Virus record (IMG/VR): IMGVR_UViG_3300044911_003754
Coordinates: 1 to 38,210 of that record
Source of the DNA: a virus
Length of the DNA: 38,210 nucleotides
Reading direction: 5' to 3' (one strand)
Each line of letters starts with the position of its first letter. Within the stretch, counting starts at the first letter, position 1. This document shows, in pieces, positions 1 to 38,210 of the stretch. The position numbers and the translations under genes were made by a program. The notes beneath the pieces are model-generated. The model searched no databases. It was given only the letters and a program-made list of their open reading frames with translations, and was not told where the DNA came from.

Positions 1-137
1 CGGCCCCGGGGCGAGATCAGCCGCAGTTGCCCGCCCGCATTGCGCCACCGCCACCGCCGAGCCTCCGGCTGCTCGGGATCGGTCCGCACCGTGACCACCC
101 CAAAACTCACCCGATGCCATGTCGCTCCGTCTTTCAT
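1..137 (-). CDS. Hypothetical protein, N-terminal part, cut by left window edge
   Basis: The reading frame runs from an ATG at 137 to the left edge without a stop, giving 45 residues that begin MKDGATWHRVSFGVV. Its ATG overlaps the TGA of the preceding gene in an ATGA junction, the same coupling seen through this operon, which supports both the frame and the start. No domain can be named from so short a piece. It is the last visible gene of the leftward early operon, so it probably belongs to the same replication/regulation group. The C-terminal part lies outside the window. Confidence 0.6.
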   Translation of the reverse strand, partial: MKDGATWHRVSFGVVTVRTDPEQPEARRWRWRNAGGQLRLISPRG

Positions 138-436
138 GGGTGAGCACGGAGCGGGGAGCGGGGAGCGGGGAGCACGCGAAATTCGACGCCTTCTAACAGG
201 TCAGCCGGAATGTCCGTCTGGGCTGCAACGGCGGCCAGTGCATCGCGCAGCACATCCGCCACGGACGCATTCCCGTCTATTGCGGCGATCTCCATGTCAT
301 ATCGCTCAGTGAATGACGCGCCGTTGAGGCTCTTTTTGCCCAACAAGACCAACCGCGCTGAGCGGCCCGCCCAAACCTGCGAAAGCGGCAATGCCGCCTT
401 TGCTTCCTTCGTGCCCTTCGCGTCTTTGCTGTTCAT
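134..436 (-). CDS. Hypothetical 100-aa protein whose N-terminus is encoded by a dispersed repeat
   Basis: The start at 436 is set by a GGAGG ribosome-binding sequence 8 nt upstream, 21 nt after the stop of the DUF1376 gene. The first dozen residues (MNSKDAKGTKEAK) are the translation of a repeat-family-A element (406-435), so the element appears to have supplied the start codon and a charged N-terminal extension. The rest is a small mixed alpha/beta protein with no recognisable motif. Near the C-terminus a heptanucleotide repeat (AGCGGGG, three full copies at 150-170) codes for the PRSPLRAHP end. Because 7 is not a multiple of 3, a change in copy number would shift the frame and alter the ATGA overlap with the next gene. 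Function unknown. Confidence 0.7.
   Translation of the reverse strand: MNSKDAKGTKEAKAALPLSQVWAGRSARLVLLGKKSLNGASFTERYDMEIAAIDGNASVADVLRDALAAVAAQTDIPADLLEGVEFRVLPAPRSPLRAHP
150..173. repeat. Heptanucleotide repeat AGCGGGG x3
   Basis: AGCGGGG occurs at 150-156, 157-163 and 164-170, followed by AGC. It lies in the 3' end of the 100-aa gene, just before the ATGA junction. A related heptamer array (CTCCCTG/CTCCCCG) lies in the giant late gene at 13540-13564. Loss or gain of one unit would shift the frame. Confidence 0.8.
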
Positions 437-456
437 CCTCGTTCCCTCCGGTTGCC

Positions 457-1344
457 CTACTTGCCCCCCTCCAGCACCTCCAGCTCGCGCCAACGGGCGT
501 CGAGCTTGGCCTGCTGCTCCTTGCGGAAGTCGTCGTGGGGAAGCTGGTCGAGGTCGGCCTGCATCGTCTCCAGCTCCTCGCGGGTGGCGATGGCGCGAAC
601 GCTGGCGCTCACGGTTTTGGCCGGCGTTTTTTCGGCGCCGTTTTTCGCCCGCAGATCCCCCAGCCGACGCTCGAACGCTGCCCGCCAGTCGCTCACGGGG
701 CGCCGACCCCACATCCACTGTCCGTTGACGGCATCGGCCTCGAAGCTCAGCCACGCGGCATGGATCAGCTCGCGGGCAAACACGCCGGGTGCCAGGGCTT
801 CGAAGTGCCGGGCCACGTCGTCCTCGCTGGCCGGATGGTTCGTGGCTGCTTCAAAAGCGGCCTGTGGGGCGGTCGGAAGGGACCCACCCAGAGCGTAATT
901 CTTCTCTGGAAGTGGAAGTGGAAGTGGAAAGTTGGATTTCGGTTCGAGCCGATTTTCAGCCGAACCGTCAACCGGAGCACCGGCCGAAGCCTCACCGGCC
1001 GGCAACCGCGGTTGAACCGCGGTTGAACCGCGGTTGCGGCGGGCTTCAGCCGAACGCTTGCCCTTTTCGGACTGGAGATCGCGGAACGCCTGCATGTCGG
1101 CGCGGACCTTTTCGAGCCGGGCATTGCGGAGGAGTCCGTCGGGACCGGGCGAGAACTTGGCCAGCACGTCGGCCGACACGCCACCGCCGGCGACGCGCTT
1201 GAGCTTGGCCACGTCGGCGGGCAGGGAGCCACGATTCCACTGGTGACAGAGCAGCCGGATGTAGGCGCCCACCTCGTCCGGCCCAAGGTCCATGGTGCCG
1301 GCCAGGAAATCGTCGGCGTAGAGCGGGAAGTAGGGGGCGCTCAT
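457..1344 (-). CDS. DUF1376 (YdaU-like) phage replication-associated protein
   Basis: This 295-aa protein begins MSAPYFPLYADDFLAGTMDL and continues through GAYIRLLCHQW, the typical N-terminal signature of the DUF1376/YdaU family. That family is found in prophage replication modules, often where an initiator or helicase-loader gene would be. Residues about 1-100 are the DUF1376 domain. Residues about 105-155 are a low-complexity linker encoded by tandem repeats (an 11-bp palindromic unit and a GGAAGT hexamer). The remainder is a helical C-terminal region with a WRAAFERRL-type stretch and a charged tail. The start at 1344 overlaps the upstream HTH gene by ATGA. A DNA-replication role is inferred from family and context; no enzymatic motif is present. 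Confidence 0.8.
   Translation of the reverse strand: MSAPYFPLYADDFLAGTMDLGPDEVGAYIRLLCHQWNRGSLPADVAKLKRVAGGGVSADVLAKFSPGPDGLLRNARLEKVRADMQAFRDLQSEKGKRSAEARRNRGSTAVQPRLPAGEASAGAPVDGSAENRLEPKSNFPLPLPLPEKNYALGGSLPTAPQAAFEAATNHPASEDDVARHFEALAPGVFARELIHAAWLSFEADAVNGQWMWGRRPVSDWRAAFERRLGDLRAKNGAEKTPAKTVSASVRAIATREELETMQADLDQLPHDDFRKEQQAKLDARWRELEVLEGGK
908..931. repeat. GGAAGT hexamer repeat inside the DUF1376 gene
   Basis: GGAAGT is repeated three times (908-925) and followed by an imperfect copy. On the minus strand it codes for the alternating Pro-Leu stretch FPLPLPLPEKN in the linker. The period of six keeps the frame, so length changes would alter only linker length. Confidence 0.8.
1004..1036. 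repeat. Three tandem 11-bp palindromic repeats (AACCGCGGTTG), candidate iterons
   Basis: The unit AACCGCGGTTG occurs three times head to tail at 1004-1014, 1015-1025 and 1026-1036. Each unit contains the perfect 10-bp palindrome AACCGCGGTT. More AACCG half-sites follow at about 963-975. The array lies inside the linker-coding part of the DUF1376 gene. Position and form resemble origin iterons within a phage initiator gene, as in lambda O; the origin role is inference. Confidence 0.6.
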
Positions 1345-1838
1345 GCCGTGGCCTTCTGGTGTTCGTTCAGCAGCCGATGCACGGTGTCGGTGTGGACCTT
1401 CAGCCGGCGGCCGATTTCGTTCAGGCCATAGCCTTGCCCGCGCAGCGCGGCGGCCTGGGCGGCGAGGGCGCGGCGTTTTTCCTGCCGTTCGCTCCGGGGC
1501 GCCTCGGGCGTCTTCAGCACCTTCTGGCACTTCGACTTCGACAGCCCGACGGCCAGCGCGATCTGGCGCTGCGACAGGCCCTTGCCGTGCAGCCGCCAAA
1601 TCTCGCGCCGCAGGGCCACGGTGACCTTCCAGGGCTTGCGCTGGGGCCGGCACACCGCCGCCCGCAGCGACGCCGGCACGGCCCCGGGAGCGGCCTCCAC
1701 GGGCGCCGGGCACCGCAGCGCCGCCGTAAGCTTGAAGACGGCCGACAAGCCGCCCAGTTCCTCGATGACGCTCCGCTGCGCCGGCGGCACAGGTGCGCGC
1801 TGGCGCAGCATGCGGGTGTGATTGCCTTGTTTGGGCAT
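1341..1838 (-). CDS. Two-HTH DNA-binding protein
   Basis: This 165-aa basic protein has two helix-turn-helix segments of the resolvase/Hin-like type. The first, around residues 71-108, contains GLSQRQIALAVGLSKSKCQK. The second, around residues 122-160, contains YGLNEIGRRLKVHTDTVHRL. Such proteins bind short DNA repeats and act as phage regulators or as partners in replication or recombination. Its stop overlaps the start of the DUF1376 gene by ATGA, so the two are probably produced together; binding to the repeat array in that gene is possible but untested. The first 60 residues have no recognisable fold. No catalytic serine-recombinase domain is present, so it is not a resolvase itself. Confidence 0.75.
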   Translation of the reverse strand: MPKQGNHTRMLRQRAPVPPAQRSVIEELGGLSAVFKLTAALRCPAPVEAAPGAVPASLRAAVCRPQRKPWKVTVALRREIWRLHGKGLSQRQIALAVGLSKSKCQKVLKTPEAPRSERQEKRRALAAQAAALRGQGYGLNEIGRRLKVHTDTVHRLLNEHQKATA

Positions 1839-1841
1839 AGG

Positions 1842-2225
1842 TCAGCGGGTCAGCAGTTCCTTGCAGGACATGATGAAGAACACCCGGGGGGTGAGCGTGG
1901 CCTGGGCTATGCCAATGCCGCCGATCGACGTGAAGATTGCGGCCACTACGACGGCAATCACCAAGGCGACTGGGAACAACATCTTTTCATCGTCAAATAC
2001 TCCCCACTTGTCCCAGTTGCTTGCCATTTTGCGCCACATCCACGCGGCCAGCACCAACGCCGCTACGCCAACCACCAACAGGCCAACCCGATCAATGACG
2101 TTCCAGAGCACAATTTCCCGGGCCAGTTCCGGCGCCTCCTTCAGGGCGTAATCGTAGGCATCGGCGCCGGCTTTTTGCGCGGCCGTGATGATCTCCAGCA
2201 GCTTGGTCTTCAGTTCTTCGTTCAT
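1842..2225 (-). CDS. Small membrane protein with two TM segments
   Basis: The 127-aa product begins MNEELKTKLLEIITAAQKAG, a charged helical N-terminus. Two hydrophobic segments follow: one around VGLLVVGVAALVLAAWMW and a second around FPVALVIAVVVAAIFT. A longer in-frame start (GTG at 2282) is possible and has CAGGAG close by, so the N-terminus is uncertain. It lies three bases upstream of the two-HTH gene in the same operon. In phages such proteins may be holin-like, superinfection-exclusion or membrane anchors; nothing in the sequence decides between these. Function unknown. Confidence 0.65.
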   Translation of the reverse strand: MNEELKTKLLEIITAAQKAGADAYDYALKEAPELAREIVLWNVIDRVGLLVVGVAALVLAAWMWRKMASNWDKWGVFDDEKMLFPVALVIAVVVAAIFTSIGGIGIAQATLTPRVFFIMSCKELLTR

Positions 2226-2322
2226 GGCGTTACAGATTTCAGTTTGCCGCCGGGACCAAACCACCTGCGGTCTGGTATCCACTCCTGAGCCGGGTTAAAG
2301 CCGGTCCCAGCGGCGAAAGTCG

Positions 2323-2874
2323 TCACCATCGCCCCGGCCAGCGCGGAAACCGCGCCCCCACTCCGGGGTTTTCCGGGTTGCCCTCAAAATCGTAGTAGTC
2401 GGTGTGCCCGAACCGCAGCCGGGCCAGCACCCGCATGCCCGCGGCAAACAGCGTGTTGCGCCCCTTGCCCACCTGCACCCGCAACGCCGTCGCCATCGCC
2501 GCCGGTTCGCCGGGTTTTTTGCACAGGATCAACGCGGTGTTGGGATAGCCCGTCGTGCGCCACACCTCCAAAGCCTCCACGGCGCTCGCTGACGCCTCGC
2601 TGGGCGCGTTTTCCGCCGTCGGGGGTGTCAGGACAGCCGGCGCGGGGTTTTCCGCGGTGGCGGCCTGCCCGGCGACTTTTTCGAGCAGCGCCGAAACTCC
2701 GCTTTCGGACCACATCACCCGGCCATTCGGCCCCAGCACCCACCACGCGCCGGGCGCACCGCGGTTTTCGCGGAGGGTGCGGCGATTGATGCCCGTGCGT
2801 TCCAGCACTTCGCGCTCCGGCACCGTGAAATTCGTTGGGGCATTTGGCATAAAAGTATCCCGATCAGTTTCCAT
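2323..2874 (-). CDS. Hypothetical protein with probable N-terminal HTH
   Basis: The frame gives 183 aa from ATG 2874, or 175 aa from ATG 2850; neither start has a strong ribosome-binding site. The 2874 start overlaps the upstream gene by 11 nt, in keeping with the operon. The N-terminal part (TVPEREVLERTGINRRTLRE) reads like a helix-turn-helix that recognises DNA in the MerR/excisionase manner. It is followed by an Ala/Pro-rich linker and a C-terminal domain with LILCKKPGEP and RFGHTDYYDFEGN. No enzyme motif is visible. It is probably a DNA-binding early protein. Confidence 0.6.
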   Translation of the reverse strand: METDRDTFMPNAPTNFTVPEREVLERTGINRRTLRENRGAPGAWWVLGPNGRVMWSESGVSALLEKVAGQAATAENPAPAVLTPPTAENAPSEASASAVEALEVWRTTGYPNTALILCKKPGEPAAMATALRVQVGKGRNTLFAAGMRVLARLRFGHTDYYDFEGNPENPGVGARFPRWPGRW

Positions 2875-3655
2875 CGTTCGTCCCAGCACCCGCGCCCGAA
2901 CGCGACCCCCCCCCGGGGGTGTCCGCTCCCGCTCCCGCCGCGCTCACCGCGCCGCCCGATCCGCCGTCGCTACCCACCTGGCCGACCTCGATGATCGCTC
3001 CCGCCGTATCGTCCGCCGTATCAGCCACGCTCAAACCGTTGGAAATCAACACCTGCCCACCTGACTCAACATCAGCCGAGAGATTCCGCAGTTGCTCCGC
3101 ATACTGCCGGGCCAGGTCTTCGCCCACCGGCGCGACCCGGTGCTCGTGCGCGTGCAGATGCACCTGGGGGGCTCCGCTGATGCCCAATTTGTCCGCGCCG
3201 ATCCCCACCAGGATGGATTCCCCGCGCAGCTCCTGCGCTTCGTCCTTTGTCAGCCCGCGAGCGCGGGCTGCGTCCATCAAATCTTCCAGCCGCGCCGCGG
3301 CGGCCTCGGTCACCCGGCCAATCCGCCGTTCCACTCGTGTCTTTAGTGGTCGTATTAGGCCGCGGCCCTCTAGCGCCTCGATCACCGGGGGGATTGACTC
3401 GCGGGCGCAGTGGATCGCCTCGGCAATTTGTCGGTCACTGGCACCAGCCTCGACCATCGCGGCAATCAGCAGGCATCGCGACTCATCGCGCAGCATCCGA
3501 TCGCCCGAAAACCGCCCGCGCTTGGCGGTCGCAATCAGCCCGGAATCGCGCAAAACCGGCGCCGCGGAGAATAGCTCGGGTTGGCCCCGCAGGGCGTCGG
3601 CGATCTCGTGCAGGTCGAGCCGCTGCAGGTGTCCACTGTCCAGCCGGCCACTCAT
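2864..3655 (-). CDS. Hypothetical protein with winged-helix-like region
   Basis: This 263-aa protein has a central helical region. Residues about 55-110 (DRMLRDESRCLLIAAMVEAG, then ASDRQIAEAIHCARESIPPV) look like a winged-helix/HTH segment, followed by ALEGRGLIRPLKTRVERRIG, which would fit a wing. The last 60 residues are Gly/Ala/Ser-rich and likely disordered (GGGSRSGAGAGTNDGN). The start at 3655 forms an ATGA overlap with the excisionase-like gene. Context and fold suggest a DNA-binding regulator or replication accessory protein; family unknown. Confidence 0.65.
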   Translation of the reverse strand: MSGRLDSGHLQRLDLHEIADALRGQPELFSAAPVLRDSGLIATAKRGRFSGDRMLRDESRCLLIAAMVEAGASDRQIAEAIHCARESIPPVIEALEGRGLIRPLKTRVERRIGRVTEAAAARLEDLMDAARARGLTKDEAQELRGESILVGIGADKLGISGAPQVHLHAHEHRVAPVGEDLARQYAEQLRNLSADVESGGQVLISNGLSVADTADDTAGAIIEVGQVGSDGGSGGAVSAAGAGADTPGGGSRSGAGAGTNDGN

Positions 3656-3906
3656 CCGACAGCGTCCTCCGGCAAAAACGCCAGCGCCTGCCGCTGCTGG
3701 AACCGCTCCAGCTCAGCCAATGGGACGCGCACATCACCACCCGGCAGCACGATCGCGCCGGGAAAATGACCGCGGGCAATCCAGCGCCGGACCGTATGCC
3801 GGCACACCGCCAACGCCGCGGCCACCTGGGCGACCGTCAACAAGCGCAGCCGCGCCGGGATCTCCGGGGCGGCAACTGGCTTGGCGGTGGCGCGCTGGGA
3901 AGACAT
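3652..3906 (-). CDS. AlpA/excisionase-type HTH protein
   Basis: The 84-aa product contains RLLTVAQVAAALAVCRHTVRR followed by WIARGHFPGAIVLPGGDVRVP. This is the classic HTH_17/AlpA/excisionase arrangement: helix-turn-helix, then a short wing with a basic and glycine-rich turn. Small proteins of this family serve as Xis directionality factors or as transcriptional activators. GGAG at a spacing of 9 nt supports ATG 3906 rather than the upstream in-frame ATG at 3975. Its stop overlaps the next gene by ATGA. Because the window has a tyrosine integrase and an attP, it is the best excisionase candidate, although it lies about 4.5 kb away on the other strand. Confidence 0.8.
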   Translation of the reverse strand: MSSQRATAKPVAAPEIPARLRLLTVAQVAAALAVCRHTVRRWIARGHFPGAIVLPGGDVRVPLAELERFQQRQALAFLPEDAVG

Positions 3907-3928
3907 GAAAAAAGGCTCCGGGGCTGGA

Positions 3929-4156
3929 CTAAGTGAGGGAGTGAGAAAAGGCCTCAGCGGTCCGTTTCGTTGCATGCTGAGCGCAACCCGTTGCAGGTTG
4001 CCCGCTGTCGCCGGCCGAGCGGCCAGCCCCGGAAATTCGTGGAAAACGAGCCCGGCGAAGCCCGCCGCTGCTCCAATACAAAACCGACAGGTCCTTCACG
4101 CACGCCGCGCACAGATTCGGCCCCTCGTGATCCGCATGACACAGCCGGCAGATCAT
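3929..4156 (-). CDS. Small zinc-ribbon protein
   Basis: This 75-aa product begins MICRLCHADHEGPNLCAACV. Two CxxC pairs (C3/C6 and C16/C19) separated by nine residues form a probable zinc ribbon or treble-clef knuckle. The rest is basic and Arg-rich. The start overlaps the upstream stop by ATGA, which supports the gene although it is short. Small zinc-ribbon proteins of phages commonly bind DNA or RNA polymerase; the partner is not known here. Confidence 0.65.
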   Translation of the reverse strand: MICRLCHADHEGPNLCAACVKDLSVLYWSSGGLRRARFPRISGAGRSAGDSGQPATGCAQHATKRTAEAFSHSLT

Positions 4157-4377
4157 GCGAGGTCCCCCAGGTGAATCGTCACCAAATCGCGCTCCACCGT
4201 GATGGATGCCACCTCCGAGTCAGCGAACGTCTGCCCACCAACCGCAAAACGCCCCGTTGCATCAAACGCCAACGTGCCCCGGCCCAGCACGCCCGCCGAG
4301 CGACACACGCAGGCCCGCACACCGAGGAACACGGACAAGGCCAAAAACATCCGCGCCGGGAAAGGTGACGCGCTCAC
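4153..4377 (-). CDS. Hypothetical 74-aa protein
   Basis: A GTG at 4377 overlaps the upstream stop as GTGA, and its own stop overlaps the zinc-ribbon gene as ATGA. The N-terminus (MSASPFPARMFLALSVFLGV) is hydrophobic and could be a weak membrane segment or signal. The C-terminal half (FDATGRFAVGGQTFADSEVA) reads as a small beta-rich domain. No family is recognised. Coupling on both sides is the main evidence that the frame is translated. Confidence 0.55.
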   Translation of the reverse strand: MSASPFPARMFLALSVFLGVRACVCRSAGVLGRGTLAFDATGRFAVGGQTFADSEVASITVERDLVTIHLGDLA

Positions 4378-4577
4378 GCGACCCTCCGCAGTTGGCCGGC
4401 ACGCACCAGCCGGTTGCCCAGCACACCCCGGCGGAACCGATTCCGCGGGGCAGCAAAGAAAAAGGAGCGGCGCGACACACCGAACTCAATCCCGCCCGGC
4501 AGACAATCCGGGCCTTGTGTCTCCCCTTCGACGAACGCAGCGACTAACCGCCGCGCCGCTCCCAAAATTCGTTTCAT
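4374..4577 (-). CDS. Hypothetical small basic protein
   Basis: The 67-aa product, MKRILGAARRLVAAFVEGET onwards, is strongly basic (many Arg). ATGA with the upstream RHH gene and GTGA with the next gene place it firmly in the operon. There is no recognisable motif. The Arg-rich C-terminus would suit nucleic-acid binding, but this is only a compositional impression. Confidence 0.5.
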   Translation of the reverse strand: MKRILGAARRLVAAFVEGETQGPDCLPGGIEFGVSRRSFFFAAPRNRFRRGVLGNRLVRAGQLRRVA

Positions 4578-4744
4578 ACTCCCGCCTCCGTGGTCACAGG
4601 TTGAGCCGCGGCCGGCGCCCGGCGCTTCACGTCGCGACGCATCAGGCGGCGGAAATACTTCGAGCGGTCCGTATCATCCGACTCGACCAGCCGATCCACG
4701 ACGCCCAGCAGGTCCACGGGCACCGTGATCGAAATTTGCGTCAT
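4574..4744 (-). CDS. Ribbon-helix-helix (CopG/MetJ-type) protein, first gene of the leftward operon
   Basis: From ATG 4744 the product is 56 aa, beginning MTQISITVPVDLLGVVDRLV and continuing SDDTDRSKYFRRLMRRDVKR. The beta strand (QISITVPVDLL), the following amphipathic helix and the SKYFRRLM helix are the normal RHH layout; the strand side chains would contact the DNA major groove. An alternative GTG at 4771 adds MKQTKRSPG; neither start has a clear ribosome-binding site. It is divergent from another RHH gene across a repeat-rich control region. RHH proteins of this size are usually dimeric autorepressors, so it is a candidate operator-binding protein of the early switch. Confidence 0.75.
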   Translation of the reverse strand: MTQISITVPVDLLGVVDRLVESDDTDRSKYFRRLMRRDVKRRAPAAAQPVTTEAGV

Positions 4745-4774
4745 TCCGGGAGAGCGTTTCGTCTGCTTCACGGT

Positions 4775-4839
4775 TGCGATAGTGTATCACACTTTATCAG
4801 TGTCAATCACGTTTACTTGCGGCCGACAAAATACAGTGT
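4775..4839. promoter_or_regulatory. Divergent promoter/operator region with four AGTGT half-sites
   Basis: Between the two divergent RHH genes lie AGTGT (4781-4785), ACACT (4789-4793), AGTGT (4799-4803) and AGTGT (4835-4839). The first two form the dyad AGTGT-atc-ACACT, and the second and third form ACACT-ttatc-AGTGT. A perfect minus-strand -35 hexamer TTGACA (4806-4801) lies in the third site, with weak -10 matches overlapping the first two. A repressor on these sites would cover the leftward promoter. The stretch is visibly more AT-rich than its surroundings. Confidence 0.65.
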
Positions 4840-4850
4840 ATTCATCACCC

Positions 4851-5069
4851 ATGCCCCCTGGAGTCCGCGCCGCCGAACAAACACAAGTCAGCATCTCGCT
4901 CTCGAGGGAGCTACTGGCGCAGCTCGACACCAGGGCGGCCACGCTCGGCCTGTCTCGAAGCGCCTATCTCGTGCAACTGGCGCGGACCGACGTGGCCGAC
5001 CGCGGGCCAATGGTCCTGAAAGAAACCAAAACACCCTACAAAAAGGCGGTTCGTGTCAAAATGGAGTGA
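4851..5069 (+). CDS. Ribbon-helix-helix protein, first gene of the rightward operon
   Basis: This 72-aa protein has the RHH pattern TQVSISLSRELLAQLDTRAA followed by TLGLSRSAYLVQLARTDVA: a strand, a helix, a turn with GLSRS, and a second helix. The C-terminus is basic (ETKTPYKKAVRVKME). The ATG at 4851 is the first after the shared control region; no ribosome-binding site is visible, so translation may be leaderless or start from a short leader. With the divergent RHH gene it forms a pair of opposed small regulators, the layout expected for a bistable switch. Direct operator binding is inferred. Confidence 0.75.
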   Translation: MPPGVRAAEQTQVSISLSRELLAQLDTRAATLGLSRSAYLVQLARTDVADRGPMVLKETKTPYKKAVRVKME

Positions 5070-5077
5070 CGGCGCCC

Positions 5078-5103
5078 TTCCTGCTTTCCTGCCTTCCAAA
5101 TTT
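5078..5103 (+). repeat. Dispersed repeat family B
   Basis: TTCCTGCTTTCCTGCC followed by TTCCAAATT, located between the rightward RHH gene and the next promoter. The same sequence recurs at about eight other gene junctions in this window. Confidence 0.85.
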
Positions 5104-5108
5104 GTCTA

Positions 5109-5137
5109 TTGACATTCAAATGGCCATGCGCTAAACC
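5109..5137 (+). promoter_or_regulatory. Candidate sigma70-type promoter
   Basis: A perfect TTGACA (5109-5114), a 17-bp spacer and TAAACC (5132-5137, three of six bases match TATAAT). It lies 75 bp upstream of the 142-aa gene and just after a family-B repeat. The surrounding sequence is locally AT-rich. Activity is inferred. Confidence 0.45.
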
Positions 5138-5212
5138 TCATCACGAAACGGCCGCCGACAGTGCTAGTAACACCGCCGACGGCCTGAACAAAACCAGTAA
5201 CCATCACTGATC

Positions 5213-5641
5213 ATGTCTGCCTTCATCTTAGACGATACCACCACCAGCCGTCTAGCCCAGCACCTGCTGCAATACTGCGACAGCAACTGGAAGTTCCCCT
5301 TGCAACAGATGGCCGAACAAGTGCCCGCCACCGTCGGCGACTCCGGCCAGGTCGAGGCCGCGCTGCTCGCGGTCGAACTGCACCGGCTCAACTGCTACGC
5401 CGTTGACCAACGCTACGGCACCGGCGCCGAGACCAGCCTCTTCCGGTTCGATCGCACCGCCCTGACGTTCCACTGCTCCGAAATCCAGCTCTACAAATTT
5501 GCCGAATGCTGGCTCTACCAGTGCTCCGAAGGCGATGCCGACCAAAAGCCGCTCTTCGAGATCGTGAAGCGCATCAAACACTCGCTGGCCTCCAGCCTCA
5601 TTCGCCGGATGCCCGAATACACCGCCGCCAAGTGGGCCTGA
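5213..5641 (+). CDS. Hypothetical 142-aa phage protein
   Basis: The product begins MSAFILDDTTTSRLAQHLLQ and is acidic to neutral, with several aromatic and Cys residues (YCDSNW, FHCSEIQ, LYQCSEG). It looks like a compact helical protein; no catalytic motif is seen. It is the first of a run of small plus-strand genes leading to the integrase and lies downstream of the TTGACA promoter candidate. Family not recognised; an early phage function is inferred from position. Confidence 0.65.
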   Translation: MSAFILDDTTTSRLAQHLLQYCDSNWKFPLQQMAEQVPATVGDSGQVEAALLAVELHRLNCYAVDQRYGTGAETSLFRFDRTALTFHCSEIQLYKFAECWLYQCSEGDADQKPLFEIVKRIKHSLASSLIRRMPEYTAAKWA

Positions 5642-5716
5642 CCCCGACACGCGCCCCGGCCAGGTGGCCGCGGGCGAAGTCGGCGCCAATCCCGGCCCCG
5701 TGAACCACCGAACAAA

Positions 5717-5998
5717 ATGACATTCGACATCTACCAACACGACATTCCCGCCGCCCTCGCGAAACTCGCCGAATCACCAGCGTTAGAGGCAACCCTCACG
5801 TGGGACGGCGCGAACAACTACCGCGTGCAGCCAGCGGCCAAATACTGCGCCCTCGACGAGGGCCACCGCGCAATCCTGACCCGCGATGCCCTGCAATCGT
5901 GGTGCGATGGAGACCTGAACGCCGACGCGGTGGCAACCGCCGTGCAATGGGTGCAGGAGAATCAAACCGAGTGGTTCAATTTTGATTCGGCAAATTGA
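5717..5998 (+). CDS. Hypothetical 93-aa phage protein
   Basis: The product begins MTFDIYQHDIPAALAKLAES and is acidic, with a C-terminal helix (AVQWVQENQTEWFNFDSAN). The start at 5717 follows an A-rich leader (CCGAACAAA) rather than a Shine-Dalgarno sequence. Its stop is directly followed by a family-A repeat that leads into the next gene. No known domain is seen. Confidence 0.65.
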   Translation: MTFDIYQHDIPAALAKLAESPALEATLTWDGANNYRVQPAAKYCALDEGHRAILTRDALQSWCDGDLNADAVATAVQWVQENQTEWFNFDSAN

Positions 5999-6000
5999 TT

Positions 6001-6029
6001 CCTTCGCGCCTTCGCGCCTTCGCTGTTCA
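6001..6029 (+). repeat. Dispersed repeat family A, immediately before a start codon
   Basis: CCTTCGCGCCTTCGCGCC then TTCGCTGTTCA, followed by CCC and the ATG of the next gene at 6033. It is one of five cases where the element ends within about 10 nt of a start codon. Confidence 0.9.
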
Positions 6030-6032
6030 CCC

Positions 6033-6257
6033 ATGAAACGCCCCACGACCCACGGCGGCCCGCGCCCCGGCGCCGGCCGCAAACCCTCCGGCAAGGTGAT
6101 GATCAACGCGAACGTGTTGCCCGCCACCGCCGCCGCCCTGCGCCGCGAAGCCAAGCGCCTCGCCAAAGCCGCCGGCACCACCCGTCCCCAACTCGGCCCC
6201 GCCATCGACGCCGCCGTGGCCGCCTCGCTCCTAGCCCCTAACCCCTCAAAACCATGA
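6033..6257 (+). CDS. Small basic protein with a GPRPGAGRKP motif
   Basis: This 74-aa protein begins MKRPTTHGGPRPGAGRKPSG. The GRP/GAGRKP motif is common at the N-terminus of small phage DNA-binding proteins and of some terminase small subunits. The rest (LRREAKRLAKAAGTTRP) is a basic helix. Its stop forms ATGA with the next gene. The ATG directly follows a family-A repeat, and no other start is as well placed. A DNA-binding role is inferred; a terminase small subunit would normally be near the terminase large subunit, which is far away here. Confidence 0.6.
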   Translation: MKRPTTHGGPRPGAGRKPSGKVMINANVLPATAAALRREAKRLAKAAGTTRPQLGPAIDAAVAASLLAPNPSKP

Positions 6258-6502
6258 TTGAATCCGAAAGCGTCCGCGGCTGGAATGACACCTGCGTTTT
6301 AATCGGTCGCACAGTCCGCGTTCGGAAGGCTGGGTTTGGCCGGCACTGCCTCGCCAAAGTGCTCGAATTTAAGGGCCACCCAAAGCCTCCCGGGACCGTC
6401 GAGGTCCAAATTGTCAAGGTTGGCAAAACAAGCGGTGGCATCCGGCCGGGAAACCGGTTTGAAGTGTTCTCCGCGTGGCTCGAAGGCGAGCCCATGCACT
6501 AG
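6254..6502 (+). CDS. Hypothetical 82-aa beta-rich protein
   Basis: The product (MIESESVRGWNDTCVLIGRT to the C-terminus WLEGEPMH) alternates hydrophobic and charged residues, with patterns such as TVEVQIVKVGK, suggesting a small beta barrel. Its ATG overlaps the preceding stop (ATGA) and is preceded by the leader CCCCTCAAAACC, which recurs exactly before the gene at 6554. Function unknown. Confidence 0.6.
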   Translation: MIESESVRGWNDTCVLIGRTVRVRKAGFGRHCLAKVLEFKGHPKPPGTVEVQIVKVGKTSGGIRPGNRFEVFSAWLEGEPMH

Positions 6503-6513
6503 GCCACTCCCCG

Positions 6514-6538
6514 TTCCTGCTTTCCTGCCTTCCAAATT
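6514..6538 (+). repeat. Dispersed repeat family B
   Basis: TTCCTGCTTTCCTGCC followed by TTCCAAATT, 15 bases before the ATG at 6554. This copy and the copies at 5078 and 16022 are almost identical. Confidence 0.85.
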
Positions 6539-6553
6539 CATCCCCTCAAAACC

Positions 6554-6781
6554 ATGACCACCGCCCAACACCTCGACGCCGCCCTCGATCACCTCCGCGC
6601 CATCGGCCACGGCTGCCAAGCCGATGCCCTCACGCGCCAACACGTCGAATTTGCCAGCGCCCACATCCGCGAAGCGTGGATCGCCGACGACGGCCAGAAC
6701 GCCAGCACCCCGGCCGACACCCACAAAGCCGTTGCCGGCTTCTACCGATTGCAGGACGCGCTATTAGCCAAAGCCGCCTAG
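6554..6781 (+). CDS. Hypothetical 75-aa helical protein
   Basis: The product begins MTTAQHLDAALDHLRAIGHG and is mostly amphipathic helix (QHVEFASAHIREAWIADDGQ). The start is preceded by CCCCTCAAAACC, identical to the leader at 6254. It lies between a family-B repeat and a double family-A repeat. No recognisable domain; length and composition are typical of small phage accessory proteins. Confidence 0.6.
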   Translation: MTTAQHLDAALDHLRAIGHGCQADALTRQHVEFASAHIREAWIADDGQNASTPADTHKAVAGFYRLQDALLAKAA

Positions 6782-6783
6782 CC

Positions 6784-6838
6784 CCCTTCGTTCTCTTCGT
6801 TTCCTTCTGTTCACCGCGCCTTCGCGCCTTCGCTGTTC
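6784..6838 (+). repeat. Double family-A repeat before the integrase start
   Basis: Two tandem versions lie here: a degenerate one (CCCTTCGTTCTCTTCG to TTCTGTTCA) and a standard one (CGCGCCTTCGCGCC to TTCGCTGTTC). The second ends two bases before the integrase ATG at 6841. Confidence 0.85.
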
Positions 6839-6840
6839 CC

Positions 6841-8358
6841 ATGAAGATCCCCGCCTACCCCGGCCACGGCTGGGAAATCACCTCCCGCACCGAGCCCCCC
6901 GAAGCGCGCCCGCTCAAGATCGCCTTCGCCAAACACCGCGCCGGCCGGCTCGACGGCCTGCTCCGCAAACACCCCGGCGCCGGTCCCGATGCCGCCGCGC
7001 CCTGGTATCTGCGCACCCCCACCAGTTGGCGCCGCGTGTCGCCCCTCGACGGGCCGCCCGTGTGGACGCCCGACGGCATCGTGGCCGCCCTCCGCAACGC
7101 CCTCGACCACCTCACCGCCACCAGCCAGGAGCGCGATCCGTTCGCCCGCGCCCGTGCCCGCGTCGCCTACCGGGCCAACCTCACCCTCGCCAAGCTGGCC
7201 GCCGATTGGCTCGAACTGGGAATGCCCGGCCTCGATCCCGACAGCGACGGCGCCGCCTTCGCCCCGCGTTCACCCGCCGCCCGCGCCGCCCTCCTGCCGT
7301 TCCTCGAAACCGCGTTGAAATGGTGGGGCAGCCACGATCCCGCCGCCGTCACGCAACGCACCATGCGCGACTACCACGCCAGCCGCTGCGCCCAGGTCGC
7401 CGCCGGCGCCCGCTCAGGGCAGGGGAAGGGCAGCCGCGCCGTGGACCTCGAGCTAAACGCCCTCGCCCAGCTCTGCCGTTGGGCCGTGGCCGACGAACGC
7501 CTCGGGCATAACCCGTTTGCCCAGCGCCCCCGCTTCCGCTCCTCGAAGTCCATCGTCCACTGCCACGCCAAGCAGCCCGACACCGACGAAGAACTTCACC
7601 AGCTTGCCCGCCATCTGTTCGGCCGGACCGCCGCCGTGGTCAGCGGCGCCCGGCTCCTGTTTGCGGCGATGACCGGATTGCGACCCGGCGAGCACGGTTT
7701 CCTGCAATGGAACGCTCAGGGCCCCAGCCCGAAACACCGGGCCCCGGGCGAACAATTCACCGACGCCAACGGCCGCCGGCTGCTGGCCGTGCAACGGGAG
7801 AAACACGGCATCAACCCCGGCGTGGAGATCCACGCGACGCTCGGCGACTTCCTCGACGTGTGGCGCGCCTACACCCTGGAGCGGTTCGGCGCCGGCTGCC
7901 CGTGGATGTTCCCGAACAACGCCGGCACCGGCCCGTGCGACAGCGACACCCTTAGCCGCGACCTGCTCACCGCGTGCGCCGCGCTGGGATTGCCCCCGCG
8001 CACCGGCCACGCCGCCCGCGCCTACTACGTCAGCGTGCGGCGCAGCCAGGGCCTGAACGACAGCGACATTGCCAGCCACCTCGGCCATCGGTCCGGCGAG
8101 AAGATCGTTGTCCGCATCTACGGCGACCCCGGCGACATCCGCGGCACCGGCCGCCTCGACTGGCTCCCCGCCGACGGCACCGCCCCCGCCTGGGAACTCC
8201 TGCGCCCGGCCGCCGCGTCCAACCTGGTCGCCTTCGCCCCCGCTGCTGATACGCTACAAGATACGTCCGACCGTATCACCAACCGTCCGCCAGAGTTCAC
8301 CAAAGTTCACACCGACCCCGCCGCGATACGGTCAAACGTATCAGCCGGCACCCCCTGA
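6841..8358 (+). CDS. int: Tyrosine recombinase / phage integrase
   Basis: This 505-aa site-specific recombinase would cut and join phage attP and host attB through a 3'-phosphotyrosine link. The catalytic set is visible: R281 in TGLRPGE, H390 and R393 in HAAR, H416 in LGHRSG and the nucleophile Y427 in RIYGD. Residues about 90-230 hold the core-binding domain (YHASRCAQVAAGA region), and a longer N-terminal part may bind arm sites. The tail after Y427 (about 80 residues) is longer than usual. The ATG at 6841 directly follows a family-A repeat; the frame is open upstream to 6475, but that extension is Arg/Pro-rich shadow sequence. GATACG repeats inside its 3' end and beyond, together with the tRNA core just downstream, make int-attP adjacency clear. 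It shows the phage is temperate. Confidence 0.95.
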   Translation: MKIPAYPGHGWEITSRTEPPEARPLKIAFAKHRAGRLDGLLRKHPGAGPDAAAPWYLRTPTSWRRVSPLDGPPVWTPDGIVAALRNALDHLTATSQERDPFARARARVAYRANLTLAKLAADWLELGMPGLDPDSDGAAFAPRSPAARAALLPFLETALKWWGSHDPAAVTQRTMRDYHASRCAQVAAGARSGQGKGSRAVDLELNALAQLCRWAVADERLGHNPFAQRPRFRSSKSIVHCHAKQPDTDEELHQLARHLFGRTAAVVSGARLLFAAMTGLRPGEHGFLQWNAQGPSPKHRAPGEQFTDANGRRLLAVQREKHGINPGVEIHATLGDFLDVWRAYTLERFGAGCPWMFPNNAGTGPCDSDTLSRDLLTACAALGLPPRTGHAARAYYVSVRRSQGLNDSDIASHLGHRSGEKIVVRIYGDPGDIRGTGRLDWLPADGTAPAWELLRPAAASNLVAFAPAADTLQDTSDRITNRPPEFTKVHTDPAAIRSNVSAGTP

Positions 8359-8366
8359 AAGCATAA

Positions 8367-8394
8367 GGGTTGCAACGGTTTCCCACTGCAACCC
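8367..8394. repeat. Inverted repeat after the integrase gene
   Basis: GGGTTGCA (8367-8374) and TGCAACCC (8387-8394) form a perfect 8-bp inverted repeat around a 12-nt loop, nine bases after the integrase stop. It could act as a weak terminator or as a recombination-protein site. No T-run follows. Confidence 0.6.
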
Positions 8395-8405
8395 CTTGCA
8401 AATCA

Positions 8406-8463
8406 TGGCGGAAGGGGAGGGATTCGAACCCCCGGATGGGTTACCCCATCTCCTGATTTCGAG
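8406..8463 (-). pseudogene. 3' half of a tRNA-Ser(CGA) gene: attachment-site core
   Basis: On the minus strand the sequence runs from the anticodon loop (CT-CGA-AA) through the 3' anticodon stem strand TCAGG, a long variable arm with stem ATGGG/CCCAT, a T arm with GTTCGAATC, the 3' acceptor strand and an encoded CCA end (complement of 8406-8408). The expected 5' anticodon strand (CCTGA) is absent; the sequence instead reads CCAGC and has no D arm or 5' acceptor. Identity therefore ends in the anticodon loop, as usual for phages that integrate into tRNA 3' halves and restore the gene. Confidence 0.85.
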
Positions 8464-8551
8464 GCTGGCGCGGTGGCGTTGTAATTGCCTGCACCGCAGG
8501 GCCAGACAAGGCCAGCGTGGGCCGTGATACGGGGCAAGATACGTCAGCGGC

Positions 8552-11500
8552 TTACTGTTGCGTGGGCAGGAATTTGGCCGACTTGGCTTCGGTCAGGAGC
8601 GTGTCGGCCAGCTTGGTCAGGTCGCGATAGACCGATTGCCGGGCGCGCAGGTCCTCGGTCTGCTCGGCGATGCGTTGGGCGAGGCGGACGCTTTCCATGC
8701 GGCCCTCCAGCATGTTGGCAAAGGCGCGCAGGTGCGGCGCCAGCTCCTTGTTGCGGGCCCGCGCCTGCCAGTAGAAATGCAGGTCGTAAAGCTCTGAAAT
8801 CTGCCGGTTCACCGCGGAGAACTCGCCGCCGCGCCGCAAGGCTTTGCCCACGACCGGTAGTTCCGAGGGTTCCTGCCGCGTGGATCCGGGACGCAAGCCC
8901 AGCATCTGCTCCAGGCCGGCCACGGTATCCGAGGCCGCCCCACCGCCGACGCCGCGAATGACGTGATCAACGCGGCGCGGGCTCACCTTGTCCGGGAAGG
9001 CCCGGCCGAGCGTCGTCGCCAGCCACGAGGTGTAGGGGCCCGACTGCTCGCCCGGCCGCAGGTCCACCTGGGCGCGGGGCACGATGGGCCGGTCGAAGAA
9101 GTCCATGTGGTTGCGCGCCTGCTCCCACCCGATCTTGCCCACCACCGGCAGGTCAAACGGGTTCACCGTGGCAAATACGTGACCGAAAGCCGCGTTGACC
9201 GCCTCGGGATTGTCCCGGTGCGCGGCATCCAGCAGCGCCTCGGGGATCACCGCAAAGGCGTTCTGCCACTCCGGCGGCCGGGGAATCTGATACACGTTCC
9301 CGTTGCCGTCCGGCACGTTCCAGTAAAGGTAACGCTCCCGCCAGGGCAGGGCCCGATACCAGTCCTCGTCCTTGTTCTGCCACCACGAATAGAGCGCCGG
9401 CACCGTGAACATGGAAAACCCATACAGCACCGCCTGCGCCGGCCGTTCCTGAAGCGCCCGCAGGAAACCCCGGGTGCCTTGGATGTTGGCGTTGAAGAAC
9501 GGGATGGCCTGCGACCACAGCTTCGCGTAGCTGCCGCCGGCCGAGAAGTCGGTGGTCACCCGCTTGGCCGCGATGGTCAGGGCCAGCGCCTGCTCGGGCG
9601 TCAACGGTTGGCCGGGCGACCAGCCCAGTTCCTTGGAGCGCAGCCGCAATTCCGCGATGCGCGGCACCGCCTCGGTGAAGCTCAGCAACTCGCGCAAGGT
9701 CTCAATCGGCGCCGTGACCCGCTTGAACACCTTGCCATGGAACAGCCCCTTGGCCTCGCGCCGGGCGAAACCAACGTCGCCGCCCAGCGGTTGCCCCGCC
9801 ATCACGCCCAGCCGGTCGAACAGGTCGCGATAGGCCGACGGCTGCCGAGTCAGGCCCGACTTCACCACGTCACCCAACGCCCCAAAGTATTCCGCCACCC
9901 GCCGCAGCGGATTGGCGCCGGCCGTGCTCTGCATCAGGAAGGTTTGCAGGTCGCGGGCCGGATTGGTGAACAGCGAGAAGGCCGGCCGCAAGCCCGTGGT
10001 GCCCAGCCGGAACGTCCGCGCCGGCACGCCGAGCAACAGGTCGGCCACCAGCGGCAGGCGGGCCGGCTGGATGCCTTCGAGCGCGCCAAACAGGTCCGGG
10101 CGGACGAAATACCACTTGGTTTCCCCGTTCACCTTGCGGGCCACGATGGGGTCCGAGCCCTTGGGCGAATCCGCGCCGGTGTAATATTCCAGCAGGGTGT
10201 CGGCGGGAATGTTCGTGGTGTCCACGCCCATGCCTTCGAGTTGCTGGCGCAGTTTCTCCACGTTCACCTGCTCCTTCACCTGCGCCCGCGGCACCTCCTC
10301 GATCATGCCGCCCATGCCCGGCTGCTGCGCTAGGTGAAAGATGGATTCCATCACCTGGTCGCGATGCGCCCGGGAAATCACCTGCTCGGCCGCCAGCAAG
10401 GTCTGCACGTCCAGCTCCTTCACCGGCAACGAACTGCCCCGCATCCGCCGCAAGGCCCCGCCCACGCCCTGATTCTCGCCGGGACGCGACTGGTTGGCGT
10501 CGAGCACACGGGCCAGCGGCACGTAATCCTTCGAGCCCGCCCGGATACGGCGAACCAACTCCGCGTTGGCCGGCGACGAGGCGCCCAGGTAGTCGAGCAC
10601 GCCATCCCACCACTCGTAGTAGCGGCTGGCGGCCAGTTGGAAGTCGGGCGTCTCCAGCGTCTGCCGCAGGTATTGCGCGTCGGCCAGCGAAATGCCCGGG
10701 TTCTTGTCCTGCCCCCAGCGTTCGATGGCCCGGCGGCTCCACAGGTAAGACCAAAAGTCCGCGGCGCGCCGGTTCCGGGCCAGCACCTGGTCGGCCCGCA
10801 AGCCCTTGGTCACCGGCGCCAAGGCTTCCCGCAGCGACCGGCCACCCGTGCGCTCGCCATTGAGGTTGATCATGGCCACGTCGGCCATGTAGGCGAGGAG
10901 GGCCCCAGCCTGCCCGCGCCGGGCGGTGGCAATCTGGAAGGGATCCTCGTCGGCCCGCAAGGCGCGGCCGGCAACCGCCTTGAAGCGTTTGCCCAGCGCC
11001 TCGTAGGGGGCAAACTGCTCCACAAAACCCTCGCGGCTGGCATACTTGCCCAGCTCGCGGCGCAGCCGGGCCAGCTTGCCCTCGGCCTCGCCGGTCTGGG
11101 CGCGCATCCGCTCCCGGGCACCCATGCCGCGCCACACGTCGATCTCGGCGCGGGCCTGCCGCATCGCGGCGGCCACCTCGGGAAAGGCGGGCAACACCGT
11201 GCCCTCCAGCCACGCCGTGGCGTTCGGGGCGCGCTTCGCGATGTCGTCGGTCGTCAGGTAATCCGACACCAGCTCGGCCCAGCCTTCGCCCGCGTAGCCG
11301 GCATTCGGCCGGGTCTTGCCATAGAGCGCCTTGCCCAGGGCGACCAGCTCGCGGCCGGCGGCCGGGGGAATACCGCGCACCTTGCCCACCGAAGTGGTCG
11401 CGTAAAGCGCGTCGGCCAGGGCGTGGGCCACCTCGTGGGCCGTGGTCGGCAGGTTCAGCCGGTCCCACATGCGGATCACGCGGCTCGGCGTGGTGTAGAC

Positions 11501-14500
11501 GCCGGCATACCGTTTCGACAGGCGGGCGCTGCGGATCGGCGAGGCATCGGCAATGCCGCGGGCCACGTCCACGATGGCCGACAGGCGGGCCTCGATCTTG
11601 GCCACGGTAGTGAAGCCCGGCACCAGCCGCTCCATGGTCACCACCATGCGCTTGCTCGGCACGGCCGTGGCGGTGCCCGCCGGCAACGCGGGCAGGCCAA
11701 ACTGTCCTTGAGCTTCGAGCGGGGAACCGGCGGCGCCGCCTTTCGCTTCCCCGACAGTATCTTCATTGATCCGCTCCCGCCCACCGATCAGCTCGGCCAT
11801 CTTCGCTGAACCGCCAGCCTTCTCAATGTTGGCCTCAGCCTTGGCAATTGCTCCGGCTCGCGTCTTGGCGTAGGTGTCACCCGGCCGCTGCCCGGTTGTG
11901 TATTCGTAGACCGCCCACGTTTTGCCATCGGCCGCCACCACATATTGGTGCGCCGGATCTGCTGGCAACGTCACCATTTGCCCGGACCGCTTCACCGCCG
12001 GATTGCCTGAAATTCGAGCCGGAATCAGGAAGTCCACCTTGCCACCCAACACCGGCTTGGACGGCCGGGCAGGTTCCGTTTGTGCAACTACACCTTCCTT
12101 CGGCGGCGCATTTAGTGCGGGCGGCGGTTCTGCTGGCGCCGCCACAGGAGGCGGCTCCGGCGGCAGACTATTCCTCAATCGGACGGCCGCCTCGGCCAAC
12201 AGCTCACGCTGTTTAGGTTCGATCTCCAGCTCCATGTCTTCAGCCTGCCGCTGCAACACGTCGGCCGCCCGGCGGTCGCCATATACCTTGCGGGCATCCT
12301 CAATGACGCGGACCACATCCATCTTGGCCGCCCGCGCCACGGGCGCCTTGCCCGAAACGGACGCCCCCGTTTCCAACCGCTTGGCCCGGCCCAGCAACTG
12401 GCCCAACTGTTCCTTGGTGTTCCAGACGGTCAACGTGCCATCCCCGGGAATCTCGATGGTGACCTTCTGCCTCGGGTTGTCGGTGTCCTGCATTGTCGGC
12501 GCCGCCTCCACCGCCTTCCCTAGCTCACCGATCAGCTTGGCCTTGGCGTCCTTGGCATCGGTCACCAGCGGCTTGCCCTTGCCAGCCCGGCCGCGCTTCA
12601 CCACCTCACTGACAAACCGCAGGTTATCCATGCCGCCCTGCATGGCCGGCGCCGCCGCGGCGGGAGCCTGCGCCGGCTCAGTCGGCTCTGCCGGTCGCAC
12701 CTCGGCCGGCTTGGTCATGGATTCCGCGGCCGGCACAGCGGGAGCTTCAGCACTCGCCACACCCGCGGCGCGGCGCAACACCTCAGCTTCGGCAAATCCG
12801 CCATGCGTGAAGGCGAATTGACCGCCCACCGGGTCGAACTTGATGGCCTTGGCCTTGCGATACTCGGCCAGCGCCGTGGTTGCCTGCTCTTGCGTCAGTC
12901 CGGCCGTTTGCATGGCAAACTCCAGGAACCGATCCTCGGCGTTGACCATGCGTTGCGCGACCGACCGGGTGCCGGGCAATGTCTCCGGCGTCTGCTGTTT
13001 CACCCGCCGCCCCATGCCCACCACGTCGATGCCTTCCGCCGGCACGTTCTCGCCCACCCCTTGGTCGGTCGCAAACGGGTCGAGCGGGCGCCCCGGCTCC
13101 GCATTCGGAATTCGGAACTCGCCCCTCGGCACTGCCGCGGCGCGGCCGGGCGGCTGTTCCTTTGGCAACGTCCGGGCCCGGCGAACCAATTCCGGCGGCA
13201 GCACAAATTCACTGCGCGGCTGAAGGCTGTGCTTGCGCGCCCCCGGCACATTCACAACCCGGTAGGCTTCCAAGTCCGCCTCGGGCACATCGACATAAAT
13301 GATCCGCCCATCGGGATCGTGGGCGGCTCTGGCGTAGGGCTTGGCCACGTCCGGGTCGGGCGTGAACCAGCGCCCCCGGAATTCGGGCGGCTCAAACGTG
13401 GCCCGATCAATTTCACCGGAACGCCCCCACGACGGCGGCCCGGGTTTGGTTTCTCCGCGGTAGAGTCGAACCATCTTTGGCGCCTCAAACCCCGGCCCGA
13501 CCTCCCCCAGCGGCGCCTCGCGGCGGAACAGCGGCCCGTCTCCCTGCTCCCCGCTCCCTGCTTCGGGCCGCGTGGCGGCCAGCGCAATCTCGTCCGCGCT
13601 CTGGCGCAGGGCCTCGATCACCTCGGGGTGGTTGGCGGCATCGCGCAGGGCCACGGCCACGTGCTCGGCCGGGCTCAGCCTGGCCTGCGTCTCGCTCGGC
13701 AGGGACCGCCGGAAACCCGGCACGTCGAGCGCCAGAAAGGCGGTGTTGGCCACGAGGTTGCGCAGGATGGCTTCCTTGCGCTCCTGCGGCGGAAGGGCCG
13801 CGTATTCCGGCAGGCGCAAGCCTTCCATGAACACCTGCACGGCACCCTGCGAGCCGAGCACTTCCACCGCCTTCTGCGTGGCCGTGGCCTGGGGCGACAT
13901 GAGCCCGCGCTGGATCAGTTGCCGGTTCACGCCCACGGCCAGCGACTTGCCCGCCTGGGCGACGGCCGGAATCGCGGCGCCCATCACGCCGGCCTGGAAC
14001 GCGGCCTGCGGATCACCCGTCTCGCCGTAGGTCTGCGCGGCCATGGGCCCGCCGAACGCGGCCATGGGCGGCACACCGTAGGCCGACAACGCCATGCTGG
14101 CGCCGAGCACGGGAGCGGACCGGCCCACGTCCTGCAAACCTTGGGCGACGGGCCCGGCGGGGTCGAGGGAAGTCAGGCCGGTGACCTTGCGCACGTCCTC
14201 GGCCAGCAGATTGCCGGCGGTGGAGAACACCTTACCGGCCTCGCGCAGCGGTTGGCGCAGCATGAGGCTGGCGGCCTCGGGAACGGCGGCGGCCCACTCG
14301 GCGGCGGTGCCCCCGGTGAGCGGCTGGATCACCTCGCGGTCCACGGCGCGGGCGGCGTCAAACCCCACCTCGTGCGCGGCGTTGATCACCCCCTCCAACT
14401 GGCCGGAGAACCCGGACCGGGCGGCGGTGTCTTGGTTGTTGGCCTGCATCTGGCCGAACGCCTCGAAGTTGGCGGCGAACTTAGCGTCGCGCTCCAGGTA

Positions 14501-14602
14501 GGCCGGGAACTTGGTGCCAATGGCGAGGGTCAGCTTGTCGTCGGGCACGTCCGCATATTGCGGATACTTGGCGCGCACCCGGTCAATGAGGCGGTCACTC
14601 AT
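8552..14602 (-). CDS. Giant polyvalent internal virion protein (ART-like, HEXXH peptidase, LPD38-like)
   Basis: At 2,016 residues this is by far the largest product, read last in the late operon. Visible parts, in order: an N-terminal helical region (1-370); an ADP-ribosyltransferase-like segment from about 377 (MVRLYRGE, then GRWFTPDPDVAKPYAR); Ala/Pro linkers; a HEVAH zinc-binding motif at 1056-1060 with a likely third ligand E1110 in GWAELVSDY, giving a gluzincin-like metallopeptidase; and a helical C-terminal part with FFNANIQGTRGFLRA around 1700, which resembles the LPD38 domain of phage polyvalent proteins. Such proteins are packaged and injected with the DNA and act on the host on entry. 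The start at 14602 is 3 nt after the preceding stop. A heptamer repeat (13540-13564) lies in the ART-proximal part. Domain names are from recall, not from a search. Confidence 0.85.
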   Translation of the reverse strand: MSDRLIDRVRAKYPQYADVPDDKLTLAIGTKFPAYLERDAKFAANFEAFGQMQANNQDTAARSGFSGQLEGVINAAHEVGFDAARAVDREVIQPLTGGTAAEWAAAVPEAASLMLRQPLREAGKVFSTAGNLLAEDVRKVTGLTSLDPAGPVAQGLQDVGRSAPVLGASMALSAYGVPPMAAFGGPMAAQTYGETGDPQAAFQAGVMGAAIPAVAQAGKSLAVGVNRQLIQRGLMSPQATATQKAVEVLGSQGAVQVFMEGLRLPEYAALPPQERKEAILRNLVANTAFLALDVPGFRRSLPSETQARLSPAEHVAVALRDAANHPEVIEALRQSADEIALAATRPEAGSGEQGDGPLFRREAPLGEVGPGFEAPKMVRLYRGETKPGPPSWGRSGEIDRATFEPPEFRGRWFTPDPDVAKPYARAAHDPDGRIIYVDVPEADLEAYRVVNVPGARKHSLQPRSEFVLPPELVRRARTLPKEQPPGRAAAVPRGEFRIPNAEPGRPLDPFATDQGVGENVPAEGIDVVGMGRRVKQQTPETLPGTRSVAQRMVNAEDRFLEFAMQTAGLTQEQATTALAEYRKAKAIKFDPVGGQFAFTHGGFAEAEVLRRAAGVASAEAPAVPAAESMTKPAEVRPAEPTEPAQAPAAAAPAMQGGMDNLRFVSEVVKRGRAGKGKPLVTDAKDAKAKLIGELGKAVEAAPTMQDTDNPRQKVTIEIPGDGTLTVWNTKEQLGQLLGRAKRLETGASVSGKAPVARAAKMDVVRVIEDARKVYGDRRAADVLQRQAEDMELEIEPKQRELLAEAAVRLRNSLPPEPPPVAAPAEPPPALNAPPKEGVVAQTEPARPSKPVLGGKVDFLIPARISGNPAVKRSGQMVTLPADPAHQYVVAADGKTWAVYEYTTGQRPGDTYAKTRAGAIAKAEANIEKAGGSAKMAELIGGRERINEDTVGEAKGGAAGSPLEAQGQFGLPALPAGTATAVPSKRMVVTMERLVPGFTTVAKIEARLSAIVDVARGIADASPIRSARLSKRYAGVYTTPSRVIRMWDRLNLPTTAHEVAHALADALYATTSVGKVRGIPPAAGRELVALGKALYGKTRPNAGYAGEGWAELVSDYLTTDDIAKRAPNATAWLEGTVLPAFPEVAAAMRQARAEIDVWRGMGARERMRAQTGEAEGKLARLRRELGKYASREGFVEQFAPYEALGKRFKAVAGRALRADEDPFQIATARRGQAGALLAYMADVAMINLNGERTGGRSLREALAPVTKGLRADQVLARNRRAADFWSYLWSRRAIERWGQDKNPGISLADAQYLRQTLETPDFQLAASRYYEWWDGVLDYLGASSPANAELVRRIRAGSKDYVPLARVLDANQSRPGENQGVGGALRRMRGSSLPVKELDVQTLLAAEQVISRAHRDQVMESIFHLAQQPGMGGMIEEVPRAQVKEQVNVEKLRQQLEGMGVDTTNIPADTLLEYYTGADSPKGSDPIVARKVNGETKWYFVRPDLFGALEGIQPARLPLVADLLLGVPARTFRLGTTGLRPAFSLFTNPARDLQTFLMQSTAGANPLRRVAEYFGALGDVVKSGLTRQPSAYRDLFDRLGVMAGQPLGGDVGFARREAKGLFHGKVFKRVTAPIETLRELLSFTEAVPRIAELRLRSKELGWSPGQPLTPEQALALTIAAKRVTTDFSAGGSYAKLWSQAIPFFNANIQGTRGFLRALQERPAQAVLYGFSMFTVPALYSWWQNKDEDWYRALPWRERYLYWNVPDGNGNVYQIPRPPEWQNAFAVIPEALLDAAHRDNPEAVNAAFGHVFATVNPFDLPVVGKIGWEQARNHMDFFDRPIVPRAQVDLRPGEQSGPYTSWLATTLGRAFPDKVSPRRVDHVIRGVGGGAASDTVAGLEQMLGLRPGSTRQEPSELPVVGKALRRGGEFSAVNRQISELYDLHFYWQARARNKELAPHLRAFANMLEGRMESVRLAQRIAEQTEDLRARQSVYRDLTKLADTLLTEAKSAKFLPTQQ
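13540..13564. repeat. Heptanucleotide repeat in the giant gene
   Basis: CTCCCTG, CTCCCCG, CTCCCTG and CTTC follow each other with period 7. On the coding strand this gives the GSGEQGDG stretch just before the ART-like region. It is the same heptamer type as at 150-173. A change of one unit would truncate the 2,016-aa protein. Confidence 0.75.
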
Positions 14603-14605
14603 GGG

Positions 14606-15544
14606 TCAGTTGAACAGTCCGAGGGGGTCGTTGACCGCGCCGGCCGCGGTGGGGGCGGCGGCCGGTGCAGTGCCGTTCAGCAGGCCGTCCAGTTCCTCCG
14701 TCAGTTTCTGGCGGCGGGGCAGGTTGGATTCAACCTTGAGCTGGGCGAGGATGGCATTCACCCGCGTCTTGGGATCCACGCCCTTGGCCGGAGTGCGGAC
14801 CAACTGCATGCCGTTGCGCCCGGGAATCGCCTGCCCGATCACGTTGCCCTCGCTGTCGGTCACCGCCACGGCCTGCGCCTGCTGCTTGGCCGGGTTGGTG
14901 CCGGTGGGAATCAGGCTGTTGCCAAACGTGGCGACGCGCGCCCCGGTCACGGGATCTTCCTGGAAGGCCAGCTCGGCCCCCGCATTCCCCCGCTGCCCCA
15001 TCTGTTCCGCCCGGAGCAGTTGCGCAAGCGATGTGGGTTCGAGCGTGAGCCCGCTTTGGCCGGCGGCCTGCACGATGTCGGCGAGGCCCACGTCGCGGGC
15101 GGGTTGCGGTTCGCCGGCCAGCGTGTTGGCGAAGTCCATGCTCGGTCCGCCGCCGGTGCCCATGAGGCTGGCGAGCGATTGGGTAAAGCGTTGCCCCGCG
15201 GCGTCGCGTTCGTTGGCCCGGTTCATCTGGCCCTGTTGCAGGTCGGCATACACCTTCGACAGGTTATATTCCCGGTCCTTGTTCGACTGGTCCTGTGCCA
15301 GCTTGTCCTTGGCCGCCTTCATGCCGATGCCGGCCACGTAGCCTTCGAGGTCGGCGAGGCCCATGGTCTGCACCTCGTCCTTCAGCTCGGGGTTGTAGAT
15401 GCCGATGGTCTTCCGCAGCGACGACGCCTTCTGCGACTGCTGCTTGCGTTGCTTCACGGCGTCGGCGAGAGAATCGGCGGCGCCGGTGATGCCGCGGAAC
15501 AGGAATTCCCCGGTGCGATTGGTAACGGTGGGCTGGTAGGGCAT
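14606..15544 (-). CDS. Internal virion / ejection-type protein
   Basis: This 312-aa protein begins MPYQPTVTNRTGEFLFRGIT and then has a long Lys/Gln-rich helical part (LADAVKQRKQQSQKASSLRK), a Gln-rich middle (VYADLQQGQMNRANERD) and an Ala/Pro-rich end (LGLFN). It sits directly before the giant polyvalent gene, as internal core proteins do in short-tailed phages. No enzymatic motif. It probably forms part of the DNA ejection apparatus; this is inferred from place and composition. Confidence 0.65.
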   Translation of the reverse strand: MPYQPTVTNRTGEFLFRGITGAADSLADAVKQRKQQSQKASSLRKTIGIYNPELKDEVQTMGLADLEGYVAGIGMKAAKDKLAQDQSNKDREYNLSKVYADLQQGQMNRANERDAAGQRFTQSLASLMGTGGGPSMDFANTLAGEPQPARDVGLADIVQAAGQSGLTLEPTSLAQLLRAEQMGQRGNAGAELAFQEDPVTGARVATFGNSLIPTGTNPAKQQAQAVAVTDSEGNVIGQAIPGRNGMQLVRTPAKGVDPKTRVNAILAQLKVESNLPRRQKLTEELDGLLNGTAPAAAPTAAGAVNDPLGLFN

Positions 15545-15546
15545 GG

Positions 15547-15966
15547 TCAGGCAGCGGTGGGGGTCAACTGGTCACGGGCGACGATGGGCCACAGGTCGGC
15601 GGCGATGGCCTGCATGTGGATCCAGCCGCCGCAAAGGAAGGCGACGGCCAGCGGCATCAGGTTGCCGCTCAGCCGCAGGGTGTTGGCCAGCGGACCCGTG
15701 GGGGCGATGACGCTGGTGGAGTAAAGGCTGGCGATCAGCGCATGCACGGTGGCGAGCGCCATGTGATTGGCCCGCCAGAATTCGCAGTTGGTGAGCACGG
15801 CCACCTCCATGCAGCGGTCCACGGCGTTCACGCGATGCCGGCCGGGCTCGTCAATGTCGTCGTCCACCTGGTGCGCGTGCGCGTGGAAGGCCATGAGGAA
15901 CAGGAACGCATCGTCCCGGTTCAGCGCGGCCCGGCGGTAGAGGTTAAAGAGTGGCGGCACGTTCAT
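15547..15966 (-). CDS. Hypothetical 139-aa virion-region protein
   Basis: The product begins MNVPPLFNLYRRAALNRDDA and contains the unusual His/Asp-rich stretch AFHAHAHQVDDDIDEPGRHR, which could bind a metal, followed by hydrophobic helices. The start at 15966 forms ATGA with the preceding gene, and a family-A repeat ends nine bases before it. No family is recognised. The paired cupin-like gene just upstream may be a functional partner. Confidence 0.6.
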   Translation of the reverse strand: MNVPPLFNLYRRAALNRDDAFLFLMAFHAHAHQVDDDIDEPGRHRVNAVDRCMEVAVLTNCEFWRANHMALATVHALIASLYSTSVIAPTGPLANTLRLSGNLMPLAVAFLCGGWIHMQAIAADLWPIVARDQLTPTAA

Positions 15967-16409
15967 GGCAGCAACGAACAGCGAAGGCGCGAAGGCGCGA
16001 AAAGGCTTTTGCCATCCTCCGTTCCTGCTTTCCTGCCTTCCAAATTGTCCTCTCCGATTTCCCGCAGTTCCAAATCCGTGGCGGCGCTGGTCATGGGCAC
16101 GCCGGGCAGCCACCGCTCGAAGTTGGCGAACAGGCCGAACCAGCCGAACGTCATCGCGGCGTGGGCGCAGTGCGGGGCCACCTCGAAGGCGCGGCCGATG
16201 TGGCGCCACGTCATCAGCTTGCCGGGCTGCTGGTCGCGCCACCACGCCATGCGCCCGCCCAGGAAGATCAGCGTGCTGCGGATGTGCGGGTGGACATGGC
16301 GGGGAATGAAGGCATGGCGCGGCGCCAGCCAAAGTTCCAACTGGCGACCCCGGCCCAGCGGCAGCGTGAGCCCGTAGCACCCGAAGCGGCGTTGGAAGAA
16401 GCGTTTCAC
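15963..16409 (-). CDS. Cupin-like 148-aa protein with a repeat-encoded C-terminus
   Basis: The GTG at 16409 overlaps the preceding stop (GTGA). The core, ELWLAPRHAFIPRHVHPHIR followed by STLIFLGGRMAWWR, has the His pattern and beta spacing of a small cupin barrel; this is a tentative fold call. The last 26 or so residues (LEGRKAGTEDGKSLFAPSRL...) are the translation of a family-B and a family-A repeat inserted at the 3' end (15976-16046), so the natural C-terminus has probably been replaced. The TGA supplied there overlaps the next ATG. Confidence 0.6.
   Translation of the reverse strand: MKRFFQRRFGCYGLTLPLGRGRQLELWLAPRHAFIPRHVHPHIRSTLIFLGGRMAWWRDQQPGKLMTWRHIGRAFEVAPHCAHAAMTFGWFGLFANFERWLPGVPMTSAATDLELREIGEDNLEGRKAGTEDGKSLFAPSRLRCSLLP
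15976..16046. repeat. Composite repeat A-B at a gene junction
   Basis: A family-A copy in reverse orientation (GAACAGCGAAGGCGCGAAGG, 15976 onward) and a family-B copy (16022-16046) lie inside the 3' end of the cupin-like gene and end nine bases before the start of the next gene. Confidence 0.85.
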
Positions 16410-16720
16410 AACGAGGACAGGAGGCTGCTCTTGCCGGCGCTCTTGGCCGCGGCGCCGAGCGCGGCGGAATCCTTGGCCTTGAAGCCCAGCGCCTGCCGGA
16501 CCGAATCGCGGGCGTCGTCGCGGAACTGCTCCCGGCGTTCGGCCAGGCCCCGGCGAAACTCGGTGCCGCGCATGAGCAGGCTGTCGTCGGCCACGCCCAG
16601 TTCCTGCATGCGCTCCATGCGTTTCACCCAATCCTCCTCGGACATGGGCGGGGTCATGCTGCCGGCGCCGGGCTGGATTCCCCGCGGCATCGGGGTGGCG
16701 TTGTAGTTGTTCATGGTCAC
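16406..16720 (-). CDS. Hypothetical 104-aa virion-region protein
   Basis: The product begins MTMNNYNATPMPRGIQPGAG and is followed by helical charged segments (EEDWVKRMERMQELGVADDS; FRRGLAERREQFRDDARDSV). The GTG start at 16720 overlaps the preceding stop (GTGA); an ATG two codons later is the alternative. It lies among the internal virion genes and may be a small structural or chaperone protein. No family is recognised. Confidence 0.6.
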   Translation of the reverse strand: MTMNNYNATPMPRGIQPGAGSMTPPMSEEDWVKRMERMQELGVADDSLLMRGTEFRRGLAERREQFRDDARDSVRQALGFKAKDSAALGAAAKSAGKSSLLSSL

Positions 16721-17571
16721 AGGGCTGAGCCCGCGGCGGAAATGCCGGCGCCCGCGAGCGCGGCCGAGTTGTTGGCGCTGGACACGGCGGCGTCGCGCTG
16801 GCTGTTGGCGTTCCAGTCGAGCATGTTCGAGGCCCCGCCGTAAATTTGGTTGGTGGCGCCCTGCGCGTTCTGGTTTCCCATGCCGAGAAGGCCCATGCCC
16901 GCATTGGCGCCGCTGGCCCGGCCGGTCACCAGTTGGAACGGGTCGCCGCTCGTGGCCTGGTTCAGCCCGGCAATGCCCGTGGCGCGCTGGAAGTTGTTCT
17001 GGAAGTAGCGTTCCCCCGCGTCGCTGGTGGCCAGGGCTTCCATGATGGCGTCGTTGGCCCCGAAGCCGAAGCCGCGGCCCCCCTGCGCGGCGCGAATGTT
17101 CTGCTCCACCTGCCGCTGGATGCCCGGCGGAAGCTGCCGGCCGGCACTCAGCCCTTCCATGGCGCTGGCGTTGAGCGCCTGCATGAGGGCCTGCTGCTCG
17201 GGATTGGCGGCGCGGAATGCCTGCACGGCGCCGGCGCCCAGCCGCTGCACGTCGGCAATGTCCTGCTCGCGCTGCGCGGTCGAGGCTTCTCGATCCGCCC
17301 GGGCGGCGGTCGGGCTGGCGTCCTTGAAGTAGATGTCCAGCAGGCCGCGGGTGCCGTCGTCGGGCGAGCCCAGCAGTGTCTGCTCCAGTTGCCGGCGGTT
17401 GATGGCGCCCAGCCGCGGGGAATACTTCTCGGTGGCGGCCAGCGATGCCTCGGTCTCGGCGGCCACGTCGCGGGCTTGGATGTCGGGCGACATGTCAAAC
17501 CGCGTGCCGGCGGGTGCGCGGAGCCGCCAGACATGGCCGGCTGCAAACTCTTGGTTGAGGAAGTCCTTCAT
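16717..17571 (-). CDS. Internal virion-type protein, Ala/Asn/Gly-rich
   Basis: This 284-aa product begins MKDFLNQEFAAGHVWRLRAP. Its first half is charged and helical (DIADVQRLGAGAVQAFRAAN); its second half is rich in Gly, Asn and Ala (GGRGFGFGANDAIMEALATS; ASNMLDWNANSQRDAAVSSA), which is typical of ejected internal proteins in podovirus-like phages. ATG 17571 forms ATGA with the 51-aa gene. A membrane-inserting ejection role is inferred. Confidence 0.6.
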   Translation of the reverse strand: MKDFLNQEFAAGHVWRLRAPAGTRFDMSPDIQARDVAAETEASLAATEKYSPRLGAINRRQLEQTLLGSPDDGTRGLLDIYFKDASPTAARADREASTAQREQDIADVQRLGAGAVQAFRAANPEQQALMQALNASAMEGLSAGRQLPPGIQRQVEQNIRAAQGGRGFGFGANDAIMEALATSDAGERYFQNNFQRATGIAGLNQATSGDPFQLVTGRASGANAGMGLLGMGNQNAQGATNQIYGGASNMLDWNANSQRDAAVSSANNSAALAGAGISAAGSAL

Positions 17572-17723
17572 GCGGCAAACGGGGTCAGCAAACTTTCGTG
17601 CAGGTAAAGGGTGGCGCCGTCGGTCGTGCGCCGGCAGATCCACACACGGCCGGGCAGGGGCGACTCCGGCACGACGGGGTGAAGGTCGCCTTGGCGGTCG
17701 CGGTAAACGTGGGTGGGGGTCAT
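17568..17723 (-). CDS. Hypothetical 51-aa protein
   Basis: A short gene (MTPTHVYRDRQGDLHPVVPE to LHESLLTPFAA) coupled by ATGA at both ends. The beta-like pattern (VWICRRTTDGATLYLHE) suggests a small, folded virion or assembly protein. It is supported mainly by the double overlap. No known family. Confidence 0.55.
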   Translation of the reverse strand: MTPTHVYRDRQGDLHPVVPESPLPGRVWICRRTTDGATLYLHESLLTPFAA

Positions 17724-18127
17724 GCGAAACAAAGTTGGTCGGCCGTGGGCTGGTTGGCGCGGTGCCCGCACAGGCGGGCAAGGCGTTCCACGTATTCGAG
17801 GGAGTAGAGTTTGCGGCGGCCAGGATGGCTGAGGTTCGTCTTGCGTTCCGAGCAGGGCACGCGGTCGGCCAGTATTTCCTCCACCCACGGATATTGCCGG
17901 CGGAACTCGGCGACCAAATCGGCCGCGGCCTCGGGATCCACGGCCATCACGTTGGCCACGTAGAGGGTGCCATCGTCCTGGAACCAGCCGATGCCGAGCG
18001 CCTGTCCCGGCAGCCAGATGCACCGGACATGGCGCTGCGTGAGGTAACGCCGCAGCGTGTCCTCGGGCTTCGCCTTGAGCTTCGGCGTGCCGTGCTGGCG
18101 GATGAACTGGAGAAGGTCGGGGTTCAT
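17720..18127 (-). CDS. Hypothetical 135-aa protein
   Basis: The product begins MNPDLLQFIRQHGTPKLKAK and contains VRCIWLPGQALGIGWFQDDG, a beta-rich middle, and a basic region (SERKTNLSHPGRRKLYSLEY) that recalls a small nucleic-acid-binding or assembly factor. It is joined by ATGA to the fibre-like gene and to the 51-aa gene. Possibly a fibre-assembly partner, by position only. Confidence 0.6.
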   Translation of the reverse strand: MNPDLLQFIRQHGTPKLKAKPEDTLRRYLTQRHVRCIWLPGQALGIGWFQDDGTLYVANVMAVDPEAAADLVAEFRRQYPWVEEILADRVPCSERKTNLSHPGRRKLYSLEYVERLARLCGHRANQPTADQLCFA

Positions 18128-19542
18128 GCGAGCAGGCGGACTTCCAGCGCGGCCCGGGTGCTGGCCACGTCGCCCACGCTTGGAACGCTGAAGCCAATCC
18201 AGAAACCCTCGGTCGTGGGCGTGGTCGAGTAGGGATGATGCGGATACGCCGGCCCGCCCGACAACGCGGTGGCGATGGACGCGACGTTGTAGTTCGCACT
18301 GGCCAGCGCCGTGGTGAAGTCCACGAAGTAGCGGGTCAGGCTGTTGTTCTTCACGATGCCGTCGATGTTGTTCGGCGTGCCGCTGAAGGGGCTGGCGGTC
18401 CAGTAGCGCACCGTGTTCACGCTGGCGCCGGTGCTGCTGATGTTCACCAGGTCGCTCAGGCTGGCGGCAATCGCCCCGGCCTTGGTGGTGTGCAGCTTCA
18501 CCGTGTCGACATCCACCACGTCCACGTAGTAGGGCACGTGGGCAGTCGTGCCGCCGATGGTCGTGGCGTCGAACCACATGAGTTGGCCGTCGCTCCAGCC
18601 GTGCGCGGTGATCGTCACCGTGTCGGCCGTGGCATCGCTGCTCACCGTGGCAATCGTGCTCGTGCCCGCGCTGGGGTCGAACACCGCCATGGCGGCCGAC
18701 GTGCTGGCCGGCGCACTGCCCGCGCTGGCCGCGGTCACCCGGCCGTTGACATCGAGCGTGATGCTCGTGGGGTAGGCAATCGCCCCGGCCCCGGGCCCCA
18801 CGCTGGGCAGGGTGAAGCTGGTCGAGTTGAGCAACTGCCAGTAAGCCCCGTCGAACGTCACCGCCACAAACCGGCCGGCGGTCAGGGCGCCCGCGGCCAC
18901 CGCGGCGCCGTCGGGCGCCCGCACGGACACGGCGCCCAGGCCGTTCACGTTCAGCGTGCTGGCGCCGGTGTTGGTCAGGGCCGCGCCCACCTTTAGCACC
19001 AGCAACCGGCCGGTCAGGTCGCTCACGTCGCCGATGGTGATGCCGGCCAGCGTCGTGGTGTAGGTGTTCACCGCGCCGCCCAGCTCGCCATAGAGACGGT
19101 CCGGCAGGTTGGGTTCGGCCAGTTGCCAGTAAGTGCCGTCGTAACGCACTTCGACCATGGCCCCGCTGCGGAGGTCGCCGGCTTCCACGTCCTGGTCGGC
19201 CAGCTTCTTGAGCGCGACGGCGCCCAGGCTGTTCACGTTCAGGGTGGCGGCCCCGGTGTTGGTGAAGTTCAGCTTGAGGATCAGCCACGCGCCCGCGGTC
19301 AGGGCCGACAGCCCCGGGGACGGCGCGGCCACGTAGGCATTGGCGCTGCCCGTGGTCAGCGCGTAGGCGATGGGACCGGGCTTGACGTGCGTGCTGTTGA
19401 CCGAACTCGCCGCGAGTTCCGAGGAACCGACGGACCCGGCAATCGTGATGGTCGGCAACGCCGCGGCGTTGAGGTCGTCCACGTCAAACCGCACCTCCGA
19501 GGTGAAGGTGTAGCCGCGGGCGACTGAAATGGTAAGTGCCAT
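18124..19542 (-). CDS. Tail-fibre-like repeat protein
   Basis: The 472-aa product begins MALTISVARGYTFTSEVRFD. It has two copies of a roughly 60-residue repeat with the core NTGA(A/S)TLNVN(S/G)LGAV and the ending YDGTYWQL or FDGAYWQL. The low-Cys, Thr/Ala/Val/Ser-rich sequence is typical of trimeric tail or head fibres. A C-terminal region with TADTVTITAHGWSDGQLMWF and YYVDVVDVDTVKLH matches a beta module common in fibre proteins. It would contact the host surface. A candidate promoter lies upstream at 19599-19627. Confidence 0.7.
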   Translation of the reverse strand: MALTISVARGYTFTSEVRFDVDDLNAAALPTITIAGSVGSSELAASSVNSTHVKPGPIAYALTTGSANAYVAAPSPGLSALTAGAWLILKLNFTNTGAATLNVNSLGAVALKKLADQDVEAGDLRSGAMVEVRYDGTYWQLAEPNLPDRLYGELGGAVNTYTTTLAGITIGDVSDLTGRLLVLKVGAALTNTGASTLNVNGLGAVSVRAPDGAAVAAGALTAGRFVAVTFDGAYWQLLNSTSFTLPSVGPGAGAIAYPTSITLDVNGRVTAASAGSAPASTSAAMAVFDPSAGTSTIATVSSDATADTVTITAHGWSDGQLMWFDATTIGGTTAHVPYYVDVVDVDTVKLHTTKAGAIAASLSDLVNISSTGASVNTVRYWTASPFSGTPNNIDGIVKNNSLTRYFVDFTTALASANYNVASIATALSGGPAYPHHPYSTTPTTEGFWIGFSVPSVGDVASTRAALEVRLLA

Positions 19543-19598
19543 GCGCCTGTCGAGGATTCAGGCGCGGGAGCTGGCGGCCCCTGCTACATTGGCGGGCA

Positions 19599-19627
19599 TA
19601 AATTAGGCCGGGTCACCGCCCGTGGCA
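19599..19627 (-). promoter_or_regulatory. Candidate promoter for the fibre-to-polyvalent gene block
   Basis: On the minus strand, TTGCCA (19627-19622), a 17-bp spacer and TAATTT (19604-19599) lie 57 bp upstream of the fibre-like gene start, in one of the few real gaps of the late region. The -35 matches at five of six positions, the -10 at three of six. Confidence 0.4.
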
Positions 19628-19650
19628 AGTGCGAACCGGCCGGGGAAGGG

Positions 19651-19703
19651 GTGAACAGCGAAGACGCGAAGGCGTGGAGAATCTGGAAGGCAGGAAATCA
19701 GGA
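19651..19703. repeat. Left arm of a long inverted repeat (A then B)
   Basis: TGAACAGCGAAGACGCGAAG, then GCGTGGAG, then AATCTGGAAGGCAGG and AAATCAGGAA. The reverse complement of 19961-20016 is nearly the same, with small differences only. Together the arms enclose the 76-aa gene. Confidence 0.85.
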
Positions 19704-19718
19704 AGCCGAAGCAGGGAG

Positions 19719-19949
19719 CTATGGCCATGGCCACCCGAGTGGCGTAGATGCGAGCGCTTCGCCGTCCATCCAGAAGGTGGCGGTGGTCGTCGTCTGCGAG
19801 ATCCCCACACACTTCAGAATCTCAAACGGGCGGCCGGGATGTTGGCGCGACAGGCGTTCGGCCTCGGTCTGCGCACTTGAAAGCGTGGCGTGTTTCACCT
19901 TTGGGACGGACGTGCCATCAACCCAGAGGATGCGGTAATACGGTTTCAT
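19719..19949 (-). CDS. Hypothetical 76-aa protein inside a repeat-bounded cassette
   Basis: The product begins MKPYYRILWVDGTSVPKVKH and continues with an amphipathic helix (LSSAQTEAERLSRQHPGRPF) and a strand pair (EILKCVGISQTTTTATFWMD). It looks like a compact alpha/beta domain of unknown family. The gene is bracketed by two roughly 55-bp inverted repeats (19651-19703 and 19961-20016), unlike any other gene in the window, and is not coupled by ATGA to its neighbours. This suggests it arrived as a separate cassette. Function unknown. Confidence 0.6.
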   Translation of the reverse strand: MKPYYRILWVDGTSVPKVKHATLSSAQTEAERLSRQHPGRPFEILKCVGISQTTTTATFWMDGEALASTPLGWPWP

Positions 19950-19960
19950 CAGTTTCTATA

Positions 19961-20016
19961 TTCCTGCTTTCCTGTTTTCCAGATTCACCTTCGCGCCTTC
20001 GCGTCTTCGCTGTTCA
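19961..20016. repeat. Right arm of a long inverted repeat (B then A)
   Basis: A family-B copy (TTCCTGCTTTCCTGTT...) followed by a family-A copy ending CTTCGCGTCTTCGCTGTTCA. The last bases supply the TGA stop of the glycosyltransferase-like gene at 20014-20016. It pairs with 19651-19703. Confidence 0.85.
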
Positions 20017-20673
20017 TTGGGTCTGCGGTTGCACTAACCCCCGGATGGCGGCCACGCGGTCCACGCCGCGGGCGGTGGTGGCGTCGTAGCTGCAATGGAT
20101 CAGCCGGGCGTGCATCGCCGCGGGCACACCGTAGCAGGCCATCACCCCGCGCACGTCGTGGGTCTGGTCGTTCCGCCACAGTTCGTGCCACAGATACATG
20201 TCGGACGTGTGCAGTTGGCCGTTGAGGCAGTCCACCGTCAGCAGCTCGCCGGACAACACCCGGTCCACAAAGTCCTGATAATGGCCGCGGGTGCCCAGCA
20301 GCAGCCCGGCGTTGGGATGCGCCCCGTCATGCCACGCGAGCAACCGCGCTTGCAGGCCATGCTGCGCCATACCGTCGCGGGCTTCCTCGGCGGTGAAGCC
20401 CACGTTCACCAAATCATCGTCGCACCAGAAGCCACCCACCTGGGCGGCCACCAGCCACCGGCGCCAGCAGGCTTCCTCGTAGGCGCGGGGATTCACCGTC
20501 GGCAGGCCGGTGATCACCGTCTCGTAACTGCCCGCCTGCGGATGCGCGCTCGCCTCGGCCCGGGTATGCACCACCGGTTCCCAGCCATGCCGCCGCCACG
20601 ACTCCGCCCACAGGCTCAGGATCTCCGCCCGGTCCATCCCTGGCACCGGCTCGTGATAGGTGTGAACGGTCAT
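20014..20673 (-). CDS. Glycosyltransferase-like protein with a DDD motif
   Basis: This 219-aa protein begins MTVHTYHEPVPGMDRAEILS. The segment VGGFWCDDDLVNVGF (Asp85-87) resembles the DXD metal/nucleotide-sugar site of GT-A enzymes. Upstream, ESWRRHGWEPVVHTR resembles the nucleotide-binding start of such folds. The start at 20673 is preceded by GGAGG, here supplied by a family-A repeat, and forms ATGA with the upstream GT-like gene. Its substrate is unknown; sugar modification of virion proteins, DNA or host surface glycan are all possible. Confidence 0.55.
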   Translation of the reverse strand: MTVHTYHEPVPGMDRAEILSLWAESWRRHGWEPVVHTRAEASAHPQAGSYETVITGLPTVNPRAYEEACWRRWLVAAQVGGFWCDDDLVNVGFTAEEARDGMAQHGLQARLLAWHDGAHPNAGLLLGTRGHYQDFVDRVLSGELLTVDCLNGQLHTSDMYLWHELWRNDQTHDVRGVMACYGVPAAMHARLIHCSYDATTARGVDRVAAIRGLVQPQTQ

Positions 20674-21578
20674 GCCTTCGTTTCCTCCTTCGCGCCTTCG
20701 CGCCTTCGCTGTTCCATCTGCCGCTGCTCCCTGAGCACCCGGATCAAGCTCCCGTCCTTGTTGCGATGGAACACCACCGCCTCCTTGGGAATCCGCCGCA
20801 GGTCGTCCACCGTGTGGAACGTGGGCGGATGATCGAGCCGGCCAAACTCTTGGTGAAACAGCGCGGTGGCGTGCGCCTGCGGAGTCAGCACGTCCGCCAT
20901 GGCGATGTCCCACGCGGTCCCCATCTGGTCGGCGCGGAAATGGTGGAACACGCTGTGATGATACGCCGCGTTGCCGGTCAGGTGCCGCGGGTAGTCATTG
21001 GTCGCCGGCTCGATGAAGCCCATGTAGGGCCGGCCGCACGCGGCATACTCGGCGCGGATCGCCTCGAACCAGCCGGGCTTGAGCGGGATGCAGTCGGGTT
21101 CGTTGAACCAGAAGTCCCGGTGGTGGCAGCGGCAATGCTCGGCTGCGGCCAAGAAACTCCAGTTGGCACCCGTCGGCCACCCTTCCCTAGGGAGGTCGAA
21201 AGGCGTAAACACAACGTCGTAGGTCGCAAAGGCGGCGCTAGTCATGTGTGCCACTTCGTCGGCCAACTCCTGCGAGCCCGGCACTACCAGAACCGCCTTG
21301 GCCGGCACTTGGCCCAGCTCGGCAATCCACCCCAGCAACTGCCGGAACCGGTGTTCATCCGCCGCACAGAAGGGCAGCACACACACAAACTCCCGCCCCG
21401 GCGTGAACTCCACCTTGGCCGTCGAGTGCTTCAGTTGCCGGCGCAGGTCGTCCCGCTCGCGGAGCAGGCGGTTGACCACTTCGCTGGGTTGCGCTTGGGG
21501 AGGTCCCGGGAATACGGGATGCACCAACTCCACCCGTTCCGTTTTGCGTCGTCCGAAGACACGCGACAAAAGATTCAT
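20670..21578 (-). CDS. Glycosyltransferase-like protein with a repeat-encoded tail
   Basis: This 302-aa protein begins MNLLSRVFGRRKTERVELVH, then has a short Arg-rich helix and a domain starting FVCVLPFCAADEHRFRQLLG. FWFNEPDCIPLKPGWFEAIR (D162) resembles the D-x-P-x-x-x-W acceptor region seen in several GT-A-like families. The C-terminal residues EQRRREGAKEETKA are the translation of a family-A repeat (20675-20714), so the original C-terminus has been extended. An 8-bp inverted repeat lies just before its ATG. It is probably a partner of the smaller GT-like protein that follows. Confidence 0.55.
   Translation of the reverse strand: MNLLSRVFGRRKTERVELVHPVFPGPPQAQPSEVVNRLLRERDDLRRQLKHSTAKVEFTPGREFVCVLPFCAADEHRFRQLLGWIAELGQVPAKAVLVVPGSQELADEVAHMTSAAFATYDVVFTPFDLPREGWPTGANWSFLAAAEHCRCHHRDFWFNEPDCIPLKPGWFEAIRAEYAACGRPYMGFIEPATNDYPRHLTGNAAYHHSVFHHFRADQMGTAWDIAMADVLTPQAHATALFHQEFGRLDHPPTFHTVDDLRRIPKEAVVFHRNKDGSLIRVLREQRQMEQRRREGAKEETKA
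20675..20714 (+). repeat. Family-A repeat within the end of the glycosyltransferase-like gene
   Basis: CCTTCGTTTCCTCCTTCGCG followed by CCTTCGCGCCTTCGCTGTTC. Read on the minus strand it encodes the protein tail and gives the GGAGG sequence before the next ATG at 20673. Confidence 0.85.
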
Positions 21579-21580
21579 GC

Positions 21581-21600
21581 GAGCCAATGTAGATTGGCTC
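21581..21600 (-). promoter_or_regulatory. Perfect stem-loop two bases before a start codon
   Basis: GAGCCAAT, a 4-nt loop and ATTGGCTC form a perfect 8-bp inverted repeat. On the minus strand it ends two bases before the ATG (21578) of the larger GT-like gene, where the ribosome-binding site should be. It could be a protein operator or an RNA hairpin that blocks initiation. No T-run follows, so a terminator is unlikely. Confidence 0.6.
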
Positions 21601-21668
21601 AGGAGTGGATGCGCGGACAGTGCCACCGCCCCCATCCACAATCAACTCCAATCTCTATCCACCGCCCA

Positions 21669-23378
21669 TCAAACCACCGCCGGCCCGCGGCGCTCGTCCG
21701 CCTTGCACTCCACCGACAGGTCGTTGACCACCGTGCGCCCGCGGCTGCCGGTCACCTCGATCTGCACATAACGCCCGCGCCGGTGAATCTGCCGGGCCTG
21801 CTCCAGCTCCTGGTGCAGGTCGCCGGTCAGGCCGTTGGCCACCAGCTCCAGCCCGTTGGCGCCTACGTTCAGCGCGTAGTCCTGCCGGTAGGGCGTGTGG
21901 AAATCGTCGCCCTCATTCGTCGGGTCCCAGGCCGTGGCGTCGTGCGGCCGGTCGTAGGCCGTGGCGCTGCGCGTCTGGCTCGTCACCAGCGCCCGATCTT
22001 CGGCGACGCCCTCGACCACGGCGGCCAGGGAATGCTGCGGCCACCACGTCGATAGCCGGAAGCGGGCTTCGCCGAACCGTTTCCGCCCCGGAATGCCGGC
22101 GCCGTAACCGCGGCTGCGGAAGGTCGTGGCCACGCTGGCGCTGCTCCAGGCACCGAGACTGCCGGGAATCTGGTCGAGGTAACCGTCCTCATACAGGCAC
22201 ACGTAACCGTCGTCGGAAATGTAAATCAGCCGAATCTCGCCGCCGTAGGGAATCTTCAGCCAGTCAAACACCTTCACCACCGCCGCCGTGTCGTGCCCGC
22301 ACCACCGCTGCGTGAGCGTGTCATAGACCAGCACGGCGTTGTTGTAGGTCGCCTCGTCGAGCGGCACGGCCACGTAAACCTTGTTGTCCCAGAAGGCCAT
22401 CGTGGCATTGCCCGAAGCCTGCCAGTTGATGCGCTGGATCAGCGGGTCGATGTCGCGGCTCACCGGCACGTCCACGCCCTGCAACTTGTTCTGCTCCGTC
22501 TGCCGGATCGAGCACACCCCGCGCCGATGCGCGAGGAACCACACGTCGTTGCCCACCTGCACCACGGCCTTGGGCGAGCGGATGCCGTATTCGGTCGAGA
22601 TGCTGTCGAGCCGGGCGTTGGCGCTGATGTCCGCGTTGGTGCCGTAGATGTTCGACACCGCGTAAACCGAGTCCTCCTTGAACGCCAGCAGCGTGGTCTC
22701 GTTGAACTTGTAGAGCGCCACCAGCGAATCGCGGCTGCCCTGGTTGATGCGGAAGGCGTTGTAAATCGCGTCGCCCTTCAGCGTGTCGAGCGTCGAGCCG
22801 AAGTCCGACACAAACACCAGGTCACGGTAACTGGCCGACACGCCGCTGCGGTCGATCACGAACAGGCGGTTGGCAAAGTAGATGCCGTTGTCCGACGCCG
22901 GCAGGGCCCGCGTGCCGCCCGTGGGCACCGGCAACGTCTTCCACCCCTCGTCCAGGTCGTCGCAGTAAATTGGGTCGTAATCCTCGCCCCGCAGCATCAC
23001 CAGCCCGCTGAAGGTCTGGAGGATCTGCACCCGCTCGGGAATCACCGTGCCGGCGGGCAGGGGCATCTGCGATCCCGTGGTGCCCGGCCGCGTCTTGTAA
23101 ACGCCGCTGGTCGTGGCGATGATCAGCCACACCCCGCCGCCGATGGGGTCGTTGAACACGCCGGCCCCGGCGACGTTGCCGTAGGGCAGGATGTCGCCCG
23201 GCCCGTAGCCGGCCTCGCTGCGGGCGCCCCACGACAGCAGGCGCACGCCCTTGCGCGGCGCGGCCCGGCCATCACGGAACCGCAGGTTGATGCCGAGCGC
23301 GGCCAGCCCCGGCTCCAGTTGTCCCGGGTCCCGGCGCATGTCCACGCCCACCCAGCCGCGATCTCCTTCGAGCGTCAT
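21669..23378 (-). CDS. Propeller-like tail (nozzle/tubular B-type) virion protein
   Basis: The 569-aa product begins MTLEGDRGWVGVDMRRDPGQ. It has repeating beta blocks (GGVWLIIATTSGVYKTRPGT; LLAFKEDSVYAVSNIYGT; DDGYVCLYEDGYLDQIPGSL) resembling the propeller of tail tubular protein B or DNA-stabilisation proteins of short-tailed phages. The N-terminal PGLAALGINLRFRDGRAAPR is the usual start of such proteins, where NLR-containing segments lead into the propeller. The start at 23378 is preceded by a family-B repeat. Call from pattern, not from a search. Confidence 0.6.
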   Translation of the reverse strand: MTLEGDRGWVGVDMRRDPGQLEPGLAALGINLRFRDGRAAPRKGVRLLSWGARSEAGYGPGDILPYGNVAGAGVFNDPIGGGVWLIIATTSGVYKTRPGTTGSQMPLPAGTVIPERVQILQTFSGLVMLRGEDYDPIYCDDLDEGWKTLPVPTGGTRALPASDNGIYFANRLFVIDRSGVSASYRDLVFVSDFGSTLDTLKGDAIYNAFRINQGSRDSLVALYKFNETTLLAFKEDSVYAVSNIYGTNADISANARLDSISTEYGIRSPKAVVQVGNDVWFLAHRRGVCSIRQTEQNKLQGVDVPVSRDIDPLIQRINWQASGNATMAFWDNKVYVAVPLDEATYNNAVLVYDTLTQRWCGHDTAAVVKVFDWLKIPYGGEIRLIYISDDGYVCLYEDGYLDQIPGSLGAWSSASVATTFRSRGYGAGIPGRKRFGEARFRLSTWWPQHSLAAVVEGVAEDRALVTSQTRSATAYDRPHDATAWDPTNEGDDFHTPYRQDYALNVGANGLELVANGLTGDLHQELEQARQIHRRGRYVQIEVTGSRGRTVVNDLSVECKADERRGPAVV

Positions 23379-23387
23379 ATCAGGTTC

Positions 23388-23460
23388 AATTTGGAAAGCA
23401 GGAAGGCAGGAAGGGAACCGGGCCGGTCTGCTCGGTTCCTGCTTTCCTGCCTTCCAGATT
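23388..23460. repeat. Inverted pair of family-B repeats
   Basis: A reverse copy (TTTGGAAAGCAGGAAGGCAG, 23388-23415) and a forward copy (TTCCTGCTTTCCTGCC with TTCCAGATT, 23436-23460) face each other. They could fold into a long GGAAC-capped hairpin between the 60-aa gene and the propeller-like gene. Confidence 0.85.
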
Positions 23461-23642
23461 CATTCCCTTCCGCCGGCTGCCTTCACGTAGTCGGCTTCGG
23501 TCTTGGCGTTGAGGGCTTGCAGTTCGGCGATCTGCTCGGGCGTCAGTTCGCCGCGTTGCTTCAGCAGCCGGAGCACGTCGAGCGCAAACGGCGCAAGAGC
23601 CTTGGCGGCTTCGATGGCAAGCGGGATGGCGATGGCAGTCAT
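23460..23642 (-). CDS. Hypothetical 60-aa helical protein
   Basis: The product begins MTAIAIPLAIEAAKALAPFA and continues LDVLRLLKQRGELTPEQIAE. The first 25 residues are a moderately hydrophobic helix, which could be membrane-active; the remainder is charged helix. It is coupled by ATGA to the lipoprotein gene upstream, at the end of the lysis/envelope cluster. Function unknown; a small lysis-linked or ejection protein is possible. Confidence 0.55.
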   Translation of the reverse strand: MTAIAIPLAIEAAKALAPFALDVLRLLKQRGELTPEQIAELQALNAKTEADYVKAAGGRE

Positions 23643-24091
23643 TTGGCGAAGGCGTTGACGGTGGTTTCGAGGTTGGTGAGCAGGCTCAGCACCTGGCCGG
23701 CGGCCGGTTGCTGCGTGTCGTAGCGGGCGGCAGCGAAGGCGGTGGCCCAGGCGGCGGAGAACTTGCGGCGCGCATCGTCCACTTGCAGCCGGCGTTCGAG
23801 GAGCTTCGCGTGGGCGGCCTCCCGCTGGCCATCGGGCAGGGCATCGGCTCGCTTCTGCTCCTTGGCCACGTAGCTGCCCCACAGCTTCATGGCGGCGTCA
23901 GCACCGTATTGGATGCCGGCGAGGGTCTTTTGGCTGTTGGCTTTGGTGGAAGCGCATCCGGCAAAGAAACAGCCTATGCCAAGCAGCATGAGGCAAAGGA
24001 GTATCTTGCCCAGATGGTCCTCAATCCACCATTCCACTTTGTCGTGCCACGGAATCGGGCGGCCGTAGATGTCGGTTTTTGGGGTCTTCAT
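23639..24091 (-). CDS. Membrane-anchored lipoprotein-like protein
   Basis: This 150-aa product has an unusually long charged N-terminus (MKTPKTDIYGRPIPWHDKVE), then a hydrophobic segment at 30-45 ending in FFAGC, a lipobox-like site with C46. The rest (KRADALPDGQREAAHAKLLE and similar) is a helical, probably periplasmic domain. It resembles a spanin component in layout: anchor plus coiled domain. The long n-region is atypical for a lipoprotein; it could instead be a type II membrane protein. ATGA couples it to both neighbours. Confidence 0.6.
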   Translation of the reverse strand: MKTPKTDIYGRPIPWHDKVEWWIEDHLGKILLCLMLLGIGCFFAGCASTKANSQKTLAGIQYGADAAMKLWGSYVAKEQKRADALPDGQREAAHAKLLERRLQVDDARRKFSAAWATAFAAARYDTQQPAAGQVLSLLTNLETTVNAFAK

Positions 24092-24402
24092 GGTTTTGGA
24101 ATGTTCACCGTTTGGCCGGTCCGGGCTTGGAGCGGGAGTTTCACGCTGGCGATGTAGTCGGCGAGGAAAGCAAGCAGGCGATAGGTGCGGCTGGCGAACA
24201 GGGCGTTAATGCGGTCCACGGCATCGGCGTCCTTGGTCGAGACGCTGAATTCCACGAAGGCCGCGATGGCTTCCTCCAGCTTGCCGGACACCAGCTTGAA
24301 ACCGACGCGGGCGGTGCCGATCCACGTCAGCGCGGCGGCGAGCCAGCCGTGTTTGGCGGAGTAGGTATTGAGCAGGCCGGCAATGAGCGTTTCTTCGTTC
24401 AT
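24088..24402 (-). CDS. Hypothetical 104-aa lysis-cluster protein
   Basis: MNEETLIAGLLNTYSAKHGW is followed by the hydrophobic AALTWIGTARVGFKLVSGKL and a basic C-terminal part. This resembles small holin-like or holin-associated proteins, but there is no clean transmembrane segment. It is coupled by ATGA on both sides within the lysis cluster. Name withheld; assignment by context only. Confidence 0.5.
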   Translation of the reverse strand: MNEETLIAGLLNTYSAKHGWLAAALTWIGTARVGFKLVSGKLEEAIAAFVEFSVSTKDADAVDRINALFASRTYRLLAFLADYIASVKLPLQARTGQTVNIPKP

Positions 24403-24758
24403 CGTTGTTGGGTGTTGATGCTAGCACGAACGGAATCGAGGGAGGATTTGATGACCCAGCCGCCGATGGTGATGCCGAGGAAACTGAGAATGCCGATGAC
24501 CAATCCCACGACCGCGACGTGGACGCGTTGCTCGGTCTTGAGGTTGTGCAGTTCGGCGGTGATGTCGGTCTTCAGAGTGTGCATTTGGTTGTTGTGTGCC
24601 TCCCAGCGGCCCCGGGCTTCCTTCTCAAAATCATCCAAGCGCGCCTCGGTGCGGTTGGCTTGCTCCCGCAGCGCGTCCACTACCGGCTCCAGATGGGTGA
24701 GTCGGTCTGCCATTGCGTTCAGGCGTTTCCATACGTCGGCCTGGCTGAGGGGTGCCAT
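24399..24758 (-). CDS. Coiled-coil protein with a C-terminal membrane segment
   Basis: The 119-aa product begins with a long charged coiled coil (RLTHLEPVVDALREQANRTE; ARLDDFEKEARGRWEAHNNQ) and ends with VAVVGLVIGILSFLGITIGG as a transmembrane helix. The topology would suit a holin-like or spanin-like lysis protein, or a tail-anchored membrane protein. It is coupled by ATGA to the 104-aa gene. The class is common in phage lysis modules. Confidence 0.55.
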   Translation of the reverse strand: MAPLSQADVWKRLNAMADRLTHLEPVVDALREQANRTEARLDDFEKEARGRWEAHNNQMHTLKTDITAELHNLKTEQRVHVAVVGLVIGILSFLGITIGGWVIKSSLDSVRASINTQQR

Positions 24759-24759
24759 T

Positions 24760-25140
24760 TCATGGTTGTGTAAACATTGGCGGCGAGTAAGGCGCGAGGC
24801 TGTGGGTGGCGAGGAACTCGAAGGGCGCGGCGCCGTTGGTCAGGTCGTAGTCAAACACGCGAGTGACGCCTGCGAACGGCGGCGTGTTCGTCAGCGCGTC
24901 GAGCTTGGCGCGATTGGTCGCGGAGAACGGAGCCGCACACCAGAAGTGCGTCACGTTGGTCGCGGGTGGCGTCATCAACGCGGCGGTGAACGTGAACTCA
25001 CCGCCAACCGGATCGAACTCTGCCTTGGCCACCGCGTTGGCCGCGTCGCGGAGTGCGGCGGGAACGATGACCACGGTGCTGGTCTGGGCCAGCAGCGCGA
25101 GCGGGAGTATTGCGAGCAGGATGGCAAGGATGATTCTCAT
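24760..25140 (-). CDS. Exported 126-aa protein
   Basis: The product starts with a clear Sec signal peptide (MRIILAILLAILPLALLAQT). The mature part contains AEFDPVGGEFTFTAALMT, closely similar to a segment of the giant protein (IKFDPVGGQFAFTHGGF). It is the third in a run of four adjacent genes with signal-type N-termini. No known domain. Probably secreted or periplasmic. Confidence 0.6.
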   Translation of the reverse strand: MRIILAILLAILPLALLAQTSTVVIVPAALRDAANAVAKAEFDPVGGEFTFTAALMTPPATNVTHFWCAAPFSATNRAKLDALTNTPPFAGVTRVFDYDLTNGAAPFEFLATHSLAPYSPPMFTQP

Positions 25141-25901
25141 GGCGCAGGGGTCCCATATTTCTCAGGTGACCGTAGGTAAGCCTCCACGTTCTGCCGCTCC
25201 GTCGTGGTCAGTGTTCGGTTGTAGAAGATCAGCTCGGCGGCGTATTGGCTTGAGTAAGCGGTGCCCTGACGGAATAGCCGCGCAAAATCATAGGCTCCAC
25301 CACCTGCTTGCGGGGTGAGCGTGCGCGAAGTTCCATCGGTCCACAGATACGGCGTGCCTGCGTCATCCTGTCCGGTCAGAACGTGCCAGTCTACCGATGG
25401 AATTCCGCTCCAGTAACGCTGCAACGTCCGCGTTCCAAGATACGTTTGACTCGCTGCGCCCCATTCTACCGGGGAGTAGGGAGCCATGGCCGACGAGTTG
25501 TTGTTGCTGAGGAACACTGCGTAGGCGCCGCTGGATGTTCGCTTCTGGACCACAAACACGGTCCAACTTGCGGTTGAGGAAACGGTTGAACTGAGGTCAT
25601 ACCAGTCATTCACCCCGTCGGTCAGCACGGCGCGGTGACCGTTGACCTCGCTGACTTGAATAGTTGCGCGGGATGCAACGGTGCTTTGCGTCGCGGAGAT
25701 CGTCGTTGATCCGTGCGCGGGCCACGTCTCAAAGGTATCGCCGTCACTGCCAGAAATGTCATCGGCAACCAGCCAGATCGTGAGCCCGGAAACGTCGGCC
25801 GGGCTGAATGCCGCCGCGCTCGCCCCGTTCTGCGCGAAGAACAGCGGCGTCGGCGCGTAGCAGCGGAGCGCGAGCAGGAGGGAAAGCAGAACCGTTTTCA
25901 T
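25137..25901 (-). CDS. Secreted LamG-type (concanavalin-like) protein
   Basis: The 254-aa product begins with a signal-like sequence (MKTVLLSLLLALRCYAPTPL) and contains a jelly-roll segment with typical features: LTIWLVADDISG early, ASWTVFVVQKR in the middle, and FARLFRQGTAYSSQYAAELI then FYNRTLTTTERQNVEAYL at the end, as in LamG/Laminin_G_3 proteins. These bind carbohydrates or proteins at the surface. The signal peptide is unusual for a phage late gene and suggests export to the periplasm or outer surface of the host. Confidence 0.75.
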   Translation of the reverse strand: MKTVLLSLLLALRCYAPTPLFFAQNGASAAAFSPADVSGLTIWLVADDISGSDGDTFETWPAHGSTTISATQSTVASRATIQVSEVNGHRAVLTDGVNDWYDLSSTVSSTASWTVFVVQKRTSSGAYAVFLSNNNSSAMAPYSPVEWGAASQTYLGTRTLQRYWSGIPSVDWHVLTGQDDAGTPYLWTDGTSRTLTPQAGGGAYDFARLFRQGTAYSSQYAAELIFYNRTLTTTERQNVEAYLRSPEKYGTPAP

Positions 25902-26008
25902 CGCATGGCGGGTGGGTTATACGTGGGCGGTGTCTTACATCCGCACGCGAGTCCACACAGCAAAACCATCAGCAGGAGTGACCAAGCCCGTCTGGGGTTC
26001 AAACGCAT
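25898..26008 (-). CDS. Small proline-rich lipoprotein, Rz1-like, overlapping the upstream gene
   Basis: The frame from ATG 26008 gives 36 aa: a hydrophobic segment (RRAWSLLLMVLLCGLACGC) followed by KTPPTYNPPAMR. An in-frame ATG at 26020 adds four residues. A lipobox-like site and a short Pro-rich mature part are the signs of an outer-membrane spanin subunit. It starts inside the preceding cysteine-peptidase-like gene (overlap 25935-26008) and ends in ATGA with the LamG gene. Short and inferred, but the coupling and the pattern are good. Confidence 0.55.
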   Translation of the reverse strand: MRLNPRRAWSLLLMVLLCGLACGCKTPPTYNPPAMR

Positions 26009-26333
26009 AGAGTATTTCATCGGAGCACAGGCAGAGGTTGAGAACATGCGCGGAGCGATCCTGCAAACAGGAGGCTTCGCCGAAAGTGTGGCCGGCATCA
26101 CGCAAGCCAGCTTTGACCAATGCAAGGTCCGCTTCGTGCGCGGCCCAGCGGGCAAACTGCTCGCAGTCGAATGTTTCCGGGATAAACTCCAGTTTCTTGC
26201 CAGCGAGATAGCTCCCGAACTCAACAAGCCATTCCCGCGACGGCGCGGCATATGCCGAATCCATGAGCACGATGTCGCGCACGCCAATGGCGCGCAGCTT
26301 CGTATAGATCAGTTCGATGGAAACAGCTTTCAT
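25935..26333 (-). CDS. Papain/transglutaminase-like cysteine hydrolase, candidate lysis enzyme
   Basis: The 132-aa product begins MKAVSIELIYTKLRAIGVRD. FDCEQFARWAAHEADLAL (C57), SAHVLNLCL (H96) and LYAFEPQTG (E112) form the Cys-His-acid arrangement and surrounding patterns of transglutaminase-like and NlpC-like hydrolases. It lies between the tailspike and a spanin-like cluster, where an endolysin would be expected. Peptidoglycan as the substrate is inferred; there is no signal peptide, so it would need a holin. The ATG at 26333 is 4 nt from the preceding stop. Confidence 0.6.
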   Translation of the reverse strand: MKAVSIELIYTKLRAIGVRDIVLMDSAYAAPSREWLVEFGSYLAGKKLEFIPETFDCEQFARWAAHEADLALVKAGLRDAGHTFGEASCLQDRSAHVLNLCLCSDEILYAFEPQTGLVTPADGFAVWTRVRM

Positions 26334-26334
26334 C

Positions 26335-29148
26335 TCAGTAGGCTCCCAGGTTGACCGACACGCGGTTGGTTCCACCGACCGACACCACGCTCCACGCGAG
26401 TTCCGCCCAGCCGTTCGTGGCGCCGGTAATCGTGAGTGTGGTTGAGCCCGTCGCCGTCGCGGCGGAGCTGCCCGCGGCGCGGCCGGGTGAACTGACGAGC
26501 ACGGTGACGTTGGTGGTCGCGGGAATCAGATGCACCGCGCCGCTGTCATTGTCCGTCAATCCCGACCAGAGCAATTGGAAGTTGTTCGTGACCGTCAACA
26601 GGCTGCGTTGCATCGGCCCTTTGCCCGCTGTGATCGTGACGTTTGTGGTTGAATAGGTGAGCGTCTCGGTCGTGGGCTTGAGCGCGACCTGGACGCCTTC
26701 AACGGCTAACTGACCAGCACTCAACCGCGCCAGCGTCGTGTCGGAGGCGTTTCCAAGTTCAATGTTGGCCGCGAGTTGCAAGTCGCCGTCGCGCTGGACC
26801 GTGACTTTCGTGGTCCGACTTTGAACGGTCGTGCCACTGCTGCCTGCGTCGGGAGTTTGGAAGATGATGTCGCCGCCCGTGGTGCTGTTGCCGGTGCCAG
26901 CCGCCGCTTGCAAAACAAGGTTGGTGCCAGGCGAGTTGCTGCCGCTGCTCGCGTCCTCCGGCCGGATTACGAGCTGGCGCGGTGAGGCGCCGCCGCTGCC
27001 GGCGCCGCCGAGGTAGCTGGTTTCCGTCGCGGTGCCGCCGATCAGCGCCATGCCTACGCCGGCCGTTTCGTTCCACAGATTCCAAGCGGCGGTGCCGACT
27101 CCGAGGCCGAGTGATTGCGTGATGCCAGAAGTGCGGTTGGCCTTGAGGATTCGGACGCCGCTCGCGTTTCCGGTGAGCGTGGCGACGTTGCCATCGGTCG
27201 CTTGGCCGATGGCCAGCGAGCCGCCGTAGATGTTGGTCCCACTGCCCTGTCCGGCGACAGGCACGTAGTTGGCCGATGTGCCGGTGGCGCCCCATTCCCA
27301 CGGCGTGGTGGCGAGCACCGAGTTGCCGCTGAAGACGTTTGCCACCGAGTTGTCGCCGACGCTGAAGCCGTAGTCGTTGGAACTGTCGATTTCGTTGCCG
27401 GTGAAACTGTTGTATGAGGCGCCGTTGGTCAGCACCACGGCGCGCACGGTGTTTGTGCCGTAGAACCCGGACTCGATGACGTAGTTGCCGACGAAGGTGT
27501 TCTCGTCGGCGCCGTCGAGGAACCAACCGCCCTCGTAATTCTGGTCGCTACGGTTCCCAACGAACGTGTTGCGAATGGTTCCGCTGGCAGACCCGGTGCC
27601 GGGTCCGCTGGGCGAGTAGAGTGCCCACGAATATGCCGGACCGTCCGTGTAGGTGATTGTCCCACTGCCCGCCGTCGTGAGCGTCTGCGCCGTGCCGGCC
27701 TCCGCATTGTCAAGCGTGGTGGCGACCGAGAAGGTGGTGGAGCTGAGCCGAATGACGTAGTAAGGCCGCGTGCTCACCAACGGGCTCGGGAGTGAGCCGG
27801 TCGCGTAGGTCCAGAGCAGTGCGCCCGTGTAGAGATTGTGCGTTGCGCTCGCCGTCAGGATGTTGCCCGAAACGGACGAGATCGTGCCTTGCAGCCCATT
27901 GGTCGCGTTGCCGCTGTGGTTGCCGACAAAGGTGTTCTTCCACGTCGAAATGACCTTCCACGACGGTCCGAAACTCGCGTAGGTCATGTTGTGCGAGAAG
28001 TCGGAGTCGGCAATGTCGTCCAAGAGGATTCCGCGGCCGGATTGGATGATGTTGTTGCGGAACAGCAGGCCGTTGATGTCCCTGAACCATGCCGACGGAC
28101 CTTTCGCGGAACCGAGATAACAGTTGTCGATGGAGATGTTCCACATGTGGCGCGCCTCGATCAGCGGCCGGAATGTGTTGGTCTGGTTGCTCTCGTTGCC
28201 CTGAACGATCAGGTTTTGCAGGCCGGAGTTGAGGAATCGTTTCTCGGCCGGCGTGGTGCCGTCCCACATGGAAATGTTTTCCTGCCGGACATAGCCGCCG
28301 GTCGAATCGAACCGGATGGCCGTGATGTCCGCCCCGTTTTCCAACGCGACGCCGCCGGAGTAGCCGCCCTTGTAGAGGGTGGCATTGGTCACGATGGTGG
28401 CGGCTTCCGTGTAGGTGCTAGGGCGCGCAGCGATAAGTTTGGTGTTACGCTTTACGACGAGCGTTTCGCTGATGCGATAGAGTTCCGGGAAGAACACTTC
28501 AGCGCCGTTCAGCGTGCTGGCGTAGTTCACCGCTGCTTGCAGCTTCGGTGAGTTCTCCGCGCCGTAACCGGCCCCGGCGGTCGGCCCCCACCAGCGCACG
28601 TCGAGCAGAGGGCTGTTGACCACGCGCTCGAAACAGAAGGTTGCGCTCAGCGCCGACGGGAACCAAATGCCGTTGTCAAAGGTGATGCCGTTGGTGGTCA
28701 CGATCCTGAAATCGCCGCCCTGCGAACCTAGGACCCGGAACGACGAAAACAGGTCCGAGTTCAGCGGGTTCACGCTGTTGGTCATCGTCGCGATGTCTGG
28801 CACGCTGCGGACGCGGGCGCGGACCGAAGTCGCGGTGAGTCCAACATTCAGGGCCATTCCGTAATCAACTCCAAACACCAGCTCGGGCTCGTCGGCGAGG
28901 TTGTAGTTCAGTCCGCCGCTGAACGTGAGGTTCACGGCGGTGCCGTTGGTCGTGTTCAGCTTGTTGGCCGCACTGTTGGTCGCGATGGCGTCGATGTTGT
29001 AGCCGTTTAGCGTCGCCCCCGTGATGGCGCCGCCCACGTAAAGGTTGGTCAGCACGCGGAAGTTGTTCACCTGCTGCTGCGCGGCGGCGGCAAACCCAAA
29101 CCAAAGCGCCAGGACAATGACCCACAGTGTTCTCATGGAAATGTTCAT
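26335..29148 (-). CDS. Beta-helix tailspike with a signal-like N-terminus
   Basis: This 937-aa protein starts at ATG 29148 (ATGA with the adaptor gene). MRTLWVIVLALWFGFAAAAQ is a Sec-type signal sequence, unusual for a tailspike. The pectate-lyase-like start WWGPTAGAGYGAENSPKLQA is followed by right-handed beta-helix turns between about residues 404 and 608, with repeats of the form NTFVGN, NSFTGN and NVFSGN. The C-terminal third (about 620-937) has fibre-like repeats (LAIGQATDGNVATLTGNA). Such proteins bind and often cut host polysaccharide. No catalytic residues can be assigned by eye. Confidence 0.8.
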   Translation of the reverse strand: MNISMRTLWVIVLALWFGFAAAAQQQVNNFRVLTNLYVGGAITGATLNGYNIDAIATNSAANKLNTTNGTAVNLTFSGGLNYNLADEPELVFGVDYGMALNVGLTATSVRARVRSVPDIATMTNSVNPLNSDLFSSFRVLGSQGGDFRIVTTNGITFDNGIWFPSALSATFCFERVVNSPLLDVRWWGPTAGAGYGAENSPKLQAAVNYASTLNGAEVFFPELYRISETLVVKRNTKLIAARPSTYTEAATIVTNATLYKGGYSGGVALENGADITAIRFDSTGGYVRQENISMWDGTTPAEKRFLNSGLQNLIVQGNESNQTNTFRPLIEARHMWNISIDNCYLGSAKGPSAWFRDINGLLFRNNIIQSGRGILLDDIADSDFSHNMTYASFGPSWKVISTWKNTFVGNHSGNATNGLQGTISSVSGNILTASATHNLYTGALLWTYATGSLPSPLVSTRPYYVIRLSSTTFSVATTLDNAEAGTAQTLTTAGSGTITYTDGPAYSWALYSPSGPGTGSASGTIRNTFVGNRSDQNYEGGWFLDGADENTFVGNYVIESGFYGTNTVRAVVLTNGASYNSFTGNEIDSSNDYGFSVGDNSVANVFSGNSVLATTPWEWGATGTSANYVPVAGQGSGTNIYGGSLAIGQATDGNVATLTGNASGVRILKANRTSGITQSLGLGVGTAAWNLWNETAGVGMALIGGTATETSYLGGAGSGGASPRQLVIRPEDASSGSNSPGTNLVLQAAAGTGNSTTGGDIIFQTPDAGSSGTTVQSRTTKVTVQRDGDLQLAANIELGNASDTTLARLSAGQLAVEGVQVALKPTTETLTYSTTNVTITAGKGPMQRSLLTVTNNFQLLWSGLTDNDSGAVHLIPATTNVTVLVSSPGRAAGSSAATATGSTTLTITGATNGWAELAWSVVSVGGTNRVSVNLGAY

Positions 29149-30059
29149 CCGACCCACCCCGTGTTGCCGGTGCCGGTGGCCTTGACCCACGTTTGGGTGG
29201 CGGTGCTGGATACCTGCTGCACATAGATGCTGCCGGGCACGGCGGTGACCACGCCCTCGGGCGAGCCGGTGCCGGTGTAGATCCGCGGGCCGCTGCTCGC
29301 GGTGCTGCTGCTGGCCGCCTCGTCGTCCACGGCGGTGTAGGTGGCCGTGTTGCTCCACGCCACGCCGTTGAACCGGTGGGGCCGCACCTGGAACTCGATC
29401 CACACGCTGGGCTGCTCGGTGTAAACCTGCACGCCCACCTCGCTCCGGCGCCATGGCACGTGCGGCGCCCCGGCGAAGGCCCGGGGATTCTCGGCGAACA
29501 CGCCCATCACCCGGCCGATGCTGGTGAAGCCGGTCTGGATCGGCGACACGTAGGGATCGAACGCCGCGAGCACGCCCCAGTAACTGGTGCTGCTCGGCAG
29601 GTTGCCCGTGCTGGCCGTGTGGCATTGGTAGAACCGGCCGGTCTCCGGGTAGTAGGCGAGGTCGCCGGCCACGTAGGCCGTGGTGGCGCTGTAATCGGCG
29701 GCGGAATAGGCCCGGGCGCAGGCGGCCCAATAGGCGCTGTTCTCGGTCCACACCCCGCCGCTTTCGGTGGCCGGCTCGTTGCCGGTGGTCGCCCGCAGCG
29801 CCTGGTAGTAGGTCTGCGTGGGCGGGTAGAATACTTCGGCGCCCGCGGCGTAGGCGGTGCCGTCCACGTAATGGTCGCGGAACCAGCGTTGCTCGCACCG
29901 TTGGAAGCCCAGCGCACCCACGCGCCGGGCGATGTTGGCCAGGCCGCGGTTCACGCCGTCGCGGATCAGGGCAAACTCGCTGGCATCGAGGTTGTCGGGG
30001 TCGAGCCCCAGCAGCCGGGCGATGCTGGCCTGCAAATCGGAGTAGGGGGCGGTCCTCAT
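29145..30059 (-). CDS. Head-tail/tail adaptor with carbohydrate-binding-like repeats
   Basis: The 304-aa product begins MRTAPYSDLQASIARLLGLD; its first 60 residues resemble the helical start of head-tail or tail-tubular adaptors. Two tandem modules follow, AYAAGAEVFYPPTQTYYQAL and AYVAGDLAYYPETGRFYQCH with the endings GVW and YWGVL, which resemble CBM5/12-type chitin-binding repeats. The C-terminal part (TGSPEGVVTAVPGSIYVQQV) is a fibre-type end. The protein could both join the tail and contact surface glycan. Assignment is by pattern. Confidence 0.6.
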   Translation of the reverse strand: MRTAPYSDLQASIARLLGLDPDNLDASEFALIRDGVNRGLANIARRVGALGFQRCEQRWFRDHYVDGTAYAAGAEVFYPPTQTYYQALRATTGNEPATESGGVWTENSAYWAACARAYSAADYSATTAYVAGDLAYYPETGRFYQCHTASTGNLPSSTSYWGVLAAFDPYVSPIQTGFTSIGRVMGVFAENPRAFAGAPHVPWRRSEVGVQVYTEQPSVWIEFQVRPHRFNGVAWSNTATYTAVDDEAASSSTASSGPRIYTGTGSPEGVVTAVPGSIYVQQVSSTATQTWVKATGTGNTGWVG

Positions 30060-30349
30060 CGCGTGAACACTTGGATGGGTTGGCCGTTGCCGTTCTCCCG
30101 GTGGTAGTTGAGCGCCAGCAGGTTCAGCGCGGCATCAGCCACGCGCCGTTGCGGCAGCACCTGTTCCACCAGCGACCGGCCGAGCGCCTGCATGGCGTAG
30201 GCCACCGCTTCCTCTTCCAGGTAGGGCAGCCATTCCTCGGGCAGCACGAGGCGGTTCCACTTGGCCGGGTGGGTGTCCGGCGATTGCGCGGCGGTCGTGT
30301 CGCTCACGCATTCCCAGAAGTCGCCGGCGTAGTAAGCCTGGGAGGGCAT
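30056..30349 (-). CDS. Hypothetical 97-aa head-tail region protein
   Basis: The product begins MPSQAYYAGDFWECVSDTTA and ends in a helix with RENGNGQPIQVFTR. Residues 5-32 repeat the AYxAGDxxxC...W pattern of the next gene, so a third carbohydrate-binding-like module may lie here. The remainder is a helical region that could be a connector or completion protein. ATGA joins it to the adaptor gene. Confidence 0.55.
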   Translation of the reverse strand: MPSQAYYAGDFWECVSDTTAAQSPDTHPAKWNRLVLPEEWLPYLEEEAVAYAMQALGRSLVEQVLPQRRVADAALNLLALNYHRENGNGQPIQVFTR

Positions 30350-30355
30350 GGTGGT

Positions 30356-30661
30356 TTAGCGAACCAAGGGCGTGGCGTGGATGTCGCTGCTGGTGGCGCC
30401 CTGCCGGATGAACTTGGCGGCCTTGGCCACGGACAGCGGCACGATGGCGGACCAGCCGGCCGCGAGGTAATGCCCCTCGCTGGCGGTCGGCGTGCCTGCG
30501 CCATCGAACACGGCCCGGATCGGTTGCGGCCCGTTGGTCAGCAACACGTGGGTGCAGGTAAAGTTGGCGGTGAGCGACACCGACGAGGCGGCCACGGCCA
30601 GGGCCTCGTCGGTCCCGGAAGGCCGCAGGTTGCTCAGGTCAAAATTGGGGGGCTGGTTCAT
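30356..30661 (-). CDS. Hypothetical 101-aa head protein
   Basis: The product begins MNQPPNFDLSNLRPSGTDEA and is beta-rich (VSLTANFTCTHVLLTNGPQP; AGWSAIVPLSVAKAAKFIRQ). It could be a small decoration or joining protein. ATGA couples it with the 125-aa gene. No family is recognised. Confidence 0.55.
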   Translation of the reverse strand: MNQPPNFDLSNLRPSGTDEALAVAASSVSLTANFTCTHVLLTNGPQPIRAVFDGAGTPTASEGHYLAAGWSAIVPLSVAKAAKFIRQGATSSDIHATPLVR

Positions 30662-31035
30662 GCGTAGGATTTGTGAAACCGTTTGGCGGCGCCATCGGTC
30701 ACGGAACCGACGGCGAGGGTGAGTTTGGCCGGGCGTTGGTTCACCCGGGCGTATTCGCTTTCGGGCCGCTTGAGCAGCCACGGCTTGAACTCGGGATCGA
30801 GCGGGTTGGCGCGTTGCATGCCCACCTGCGCCCAGTAGTGGAACGGGTCCATGCGGTGGGTGATTTCGCCCAGGCCGGGCAAGGGGGTGCCGCCGTCGTG
30901 ATTCATGCGGCCGATGGCCAGCATGCGCCGCTCGGCGTCGAGCGCCTGCGTCATTGCCTCGTCGGCCAGGAGTTCGTGCATCTCCTTCAGCTCCTCGGCG
31001 GACAAGTTCTCGGTCAGGGCTTCGAGCGCGGTCAT
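30658..31035 (-). CDS. Hypothetical 125-aa head-region protein
   Basis: The product begins MTALEALTENLSAEELKEMH, a helical start, and continues with a basic segment (KPWLLKRPESEYARVNQRPA). Its start lies 11 bases after a family-A repeat on the minus strand. It couples by ATGA to the 101-aa gene. Position between capsid and connector genes suggests a head-completion or assembly role. Confidence 0.55.
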   Translation of the reverse strand: MTALEALTENLSAEELKEMHELLADEAMTQALDAERRMLAIGRMNHDGGTPLPGLGEITHRMDPFHYWAQVGMQRANPLDPEFKPWLLKRPESEYARVNQRPAKLTLAVGSVTDGAAKRFHKSYA

Positions 31036-31045
31036 GGGATTGGGT

Positions 31046-31159
31046 TGAACAGCGAAGACGCGAAGGCGCGAAGCAGGGAAGCGGACAGGTTCTTTCCTGC
31101 TTTCCTGCCTTCCAGATTGCTGCGTCGGCCCTTTGCGTCCTTCGCGTCTTCGCTGTTCA
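31046..31159. repeat. Composite A-B-A repeat with a long inverted arm
   Basis: A reverse family-A copy (31046-31073), a family-B copy (31094-31118) and a forward family-A copy (31131-31159) fill the gap between the capsid-linked 187-aa gene and the 125-aa gene. GAACAGCGAAGACGCGAAGG and CCTTCGCGTCTTCGCTGTTC are exact reverse complements. A long hairpin with an internal loop is possible. Confidence 0.85.
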
Positions 31160-31213
31160 TTTCTGGTTTCAGGAAGGGGCGGCCGGCGAACCGGCCGCCC
31201 CGTGAGGGTCAGG

Positions 31214-31777
31214 TCAGGACCGGATGGCTTTCTCGGCCTGGTTGAGGTCGTAGCGTTCCACGAGGATCTGCACGCGACCTGCGGTCAGCACGCTCAGGTT
31301 GGCGCCCGTGGCGGTGAACACCGCATCCAGGTCCCACGCCACGATGAAGCTGCGGGGCTGGAGCTTGAGCAGCGTGTTTAACTTGGTGCGGAGCGACGCG
31401 ATCACGGTCGATTCCTCGGTGCCGTAGGTGCCGTCCACCGTGTCGGTGGCCACGTCGGTCACCAGTTCGGGCGTCGCCTCCACTTCGGTGGCGGCGCCGC
31501 AGACGCTGGTGGCGGCCTGGAAGCCGTCGTTGTCGTCGGTGCCGGAACTCAGGTCATAGCCAATGGCCATGGTCAGTTCCGTGATGCTCGGGCCGTCGAA
31601 ATCCTCCTGAAGGATGTGGCCGACGTAGCGGAACCGGGTGTTGGCCGGGATGCTGGCCATCAGCTCCTGCGTCTTCGACGTGGCGGCGGTGCCGGTCAGG
31701 TCGGTGAAATCCACAATGATGCTGTGGGTGGCGCCCAGCACTCGCTGGTCAATGGCGCTCAGGGGCGAAACAATCAT
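31214..31777 (-). CDS. Putative head decoration/structural protein
   Basis: The 187-aa product begins MIVSPLSAIDQRVLGATHSI and is beta-rich and acidic, with blocks such as TRFRYVGHILQEDFDGPSIT and TAGRVQILVERYDLNQAEKA. It follows the major capsid gene directly and has a good ribosome-binding site (GAGG, 8 nt spacing). This is the usual place for a decoration or head-fibre protein in this gene order. Identity inferred. Confidence 0.6.
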   Translation of the reverse strand: MIVSPLSAIDQRVLGATHSIIVDFTDLTGTAATSKTQELMASIPANTRFRYVGHILQEDFDGPSITELTMAIGYDLSSGTDDNDGFQAATSVCGAATEVEATPELVTDVATDTVDGTYGTEESTVIASLRTKLNTLLKLQPRSFIVAWDLDAVFTATGANLSVLTAGRVQILVERYDLNQAEKAIRS

Positions 31778-31816
31778 GTCTAGTTCCTCAGATGAAGGTT
31801 GTGGTTGCCGGTGGGG

Positions 31817-32854
31817 TTACGAGGTCGCCTTGATCGCGAAGTTCGCCTTCGGATGCAGGCAGCGCAGGCCCACGAGGTTCTTGAACTCGGCGCTCCAGCC
31901 GCTGCCGTCGTAGGCGAGTTCCTTCTCGTTCTCCATGTTGCCGTCGAGGGCTTCCCAGGTGCTCATCTTCAGGCCGTAGCAGTAGCGGCTCATCTTGGCC
32001 GCCGTGCCGCCCAGCGCCGTGTGGGCGAGGAACAGGCTCGGGACCAGCTCCAGCTTGCCCCAGTCACCCTGGAAGGTGTCGATGGTCTGCCAGAGCACGC
32101 GGGCCGCGAGGTCCGCGTTATAGCTGTTGGTCGCCCGGTAGGCGTTGGTGCCGCTGGCGAATCCGGTGAGCGTGCTGATCTGCTGCTTGAACAGCCGGCC
32201 GCACAGGCCCATGTAGGATTCGCCCAGCTTCACGCCGCCGCGTTCCCACGTCGCGCCCATCGCGCCGTTCAGCGTGTCCGCCGTGGTGCTGGCGGTCGCC
32301 GTGGTCAGGATCTGCGAGCTGTTGGGCAGGAAGTCCGACGCCACCGAATAACCGGCGGTGGCAATGCTCGTGGCCAGCCACCCGCCGACGCCGCGCAGCT
32401 TGTTGGGCAGCACCGCGGTGCCCAACTGCACTTCCTGTTCGGAAAGGTAGAGGGCTTCGAGGCAGTAGTTGAGCTGGCGCAGCGCCTTCATGCGCGCATA
32501 CGCCTTCTTGGACTTGATGCCCGCTTGGTTCTGGAACTCCGCGAGCGGCGAAACGCCCTTCACGGTGCGGTTGAACTGGAGCCGGCCCGCAACGACGGTG
32601 TATTCCAGTTGCGCGTTCTCCTCGCCGCCGGCCGGTTCGCCGTCAATCGTGGCGAGGTCCTGCACGGGTTCCTCCAGGTCGAACGGCCATTCGTCCACGA
32701 GGGACGACGGGGTTCCGATCCCGGTCTTCTTCACGGTGCTGACGAACGGCGTCTCCTTGCCGTCGAGGATCAGCACCTTGTCGAGCAGCGCCCGGCGGTC
32801 GCCGGTCGTGCTGGTGGTATTTCCGCCAACTTGGGTGGCGAGTAGTTGTGGCAT
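31817..32854 (-). CDS. Major capsid protein (SU10/DUF5309-like)
   Basis: The 345-aa product begins MPQLLATQVGGNTTSTTGDR and has TPFVSTVKKTGIGTPSSLVD followed by EWPFDLEEP, the pattern of SU10/DUF5309-type capsid proteins of the HK97 fold (a TPF...K...EW...D start). Later blocks (KKAYARMKALRQLNYCLEAL; LGGTAAKMSRYCYGLKMSTW) fit the spine-helix and A-domain layout. It sits directly downstream of a scaffolding gene, which agrees. No cleavage site or protease is visible, so maturation may be by scaffold release only. Confidence 0.8.
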   Translation of the reverse strand: MPQLLATQVGGNTTSTTGDRRALLDKVLILDGKETPFVSTVKKTGIGTPSSLVDEWPFDLEEPVQDLATIDGEPAGGEENAQLEYTVVAGRLQFNRTVKGVSPLAEFQNQAGIKSKKAYARMKALRQLNYCLEALYLSEQEVQLGTAVLPNKLRGVGGWLATSIATAGYSVASDFLPNSSQILTTATASTTADTLNGAMGATWERGGVKLGESYMGLCGRLFKQQISTLTGFASGTNAYRATNSYNADLAARVLWQTIDTFQGDWGKLELVPSLFLAHTALGGTAAKMSRYCYGLKMSTWEALDGNMENEKELAYDGSGWSAEFKNLVGLRCLHPKANFAIKATS

Positions 32855-32880
32855 GTGATGTGTCTCGGTCGTGCGCCGGG

Positions 32881-34029
32881 CTAGTAGTCCAGCGCCGCAA
32901 GCAGGGCTTTCTCACTGGGCTCCTGCTCAAACTGCTTCAGGGCAATCGCCTGTCGGCTCGCCGGCTGGCCGGTCGTGCGCGGGGCCGCCTTGGGGGCGGT
33001 CGCGCCCGGCCTAATTGCGGCGGGCTTGGCGGTGGCGGACGCGGCGGGCTTGCGGCTGAGTTCCAGCCGGTGATCGAGTTCGGCGAGCGCCACGGCCACC
33101 TTGAGGCCGAGCGGATGCCGCTTGATCTCGGGCGTGCCCATGTATTGCGCGAACCGGTTCCACCGGGGATCGAGCTTCCGGCGCAACTGGGCCACCGTGG
33201 CGGTGTCCTCGTCGGCCTCGGCCTCGCGGAGCTGGTTCAACACCTCGGCGCTGGTCTGCACCCACGGCGCGACGGTCTCCACCTGCTGCCGGGCTTCCGC
33301 CCGCGCCGTGGTCTCCATCTGTTGCCGCCGTTGACCCGCGGCCTGTTCGGCCGCCGTCAGCGTCGCCTTCGCCTCCGCCAGCTTGTCGCGCTGGTCGTCG
33401 GCGTAGTCGTTGAGCCATTCCCGCAGGCTTTCCTCGTCGGCCCCCACCCGGGGGTCCACCTTGCGGATTTGTTCCGCCACGGCGTCCGGGTTGGTCTTCA
33501 GCAGGGCCTTGAGTTCGCGGGCCGCCTTCAGTTCCGCGTCCGCCTTGGTGGCGCGTTCGCGGTGCGGTTTCAGCTCGGGGTCCTCCGGCGTCGCGGCGGG
33601 TTGGGCGTCCGGTTCCTTGGCTTGCGCCTTGGCTTCCAGGGCCTCCAGCCGTTCCTCCAGCGCCTTGCGCTTCGCGATCTCCTTGGCCAGCCGTCGGTAA
33701 GGCACCGTCTGCGGCGTCTCGTCCTCGGCCGGCGTCTCCGCTTCCGTCTCCGTGTCTCCCGTCTCCGCGTCTTCTGCGGGGTCCGTCCCTGAGTCAGTTT
33801 GAGCAGGCGTCTCGTGGGCTTCCGCCCCGCCTGCCTGATTTGAAAGATCGGTCGTGGTTTCCTCCGCGGCACTTACCGCGGCGGGGTCTCCAAACAGGCG
33901 GTCGATGTCCGCGATGAGGCTGGCCTCGACTTGCTGTTCGGATTGCTGGCTGGGCGCGAGTTGCGCTCCGGTCACCGGCGTTGGGGCCGCTAGGGCTCCG
34001 GGGGCGGTGGCCCCGTTCGGTTCAGTCAT
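32881..34029 (-). CDS. Scaffolding protein
   Basis: The 382-aa product is highly acidic in its first third (DAETGDTETEAETPAEDETP) and then has long coiled coils (ALEERLEALEAKAQAKEPDA; LAEAKATLTAAEQAAGQRRQ) and an Ala/Pro-rich C-terminus with QEPSEKALLAALDY. This composition and the place just before the capsid gene are typical of phage scaffolding proteins that shape the procapsid and are later released. No catalytic protease motif is seen, so it is not a fused protease-scaffold. Confidence 0.8.
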   Translation of the reverse strand: MTEPNGATAPGALAAPTPVTGAQLAPSQQSEQQVEASLIADIDRLFGDPAAVSAAEETTTDLSNQAGGAEAHETPAQTDSGTDPAEDAETGDTETEAETPAEDETPQTVPYRRLAKEIAKRKALEERLEALEAKAQAKEPDAQPAATPEDPELKPHRERATKADAELKAARELKALLKTNPDAVAEQIRKVDPRVGADEESLREWLNDYADDQRDKLAEAKATLTAAEQAAGQRRQQMETTARAEARQQVETVAPWVQTSAEVLNQLREAEADEDTATVAQLRRKLDPRWNRFAQYMGTPEIKRHPLGLKVAVALAELDHRLELSRKPAASATAKPAAIRPGATAPKAAPRTTGQPASRQAIALKQFEQEPSEKALLAALDY

Positions 34030-34092
34030 TTTGTTTTGGCTGCGGCGACAGACCGCAGAATTCAGGCGTGTCGCATCCCGGGGTTAATGACA

Positions 34093-34116
34093 CCCGCCGG
34101 TCACTCGACCGGCGGG
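34093..34116. terminator. Strong stem-loop between scaffold and 79-aa genes
   Basis: CCCGCCGGTC, a 4-nt ACTC loop and GACCGGCGGG form a perfect 10-bp stem in the gap before the scaffold gene. No T-run follows on the minus strand, so it may be a partial terminator or an RNA-processing site rather than a classical terminator. Confidence 0.5.
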
Positions 34117-34186
34117 CGCCGGAATGAAGCGGGGCCGCCAGACCGCGCTTGAGCCGGTTTCACCCGGCCCACTGCGCATAAAGCAG

Positions 34187-34229
34187 AGGCCCGCGAGGGC
34201 GACAATCGGGTGCCGTTCCTCGCGGGCCT
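34187..34229. repeat. 12-bp inverted repeat upstream of the capsid operon
   Basis: AGGCCCGCGAGG (34187-34198) and CCTCGCGGGCCT (34218-34229) are exact reverse complements around a 19-nt loop. With the stem at 34093-34116 it makes a double hairpin in the only gap longer than 200 bp in the head-gene region. The right side runs into CTTCGTGGG repeats related to family A. Confidence 0.65.
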
Positions 34230-34252
34230 TCGTGGGCCTTCGTGGGCGAAAC

Positions 34253-34492
34253 TCAGCGAGGCGGTGGGGTGGGCTCGCCTTGGAGCCGTTGCAGCTCCTC
34301 GCCCAAATCATCCAGCGCCGTGAACGCGCCGGACTCAAACTCGCGGTCGCCGCTCGGCAGCTTGCTCGGCGGCAGCTTGTGCCGCAGCAACGCCTCCGCC
34401 CGCCGCGCCCGGATCAGCATGAGCACCGCCGGCAACGTCTGGTCGTCTGGCGACACAGACCGCAGGATTTTGTGCGCCTGTTCCACGGTCAT
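34253..34492 (-). CDS. Hypothetical 79-aa protein after the portal gene
   Basis: The product begins MTVEQAHKILRSVSPDDQTL and contains ARRAEALLRHKLPPSKLPSG; helical and charged, with an acidic C-terminal helix (GAFTALDDLGEELQRLQGEP). It is coupled to the portal gene by ATGA. Small proteins in this place may be head-assembly factors. No family is recognised. Confidence 0.6.
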   Translation of the reverse strand: MTVEQAHKILRSVSPDDQTLPAVLMLIRARRAEALLRHKLPPSKLPSGDREFESGAFTALDDLGEELQRLQGEPTPPPR

Positions 34493-36660
34493 CGTCCGCC
34501 CTCCATCGGTTGCACGCCCAGCCGGCCGACCACCTTGTTCTGCTGCTGCACGGCGCTCTGCTGCCGGTTCTGCGCCCAGTTCTGCATGGCCAGGGCAAAC
34601 CGGCCCTCGGGATTGCCCACGAGTTCCTTCTGGTAAAACGGATTCGCGCCGACGATCTGCTGGGCAAAGCCCAACTGCGCGGGCGCGGTCGGGTCGTTCT
34701 CGACCAGCCGCGGCGGATTGCCGAGGAACATGGCGGCGATGTCCGCGTTGACCTGTTCCTGCAACTTGGCGCTGGCGCTGGCGTCGCTCACCAGCAGCGA
34801 TTGCGCGAGCAACGGGTCCACCGCCATCAGTTTCATCCGCACCAGTTGCGTCTTGTCGATGACGCCGGCCGCGTCCTCGGGCACCACGAACTGCGAGATG
34901 GCCTGAAGTTTCTTGATGCTGAACTCCATGTCCTGGTCGCGCACGTCGGTCTGCAAGATCAGCCCCGTCTCGCCCGCAATGACGGCGCCAGCCAGCTCGG
35001 GCTTGGGTGTGCCGGTCACGCCTTCCCATTCGGTCGGCGTCGTGTATTGCTGCATGAGCGCCCACATCTGCTGGAACACCTCGTTCCAGAGACTGAGGAA
35101 GTTCGACACCATGCGCTGCTGCTTCATCTGCACCCGGGCCGGCGCCGCCGTGGGCGTCATGCGACCGAACCGCTGGTCGGCGATCTCCATTTCCAGCCGG
35201 ATGATGCTTTCCGCCACGCCATCGTGGCCGGGCAATTCCATGAAGCGCGGTTCCTCGCCCCGCAGCGTCGGGATGCGCGCCGCCGGGCCGAACACGTCCT
35301 GTTCGTCCATCATGCGCGACGGCACCAAGCGCGGGGGCAGGGTGGTGAGCGAGGTCCGGTCGATGAGCGAATCCTGCTGCACCTTGATGCTGCGTTGCTG
35401 CGGGAACGCCCGTTCCGGCACGCCGCGGCTCGCGGTCAGGCTGCGGCACCACCATTCCGCCGCGCTGCTGGCGAAGGGCATCTTGCCATGCTTGAAGTCG
35501 CACAGGCCATGCCGGGCACACAGTTCCTTCTCGTTGTCCTCGGGGTCGTGCGTGAAGTGCGGCGAGAACACGGTCACGTAAACGCCGGGCACACCCCACT
35601 CGTCGAGGCGCGTGGTGTAGGCGGTGATGACTTCCACCAACTGCACGCCGTCCTCGGTGTCGGCCACGTAATCCGTCTCATGCACGCGGGCGCGGCCCTT
35701 GTCGGCCTCGTCGGTCCACGTCGAGTATTTGCCGCGGCTCGCCCACGCCTGTTCGATCCATTCGTGGTCCCAGCCGTCGGTGTATTCCTTGGCCCGCAGT
35801 TCGTCCTCGGCCAACCGCTCGCGCACGAACACCTGCCCGGTGGACGTGTCGCCCTGTTCGTCGGGCACGAACACGTCGCGCCACGGTTGCAAGGCGCGGA
35901 TCAGCGGCTGGTTCCGCATCAGCGCCGGCACGGCCAGCTCGATCGCTTCGCCGGCCCGCAGGGTCTTGACCAGCGCCTTGGCCTCGCTCACCGACAGCTC
36001 GGGCATCCGTTCCAGTTCCATGCCGTCAAGTTCCGCGGCCACGCGCTGCGCATACACCTGCCGCAACAGTTCGGCCGACAGTTCGTCCTGCATCGGGTCG
36101 GCCACCAGCACGGCCAAGTCGGGCGCGAGGCTCGCGGCGTCGTTGAAGCTGAGCTTCACCTTGCGTTTGCCCAGGCGCCGGTCCCAGCCGACTTGCACCA
36201 CCACCCAGCCGTAGGTGCGCTGGTATTGCGCGGCCAGCTCCACCTCGCGTTGCAACGATTCGTTGAGCTTGGTCCGCACCATCCAGTAAATCATGCGGCT
36301 CGCCACGGCGGCGGCGGCGGCGTCGCGCACCTGCGTGCCCTCGGCCTTGGTCAGCGAACGCCAGAAGGCATTCACCAGGATGTCCACGTCGTCGGCAATG
36401 ATGTCGTCGGCCAGCAACACGCGCTGGTCGCTGGCGCCCTCCCACGGCATCGCCTTGAAGTCGCCCGCCCCGTGCTTGCGACAGTCGCGGGACTGGTTCT
36501 CCCACAGGGCGAAGCGGATGCGTTCCGCGTCGTAAAGCCGGTTGAAGGCGCCGCCGCTGGGCGAGCACCGCTGGAAGGTCTGCGTGAGGTCCGCCAGCCG
36601 TGGCTGGTCGGGATCGAGCACCACGGAGGGTGACCCGTCATCGTGGTCGGTTGATGTCAT
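34489..36660 (-). CDS. Portal protein
   Basis: From ATG 36660 (MTSTDHDDGSPSVVLDPDQP) the product is 723 aa; an ATG at 36681 adds seven residues and neither start has a strong ribosome-binding site. Blocks such as MPWEGASDQRVLLADDIIAD, FNDAASLAPDLAVLVADPMQ, LQPWRDVFVPDEQGDTSTGQ and the C-terminal LSLWNEVFQQMWALMQQY fit the portal ring proteins of short-tailed phages: an N-terminal clip/wing region and a long helical crown. It forms the dodecameric vertex used for packaging and ejection. The order terminase-portal-scaffold-capsid supports this. Confidence 0.85.
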   Translation of the reverse strand: MTSTDHDDGSPSVVLDPDQPRLADLTQTFQRCSPSGGAFNRLYDAERIRFALWENQSRDCRKHGAGDFKAMPWEGASDQRVLLADDIIADDVDILVNAFWRSLTKAEGTQVRDAAAAAVASRMIYWMVRTKLNESLQREVELAAQYQRTYGWVVVQVGWDRRLGKRKVKLSFNDAASLAPDLAVLVADPMQDELSAELLRQVYAQRVAAELDGMELERMPELSVSEAKALVKTLRAGEAIELAVPALMRNQPLIRALQPWRDVFVPDEQGDTSTGQVFVRERLAEDELRAKEYTDGWDHEWIEQAWASRGKYSTWTDEADKGRARVHETDYVADTEDGVQLVEVITAYTTRLDEWGVPGVYVTVFSPHFTHDPEDNEKELCARHGLCDFKHGKMPFASSAAEWWCRSLTASRGVPERAFPQQRSIKVQQDSLIDRTSLTTLPPRLVPSRMMDEQDVFGPAARIPTLRGEEPRFMELPGHDGVAESIIRLEMEIADQRFGRMTPTAAPARVQMKQQRMVSNFLSLWNEVFQQMWALMQQYTTPTEWEGVTGTPKPELAGAVIAGETGLILQTDVRDQDMEFSIKKLQAISQFVVPEDAAGVIDKTQLVRMKLMAVDPLLAQSLLVSDASASAKLQEQVNADIAAMFLGNPPRLVENDPTAPAQLGFAQQIVGANPFYQKELVGNPEGRFALAMQNWAQNRQQSAVQQQNKVVGRLGVQPMEGGR

Positions 36661-36757
36661 GGCCTTGCGCTGCGCTGGCATCTGGCGGCCCCGACTCCGG
36701 CAAGGTCTGGCGCCAAGCTAAGGATTCACCGCCGGAAGGCAAGCCCCGCGCAGACGG

Positions 36758-36836
36758 TGAACAGCGAAGGCGCGAAGGCGCGAAGCGGGGAACGTCATGA
36801 CTTTGCCTTCCTTCGCGTCTTCGCGTCTTCGCTGTT
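36758..36836. repeat. Inverted pair of family-A repeats upstream of the portal gene
   Basis: A reverse copy (TGAACAGCGAAGGCGCGAAG, 36758-36785) and a forward copy (CTTCGCGTCTTCGCGTCTTC then GCTGT, 36809-36836) face each other across 23 bases. They can form a roughly 25-bp hairpin in the gap between the HTH gene and the portal gene. Confidence 0.85.
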
Positions 36837-36849
36837 AATCCCATGCCGG

Positions 36850-37056
36850 TCACTGCTGATACCCGCACAGTTCCCCCACATCCACCTTGCAATACCGCAC
36901 CCGTTTCCCGGTGCGCCCCACCTTGAGCGTCCGAATCCGGCGCAACTCCACCATCGCCCGGATGTCATCGCGCCGCAGCCCCGTAAACCGGCACACCGTT
37001 TCCAACGGCACCCACGCCGGCAACCCCATCCACGTCTTCCTGCTGATCTCGTCCAC
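36850..37056 (-). CDS. Small AlpA-like HTH protein between terminase and portal
   Basis: The 68-aa product (MDEISRKTWMGLPAWVPLET; VCRFTGLRRDDIRAMVELRR; IRTLKVGRTGKRVRYCKVD) has the HTH_17/excisionase layout with a basic wing. The start is a GTG at 37056 with AAAGGA four bases upstream; this Shine-Dalgarno sequence is provided by a family-B repeat. A DNA-binding protein between terminase and portal is unusual: it could be a late-gene regulator or a terminase small-subunit analogue that recognises the packaging site. Confidence 0.65.
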   Translation of the reverse strand: MDEISRKTWMGLPAWVPLETVCRFTGLRRDDIRAMVELRRIRTLKVGRTGKRVRYCKVDVGELCGYQQ

Positions 37057-37058
37057 GG

Positions 37059-37088
37059 TTCCTTTCCTGTTTTCCTGCCTTCCGAATT
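37059..37088 (+). repeat. Family-B repeat between terminase and the HTH gene
   Basis: TTCCTTTCCTGTTTTCCTGC then CTTCCGAATT. On the minus strand it reads GGAAGGCAGGAAAACAGG and AAAGGA, giving the ribosome-binding site of the HTH gene. Confidence 0.8.
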
Positions 37089-38210
37089 CAATAAGCGTAA
37101 CCCGCCTTCGCCCGAAACATCCCCGGCGTCACATGCACCAGCTCGTCGTCCTGCGCCACGTAACGCACGAGGTCCGCCGGATCCTTGCACGCGCCGTCCT
37201 CGCCGCCGCGCCCGGTGAAATTCTCGAACATCCAGATCACCTGCTGCGCCGCCTCGCTCACGTAGAGCTTTGGTTCATTCACCACCGCGCACAGCGGACG
37301 CTGCTCGTCGAAACTCAGGAGGTCATGCACGGCCGTCACCCCGTTGTCATCGCCCCGGCCCGTGTAGGCGGGAATCAGGTCCACGCCCTCATGCACCTGG
37401 CCGCGCTCCTCCTGCTTCGCCGCGAACAGCTCGATCAGGTTCGTGCCGCCCTTCTCGGCCGCTTGCGGGTTCATCGCCGCCCGCGGGTCAATCTTCCGCA
37501 GTTGGATCGGATACCGCACCACCACCCCCCGCTTCCGCACCTCCGCGACTTGTTCCCGCCCCCACTTCATTCTGCCGTCGCCCTTCTTCATTCCGCCTTT
37601 GGCCATGGCTTCGTCGAGAAGCCTTCTGGCCATCGGGTCCTGCGCCTTCCATTCCCCATCCGCGCCCAGCTCCAGCGGAATCGTCTCCAGCTCTTTCAGC
37701 AGCCGTTTGTAGCGCGTCACCCCATAGCCCAGGTTCATCTGCGCCGGGCCCGCGTCGCCGTCCCAGCCGTGCCGGGAATCCTGCGTGACCTTACGCTCCG
37801 TCGGCACCGCCCACTCGCCGTAGGTCTGGCAGTCCGGCCAATCCTTCCAGAGGAACAGCCGGCGCGGATTGCCCGGCGCCACGCGCACGTAGAGCAGGAA
37901 CCAGTTGCGCGCCCCGGCCGGGTCGATGAACAGGTAGTTCGTCCCCTCCGCCGGCAGCTCGCGCTCGCGCACCACATGCACGTTCCGGTTGAACGTCGGG
38001 AACTGGAGCCCCATCACGTCCTTGGTGAACCCGTAGAAGATTCGCAGCACGTAGTCCCGCGGCTTGCCCTCGACCGCCCGCGCCACCTGCTGGCCGTAGG
38101 TCTCGCCGCCGCTGCCGAACACCGTCATGTCCGAGTGGAAGTAAACCACCCGCGTGCGCTGGATGGCCCCGGCCTGCACCAGCGGCACGCGCCCCGGCCG
38201 GCACCCTTCG
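37088..38210 (-). CDS. Terminase large subunit, C-terminal part (nuclease), cut by right window edge
   Basis: The frame is open through the right edge, so only the C-terminal 373 or so residues are present. LFIDPAGARNWFLLYVRVAP is the likely start of the RNase H-like nuclease fold (first Asp), and MFENFTGRGGEDGACKDPAD followed by LVRYVAQDDELVHVTPG is the conserved end of terminases of this type. The enzyme cuts phage concatemers and drives DNA into the head through the portal; the ATPase domain lies outside the window. Gene order and motifs agree. Confidence 0.8.
   Translation of the reverse strand, partial: EGCRPGRVPLVQAGAIQRTRVVYFHSDMTVFGSGGETYGQQVARAVEGKPRDYVLRIFYGFTKDVMGLQFPTFNRNVHVVRERELPAEGTNYLFIDPAGARNWFLLYVRVAPGNPRRLFLWKDWPDCQTYGEWAVPTERKVTQDSRHGWDGDAGPAQMNLGYGVTRYKRLLKELETIPLELGADGEWKAQDPMARRLLDEAMAKGGMKKGDGRMKWGREQVAEVRKRGVVVRYPIQLRKIDPRAAMNPQAAEKGGTNLIELFAAKQEERGQVHEGVDLIPAYTGRGDDNGVTAVHDLLSFDEQRPLCAVVNEPKLYVSEAAQQVIWMFENFTGRGGEDGACKDPADLVRYVAQDDELVHVTPGMFRAKAGYAY

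Follow-up and report, generated by a model that had tools for sequence, protein, structure and literature searches.

We identified a phage attachment site (attP) in a 38,210-nt viral sequence (the window; IMG/VR record IMGVR_UViG_3300044911_003754) that very probably belongs to a temperate phage of the Limisphaerales, in which a lambda-type integrase would bridge putative GATACG arm-type sites and a 58-bp core, recombining into a host tRNA-Ser(CGA) gene. The likely host group, within the Verrucomicrobiota, is little known; its virus probably inserts into the serine-tRNA gene, rebuilding it in the process. The tRNA-Ser(CGA) core and the seven copies of GATACG around it are confirmed as real. 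The features considered herein, including some retained in two related contigs (G001 and G002), are as follows.

3005..3022, minus strand: second GATACG pair, 12-bp step, 5.2 kb from attP, in a coding region and kept in G002
3652..3975, minus strand: probable excisionase (recombination directionality factor, RDF), by family match to HTH_17 / TIGR01764
6841..8358, plus strand: lambda-type tyrosine integrase gene (int), PHROG integrase, E 2e-16
8248..8265, plus strand: putative left arm-type pair, GATACG-N6-GATACG, within the 3′ coding end of int
8272..8277, minus strand: additional inverted site on the left, 12 bp from 8260
8325..8342, no single strand: extra left pair, inverted orientation, 12-bp step
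8406..8463, minus strand: 58-bp common core of attP, the 3′ half of tRNA-Ser(CGA), its edges being the edges of identity to host tRNA genes
8526..8543, plus strand: putative right arm-type pair, GATACG-N6-GATACG, oriented like the left pair
8552..14602, minus strand: polyvalent protein (LPD38), 2016 aa, the right boundary of attP and a neighbour conserved in G001 and G002

The tRNA core and its host gene

The core started 47 bp beyond the int stop codon (stop at 8358) and, when aligned with host tRNA genes, extended from anticodon-loop base 32, the first base of the loop, to the CCA. No complete tRNA was called in the window by ARAGORN, as expected because the core is only a 3′ half. The exact core 57-mer was absent from the 84,980 species genomes of genome_contigs, and a relaxed tRNA pattern, in which CGA was not presupposed, pointed to Verrucomicrobiota subdivision 3. 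Specifically, in the order to which L031 belongs (MAGs titled Limisphaerales and Pedosphaera are also members), six of 320 genomes had three or fewer mismatches over 56 core bases; three of the six had one mismatch, and all six genes were called as tRNA-Ser(CGA) by ARAGORN. An even draw of 388 genomes from across the phylum gave no core match, and only the order Limisphaerales (Verrucomicrobiota) yielded host tRNA-Ser(CGA) genes identical to the core at 55 of the 56 searched bases. These full-length genes bear out the initial annotation, which had named 8406-8463 as the 3′ half of a tRNA-Ser(CGA); its prediction that a host tRNA-Ser would share the core held for Limisphaerales, but one mismatch remains and the match is not exact. 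Additionally, a chimera built in silico from the host 5′ half and the phage 3′ half folded and was called as tRNA-Ser(CGA).

A related prophage beside such a tRNA, also part of the check first proposed, was recovered only as a distant cousin. In a Limisphaerales genome (L148, G088:C196), an integrase with 37% identity followed an intact tRNA-Ser(CGA), and CATGAGTCCAC recurred there with a 12-bp step; the contig had no second core copy, and none closer was found. No host genome with the exact core or the prophage of the window was found in genome_contigs or, by major capsid protein, among the 320 Limisphaerales genomes, where a search run without a positive control gave no match at E 1e-20.

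Independent support for the host came from two intergenic repeat families common to the phages and to two bacterial genomes. The phage repeats TTCCTGCTTTCCTGCCTTCCAAATT and GCGAAGACGCGAAGGCGCGAAG were also present in G287 and G288, both of which are core-matching genomes, while TTCCTGCTTTCCTGCCTTCCAAATT was absent from eight other bacterial genomes tested, two of which had weaker matches to GCGAAGACGCGAAGGCGCGAAG. The uncultivated phage group is assigned to Limisphaerales by two independent sequence signals, and its integration gene is named. The two intergenic repeat families (TTCCTGCTTTCCTGCC... and GCGAAGACGCG...) had about 19 matches in the window, at 5078, 6514, 16022, 19961, 23436, 31094, 37064 and other positions, and formed an inverted composite in G288 (C134:1465-1598), possibly a host-derived palindromic element.

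An attachment site in the circular phage form

Two IMG/VR metagenome contigs, G001 (36,444 bp) and G002 (43,857 bp), carried the same region at about 93-98% identity. Both had the gene order int, core, 2016-aa gene, and in both the core was identical and all seven GATACG copies were retained. The ends of G002 overlapped by 431 bp at 96%, closing its map at about 43.4 kb, a closure at the population level with no perfect end repeat in virus records whose ends are listed as 'linear'; G001 and the window both ran through the G002 end join. Since the core lies inside this circular map, the site is read as attP and not as a prophage junction, which upholds the proposal that the sequence is the unintegrated form with phage genes on both sides. 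That the join at the core is a tandem-prophage or assembly junction merely containing a tRNA fragment is hardly credible: the window has no end repeats and is ~4.7 kb short relative to G002, but G001 and G002 share the join, the sequence on both sides of it is conserved, and the G002 map is circular. The refutation that had been envisaged, that the flanks would prove to be separate prophages or an assembly join, is contradicted by that shared join. We rejected a direct joining of the window's own ends, where a frame spans the join but the ~4.7 kb present there in G002 is missing. The phage that encodes the 2016-aa LPD38 polyvalent protein also has an SU10-like capsid protein.

GATACG sites around the core

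Exact GATACG copies started at 8248 (+), 8260 (+), 8272 (-), 8325 (+), 8337 (-), 8526 (+), and 8538 (+), that is, five left of the core, within the reading frame at the int 3′ end, and two right of it, precisely the division first reported. Within each cluster (8248/8260/8272, 8325/8337, and 8526/8538) the steps were exactly 12 bp; neither these steps nor the location of the left five inside the int frame featured in the initial annotation. The window as a whole had 15 copies, as against 6.6 ± 2.5 in shuffled sequences. When every hexamer was scored in 296-bp windows, the seven copies in 296 bp (Poisson p 5e-11) formed the most extreme cluster of any hexamer, and the best hexamer cluster across 30 second-order Markov control sequences reached only 2e-8. 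The two direct pairs were embedded in 21-nt repeats (TGATACGnnnCAAGATACGTC) that were 86% alike. Over a 60-nt block of the right arm, 13 positions differed between the window and G001/G002, none of them inside either hexamer (p 0.04).

GATACG is best read as a putative integrase arm-type site, since relatives carry paired sites on both sides of the core; the initial annotation had offered arm-type integrase or Xis sites, and this conserved architecture of same-sequence pairs favours the former. The main rival also takes the core as attP, with GATACG marking excisionase (RDF) sites instead. Direct repeats of 6 bp, separated by roughly one helix turn, can serve as RDF sites, as for Apl of phage 186 (PMC7498355), and the HTH protein at 3652-3975, of an excisionase family, is likely an excisionase, a role suggested by its family match. 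Nonetheless, we consider this reading unlikely: the spacing is 12 bp here as opposed to 10-11 for Apl, two of the extra copies are inverted, and GATACG lies on both arms in the same orientation, like the same-sequence pairs of four relatives. The presence of the motif on both arms favours the integrase over the excisionase as its binder.

A plain 2+2 layout leaves three left sites unaccounted for, two of which are inverted, and these count against the arm-site explanation. These and the 3005/3017 pair could instead be a regulatory array, through which, for example, the integrase also acts on expression. In Cluster J mycobacteriophages, inverted arm-like sites are also present, at the start of int (PMC3706429), and the 3005 pair is retained in G002; however, the extra sites here are at the int 3′ end and the 3005 pair is inside coding sequence, and we doubt that such an array is present.

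The integrase

The int product had no match in Pfam or NCBIfam, and PHROGs names it an integrase. R281, K321, R393, and Y427 were invariant in a 14-sequence alignment (A3), and H390 nearly so, such that a tyrosine integrase with R-K-H-R-Y catalytic residues adjoins the core. A PDB sequence search with A2 gave no match, while the best PDB match to the predicted fold was lambda Int (E 8e-9). The N-terminus of the window integrase was poorly modelled, with residues 1-76 below pLDDT 50. In the relative L173, a strand-rich N-terminal domain plus helix was modelled confidently, and the predicted fold was three-domain and lambda-like; it aligned with lambda Int from residue 4-8, that is, from the N-domain on (Z 17), with a high whole-chain rmsd.

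Relatives with other motifs and other tRNAs

No integrase relative was found in the phage record collection, and the plasmid record collection gave nothing beyond short matches of ~80% to the core region. An integrase profile search exposed 16 more distant viral relatives, several of which carried other tRNA 3′ halves (Lys, Arg, Val, and Met, the anticodon loop having been inspected). At five of nine non-redundant attP sites (window, L171, L172, L173, and L177), one hexamer occurred as a pair, spaced 11-13 bp, both left and right of the core. This 2+2 layout occurred around 17 of 11,697 random centres (0.15%), a comparison for which the p value is descriptive, as the hexamers, the 250-bp flanks, and the 11-13 bp range were chosen after seeing the pairs. 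The other four sites (L164, L169, L174, and L175) did not show the layout at that threshold; in L164/L165 a single heptamer, GGCTGCA, recurred at steps of 10-24 bp. Direct tandem matches of at least 7 bp at a 12-bp offset, counted up to 250 bp from the core or tRNA, were found at 8 of 14 loci versus 11.7% of background windows. In integrated relatives, a repeat with a 12-bp step adjoined tRNA-Ser(CGA) in L148 and tRNA-Arg in L144, L145, and L133.

Each site with the 2+2 layout used one motif of its own in both pairs: GATACG in the window and L171, and GTACAC, ATGGTA, and CTGACT in the other three. L171 shares GATACG with the window, but its core is from tRNA-Lys. Separately, in L171 (3-1130) the int frame continues through the left arm sites into the tRNA core. 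A bolder proposal, which we advance tentatively and regard as rather improbable, is that these integrases form an undescribed family in which a paired 12-bp layout is fixed but the motif and the tRNA target vary independently of each other; the extra inverted sites would lend Int a second, regulatory role. As a rule, same-sequence pairs about 12 bp apart that flank a tRNA half beside int could find related attP sites missed by family libraries.

Proposed mechanism

In our preferred reading, the integrase would bridge the arm-type GATACG sites, to which it is presumed to bind, and the 58-bp core. Recombination between the core and the host tRNA-Ser(CGA) gene, in which strand exchange is probably located in the anticodon loop, would put the phage-borne 3′ half in place of the displaced host 3′ half and so keep the tRNA functional. 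In the integrated state, int and the five-site arm would adjoin the rebuilt tRNA, and the two-site arm would lie at the opposite end, next to the displaced host fragment.

Comparison with known systems

The attP design is of a known type, and the target gene, likely host order, and repeated site layout can be read, provisionally, from sequence alone. The core, paired sites, and integrase fit a lambda-like Int that acts on a tRNA core through paired arm sites, as in Cluster J mycobacteriophages (Omega and BAKA; PMC3706429), in which attP is also on the int 3′ side. The 44-bp core of those phages has its left end in the tRNA anticodon loop, where the window core also starts, and, as in the window, direct arm-type pairs (P1/P2 and P3/P4) are accompanied by inverted arm-like sites; the pairs are imperfect direct repeats related to one consensus (PMC3706429). 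In contrast, Cluster J phages use a mycobacterial tRNA-Leu and the arm consensus TGCATAC (PMC3706429), while the window has tRNA-Ser(CGA), GATACG, and five left sites that lie within the int frame. Lambda Int is the best structural match and shares the tyrosine recombinase catalytic residues, and its N-domain region has a modelled counterpart in L173; the tRNA target and 12-bp steps set the window apart from lambda attP. Finally, K4 phages such as Fionnbharth, known for tRNA-dependent lysogeny, also have a tRNA target and putative arm-site pairs around the core, but they have a 10-bp core and depend on a tRNA that the phage itself provides (PMC10865867), whereas the 58-bp core of the window would restore that of the host.
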